Assembly: GCA_012033095.1 (NCBI GenBank)
Contig: JAAUPO010000009.1
Coordinates: forward strand, 1-15,638
DNA length: 15,638 nucleotides
Source: Synechococcaceae cyanobacterium RL_1_2
Lineage (GTDB): Bacteria; Cyanobacteriota; Cyanobacteriia; Cyanobacteriales; JAAUPO01
Reading direction: 5' to 3'
A model generated the notes under the pieces. The model saw only the letters and a list, made by a program, of their open reading frames with translations. It did not search any database and had not been told where the DNA came from. Below, piece after piece: positions 1-15,638 of this stretch. The first letter of the stretch is position 1. Each line of letters begins with the position of its first letter. A program made the translations under genes and the position numbers.

Positions 1-946
1 GGCTCTAGTGGGCGATTACGGCCTGTTGCCATGTGGTCTCTAACCCGATCGCGATGGTGGTGGGATTTACTGCGGCCGGTGTCACCAAGATTAGTGCTGG
101 CCTCTTGAAAAGTATGGGATCGATGACGCGGTGGACGCGATCGCGTTTCATGGGGGAGCTGGCCTATGGGGAACCTTAGCGGTGGGTTTATTTGGTCACA
201 TTGATCATCGTTACGAACAGATCGGGATTCAATTGTTGGGCATTGGGGTAGCCTTAGTCTGGGGCATGGGTTTATCTTGGTTACTGTTAGCCAATCTCAA
301 TCGATTTTATCCTTTGCGAGTCTCCCCCGAAGCCGAAGCGATCGGCCTCAACATTTCCGAACATGGAGCTAAAACCGCTACCTATGAATTGTTTGAAGTC
401 ATGGATCGCCAAGCCCGTCACCAGGATCTTACCCTACGGGTACCCGTGGAACCCTTCACCGAAATTGGCCACATTGCCACCCGTTATAATCAAGTGATTG
501 ATGCCCTAGAACGGAACCATCGGGAAAACCAAGAATCCTTAGAAGAACTCTACGCCATCACCGCCACCGCCGTTGCCGTCGTGGAAAATCAAAAATTTGA
601 TCCCGATAGTTTTGCTATGTTTAGCGATCGTGGTGACGAGTTAGGGATTTTAGCTTCTAGCTTACAGCAAATTCTCTACACCATTAACGAGCAACAGAAC
701 CAAATTACATCCCTCAAAACAACACAACAAGAACATTGGCGAATGATACTCAGCGAAATTTTTCACTATCGCTTTGATCAACCCCCCTCGTTTTATCAAG
801 CCCAACTCCAACAACTGGCCCTAACGGATCCGGCAATCACCATTCACCACGCATTCACGATCGCTGACTTTGAACAATTCAAAACCATTTACCTGAAACC
901 CCCAGAGCCAGATTCCTTGCCCTCCGACGAGACAAAAAATAACTAA
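1..946 (+). CDS. Ammonium transporter (Amt) C-terminal part fused to a HAMP-like signalling segment; 5' partial, two frame breaks
   Basis: The gene starts before the window. Amt family membrane proteins conduct ammonium; this is the last part of the channel. From about 15 to 110 one frame reads an Amt helix (HVVSNPIAMVVGFTA), and from about 111 another reads the Amt signature IDDAVDAIAFHGGAGLWG and a last membrane helix (IQLLGIGVALVWGMG). The frame changes near 10-12 (one extra G) and 108-111 (one A missing); the two cancel. After the channel comes a cytoplasmic tail of about 190 residues with a HAMP-like segment (DLTLRVPVEPFTEIGHIATR, then RYNQVIDALE) and a further helical part with a second similar pattern (DRGDELGILASSLQQI). 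Fusions of Amt to signalling domains are known; here no GGDEF or kinase domain follows the tail before the stop. The likely role is ammonium-responsive signalling, which is inference. The open frame at 131 is not a true start. Confidence 0.8.
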
Positions 947-990
947 ATCCTATAATCAGATTAATTTTTCATTTAAATTCAATGAAATTA

Positions 991-1107
991 GGGAGTGTCA
1001 TCAATTAGCATTAAAACGTTGATCCTGAGCCAGGTTCAGAAAGTATAGTTTTAAACTGAAATCCTTAGCTAAGAAGAGTTTCAGGTTTAAATGATGACAG
1101 GCCCTAG
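991..1107. repeat. Dispersed repeat R, copy 1
   Basis: This stretch of about 117 bp matches 4754-4869 over its whole length with few differences (shared core GTTTTAAACTGAAATCCTTA). Its ends are inverted (TGTCATCAATT and AATGATGACA). Inside, TTTAAACTGAAA at 1050-1061 can pair with TTTCAGGTTTAAA at 1079-1091. It lies 44 bp after the stop of the Amt fusion gene. It looks like a small non-autonomous mobile or structured element with no coding potential. Confidence 0.75.
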
Positions 1108-1130
1108 ATTAAATCAAATGAAATCAAATT

Positions 1131-1262
1131 AAGAGGCTGTTTATAAAGCCAATTAAATTTGCATTTTGCCCCCTAAATCCCTCAAATTTGTAAGACTTTT
1201 AATGATTTTTCAAAAATTTCTCCCCCAGAATGGGGGGCAGGGGGGCTTTATAAATCAACTCT
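1131..1262 (-). mobile_element. MITE-like inverted-repeat element, copy A
   Basis: About 132 bp bounded by imperfect inverted repeats (AAGAGGCTGTTTATAAAGCC at 1131-1150, with its counterpart at 1244-1262). The reverse complement holds the same C-rich then G-rich core (CCCCCCATTCTGGGGGA) as the elements at 4891 and 14178, so this copy lies in the opposite orientation to them. It has no open frame. The size, the terminal inverted repeats and the multiple copies point to a non-autonomous transposable element. Confidence 0.65.
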
Positions 1263-1348
1263 CAATTAATCTAAACTAATCTAAATCAAATTATTTTCTT
1301 AGTTTGAGAAACCGTAGATCCCACGGAACTTGCTCCCAATCTTGAATG

Positions 1349-2550
1349 CTACATCTCATCATTAAAATTATTCAAATATCTTTCAATTAACGTAATTAAC
1401 TCCGACTCTCCGAAAGGTTTAGTTAAATAGTCCGTTGCCCCTAACATCCGAGCTTTAATGCGATCGAGGTATGCTGATTTCCCCGTCAACATCACAATGG
1501 GAGTTTGTTTAAACTGGGTAGAATTCCTTAACATTGAACACAATTCATAACCATCTAAACCCGGCATCGCAATATCACACAAAATCAAATCCGGATTAAT
1601 TGCAAAAATAGTACTTAACGCCTTCATCGGATCATTGAGAATCGTCATCTCATAGGGCTGAGACTCTAACATCAATTCCACCGCTTTCCCGATGGTTAAA
1701 TCATCATCAATACACACCACATGGGGCTTAATGACCGTTGGCTCCTCTAACTCTTGATGATCCCCATTTTCTCCACTCAACCGATCCTGGGGATAATCAT
1801 TGATCGCAATCCACCCTTTTTGCACGTAGGGATAGATGGCCTTCGCGATCGTAAACATATCCCGATTTAGATACCGGCCTAACTGACGCAGGGTGGTATT
1901 CCCATTCGCCCAACGATACAGATTTTGATAGGTAGCATCCGGTAAAGCTTTTTTTAACTCAGTATTATCACTAATCGTAAAACATTGAGAAGGAAACTTG
2001 ATGTGGGGATGGAATTTTTTCCAATGCTGAACCTGCTTCAGGGCCTTAGCCGTACTCGTGCTAATTTCGAGGGTAGTTAAGCGAGGGGCAAAAGCATTAC
2101 CCATCTGAAAAATAAAGGTACCTTGATGGAGGTTTAACAAATCAAATAAAGTCTCTTCCACCATGCCCTGCAATATCACCTTAGCCTGCTTTGGCTCTAG
2201 GGTATGATTAGCCAGTAAAGACCACATATGGGCATATTCCGCCGTCGTCCATTTATCTAACTCCTCTTCCTGCTGATGATTAACTTCCAAAGCATCCTGG
2301 AGTTTATAACGATACAAATAATCATTCAGACGAGAAACATTAGATTGGCTATTGTCCGCAGCATATACGATTTGGCCACTGATAAAAAAAACAAACCAAA
2401 TGGAGGGTTCAGAACGTTTTTTTTAGATAAAGGTCTTTGGTGGTAGTTATAGGGACAAGAAGAATCGATAAAAAGTTGGCCTGTCTTTTGGCCTACTTCA
2501 ATAAGTTGCAAGATGCTATTGATATCTATTTCACTTAAGGTTCCCTGCAT
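1349..2550 (-). CDS. PatA-family response regulator (PATAN domain plus receiver), frame broken in an A8 run
   Basis: Two frames make one gene. The 5' frame starts at 2550 with MQGTLSEIDINSILQLIEVG, the typical start of a PATAN (DUF4388) domain. The second frame gives WFVFFISGQIVYAADN, RLNDYLYRYKLQDALE and everything after. They join if the A8 run (2417-2424, T on the plus strand) had nine A; the repaired protein is 400 residues, close to PatA of Anabaena. The C-terminal receiver has the acidic cluster (VVCIDDD), the phospho-acceptor Asp in ILCDIAMPGLDG, Thr in VMLTGKS and Lys in LTKPFGE, so it should be phosphorylatable. Relatives act in pilus-based motility, phototaxis or heterocyst patterning. 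It is transcribed divergently from hmpF, which favours motility. The 322-residue open frame alone lacks the start of the PATAN domain. Confidence 0.85.
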
Positions 2551-2996
2551 CCTTTTTTCCGATTACTCCTGGTTGTTGCAATTACCCACAGCAAAGATTA
2601 GGTAAAGTTAAAGCTGAATCCTTGAGACCATAACCTTAGTTTGTCCATGGTCTAAGTTTAAATCAACATTTGCCATTGATATACAAGAAAAAATAAATTT
2701 TTATAGAGACACCAAAATTTCACTATATTTTTCAACAGATCAAGCTGCCCTAGATCAGGAATAGACTGCTACAATTGCATAGATATTTTCTCCATAGTTT
2801 TTGTCATTTAAGATTTAGATTACGATGACTTATCATAGGTGTAATTTACATGGTTATTATATCTATGGGGTTAGGGTCACTATCCTCCATTCCCCATAAA
2901 CGAGCTGGACAAGGCCCTTGTGCCGTTAGGTTCCATGACATCATTAACATTCAAGGACAGATTTCTGAGATTTAATCAACAAAGGGGATAATCGGC
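2551..2996. other. Divergent intergenic region between the PatA-like gene and hmpF
   Basis: 446 bp of AT-rich DNA that must hold the promoters of both divergent genes. I see no open frame of note, no copy of the repeats found elsewhere in the window and no clear -35/-10 pair. A purine-rich AAAGGGG about 10 bases before 2997 could be the hmpF ribosome binding site. Confidence 0.5.
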
Positions 2997-4730
2997 GTGC
3001 TATATCTGGCAGAAGTAAAAAAACAAAAAGGATTTATGGGAACTACCTGTTCCCTAAAACTGCTTGCTTGTCAGCGAAACGATAAAAGTTGGAGCGCCGT
3101 ATCTGGAGAAGAGATTAATGCGGATCAAGCTAGTGCTTTAGCCGATGGAGCCCTAGTGATGGTTAACCTTGGAAATAATCAACAACTTCAAGATACTCCC
3201 ACCCCCGCAACGGATAGAATTGTCAGGATTCTTCAGGATTTTTCCCGCTTAAAAGAAAAAGCCGATCAACAGGAAGAGGAAATTCAGCAGTGGCAGGAAT
3301 CCCTTACCATCCAAGGGGAACAACTTAACGAGCGGGAACAGGAAATCCAAGCAAAATTAGCAGAGCTAGAGGAACTACAGGACCAAAAAACAACCCTAGA
3401 AGAAGAAGCCGATCGCATTAAGGGTATTAAAGAAGAAGCCGATAAAATCAAAGCAGAATTTGATCAAAAAAATCAAGAGCTAGAGGGGGCATGGCAGCAG
3501 CTCAAAGCGGAACAGCTCAAAATGGAGGAGAAGGTACAAGAACTTTCTCAAAATTCATCCTTAGATGATGCCCAATATGAGCAATTAAAATCTGGTTTAC
3601 AATCCCTTGCCCAATATTTAATTAATCCAGAGAGTCTTCAGCAGTATTTTTTGGATATTAATAATGGGATGAATCGATATCAGGAGCTATTAACCCAGTA
3701 TTGGCAAGAACTACAAACGGAAAGGGAAAGCATTAAAGAACGTCATCATAAATTAGAAGAAAACAAAACTAACCTAAGCAAAGAGCACCAACAATTGGAG
3801 CAAATTTCTTCCACGTTAGAAGAAGCGAAAAACCAATTGAAGACCCAACAGTTATTACTGATCTCGAAACATGAATCTTTAGAGTTAATCAACGACCATT
3901 TGCAAAATAAGCAGGATTTGAAGGATCAGCTAACCGCCATGGCCGCAGGTTCTGCCTTTGATAATGATCTTAGTAAAAAGGTCAATATGGATTCGTTGGA
4001 AATCATGCCATTGATGGAACTGGAAACGATGGTGGAAAATTTAAGAACTGACCTTGAACGATTGGTGGGTTTTGTCAATGATCAAGAAGAGGAGCTTAAT
4101 TATCAAAAACAAGCGGTAGATGAAATTAAGGTAAAACTGGAAACCGCCAATGAGTACGATCGCATCAACCTCGAAGCAGAATTATCCCAGGAGCAGGAAA
4201 GCTATACGATGCTAGATGACTCCATTGAAGGTTCCCGACGTAATTTGTTGGAAAGGGAAGAAGTTTTTAAGGTGCATTTAGGGGTATTAAACCGTAGAAA
4301 AGGCATTGTTAATATGGATACTAGTGGGGATCAAATTGATTTTTCCCCCCTAATTGCTGCGGTGGACGAGCAGTACGAGCAGTTGTGTGAGGAACAGCGT
4401 AAGTTTGAGCAGGAAATTGAACAGCTCAATGACAGTATTCATCAAGTGGAGAATGTGATTAGCCAACACCAAGATGAGTATCACAAAAGGCAACAAAAAT
4501 GGCAGGAGGTGCAGAGTCAATGGGAACAGGAACAGACCGCGATTAGTCAATTACAGTTGAAAATTACGGTGTATGAAGCGATTTTGCAGCCGTTACAGGA
4601 CAAAATGGATGGCTTAAGAACCCAGGTGGATCACCTTGCCGGTCTGGAGCAGGAGGCAAATTCTCACCAAGCAGACTTTAAGCAGATTATGGGTTCTTTA
4701 GAGTCTTTATTAAATCAGCTGAAGGGATAG
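2997..4730 (+). CDS. hmpF: Pilus motility taxis protein HmpF
   Basis: 577 residues, intact. The start is GTG, with AAGGGG about 10 bases upstream, and the protein opens MLYLAEVKKQKG, which I recognise as the HmpF start. A globular N-terminal domain of about 75 residues (KLLACQRNDKSWSAVSGEE, then DGALVMVNLGNNQQ) is followed by an almost continuous coiled coil to the end, with heptad-like runs rich in Glu, Gln, Lys and Leu and few prolines. HmpF is a conserved cyanobacterial protein needed for type IV pilus-driven gliding in filamentous strains. No signal peptide or membrane helix is visible, so it should be cytoplasmic. The divergent PatA-type regulator supports a shared motility role. Repeat R begins 23 bp after its stop. 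Confidence 0.87.
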   Translation: MLYLAEVKKQKGFMGTTCSLKLLACQRNDKSWSAVSGEEINADQASALADGALVMVNLGNNQQLQDTPTPATDRIVRILQDFSRLKEKADQQEEEIQQWQESLTIQGEQLNEREQEIQAKLAELEELQDQKTTLEEEADRIKGIKEEADKIKAEFDQKNQELEGAWQQLKAEQLKMEEKVQELSQNSSLDDAQYEQLKSGLQSLAQYLINPESLQQYFLDINNGMNRYQELLTQYWQELQTERESIKERHHKLEENKTNLSKEHQQLEQISSTLEEAKNQLKTQQLLLISKHESLELINDHLQNKQDLKDQLTAMAAGSAFDNDLSKKVNMDSLEIMPLMELETMVENLRTDLERLVGFVNDQEEELNYQKQAVDEIKVKLETANEYDRINLEAELSQEQESYTMLDDSIEGSRRNLLEREEVFKVHLGVLNRRKGIVNMDTSGDQIDFSPLIAAVDEQYEQLCEEQRKFEQEIEQLNDSIHQVENVISQHQDEYHKRQQKWQEVQSQWEQEQTAISQLQLKITVYEAILQPLQDKMDGLRTQVDHLAGLEQEANSHQADFKQIMGSLESLLNQLKG

Positions 4731-4753
4731 TGGAAAATCAAGGAAATTAATTA

Positions 4754-4869
4754 GGACGTGTCATCCATTGGGATTAAAACGTTGATGCTGAGTCAGGTTC
4801 AGAAAATTTAGTTTTAAACTGAAATCCTTAGCTAAGAAGAGTTTCCGGTTTAATGATGAGAGCCTCTAG
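4754..4869. repeat. Dispersed repeat R, copy 2
   Basis: Second copy of the repeat at 991-1107, in the same orientation and nearly collinear, starting at GACGTGTCATCC and ending near ATGATGAGAGCC. The inner inverted repeat is kept (TTTAAACTGAAA and TTTCCGGTTTAA). Both copies sit shortly downstream of a plus-strand stop codon (23 and 44 bp) and both are followed by a MITE-like element. Confidence 0.75.
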
Positions 4870-4890
4870 TTGACGTTTAAATATTTGACT

Positions 4891-5025
4891 AAGAATGTGT
4901 TTGAAAAGCCCCCCTTGCCCCCCATTCTGGGGGAAATCACCTAGATTTTTAAGCAATGAAGTTCGCCAAATTGGGGGATTTAGGAGGCGACTCCACAACA
5001 TTTGATACTTTTCAAACACGTTCTA
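4891..5025 (+). mobile_element. MITE-like inverted-repeat element, copy B
   Basis: 135 bp with 18-bp terminal inverted repeats: AAGAATGTGTTTGAAAAG at 4891-4908 pairs with CTTTTCAAACACGTTCTA at 5008-5025 (16 of 18). The core reads CCCCCATTCTGGGGGAAAT near the left end and ATTGGGGGATTTAGG near the right end. It is highly similar to copy C at 14178-14311. The 63-codon frame that crosses it on the minus strand is a by-product. Confidence 0.75.
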
Positions 5026-5118
5026 AGAACTTTAGTATTTAAACGTATTTATATTTAGCAATTTAGCAAACTTATTTAAGTTGTAGCTTGGATCGATCGC
5101 GATGGGTAACGATGGGGT

Positions 5119-5178
5119 TAAGCTTAGATTGTTAGGGAATAGTGGCTATAACCGTGAATAGAATACCTAACAAGCTTA
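5119..5178. repeat. Imperfect hairpin upstream of the kinase gene
   Basis: TAAGCTT-agatt-GTTAGG at 5119-5136 pairs with CCTAACAAGCTTA at 5166-5178, leaving a 5-base bulge and a 29-base loop. An A-rich tract follows. It lies about 230 bp before the kinase start. It could be a structured leader or the remnant of a small element; no function is shown. Confidence 0.4.
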
Positions 5179-5409
5179 AATAAAGAATAAAAAAATAATA
5201 ATAGAATAAATTATAACAACCGTCATCAAGGACATTGTGCCCTGCTCGCCCCAGGAGTCAAGGTTTTGGTTAATGTGATTGTTAAAATTAGATAATTTGA
5301 GCCATTAGTGGAGGTGGGCAATCAAATAGACCAGGAATATCAATGGTGAACAGTCCCCATCCTGAATATTTTTAGAGTTTTTAGATCGAGTTAAGTTGTT
5401 CTTTGTACC
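5179..5409. other. Intergenic region before the kinase/WD40 pair
   Basis: With the preceding 93 bp this completes a gene-free stretch after MITE copy B. It is AT-rich, with an A/T tract near 5179-5215. I see no open frame, tRNA or convincing promoter. It presumably holds the promoter of the kinase gene at 5410, which has no strong Shine-Dalgarno sequence. Confidence 0.4.
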
Positions 5410-6315
5410 ATGGCCTATTGTTTTAACCTGAAATGTCCGGCTCCTGATGTGGCAGGGAAGGGGAATTTTTGTATTCATTGTGGGGCTAGTTTGCGCCTAG
5501 ACGATCGCTACGAAGCCCTTAGATCCCTAAAGAGCTATGCCAATGGTGGAACCTTTGTTTGTCACGATCGCCAACAACGTCAATGTGTCATTAAAAAAAT
5601 TTCTTTACAAAGGCCAGGACAACCCAATAAATCCTGGGAGCAAGAAATTAAAGCAATTAAAACCATCAGTACCCATCCTCAAATTCCCGATCTATGGGAG
5701 CATTTTTTTGATTTAGATCATCATTATCTTTACCTGGTGCAGGAATTTATTGAAGGAAAATCCATAGATCAGGAGCTTTATGACGGGCCACAAGTGGAAG
5801 CATTATTGTTAGAAATATTACCTTTATTGCATTTTATCCATAGCCATGGGGTGACCCATCGGGATCTTAATCCCCAAAATTTATTACGTAGTTCGCGATC
5901 GGATCATCGATTATTTTTAGTCGATTTGAGTACAGCTAAGGTGAGTGCCAAGACTTCCTTAGGAAGGGCTGGAACCACTATTGGTTCAGCGGCCTATACT
6001 GCGCCAGAACAGTTATATGGCCAATCCTGTCCGGCCAGTGATCTGTATAGCTTAGGTTTAATTACCATTCATTTACTTACCCAGATGAATCCCTTGGATT
6101 TATTGAGTGGGGCTGATGGAATTAGTGCGTGGCAGGATTATTTACCAGAGCCCATATCTCCCCTATTAGTCCAGGTGATCAATGGCATGGTGGCTGAAAG
6201 TTTGACCGATCGCTACAGTCAGGCTTTAACTATTATTAAACTGTTAAATCCCAATTTTCAAGAAGGGGATAGTTTTAATTTTGAACAGGGGGATGCCCCT
6301 CTCGGCGGTGATTAA
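5410..6315 (+). CDS. Four-Cys-prefix Ser/Thr protein kinase with an atypical active site
   Basis: 301 residues. An N-terminal zinc ribbon has Cys4, Cys9, Cys21 and Cys24, followed by ASLRLDDRYEAL, the usual lead-in of cyanobacterial four-Cys kinases. The kinase domain fills residues about 34-285: Lys62 in CVIKKI, Glu79 as a likely partner, HRDLNPQNL at 150-158, VDLSTAK at 171-177 and APEQ further on. Three key sites deviate from the norm. The glycine loop is reduced to SYANGG, the Lys of HRDxKPxN is Asn154, and DFG is DLS. Activity may be reduced or the protein may be a pseudokinase; that is inference. No membrane helix is seen. The last 35 bp overlap the WD40 gene. In related cyanobacterial proteins kinase and WD40 can be one chain, so a shift in the G5 run near 6288-6292 could have split a single gene. 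Confidence 0.85.
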   Translation: MAYCFNLKCPAPDVAGKGNFCIHCGASLRLDDRYEALRSLKSYANGGTFVCHDRQQRQCVIKKISLQRPGQPNKSWEQEIKAIKTISTHPQIPDLWEHFFDLDHHYLYLVQEFIEGKSIDQELYDGPQVEALLLEILPLLHFIHSHGVTHRDLNPQNLLRSSRSDHRLFLVDLSTAKVSAKTSLGRAGTTIGSAAYTAPEQLYGQSCPASDLYSLGLITIHLLTQMNPLDLLSGADGISAWQDYLPEPISPLLVQVINGMVAESLTDRYSQALTIIKLLNPNFQEGDSFNFEQGDAPLGGD

Positions 6316-7216
6316 AAATTTAAAACCGAGTTGGAAGCAGCGCAAACAATGGCAAGCCCATCGCAACACTATTACTAGTTTAAAGTTTAGTCGGGATGGA
6401 ACCAAACTTTTAAGTACTAGCGCGGATCAACTAGTTAAGGTGTGGAATTGGGACAATACTACGGCCTGGCAGCTTGAAGGTCATCGGAGTGTGGTCAGCC
6501 AGGGGCTGTTTGGGCAACAACAAATTATTAGTGCTAGTTGGGATTATGACATTAATGTGTGGTCTGAGGATCGCCAGGAATTAACCTCGGAATTGACTGG
6601 CCATAGTGGTTGGATTTTGGCTGTGGCTTTATCGGCCGATGGTTCTAGGTTAGTTAGTGGTGGAAGCGATCGTCAGCTTAAATTATGGGATCTAGCCCAG
6701 AAAAGGGAATTAGTTACCTTGCAAGGCCATGGACACCCGATCCAAGCTATAGCTTTTGGCCATCAAGAAAACCAATTAGACCTATTGATTAGTGGTGATC
6801 AATCTGGGCTGATCAAAATATGGCATAGCGAAACCTATGCTTTGATTGCCACCCTGACGGAACTACATCATCAAGCCATTACGGCTATTCGGTGCCATCC
6901 CCATAATCCTTGGGCTATTACCACTAGTGCTGATGCCACGGTTAAATTATGGCAGATCCCCACCGGCAAACTCCTCAAAACTTTATCTGGCCATATTAAT
7001 GGGGTGCTTGATGGGGATTTATGCGATCGCGGCCAATTATTGGCCACCATTGGTGATGACCATAAAATTAATCTTTGGTATTTACCCCAAGGAGAAATTA
7101 TGGAATCGATTTTTCTCCAGGATTTTGCTCTTACCGCGATCGCATTGCACCCCCAGGGTACCAAATTCGCGATCGGTGGCAAAAATGGCCAGATACAGCT
7201 TTGGGATTATCATTAA
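6281..7216 (+). CDS. Seven-repeat WD40 beta-propeller protein, overlapping the kinase gene
   Basis: About 311 residues from TTG at 6281, or 307 from ATG at 6293; both starts lie inside the kinase gene. The protein is almost wholly seven WD40 units, enough for one closed propeller: units ending VKVWNW, INVWSE, LKLWDL, IKIWHS, VKLWQI, INLWYL and IQLWDY, several with the GH dipeptide (EGHRS, TGHSG, SGHIN). No signal peptide, membrane helix or enzyme domain is present. WD40 propellers usually act as protein-binding platforms. The overlap implies translational coupling, so its likely partner is the kinase, as substrate receptor or regulator. The frame is open upstream only to about 6248, so a fusion with the kinase would need one frameshift in that short stretch. 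HIP1 sites lie inside it at 7023 and 7136. Confidence 0.87.
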   Translation: MNRGMPLSAVIKNLKPSWKQRKQWQAHRNTITSLKFSRDGTKLLSTSADQLVKVWNWDNTTAWQLEGHRSVVSQGLFGQQQIISASWDYDINVWSEDRQELTSELTGHSGWILAVALSADGSRLVSGGSDRQLKLWDLAQKRELVTLQGHGHPIQAIAFGHQENQLDLLISGDQSGLIKIWHSETYALIATLTELHHQAITAIRCHPHNPWAITTSADATVKLWQIPTGKLLKTLSGHINGVLDGDLCDRGQLLATIGDDHKINLWYLPQGEIMESIFLQDFALTAIALHPQGTKFAIGGKNGQIQLWDYH

Positions 7217-7253
7217 CACCAAATCTGTTTTATTGAATAAAGACTATAGCTTT

Positions 7254-8360
7254 CTAATTTAAACTTTTTGGATCAAGGGCATCCCTGAGGCCATCCCCCA
7301 ATAAATTAAACGATAGCACTGTGGTAATGATGAGGAGGGCGGGGGGCCAAATTAACCAGGGTTGTAGCACAAGAATCGAGGCATTAGTACCTAACGAGAG
7401 TAAATTACCCCAGCTAGGATCCGGTTGTTGAATGCCCAGACCAATCAAACTTAGTACCGATTCGGCCACAATAAATCCTGGGACGGCAAGGGTTGCTGAG
7501 ATGACCACATAACTAGAAGTTTGGGGGAGAATATGGCGCACAATGATGTAGAAAGCGTTGGCCCCCATGGCTTGGGCTGCTTGCACAAAACTCTAATTTT
7601 TTAATCGATAATACTTGGCCACGGATCACCCTCGCTAACCCTGACCAACTAATCAAAGACGTGATCAAGACAATTAATAAGAAGCGTTCCGCACTACTCA
7701 AGCCAGAGGGGAGTACCGCTGCTAGGGCCACTAATAAATAAATCCCTGGAATACTCATTAATACTTCCAAGAACCGCATCAAAATCGTGTCAGCAATGCC
7801 TCCAAAATAACCGGCAATGCCCCCACCAACATTCCGATCGGGAAGGAAATCATAATACCAATCAAACCAATGGACAAACTAATGCGACTACCGATGACTA
7901 AACGACTAAACTGATCCCGGCCCTGTTCATCGGTGCCGAGGAGATGGATGCGGGCAATGCCATCGGTGCCAAATAAATGGCGATCGGAGGGAATACCGGG
8001 AAAAATATCCACTACGGCAAAACTAGGGGGCAGAGGCAAACTCACCGCAAATAATCGATATTCTTCCCCTTTAACGAATAGGCCTAATTTGGAAGGTTGG
8101 CTGCGATCTTCCTTGAGTTCCCTCTCCCCTGTTTCAATGATAGTCGGGCCTTGGGTCGTGGGATAAACCACTAAACCGGGCTGATTTTGCCCACCTCGAT
8201 AAATGTTAGTGGGGGGTAGAAGGGAACTATCCACCTCGGAGGAGTAGGCGGAATAGGGGGCAATAAAATCTGCACCGATCGCGATCGTATAAAGCAGAAT
8301 CAAAAAAGTTGCGCCCCAACGAGCTAGAGAATTTCTTTTAAGTTTTTGCCACCAATTCAT
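7254..8360 (-). CDS. ABC transporter permease, DppC/OppC family (peptide/nickel type), two frame breaks
   Basis: Inner-membrane permease of a peptide- or nickel-type ABC importer. I start it at ATG 8360 (MNWWQKLKRNSLARWGATF) because GGAG lies about 11 bases upstream; a TTG 18 bases earlier is the alternative. Helix 1 (ATFLILLYTIAIGADFIAPY) is followed by a long periplasmic insert of about 110 residues, then FGTD and LLGTDEQGRDQFSRL, typical of DppC. The frame then breaks at C5 7820-7824 (one base short of reading GGIAGYFGG) and at A4 7587-7590 (one base too many before the EAA-loop VQAAQAMGANAFYIIVRHIL). The shifts cancel, and the repaired protein has 368 residues ending LLGDGLRDALDPKSLN. No partner permease, ATPase or binding protein lies beside it, so the substrate is open. 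It converges with the WD40 gene, 37 bp apart. Confidence 0.85.
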
Positions 8361-8659
8361 GAAGGATCTATTCTCCAATGGGGGATAAACCCACTAATTA
8401 ACATTAATTAAAATTAAAATACTAAAAATACTAAAGGTTGCTAAATTACTACTGCTGACTTAAACCGAACCGATGGAATAGCAGCAAGAGATCTGTGCTG
8501 GTAATGTTTAACCGTCATGATTTGATGGATATTCCTATCTTCTAACCCTTATGCTAAGCAGTTTTCGTAAAAAATCAACAATTCATTTCACCTCAGTTAG
8601 AGTACTAGTTCAATTAGTTCCATGGGAAGCCCTCAAATTAGATCCATGGCTATCTGGGA
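8361..8659. other. Intergenic region between the permease and the kinase-TPR gene
   Basis: About 300 bp, AT-rich. It lies downstream of the kinase-TPR gene and upstream of the permease (both minus strand). I see no open frame, repeat copy or convincing terminator hairpin. The permease promoter should be here. Confidence 0.4.
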
Positions 8660-10459
8660 CTAAATCAGTAAATTAACCCCATCAAGCCAATCATTAACTT
8701 CATCGGGATAATGATTGTAATTTGAAGTTAATTTATCACGGCAGTTGTTCCAATGTTCGGTAGCATAATCTTGATCTCCTTGGGCTGTTTTGACCTGGGC
8801 TAACAAACAATAGGTATCGGGAAAATCAGGATAAATGGCGATCGCTTGTTCTAAATTAATATGGGCCTGATCGAAATCTCTTTGCTGTAGATATAACCAC
8901 CCCCAATTTTTATACACATTAGCGACAATTTCGCGATCGTAACCGCTTACGGTTGAGACAGATAGGGGTAAATAATGATTAGCAGTAACTAACCGCTCCC
9001 TAGCACTAGCTAGATCGCCCTGGAGCAGATCTAATCTAGCTAACAAGTTATGTTTATAAGCTAATAACTCCGTACCCATGGCTGTATAAATAACCCTAGC
9101 TTGGTTGAAATCACCTTGGGAATCATAGATTCGACCTAGGGCCATCAACGTTAAATCATCCTCTGGGTTTAACTTATGGGCTAAGGATAATAAGGGTTGG
9201 GAGAGTTCGATGTTGCCTCGATTAAATTGATGAATGCCCTGATTACTGAAAAATATCGCGATCGAAGAAGCTTGCCACATCACAATACTACTGGTCACCG
9301 TAATCCCCACCAGGGATTTAAGGCCATAGGTCTTACCCCAATGTTTAATGTTGCTAGTTATCTTGCCAGTTATTTTGCTAGTAATGGTGCCAGCAAATTT
9401 TACGATGTTATTGCGACGGTTGATGACGGTAACGGGGATTTCTAGGGGATAATAGCTATCCTGCATTACTTTAGGAGGCGTAACTAAACCCCCAGGTTCC
9501 CCCGTCAATAAATCCAACGTTTGGCCCTGGGCTAATTTAATTACTTCTTCCCAGGATTGGTGACGATCCCTCACCTTCGGGGCCATCAATTCATCGAGCA
9601 GCGTTCCTAACTCCTCAGAAACATGGGGCACCAGCGATCGCCAATCCGTATCAGCCTCGTTTAACTCAGAAGGATGAATCCCCACCAACCCATAGGCCAT
9701 CGTCTTCCCCAAGGCATAAATATCAGAACAGGGTACGCCCCGACCTTGGCTTTGTTCTGGAGCGGTATAACCATGGGAAATAACCTGGGTTAGGTCACGC
9801 TTAGCGACTTTCGTCCAAAAAGTTGGGCTATCCGTAACCCGGACAGTACCAAAATCAATCAGGGCTAATTCCAGATTGGGCATGACCATGATGTTACTTG
9901 GTTTAATATCCCGGTGGACATATCCCAACCGATGGAATTTAGCGAGTAAGGTTGCTAGCTGAATTAACCAATTTTTAACCAAATTTTCCTCAGGGGGATC
10001 ATGGTGTTTACGCCAGACTTCTAGGTTTTGCCCCTCAATTTTGTCCATTACCAGACAATGGTAACGATGTTTGTAGTTTTTAAATTGAAGCTGAAAATAA
10101 CTATCCTTAGCGGCTACCTTGGGAATATGGGTAAAGCCTTTTTGGGTTAATAGCCTTAAAACCACATACTCTTGGTTAAATAAATCCACATATTTAGGAG
10201 TAGCGTTAGACTTTAAAACCTTAATGATTTTAGCTTTCGTTCCGCCAGGGCCAGGTTCTTCGCTGTCGATCGCTTCATACAGATTAGAAGGAAAATCCCC
10301 TCCCGTTCTCAAGGCCTTAATTACACGGTAACGTTGCTTAATCAGGAGGGAGCTGCCGCAACCTTGACAACAAAACTGATCCCCCTCCTGTTCCGGGGAT
10401 GGGCAATAGGGATTGATACAAAGGGAGATGTTCAACGGGTTTGATTGGGGGTCATTCAT
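8660..10459 (-). CDS. Four-Cys-prefix Ser/Thr kinase with membrane segment and C-terminal TPR repeats
   Basis: 599 residues, intact. Zinc-ribbon Cys are at 14, 19, 30/31 and 34. The kinase domain (about 44-315) has Lys80 in AKIIKVL, VHRDIKPSN at 181-189, IDFGTVR at 201-207 and APEQ at 233-236, so unlike the kinase at 5410 it looks catalytically complete. One hydrophobic segment (about 382-404, SLVGITVTSSIVMWQ onward) is preceded by a basic, Thr-rich linker. The part after it (about 407-570) has helical TPR-like units, for example LMALGRIYDSQGDFNQARVI and WGWLYLQQRDFDQAHINLEQ. The topology suggests a cytoplasmic kinase and an outward TPR sensor, which is inference. Its ATG overlaps the stop of the NB-ARC gene by 8 bp (ATGAATGA), so the two are translationally coupled and very likely act together. 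Confidence 0.88.
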   Translation of the reverse strand: MNDPQSNPLNISLCINPYCPSPEQEGDQFCCQGCGSSLLIKQRYRVIKALRTGGDFPSNLYEAIDSEEPGPGGTKAKIIKVLKSNATPKYVDLFNQEYVVLRLLTQKGFTHIPKVAAKDSYFQLQFKNYKHRYHCLVMDKIEGQNLEVWRKHHDPPEENLVKNWLIQLATLLAKFHRLGYVHRDIKPSNIMVMPNLELALIDFGTVRVTDSPTFWTKVAKRDLTQVISHGYTAPEQSQGRGVPCSDIYALGKTMAYGLVGIHPSELNEADTDWRSLVPHVSEELGTLLDELMAPKVRDRHQSWEEVIKLAQGQTLDLLTGEPGGLVTPPKVMQDSYYPLEIPVTVINRRNNIVKFAGTITSKITGKITSNIKHWGKTYGLKSLVGITVTSSIVMWQASSIAIFFSNQGIHQFNRGNIELSQPLLSLAHKLNPEDDLTLMALGRIYDSQGDFNQARVIYTAMGTELLAYKHNLLARLDLLQGDLASARERLVTANHYLPLSVSTVSGYDREIVANVYKNWGWLYLQQRDFDQAHINLEQAIAIYPDFPDTYCLLAQVKTAQGDQDYATEHWNNCRDKLTSNYNHYPDEVNDWLDGVNLLI

Positions 10460-12101
10460 CTTTGATGCAATGGATTAAGCCCTGAATATTATCTAGTGTA
10501 TAACCCAATTCAAACGTTGTTAACTCCTGTAACTTATCCTTATCCGTAAGGGTTTTTAAGTTCTTTTTCACTGAGCGATCGCTATGACAGTAGTTAGCTA
10601 GTTTTAGAGTAATTGGTTGTAACAGATTAATTACTTGGGAATCCCTAATCTCGGACTGGGGGGACAATAAACGAAACTTCCTGAGCACATCGAAGCTACT
10701 CACTTCATTGGTATTGAACGCTTCAATAATTTCATCGGTTACTTCTGCTACGATGATTTTCGTTAAATATCTTAGTAACGTGTTGCCCATCTCCAATTGT
10801 TCATGTTCCCCGTGTTGAATACCATAGATCAGGGAACGGCGACGGAGGGACGAGATCGCCTTCACAAAATCACCGGAACTGCCATAGCTTAACTGATGTT
10901 CCTGGAGTACTTCCGACAGGGTCGCGAACCTTTCCACCGTCAAACAATACATAATTTCTGATTCTAAAGGACTCAGTTTATCCAATTGCTCTTGAATCAT
11001 CTGTTCTAAACTATAGCCCAACACAATGGTTAACTGGTCTAAAAAGCGGACAACTTCGCCACCAAAGGTTTGTTTAATATCCTCAGCTACTAACTTTAAA
11101 GCCCAGGGATGGCCTTGATAAATATCAATTAACTTAGGCCATTGTTTAGGATCCTTGAGCCCATAGTTTTGTAACAGGCCGATCGATTCATCTAGGTTTA
11201 ATCCAGGTAATTTGATCTGATGAACGCGATCGTCGGTATTGGCGTTAATCGTACAATCATTTAATTCCTCTCTGCTAGTGATAATGACACAACTTTGATG
11301 CTCTTCTTTCACTAAACAGCGAAGTAAACGTTGATAATTTTTATAATCCTCGCAGTATTGGCCATTTAAAACGTGGTCTTCAAACAAACTATCCCAATTA
11401 TCTAAGACCAACAAACATTTGTGGTTGCGTAAAAAAGCCATCAACTTATTTACGGGATCTGTGGAGGTTTTGTCCGTAATAAATTCAAAATTATTAATAA
11501 ACGTGTCTAATGGCTCTGGATTATCTAATTTACGCCAAATAAAGTAAGGAAAATCATTGATCACTAAAGTTTGTAACCGATTGGCTAGGGACGTTTTCCC
11601 AATACCCCCCATGCCAAAGATCCCCAATACCGAGCATTTGCCTTCTAAGATCAGGGATTGATATTGATTAATGAGTTCCTGGCGACCATAAAAGCGAGTA
11701 GCCCTAGGTAATCCGATCGCATCTTTTTGACTAGTACGAAAGTTGTCCTTTAAGGAGTAATTTGGGGCTAGCCATTCAATTAAATCTTCCCACCGACTTA
11801 AAGTATTACGCTCGCAGTTGGTTAAAACTTCCCCATAACGATAAATAGTTTTAGAAAGGTTAGCCCTTAAGCCACTGAGGCTAATGTAACAAATCTGGGC
11901 AATATCCTTGGGGGAATTCCCCATTAAAATTCCCCTTAGGTAAACCTTTTCTCGACTAGTCAAACCAGTATTAGTTTTACGTTTAAGAAACTGACAACGG
12001 GCTTGACCTAGATCTTCGTACAACTTTGCTAAATTCCAAGTGTTAGCAGCCTCTTGAAATAAATCATCGTCATTAGGTACCAAACCATTATCATTGCCCA
12101 T
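10452..12101 (-). CDS. STAND/NB-ARC ATPase with N-terminal helix-turn-helix-like domain
   Basis: 549 residues, intact. Residues about 45-95 (LTSREKVYLRGILMGNSPKD, then SLSGLRANLSKTIYRYGEVL) look like the helix-turn-helix-like N-terminal domain of cyanobacterial vWA-MoxR-associated (vMAP) and NB-ARC proteins; I name this from pattern, not a search. A short lead FYGRQELINQY precedes the P-loop GMGGIGKTSL (163-172), Walker B LLVLDNWDSL (230-239), the sensor-like IITSREEL (273-280) and GHPWALKLVA (330-339), all typical of NB-ARC. A helical region follows and the protein ends at LGYTLDNIQGLIHCIKDE. As I recall them, relatives continue after this point into WD40 repeats, absent here. STAND ATPases are nucleotide-driven switches in signalling and immunity. 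Downstream and overlapping is the kinase-TPR gene, its probable effector or partner. Two palindromes lie upstream. Confidence 0.85.
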   Translation of the reverse strand: MGNDNGLVPNDDDLFQEAANTWNLAKLYEDLGQARCQFLKRKTNTGLTSREKVYLRGILMGNSPKDIAQICYISLSGLRANLSKTIYRYGEVLTNCERNTLSRWEDLIEWLAPNYSLKDNFRTSQKDAIGLPRATRFYGRQELINQYQSLILEGKCSVLGIFGMGGIGKTSLANRLQTLVINDFPYFIWRKLDNPEPLDTFINNFEFITDKTSTDPVNKLMAFLRNHKCLLVLDNWDSLFEDHVLNGQYCEDYKNYQRLLRCLVKEEHQSCVIITSREELNDCTINANTDDRVHQIKLPGLNLDESIGLLQNYGLKDPKQWPKLIDIYQGHPWALKLVAEDIKQTFGGEVVRFLDQLTIVLGYSLEQMIQEQLDKLSPLESEIMYCLTVERFATLSEVLQEHQLSYGSSGDFVKAISSLRRRSLIYGIQHGEHEQLEMGNTLLRYLTKIIVAEVTDEIIEAFNTNEVSSFDVLRKFRLLSPQSEIRDSQVINLLQPITLKLANYCHSDRSVKKNLKTLTDKDKLQELTTFELGYTLDNIQGLIHCIKDE

Positions 12102-12190
12102 AGGAAATAGCTGCTATTAACAATCATTTGATCAAAATCATACAAATAAAATGCAGCCTAAATCCCTCGGATTTGAAAATCACAACCAAA

Positions 12191-12207
12191 ATACTAACTC
12201 TTAGTAT
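12191..12207. promoter_or_regulatory. 17-bp palindrome, candidate operator 1 of the NB-ARC operon
   Basis: ATACTAA-ctc-TTAGTAT: perfect 7-bp arms, 3-bp spacer, 90 bp upstream of the NB-ARC start. On the minus strand it contains TATACT, which could serve as a -10 box, so a bound regulator would block it. No good -35 box is seen at the right distance. Regulatory function is inferred from symmetry and position only. Confidence 0.35.
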
Positions 12208-12283
12208 AGAAACATTATTCTATATTTAAGTTCAGGAAAAAGACGAGTATCAAAATAAATAATTATGTTTTTTGTTTAATGGA

Positions 12284-12300
12284 ACTAAATATAATTTAGT
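12284..12300. promoter_or_regulatory. 17-bp palindrome, candidate operator 2 of the NB-ARC operon
   Basis: ACTAAAT-ata-ATTTAGT: again perfect 7-bp arms and a 3-bp spacer, 183 bp upstream of the NB-ARC start. It shares ACTAA with the palindrome at 12191 but shifted by two bases. AT-rich palindromes occur by chance, so confidence is low. Confidence 0.3.
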
Positions 12301-12500
12301 GGAAGAGAGTTAAACATTGAGAACTGATTACAACTTACAACACGAAGATTTTGGGCTTGTATCCTTGATTGATTAACATCGAAAAATATCGCGATCACGG
12401 CCCCCATGGCTTCGCATTAATGATCCCCAAACCCACAGGAGATAAGGTTTTAAGTTTTGCTGATTGTGCTAATTATTTTAGCTATATTTTGGTTATGGAC

Positions 12501-12530
12501 AAAAAAACTCCTCAGCAAAGCCAAAGGAGT
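12501..12530 (-). terminator. Rho-independent terminator, minus strand
   Basis: Read on the minus strand, ACTCCT and AGGAGT form a 6-bp stem around a 12-base loop, directly followed by a run of T (the A run 12501-12507 on the plus strand). It lies 20 bp after the stop of the small minus-strand gene at 12550, as expected for that gene. Pairing and T tract are both seen directly. Confidence 0.65.
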
Positions 12531-12549
12531 AAATTTAATTAGGGTGCAT

Positions 12550-12680
12550 CTACCAATAACTTGTTCTAGTTCCTTCGCAAAATTCAGGATAAATTTGGGG
12601 TAGTGCTAAAGCTTTAAGGATATTTAGACCCAGGATAATTGATTATCAAGGGGTTTGATCTTCCTGATCCTTACTTGCAT
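12550..12680 (-). CDS. Small unrecognised protein of about 43 residues, one frame break
   Basis: From ATG at 12680 one frame reads MQVRIRKIKPLDNQLSWV and stops. One base over, the next frame reads on as NILKALALPQIYPEFCEGTR, then TSYW, and stops at 12550, 20 bp before a terminator. If one T is missing near 12628-12632 (GTCTAAAT for GTCTTAAAT) the two join as SWVLNILKAL, giving 43 residues. The support is indirect: sensible codon-level continuity, a terminator in the right place, and the same type of single-base loss as in neighbouring genes. The protein is basic at the N-terminus with an aromatic C-terminus. I do not recognise the family. It could instead be a remnant of a longer gene or a non-coding RNA. 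Confidence 0.4.
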
Positions 12681-12832
12681 AGGATTAATATAGGACTACT
12701 TGATAAAAATAAATCCCTAAGCCTAAAACCCTTTAATCATCTCTATTCTAGAGTGTTAATCTTTATAAATTGCCTATAAGGGTTATTGCCAGTAACTCCT
12801 CATCAGGAATGGCGGATCAAGGGGATTAATCT

Positions 12833-12897
12833 AAAAAATGCTCCAAGCTTAGGGCCTTTAGGAGAGAAATTGGTAACTGTCGCACCTCTCCAGCATT
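12833..12897 (-). terminator. Probable nested-stem terminator after hisA
   Basis: On the minus strand AATGCT (12897-12892) pairs with AGCATT (12842-12837), which runs into T's. Inside, GGAGAG (12891-12886) pairs with CTCTCC (12866-12861) around a 19-base loop. It begins 3 bp after the hisA stop. The asymmetric 18-base bulge makes it less certain than a simple hairpin. Confidence 0.4.
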
Positions 12898-12899
12898 GT

Positions 12900-13668
12900 C
12901 TAAGCGATCGTTGAATTATCAATATTGACATCTTGCCACCGGCCATTGCCGATCGCTTGAATTGCTTCCTTCAGGTTAACTGCTCCCGTATAGAGGGCTT
13001 TCCCTACAATTACCCCCGTTACTCCCATGGGTTCGAGGGCCAGTAAACTAAGTAAATCCGTTAAGGAACTCACCCCCCCCTGATGCAATTATCGGTTGAT
13101 GGGCTTTGCTCGCTAAATTCCGGAGGGCTTCTAAATTTGGGCCTGCGAGGGTGCCATCTCGACTAATATCCGTATAAATAATAGCCGCCACCCCAGATAA
13201 GTTATCCGTGGTGACTAGTTCTTCTGCTAACACCTCCGAGGTTTCAAGCCAGCCCCTAGTGGCTACTTTGCCATCCCTCGCATCAATACCCACCAAAATC
13301 CGATCGGGATACATGGTTGTTAACTCCTGTACCAACGCTGGATTTTCTACTGCGACAGTACCTAAAATACAACGATCCACCCCCAGCTCCAATAATTGTT
13401 GTACTTTGCTGCGATCGCGAATTCCGCCCCCTACCTGTACCGGAATCGATAGGGCCCGCACAATTTTTTCAATGATCGGGAGGTTTACTGGTTCTCCGGT
13501 TTTAGCTCCATCGAGGTCAACTAAATGCAACCTACTGGCCCCTTGGCTTTCCCAATCCTTGGCCATGGCTACTGGATCTTCATGGAAAACCTGGGACTGG
13601 TCATAGTCCCCTTGATATAAACGGACACATTTTTGATCCAGCAGATCGATCGCGGGGATTACTTCCAT
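12900..13668 (-). CDS. hisA: HisA, phosphoribosylformimino-AICAR-phosphate isomerase, frame broken in a G8 run
   Basis: Cytoplasmic TIM-barrel enzyme (EC 5.3.1.16) for the fourth step of histidine synthesis, the opening of the ProFAR ribose ring (Amadori rearrangement). I start at 13668 ([20 protein letters not shown]), where the family begins, not 33 bases upstream. Seen in order: catalytic-type Asp8 in PAIDLLD, VHLV-like [52 protein letters not shown] with the second catalytic Asp, and [20 protein letters not shown]. The frame then breaks at C8 13073-13080 (G8 in the gene). With seven G the sequence reads [17 protein letters not shown] and goes on to the end as [20 protein letters not shown]. 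The repaired length is 255 residues, normal for HisA. As hisA is a housekeeping gene, a sequence error is more likely than loss. No other his gene is adjacent. Confidence 0.93.
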
Positions 13669-13926
13669 AGAGATAAAACCTAACTTGAGTTTTGACTTCA
13701 ATTTTTTAATTTACAAATTAGGATTTTACTGGACTAATTCCTTAAAGTCGGATGCCATAGTCAATTTTTGTAAATTTTTCCTTATAGTTTGCCCACAATC
13801 TTATGCAAGAAAGGCTTATATACCTATCCATGGGGCAACTAAGAATATTTACTTATTAACCCCCATGGTTGATTGTCTTGGAAATTATCAATAGGATAGA
13901 TTAACAAATAAATCACTACTGATTGA
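13669..13926. other. Upstream region of hisA
   Basis: About 260 bp that should contain the hisA promoter (minus strand). A 69-codon plus-strand frame crosses it from 13685 but starts near the hisA start and shows no recognisable motif. With the two inverted-repeat elements that follow, it fills the 700-bp gap between hisA and the gene at 14372. Confidence 0.4.
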
Positions 13927-14019
13927 TATAGCAGTCCTAACTAAGTCATAACAGGGAGATCCTTACTAGACTTGGCTTTTAATTTACTCAATTGCCACAA
14001 GTTATTTAGGATTGCTATA
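13927..14019. mobile_element. 93-bp MITE-like element with 18-bp inverted ends
   Basis: TATAGCAGTCCTAACTAA at 13927-13944 pairs with TTATTTAGGATTGCTATA at 14002-14019 (16 of 18). The inside has no open frame. Ends of the type TATAGCAATCCTAAAT are, from memory, common in cyanobacterial miniature elements. It is unrelated to the elements at 1131, 4891 and 14178. Confidence 0.55.
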
Positions 14020-14177
14020 ACTCCCCTAAGGTTTTAACTTTGTTTTAGCTTGGGGACAAATATCCATAGGCAACGAAGTAATAAGAACTGGTGCATTATT
14101 TGTACGTTAACCGAGGGTTAGCGTTTGATTTCTTTTTTATCAATTAATCAATTAATATACTGAATTTTATCGGGTGT

Positions 14178-14311
14178 AAAAGGCTATTTGAAAAGCCCCC
14201 CTTGCCTCCCATTCTGGGGGAAATCACATAGATTTTAACCAATGAAGTCCACAAAATTGAGGGATTTAGGGAGCGAATCAACAACATTTGATACTTTTCA
14301 AACACGTTCTA
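14178..14311 (+). mobile_element. MITE-like inverted-repeat element, copy C
   Basis: 134 bp. AAAAGGCTATTTGAAAAG at 14178-14195 and CTTTTCAAACACGTTCTA at 14294-14311 form the ends. The inside matches copy B closely (CCCATTCTGGGGGAAATCAC, then ATTTGATACTTTTC). It has the same orientation as copy B. Its right end lies 60 bp before the start of the MshEN-repeat gene, so it may influence that gene's transcription. Confidence 0.75.
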
Positions 14312-14371
14312 AGAACTCCAATGTTTAATTTGATCAATCTCATCGCAACTACTTTCTAGCAATGTAAAACC

Positions 14372-15367
14372 ATGTACAGTAACCCCAGCAAACTTTCCTT
14401 AAGAAAATTTTATCTTGGTGAGCTGTTGCTTTTAGCCGGAATTATTACCCCTGCCCAATTATCGGTGGTTTTAGAAGATCAGGAATTTACGTCCTACCAA
14501 ATGAGGGTAGGAGAGATCCTACTTAGTCGAAATTGGATTACAGAGCAAACCTTGAAATTTTTTTTAAAGGACATTTTTGAAATTCAAAAAACAAAACATT
14601 TACCGATAGGGAAGTGTCTTAAATATGCTGGATTAATGACCGATCGCCAAATTCAAAATGTCCTTCAAGAACAAAGTAAATGTTGGATGAAATTTGGAGA
14701 AGTAGCAGTTTTGCATAATTATTTGCGACAAGAAACCCTAGATTTTTTTGAAGAGTACTTTTTTCAGAAAAAGAAACTAATTTCCCTTTGGGGACCATGT
14801 TACAACAGGCTGGATTTATTTCAGGGGAGGAACTGGAGAAGTGTTTACAATATCAAGCTAAATATTCTGATTTTCGGATTGGGGAAATTTTAAGCCGCTT
14901 TAATTTTGTTAAGCAAGATACGGTGGATTTTTTGTTGAAGATTTTCCCGTGATTAAAGAATCAAAAAATATGCGTTTAGGGGCTTGTTTAAAACAGGCTG
15001 GGATTTTAACCGATGAACAAATAGAAAATTTATTAATTCAGCAAAATTATCATTGGACTAAATTTGGTCGCGTGGCGGTTTCCCTTGGTTATATCAAAAA
15101 GGAAACTTTAGAATTTTTAAAACCTATTTAATGCCCCATGATCAAACTTGGGCTGATTGCCGTATTATCAATAGCCCGAACAAGGTATTAAACTTATACT
15201 ATTCGCAAAATGCCTCTACGGATAGTTTTGTGCTTTCAAAAACCCTAGATCATGATCCTTCAGAAGAAACCCCTGAACCTAAAGCCCCTATTGCCTCAAT
15301 GCCCCTATTGCCATCGGATTACCCAGTAGAGCTGAAATCTGAACTACTGGCTGAGCGGGGGACATAG
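14372..15367 (+). CDS. Tandem MshEN-like (GspE N-terminal type) repeat protein, possible c-di-GMP receptor; three frame breaks
   Basis: Repaired length about 332 residues. The protein is four tandem modules of about 60 residues, each with two copies of the pattern xLGxxLxxxGxxxxxxLxxxLxxQ: GELLLLAGIITPAQL/RVGEILLSRNWITEQTL, IGKCLKYAGLMTDRQIQ/KFGEVAVLHNYLRQETL, LGTMLQQAGFISGEELE/RIGEILSRFNFVKQDTV and RLGACLKQAGILTDEQIE/KFGRVAVSLGYIKKETL. This pattern is that of MshEN domains, which bind c-di-GMP in some pilus ATPases; here no ATPase follows. Modules 2 and 4 resemble each other most. A Pro/Glu-rich, probably disordered tail of about 78 residues closes the protein. Frames break near 14787-14793, at T4 14942-14945 and at A4 15119-15122, each one base short. 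The three losses together restore the starting frame. A role in pilus or surface behaviour is inferred from the domain type and the window's motility genes. Confidence 0.75.
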
Positions 15368-15638
15368 TTTGAGCCTGGGGGGATTTATAGTCCATTGAAT
15401 TTAGTATGGGATTTTTACTCCTTGTCCTAGTAGGATTTCAGCTCTATTTATTTCCCATAATTATTCCAAGAGACTATATGTTGGGACTTGAGCGATCGCA
15501 AAACCAGATTTTTATCTAGGCCGTGTCATGAAGTAATACTAAATCAATCAATCAATTAATTGGAGCTACAGATAAAATATCCCCCTAAACCTTTAACAAG
15601 GCTGAACAAGAAAGAAATACGATACGAGTAATAATTAA
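15368..15638. other. Downstream intergenic sequence at the window end
   Basis: About 270 bp with one HIP1 site (15491) and no supported gene. CCGTGTCATGAAG near 15522 recalls the left end of repeat R (GTGTCATC), but the match does not continue. Confidence 0.35.

Follow-up and report, generated by a model that had tools for sequence, protein, structure and literature searches.

A STAND switch requires an input that releases it. In antiviral STAND proteins of the Avs type, an N-terminal enzymatic effector and a C-terminal sensor are held in one chain, and in cyanobacterial NB-ARC-WD40 proteins the WD40 sensor is also part of the same chain. AfsR, a DNA-binding STAND regulator with a SARP domain and a TPR part of its own, is phosphorylated by the Ser/Thr kinase AfsK at sites that include the last Walker A residue, T337, according to the portions of PMC10936776 cited here; this modification barely altered transcription in vitro but counteracted release by ATP, and the same portions place afsK and afsR two genes apart. 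For cyanobacterial kinases of the cbSTKII type, the cited part of a 2007 survey (PMC2176072) gives TPR, WD40, CHASE2, ANF or SH3b domains joined to the kinase domain in single proteins, names no STAND neighbour, and reports that most of the kinases bearing additional domains are not grouped by them. EACC2-caspase systems, in the sections of PMC8195603 used here, have variable C-terminal domains and are accompanied by an ECF sigma factor and DUF1822.

The locus analysed here lies on a stretch of 15,638 bases, the window, which corresponds to a single contig in a draft genome of 2.88 Mb that is 62% complete. Two genes on its minus strand, the NB-ARC switch first and the kinase second, have the following features:

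12101..10452, minus strand: NB-ARC (STAND) gene, 549 aa, ATG, open from start to stop
11586..11615, minus strand: Walker A loop GMGGIGKTSL, aa 163-172 of the NB-ARC protein
10476..10505, minus strand: GYxxxNxxxL motif, aa 533-542 of the NB-ARC protein, immediately ahead of linker and WD40 part in 20 of the 22 fused relatives
10452..10459, minus strand: overlap of the NB-ARC and kinase genes, 8 bases, ATGAATGA
10459..8660, minus strand: four-Cys Ser/Thr kinase gene, 599 aa, ATG, open from start to stop
NB-ARC protein, domain order: helical N-terminus with a LuxR/GerE-like HTH at about aa 45-95; NB-ARC at about aa 134-345; winged-helix and helical C-terminal part
Kinase, aa 386-404: probable membrane segment, best 19-residue mean hydropathy 1.50 (marginal)

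Both reading frames are intact and share 8 bases, as claimed in the original prediction, and the two genes are probably carried on one transcript. The window gene was the sole NB-ARC match in the source genome, which gave 15 kinase matches, and a second, unpaired kinase is also encoded in the window.

The NB-ARC protein matched PF00931 over the cut-off (E 2.2e-10) and, besides the predicted P-loop GMGGIGKTSL, it holds a Walker B motif (CLLVLDNW) and the motifs ITSR and GHPWAL. With its NB-ARC profile, both Walker motifs and an NLR-type fold, it is a STAND protein of the NB-ARC (AP-ATPase) type, a kind of ATPase switch that immune receptors of plants and animals also have. Named relatives were mostly from cyanobacteria; the related-locus search of genome contigs found none, and the plasmid search gave matches of less than 60% identity only. 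The relative P0002, which sits on a contig of 3,593 bases, was 86% identical.

A helix-turn-helix-like N-terminus had also been proposed, and here the relatives gave the clearer signal: GerE was over the cut-off in P0085 (1e-7) and L163 (3.7e-7), and weak in the window copy itself (E 0.003, under the cut-off), where it was the sole Pfam match in the N-terminal 120 aa at E up to 10. The alignment profile matched the GerE structure 1fse with an E of 0.0067, and matches restricted to the HTH region were GerE and LuxR-type regulators. In sequence, the N-terminal domain thus resembles LuxR/GerE HTHs. The vMAP label given to the protein was not borne out, as these N-terminal matches are of LuxR/GerE type and Pfam gave neither a MoxR nor a vWA match in 12 of the 16 window ORFs (15.6 kb), nor any vMAP domain in the NB-ARC protein. 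Some relatives carry a precomputed PF26355 label, which we take to be a vMAP-linked HTH; the Pfam copy used reported no PF26355 for three such relatives.

Neither a WD40 nor a TPR family was matched by Pfam along the whole NB-ARC chain, in agreement with the prediction, and no repeat sensor of either kind was matched in its last 203 aa at E up to 10. In 20 of 22 fused NB-ARC-WD40 relatives the GYxxxNxxxL motif is followed by a linker that looks, by eye, of pentapeptide type and then by the WD40 part, whereas the window protein stops 7 residues past this motif. The same motif lies near the end, with 2 to 19 residues remaining, in 41 of 78 sensor-free relatives (18 of 28 paired with a kinase and 23 of 50 unpaired), and is absent from the other 37, many of which are shorter (about 450 aa). 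A sequencing accident is an unlikely cause of this C-terminal end because P0002 ends nearly alike. The window NB-ARC protein therefore ends at the sensor boundary, and the STAND sensor is absent from there on. With the fused proteins it shares the NB-ARC part and the boundary motif and, in some cases, the N-terminal part too (L113, query 12-545), but these have their WD40 sensor in the same chain and none of the 22 has a kinase next downstream. From the Avs type it differs both in its HTH-like N-terminus and in having no sensor.

With AfsK-AfsR there are several points in common. In both cases a Ser/Thr kinase and an NB-ARC STAND regulator are encoded near each other, the regulator binding DNA in AfsR and presumably so in the window protein; the window NB-ARC part matched the AfsR profile 8k60 (E 1.1e-5); and the phosphorylated Walker A Thr of AfsR has its aligned counterpart in Thr170, at a position occupied by Thr in 102 of 103 aligned proteins. 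The differences are the LuxR-like HTH without a STAND sensor, where AfsR has its SARP domain and TPR part (no SARP was matched in the N-terminal 120 aa, Pfam, E up to 10), and the gene layout, in that the window genes overlap and the kinase tails of their relatives differ. No description of a layout with the switch before the kinase was found in the open-licence literature searched.

The kinase matched Pkinase (E 1e-18) and TPR_2 (3e-12). Across 52 aligned proteins its VAIK Lys, HRD, DFG and catalytic Asn show no variation, and C14, C19, C31 and C34 are conserved in 90% or more of them, although the NCBIfam 4-Cys prefix model NF045510 scored 21.4 bits against a cut-off of 24. The four Cys are not general among paired kinases, as a simple pattern for them matched 22 of the 44 kinase frames examined. 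The description of a four-Cys kinase with TPRs beyond a membrane segment is upheld for the Cys, kinase and TPR parts, the segment itself being marginal: it has a positively charged N-flank and lies inside a predicted helix (386-413), but at a hydropathy threshold of 1.6 no segment was called in the window kinase. At this same threshold, 16 of 17 paired kinases with a window-like tail had a segment between kinase domain and tail, the exception being L074, a locus scored as paired although its kinase is broken into two overlapping frames, which were searched separately. A segment before the tail was also found in 3 of 5 paired kinases with a CHASE2 match and in 2 of 2 with a periplasmic-binding match, and in 0 of 6 WD40-tailed ones. 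Judging from these sequence features, the TPRs probably lie outside the cytoplasm. In the fold comparison, the listed matches were to the kinase domain and barely covered the TPR part.

The recurrence of the pair was assessed at loci taken from the matches listed, namely 40 chosen by NB-ARC score (two of them fused and moved to the controls), 40 sensor-free ones picked by hand and 20 fused controls, a pair being scored when a kinase was next downstream on the same strand with a gap of -80 to 500 bp. In this sample, which was non-random, included several loci from one genus and used mechanical ORFs as genes, a kinase followed 28 of 78 sensor-free NB-ARC genes compared to 0 of 22 with fused WD40 (Fisher p 3e-4); the count was 28 of 76 when two sensor-free loci with less than 1 kb downstream were removed. 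By genus, kinase-paired sensor-free genes were present in 19 of 38 and paired fused ones in 0 of 14. No kinase lay just upstream of the NB-ARC gene in any of the 100 loci counted (78 sensor-free and 22 fused), and the gaps of the 28 pairs ranged from -17 to 389 bp, 18 being of at most 50 bp. Twenty further loci (L114-L133), partly chosen for their kinases, were kept outside these counts and entered the trees and some tail examples (L123, L132); two of them, L117 (610 bp) and L131 (958 bp), are beyond the 500-bp rule. The neighbourhood survey of cyanobacteria that had been set beforehand as the check on the prediction found homologues adjoining elsewhere, so that the claim was not refuted by it.

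The reverse test pointed in the same direction. Four of the five full-length kinase-TPR relatives, taken by kinase score, had a same-strand NB-ARC gene next upstream (15, 63, 162 and 610 bp), the fifth having one 5.6 kb off and convergent, compared to 2 of 40 kinases matched over the kinase domain only (p 5e-4), or 3 of 41 when L123 is included. These 40 were the newly examined ones among 52 kinase rows, the others being the window, the five full-length relatives, L123 and five left out; less than 1 kb was available upstream at 3 of the 40 (L218, L219 and L226).

Both kinases and NB-ARC genes are abundant in cyanobacteria, with 13 to 164 first-look kinase candidates per genome among the 68 of 388 genomes listed, and 50 of the 78 sensor-free genes counted had no kinase under the pairing rule, so that the two could simply be chance neighbours. 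The empty controls, the fixed gene order and the short gaps stand against this, as does the way in which pairing tracks both gene trees. Pairing exceeds chance, and the chance reading is already disfavoured and very improbable. Another common partner for the 50 kinase-less genes was sought and rejected: 16 had a same-strand ORF of at least 120 aa within 500 bp; by eye these were mostly unrelated housekeeping genes, four of them shikimate-kinase-like, and one was another NB-ARC protein.

The gene trees of both proteins reflect the pairing. In the NB-ARC tree of 119 rows it required 14 changes compared to 34.9 when shuffled, and the window fell in a starred set of 11 in which 9 of the 9 rows with known neighbours, itself included, were paired, although five of these (L115, L116, L119, L120 and L121) are loci selected because they bear a kinase or resemble ones that do. 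In a quick kinase tree (100 rows) the paired or unpaired state took 6 changes compared to 32.4, with a starred clade of 20 kinases all STAND-adjacent, counting the cases at 610 and 958 bp and including rows from L114-L133 that were partly picked for kinases; the window kinase was a long branch outside this STAND-paired clade. A more careful tree (43 rows, mixture model), whose rows were selected after the quick tree had been seen, grouped the window kinase and 15 STAND-adjacent kinases to one side of a branch supported at 97/93, and left 13 other paired kinases on the opposite side together with unpaired ones; by path, the nearest rows to the window kinase were unpaired kinases. Pairing was therefore gained or lost more than once.

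The tails of the paired kinases were of different kinds: TPR, WD40, CHASE2 (L075, L134, L146, L154 and L162), Peripla_BP_6 (L087 and L123), SH3_3 (L132), or none that was recognised. Within the group supported at 97/93, TPR, CHASE2, periplasmic-binding and WD40-like tails and kinases without a tail are mixed. cbSTKII kinases have a comparable domain set; what is added to the 2007 survey is that a STAND partner is a feature common to variously tailed kinases.

These tails allow a reading in which the two proteins form a mutual scaffold, the kinase tail replacing the STAND sensor in trans by binding, with the kinase acting on other targets and the STAND protein left unphosphorylated. What the STAND protein lacks is a sensor, and some paired kinases have as their tail the WD40 part that serves as fused sensor in the sister class. 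Against it, the catalytic residues are invariant, and the tail is often behind a membrane segment, where a cytoplasmic STAND protein would not reach it; we regard the scaffold as improbable.

In one family, at five loci (L084, L115, L116, L119 and L121), the N-terminal domain of the NB-ARC protein is encoded by an additional gene. In the two scanned (L084 and L115), DUF1822 was over the cut-off in both and TRADD-like_N over it in L115 and just under it in L084; a search within the longer NB-ARC relatives L115, L120 and L121 gave no TRADD-like_N domain, and neither caspase, DUF1822 nor TRADD-like_N was matched by Pfam among the scanned window ORFs. The presence of this gene beside relatives links the module to the conflict-system domains described in the cited sections of PMC8195603. 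There is likeness to the EACC2-caspase systems, as outlined in those sections, in an enzyme that stays the same while its tails vary (CHASE2 among them) and a transcription factor encoded alongside, as well as in TRADD-N and DUF1822 beside some relatives of the pair, the difference being that a kinase and an NB-ARC protein take the place of the EACC2-caspase.

A role of the pair in a conflict system is possible. The main rival to a sensory role of the kinase is an immunity module running in the reverse direction, in which an invader or another protein would trigger the STAND protein, its oligomer would switch on the kinase as effector, and the tail would place the kinase or set its targets. 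The Cys-prefix kinase domain does match the PADLOC models of PD-T4-6 (E 2.2e-78), an anti-phage kinase that is a single-gene system, but this match is unspecific and not decisive on direction because the unpaired window kinase matched about as well (3e-73); the NB-ARC protein had no PADLOC match. Moreover, the sensor on which immune STAND proteins rely is absent from this one, and neighbouring window genes matched ordinary families (hisA, oligopeptide permease and receiver in Pfam), with no additional conflict gene matched among the ORFs scanned. We consider this reverse direction unlikely, though less so than the scaffold.

The arrangement foreseen in the original prediction, a sensorless nucleotide switch beside a kinase with a sensor-like part, is supported by the domain matches and the neighbourhood. 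As the sensorless switch lies, in many cyanobacteria, directly before a kinase with an exchangeable sensor-like tail, the two probably form one split receptor. We tentatively prefer, at somewhat under even confidence, a version in which the C-terminal tail of the kinase, here the TPRs on the probable outer side of the membrane, would sense a cue and regulate how active the kinase domain in the cytoplasm is; the kinase would then phosphorylate the sensor-free STAND protein, most likely on its NB-ARC domain, and this would set whether that protein binds ATP and assembles. The assembled protein would be the output, its LuxR-like HTH changing transcription. Kinase input and STAND-HTH output are favoured because the switch has no input domain of its own, the gene overlapping it codes for a kinase whose tail looks like a sensor, and AfsK-AfsR provides a precedent. 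Counted against the split receptor are the 50 kinase-less loci among 78, the weak HTH of the window copy, the WD40-tailed kinases without a membrane segment and the position of the window kinase in its tree, as well as the small effect of AfsR phosphorylation on transcription in vitro reported in the cited portions of PMC10936776. That split NLR-like receptors of this kind, with a sensor-free NB-ARC transcription switch gated through phosphorylation by the kinase of the adjoining gene, whose sensor would be replaced as a cartridge is, are widespread in cyanobacteria is a somewhat more doubtful extension.

Through the pairing, a number of cyanobacterial Ser/Thr kinases and of orphan NB-ARC proteins would acquire a partner, and it would open to direct study whether the sensor of an NLR-type switch can be replaced by a kinase. 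The different tails would represent natural sensor swaps on one scaffold, and cues may be guessed from the tail in cases such as CHASE2 or the periplasmic-binding domain. If the widespread class of split receptors is real, bacteria would have varied a receptor through exchange of the sensor on its partner kinase and not of the one on the NLR-type switch itself.

The frames of the window NB-ARC gene and of its paired kinase, the next gene downstream on the same strand, were uninterrupted over their full length, unlike the hisA frame, whose premature end was seen by eye to adjoin a single-base run, suggesting indel errors in this assembly. Three overlapping frames shared the coding sequence of an oligopeptide permease, and either this gene is broken or the sequence contains errors.

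13048-13701, - strand: hisA frame, His_biosynth match (profile 1-200 of 228)
7254-8378, - strand: oligopeptide permease, OppC_N and BPD_transp_1 matches

Overlapping frames were also detected at 5410-7216 (+), for two genes supported by ORF and profile match. As a single protein joining kinase and WD40 was present in some relatives among the loci compared, either the two genes form a split pair or a frame break separates them.

5410-6315, + strand: second kinase gene with a Cys prefix
6281-7216, + strand: WD40-repeat gene, in a different frame from the second kinase

Two further genes were identified in the window. The ammonium transporter carried a long additional C-terminal part without a match in the Pfam scan, and the DUF4388-receiver protein is presumably PatA-like.

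131-946, + strand: ammonium transporter, C-terminal part, truncated by the window start
1349-2317, - strand: DUF4388 and receiver domain protein (Pfam matches)

Among the loci of NB-ARC relatives (L-numbers, with coordinates counted within each locus), the paired kinase of L074 was broken into two overlapping frames (3063-4764), and L152 contained a tandem of two NB-ARC genes without a fused WD40/TPR sensor (136-3069). Such sensor-free genes had no paired kinase in L100, L105, L108, L110, L111, L135-L138 and L141, where another, convergent kinase lay 1.1 to 1.7 kb away; in those displayed, its N-terminal start appeared FHA-like by eye.

An additional gene sharing its N-terminal domain with the NB-ARC protein was found near the pair in several relatives. 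In the two copies scanned (L115 and L084), this domain was followed by TRADD-like_N and DUF1822, the TRADD-like_N match of L084 lying slightly under the cut-off.

L084:1044-2156, additional gene
L115:1-972, additional gene
L116:3705-4820, additional gene
L119:3206-4294, additional gene
L121:2606-3730, additional gene
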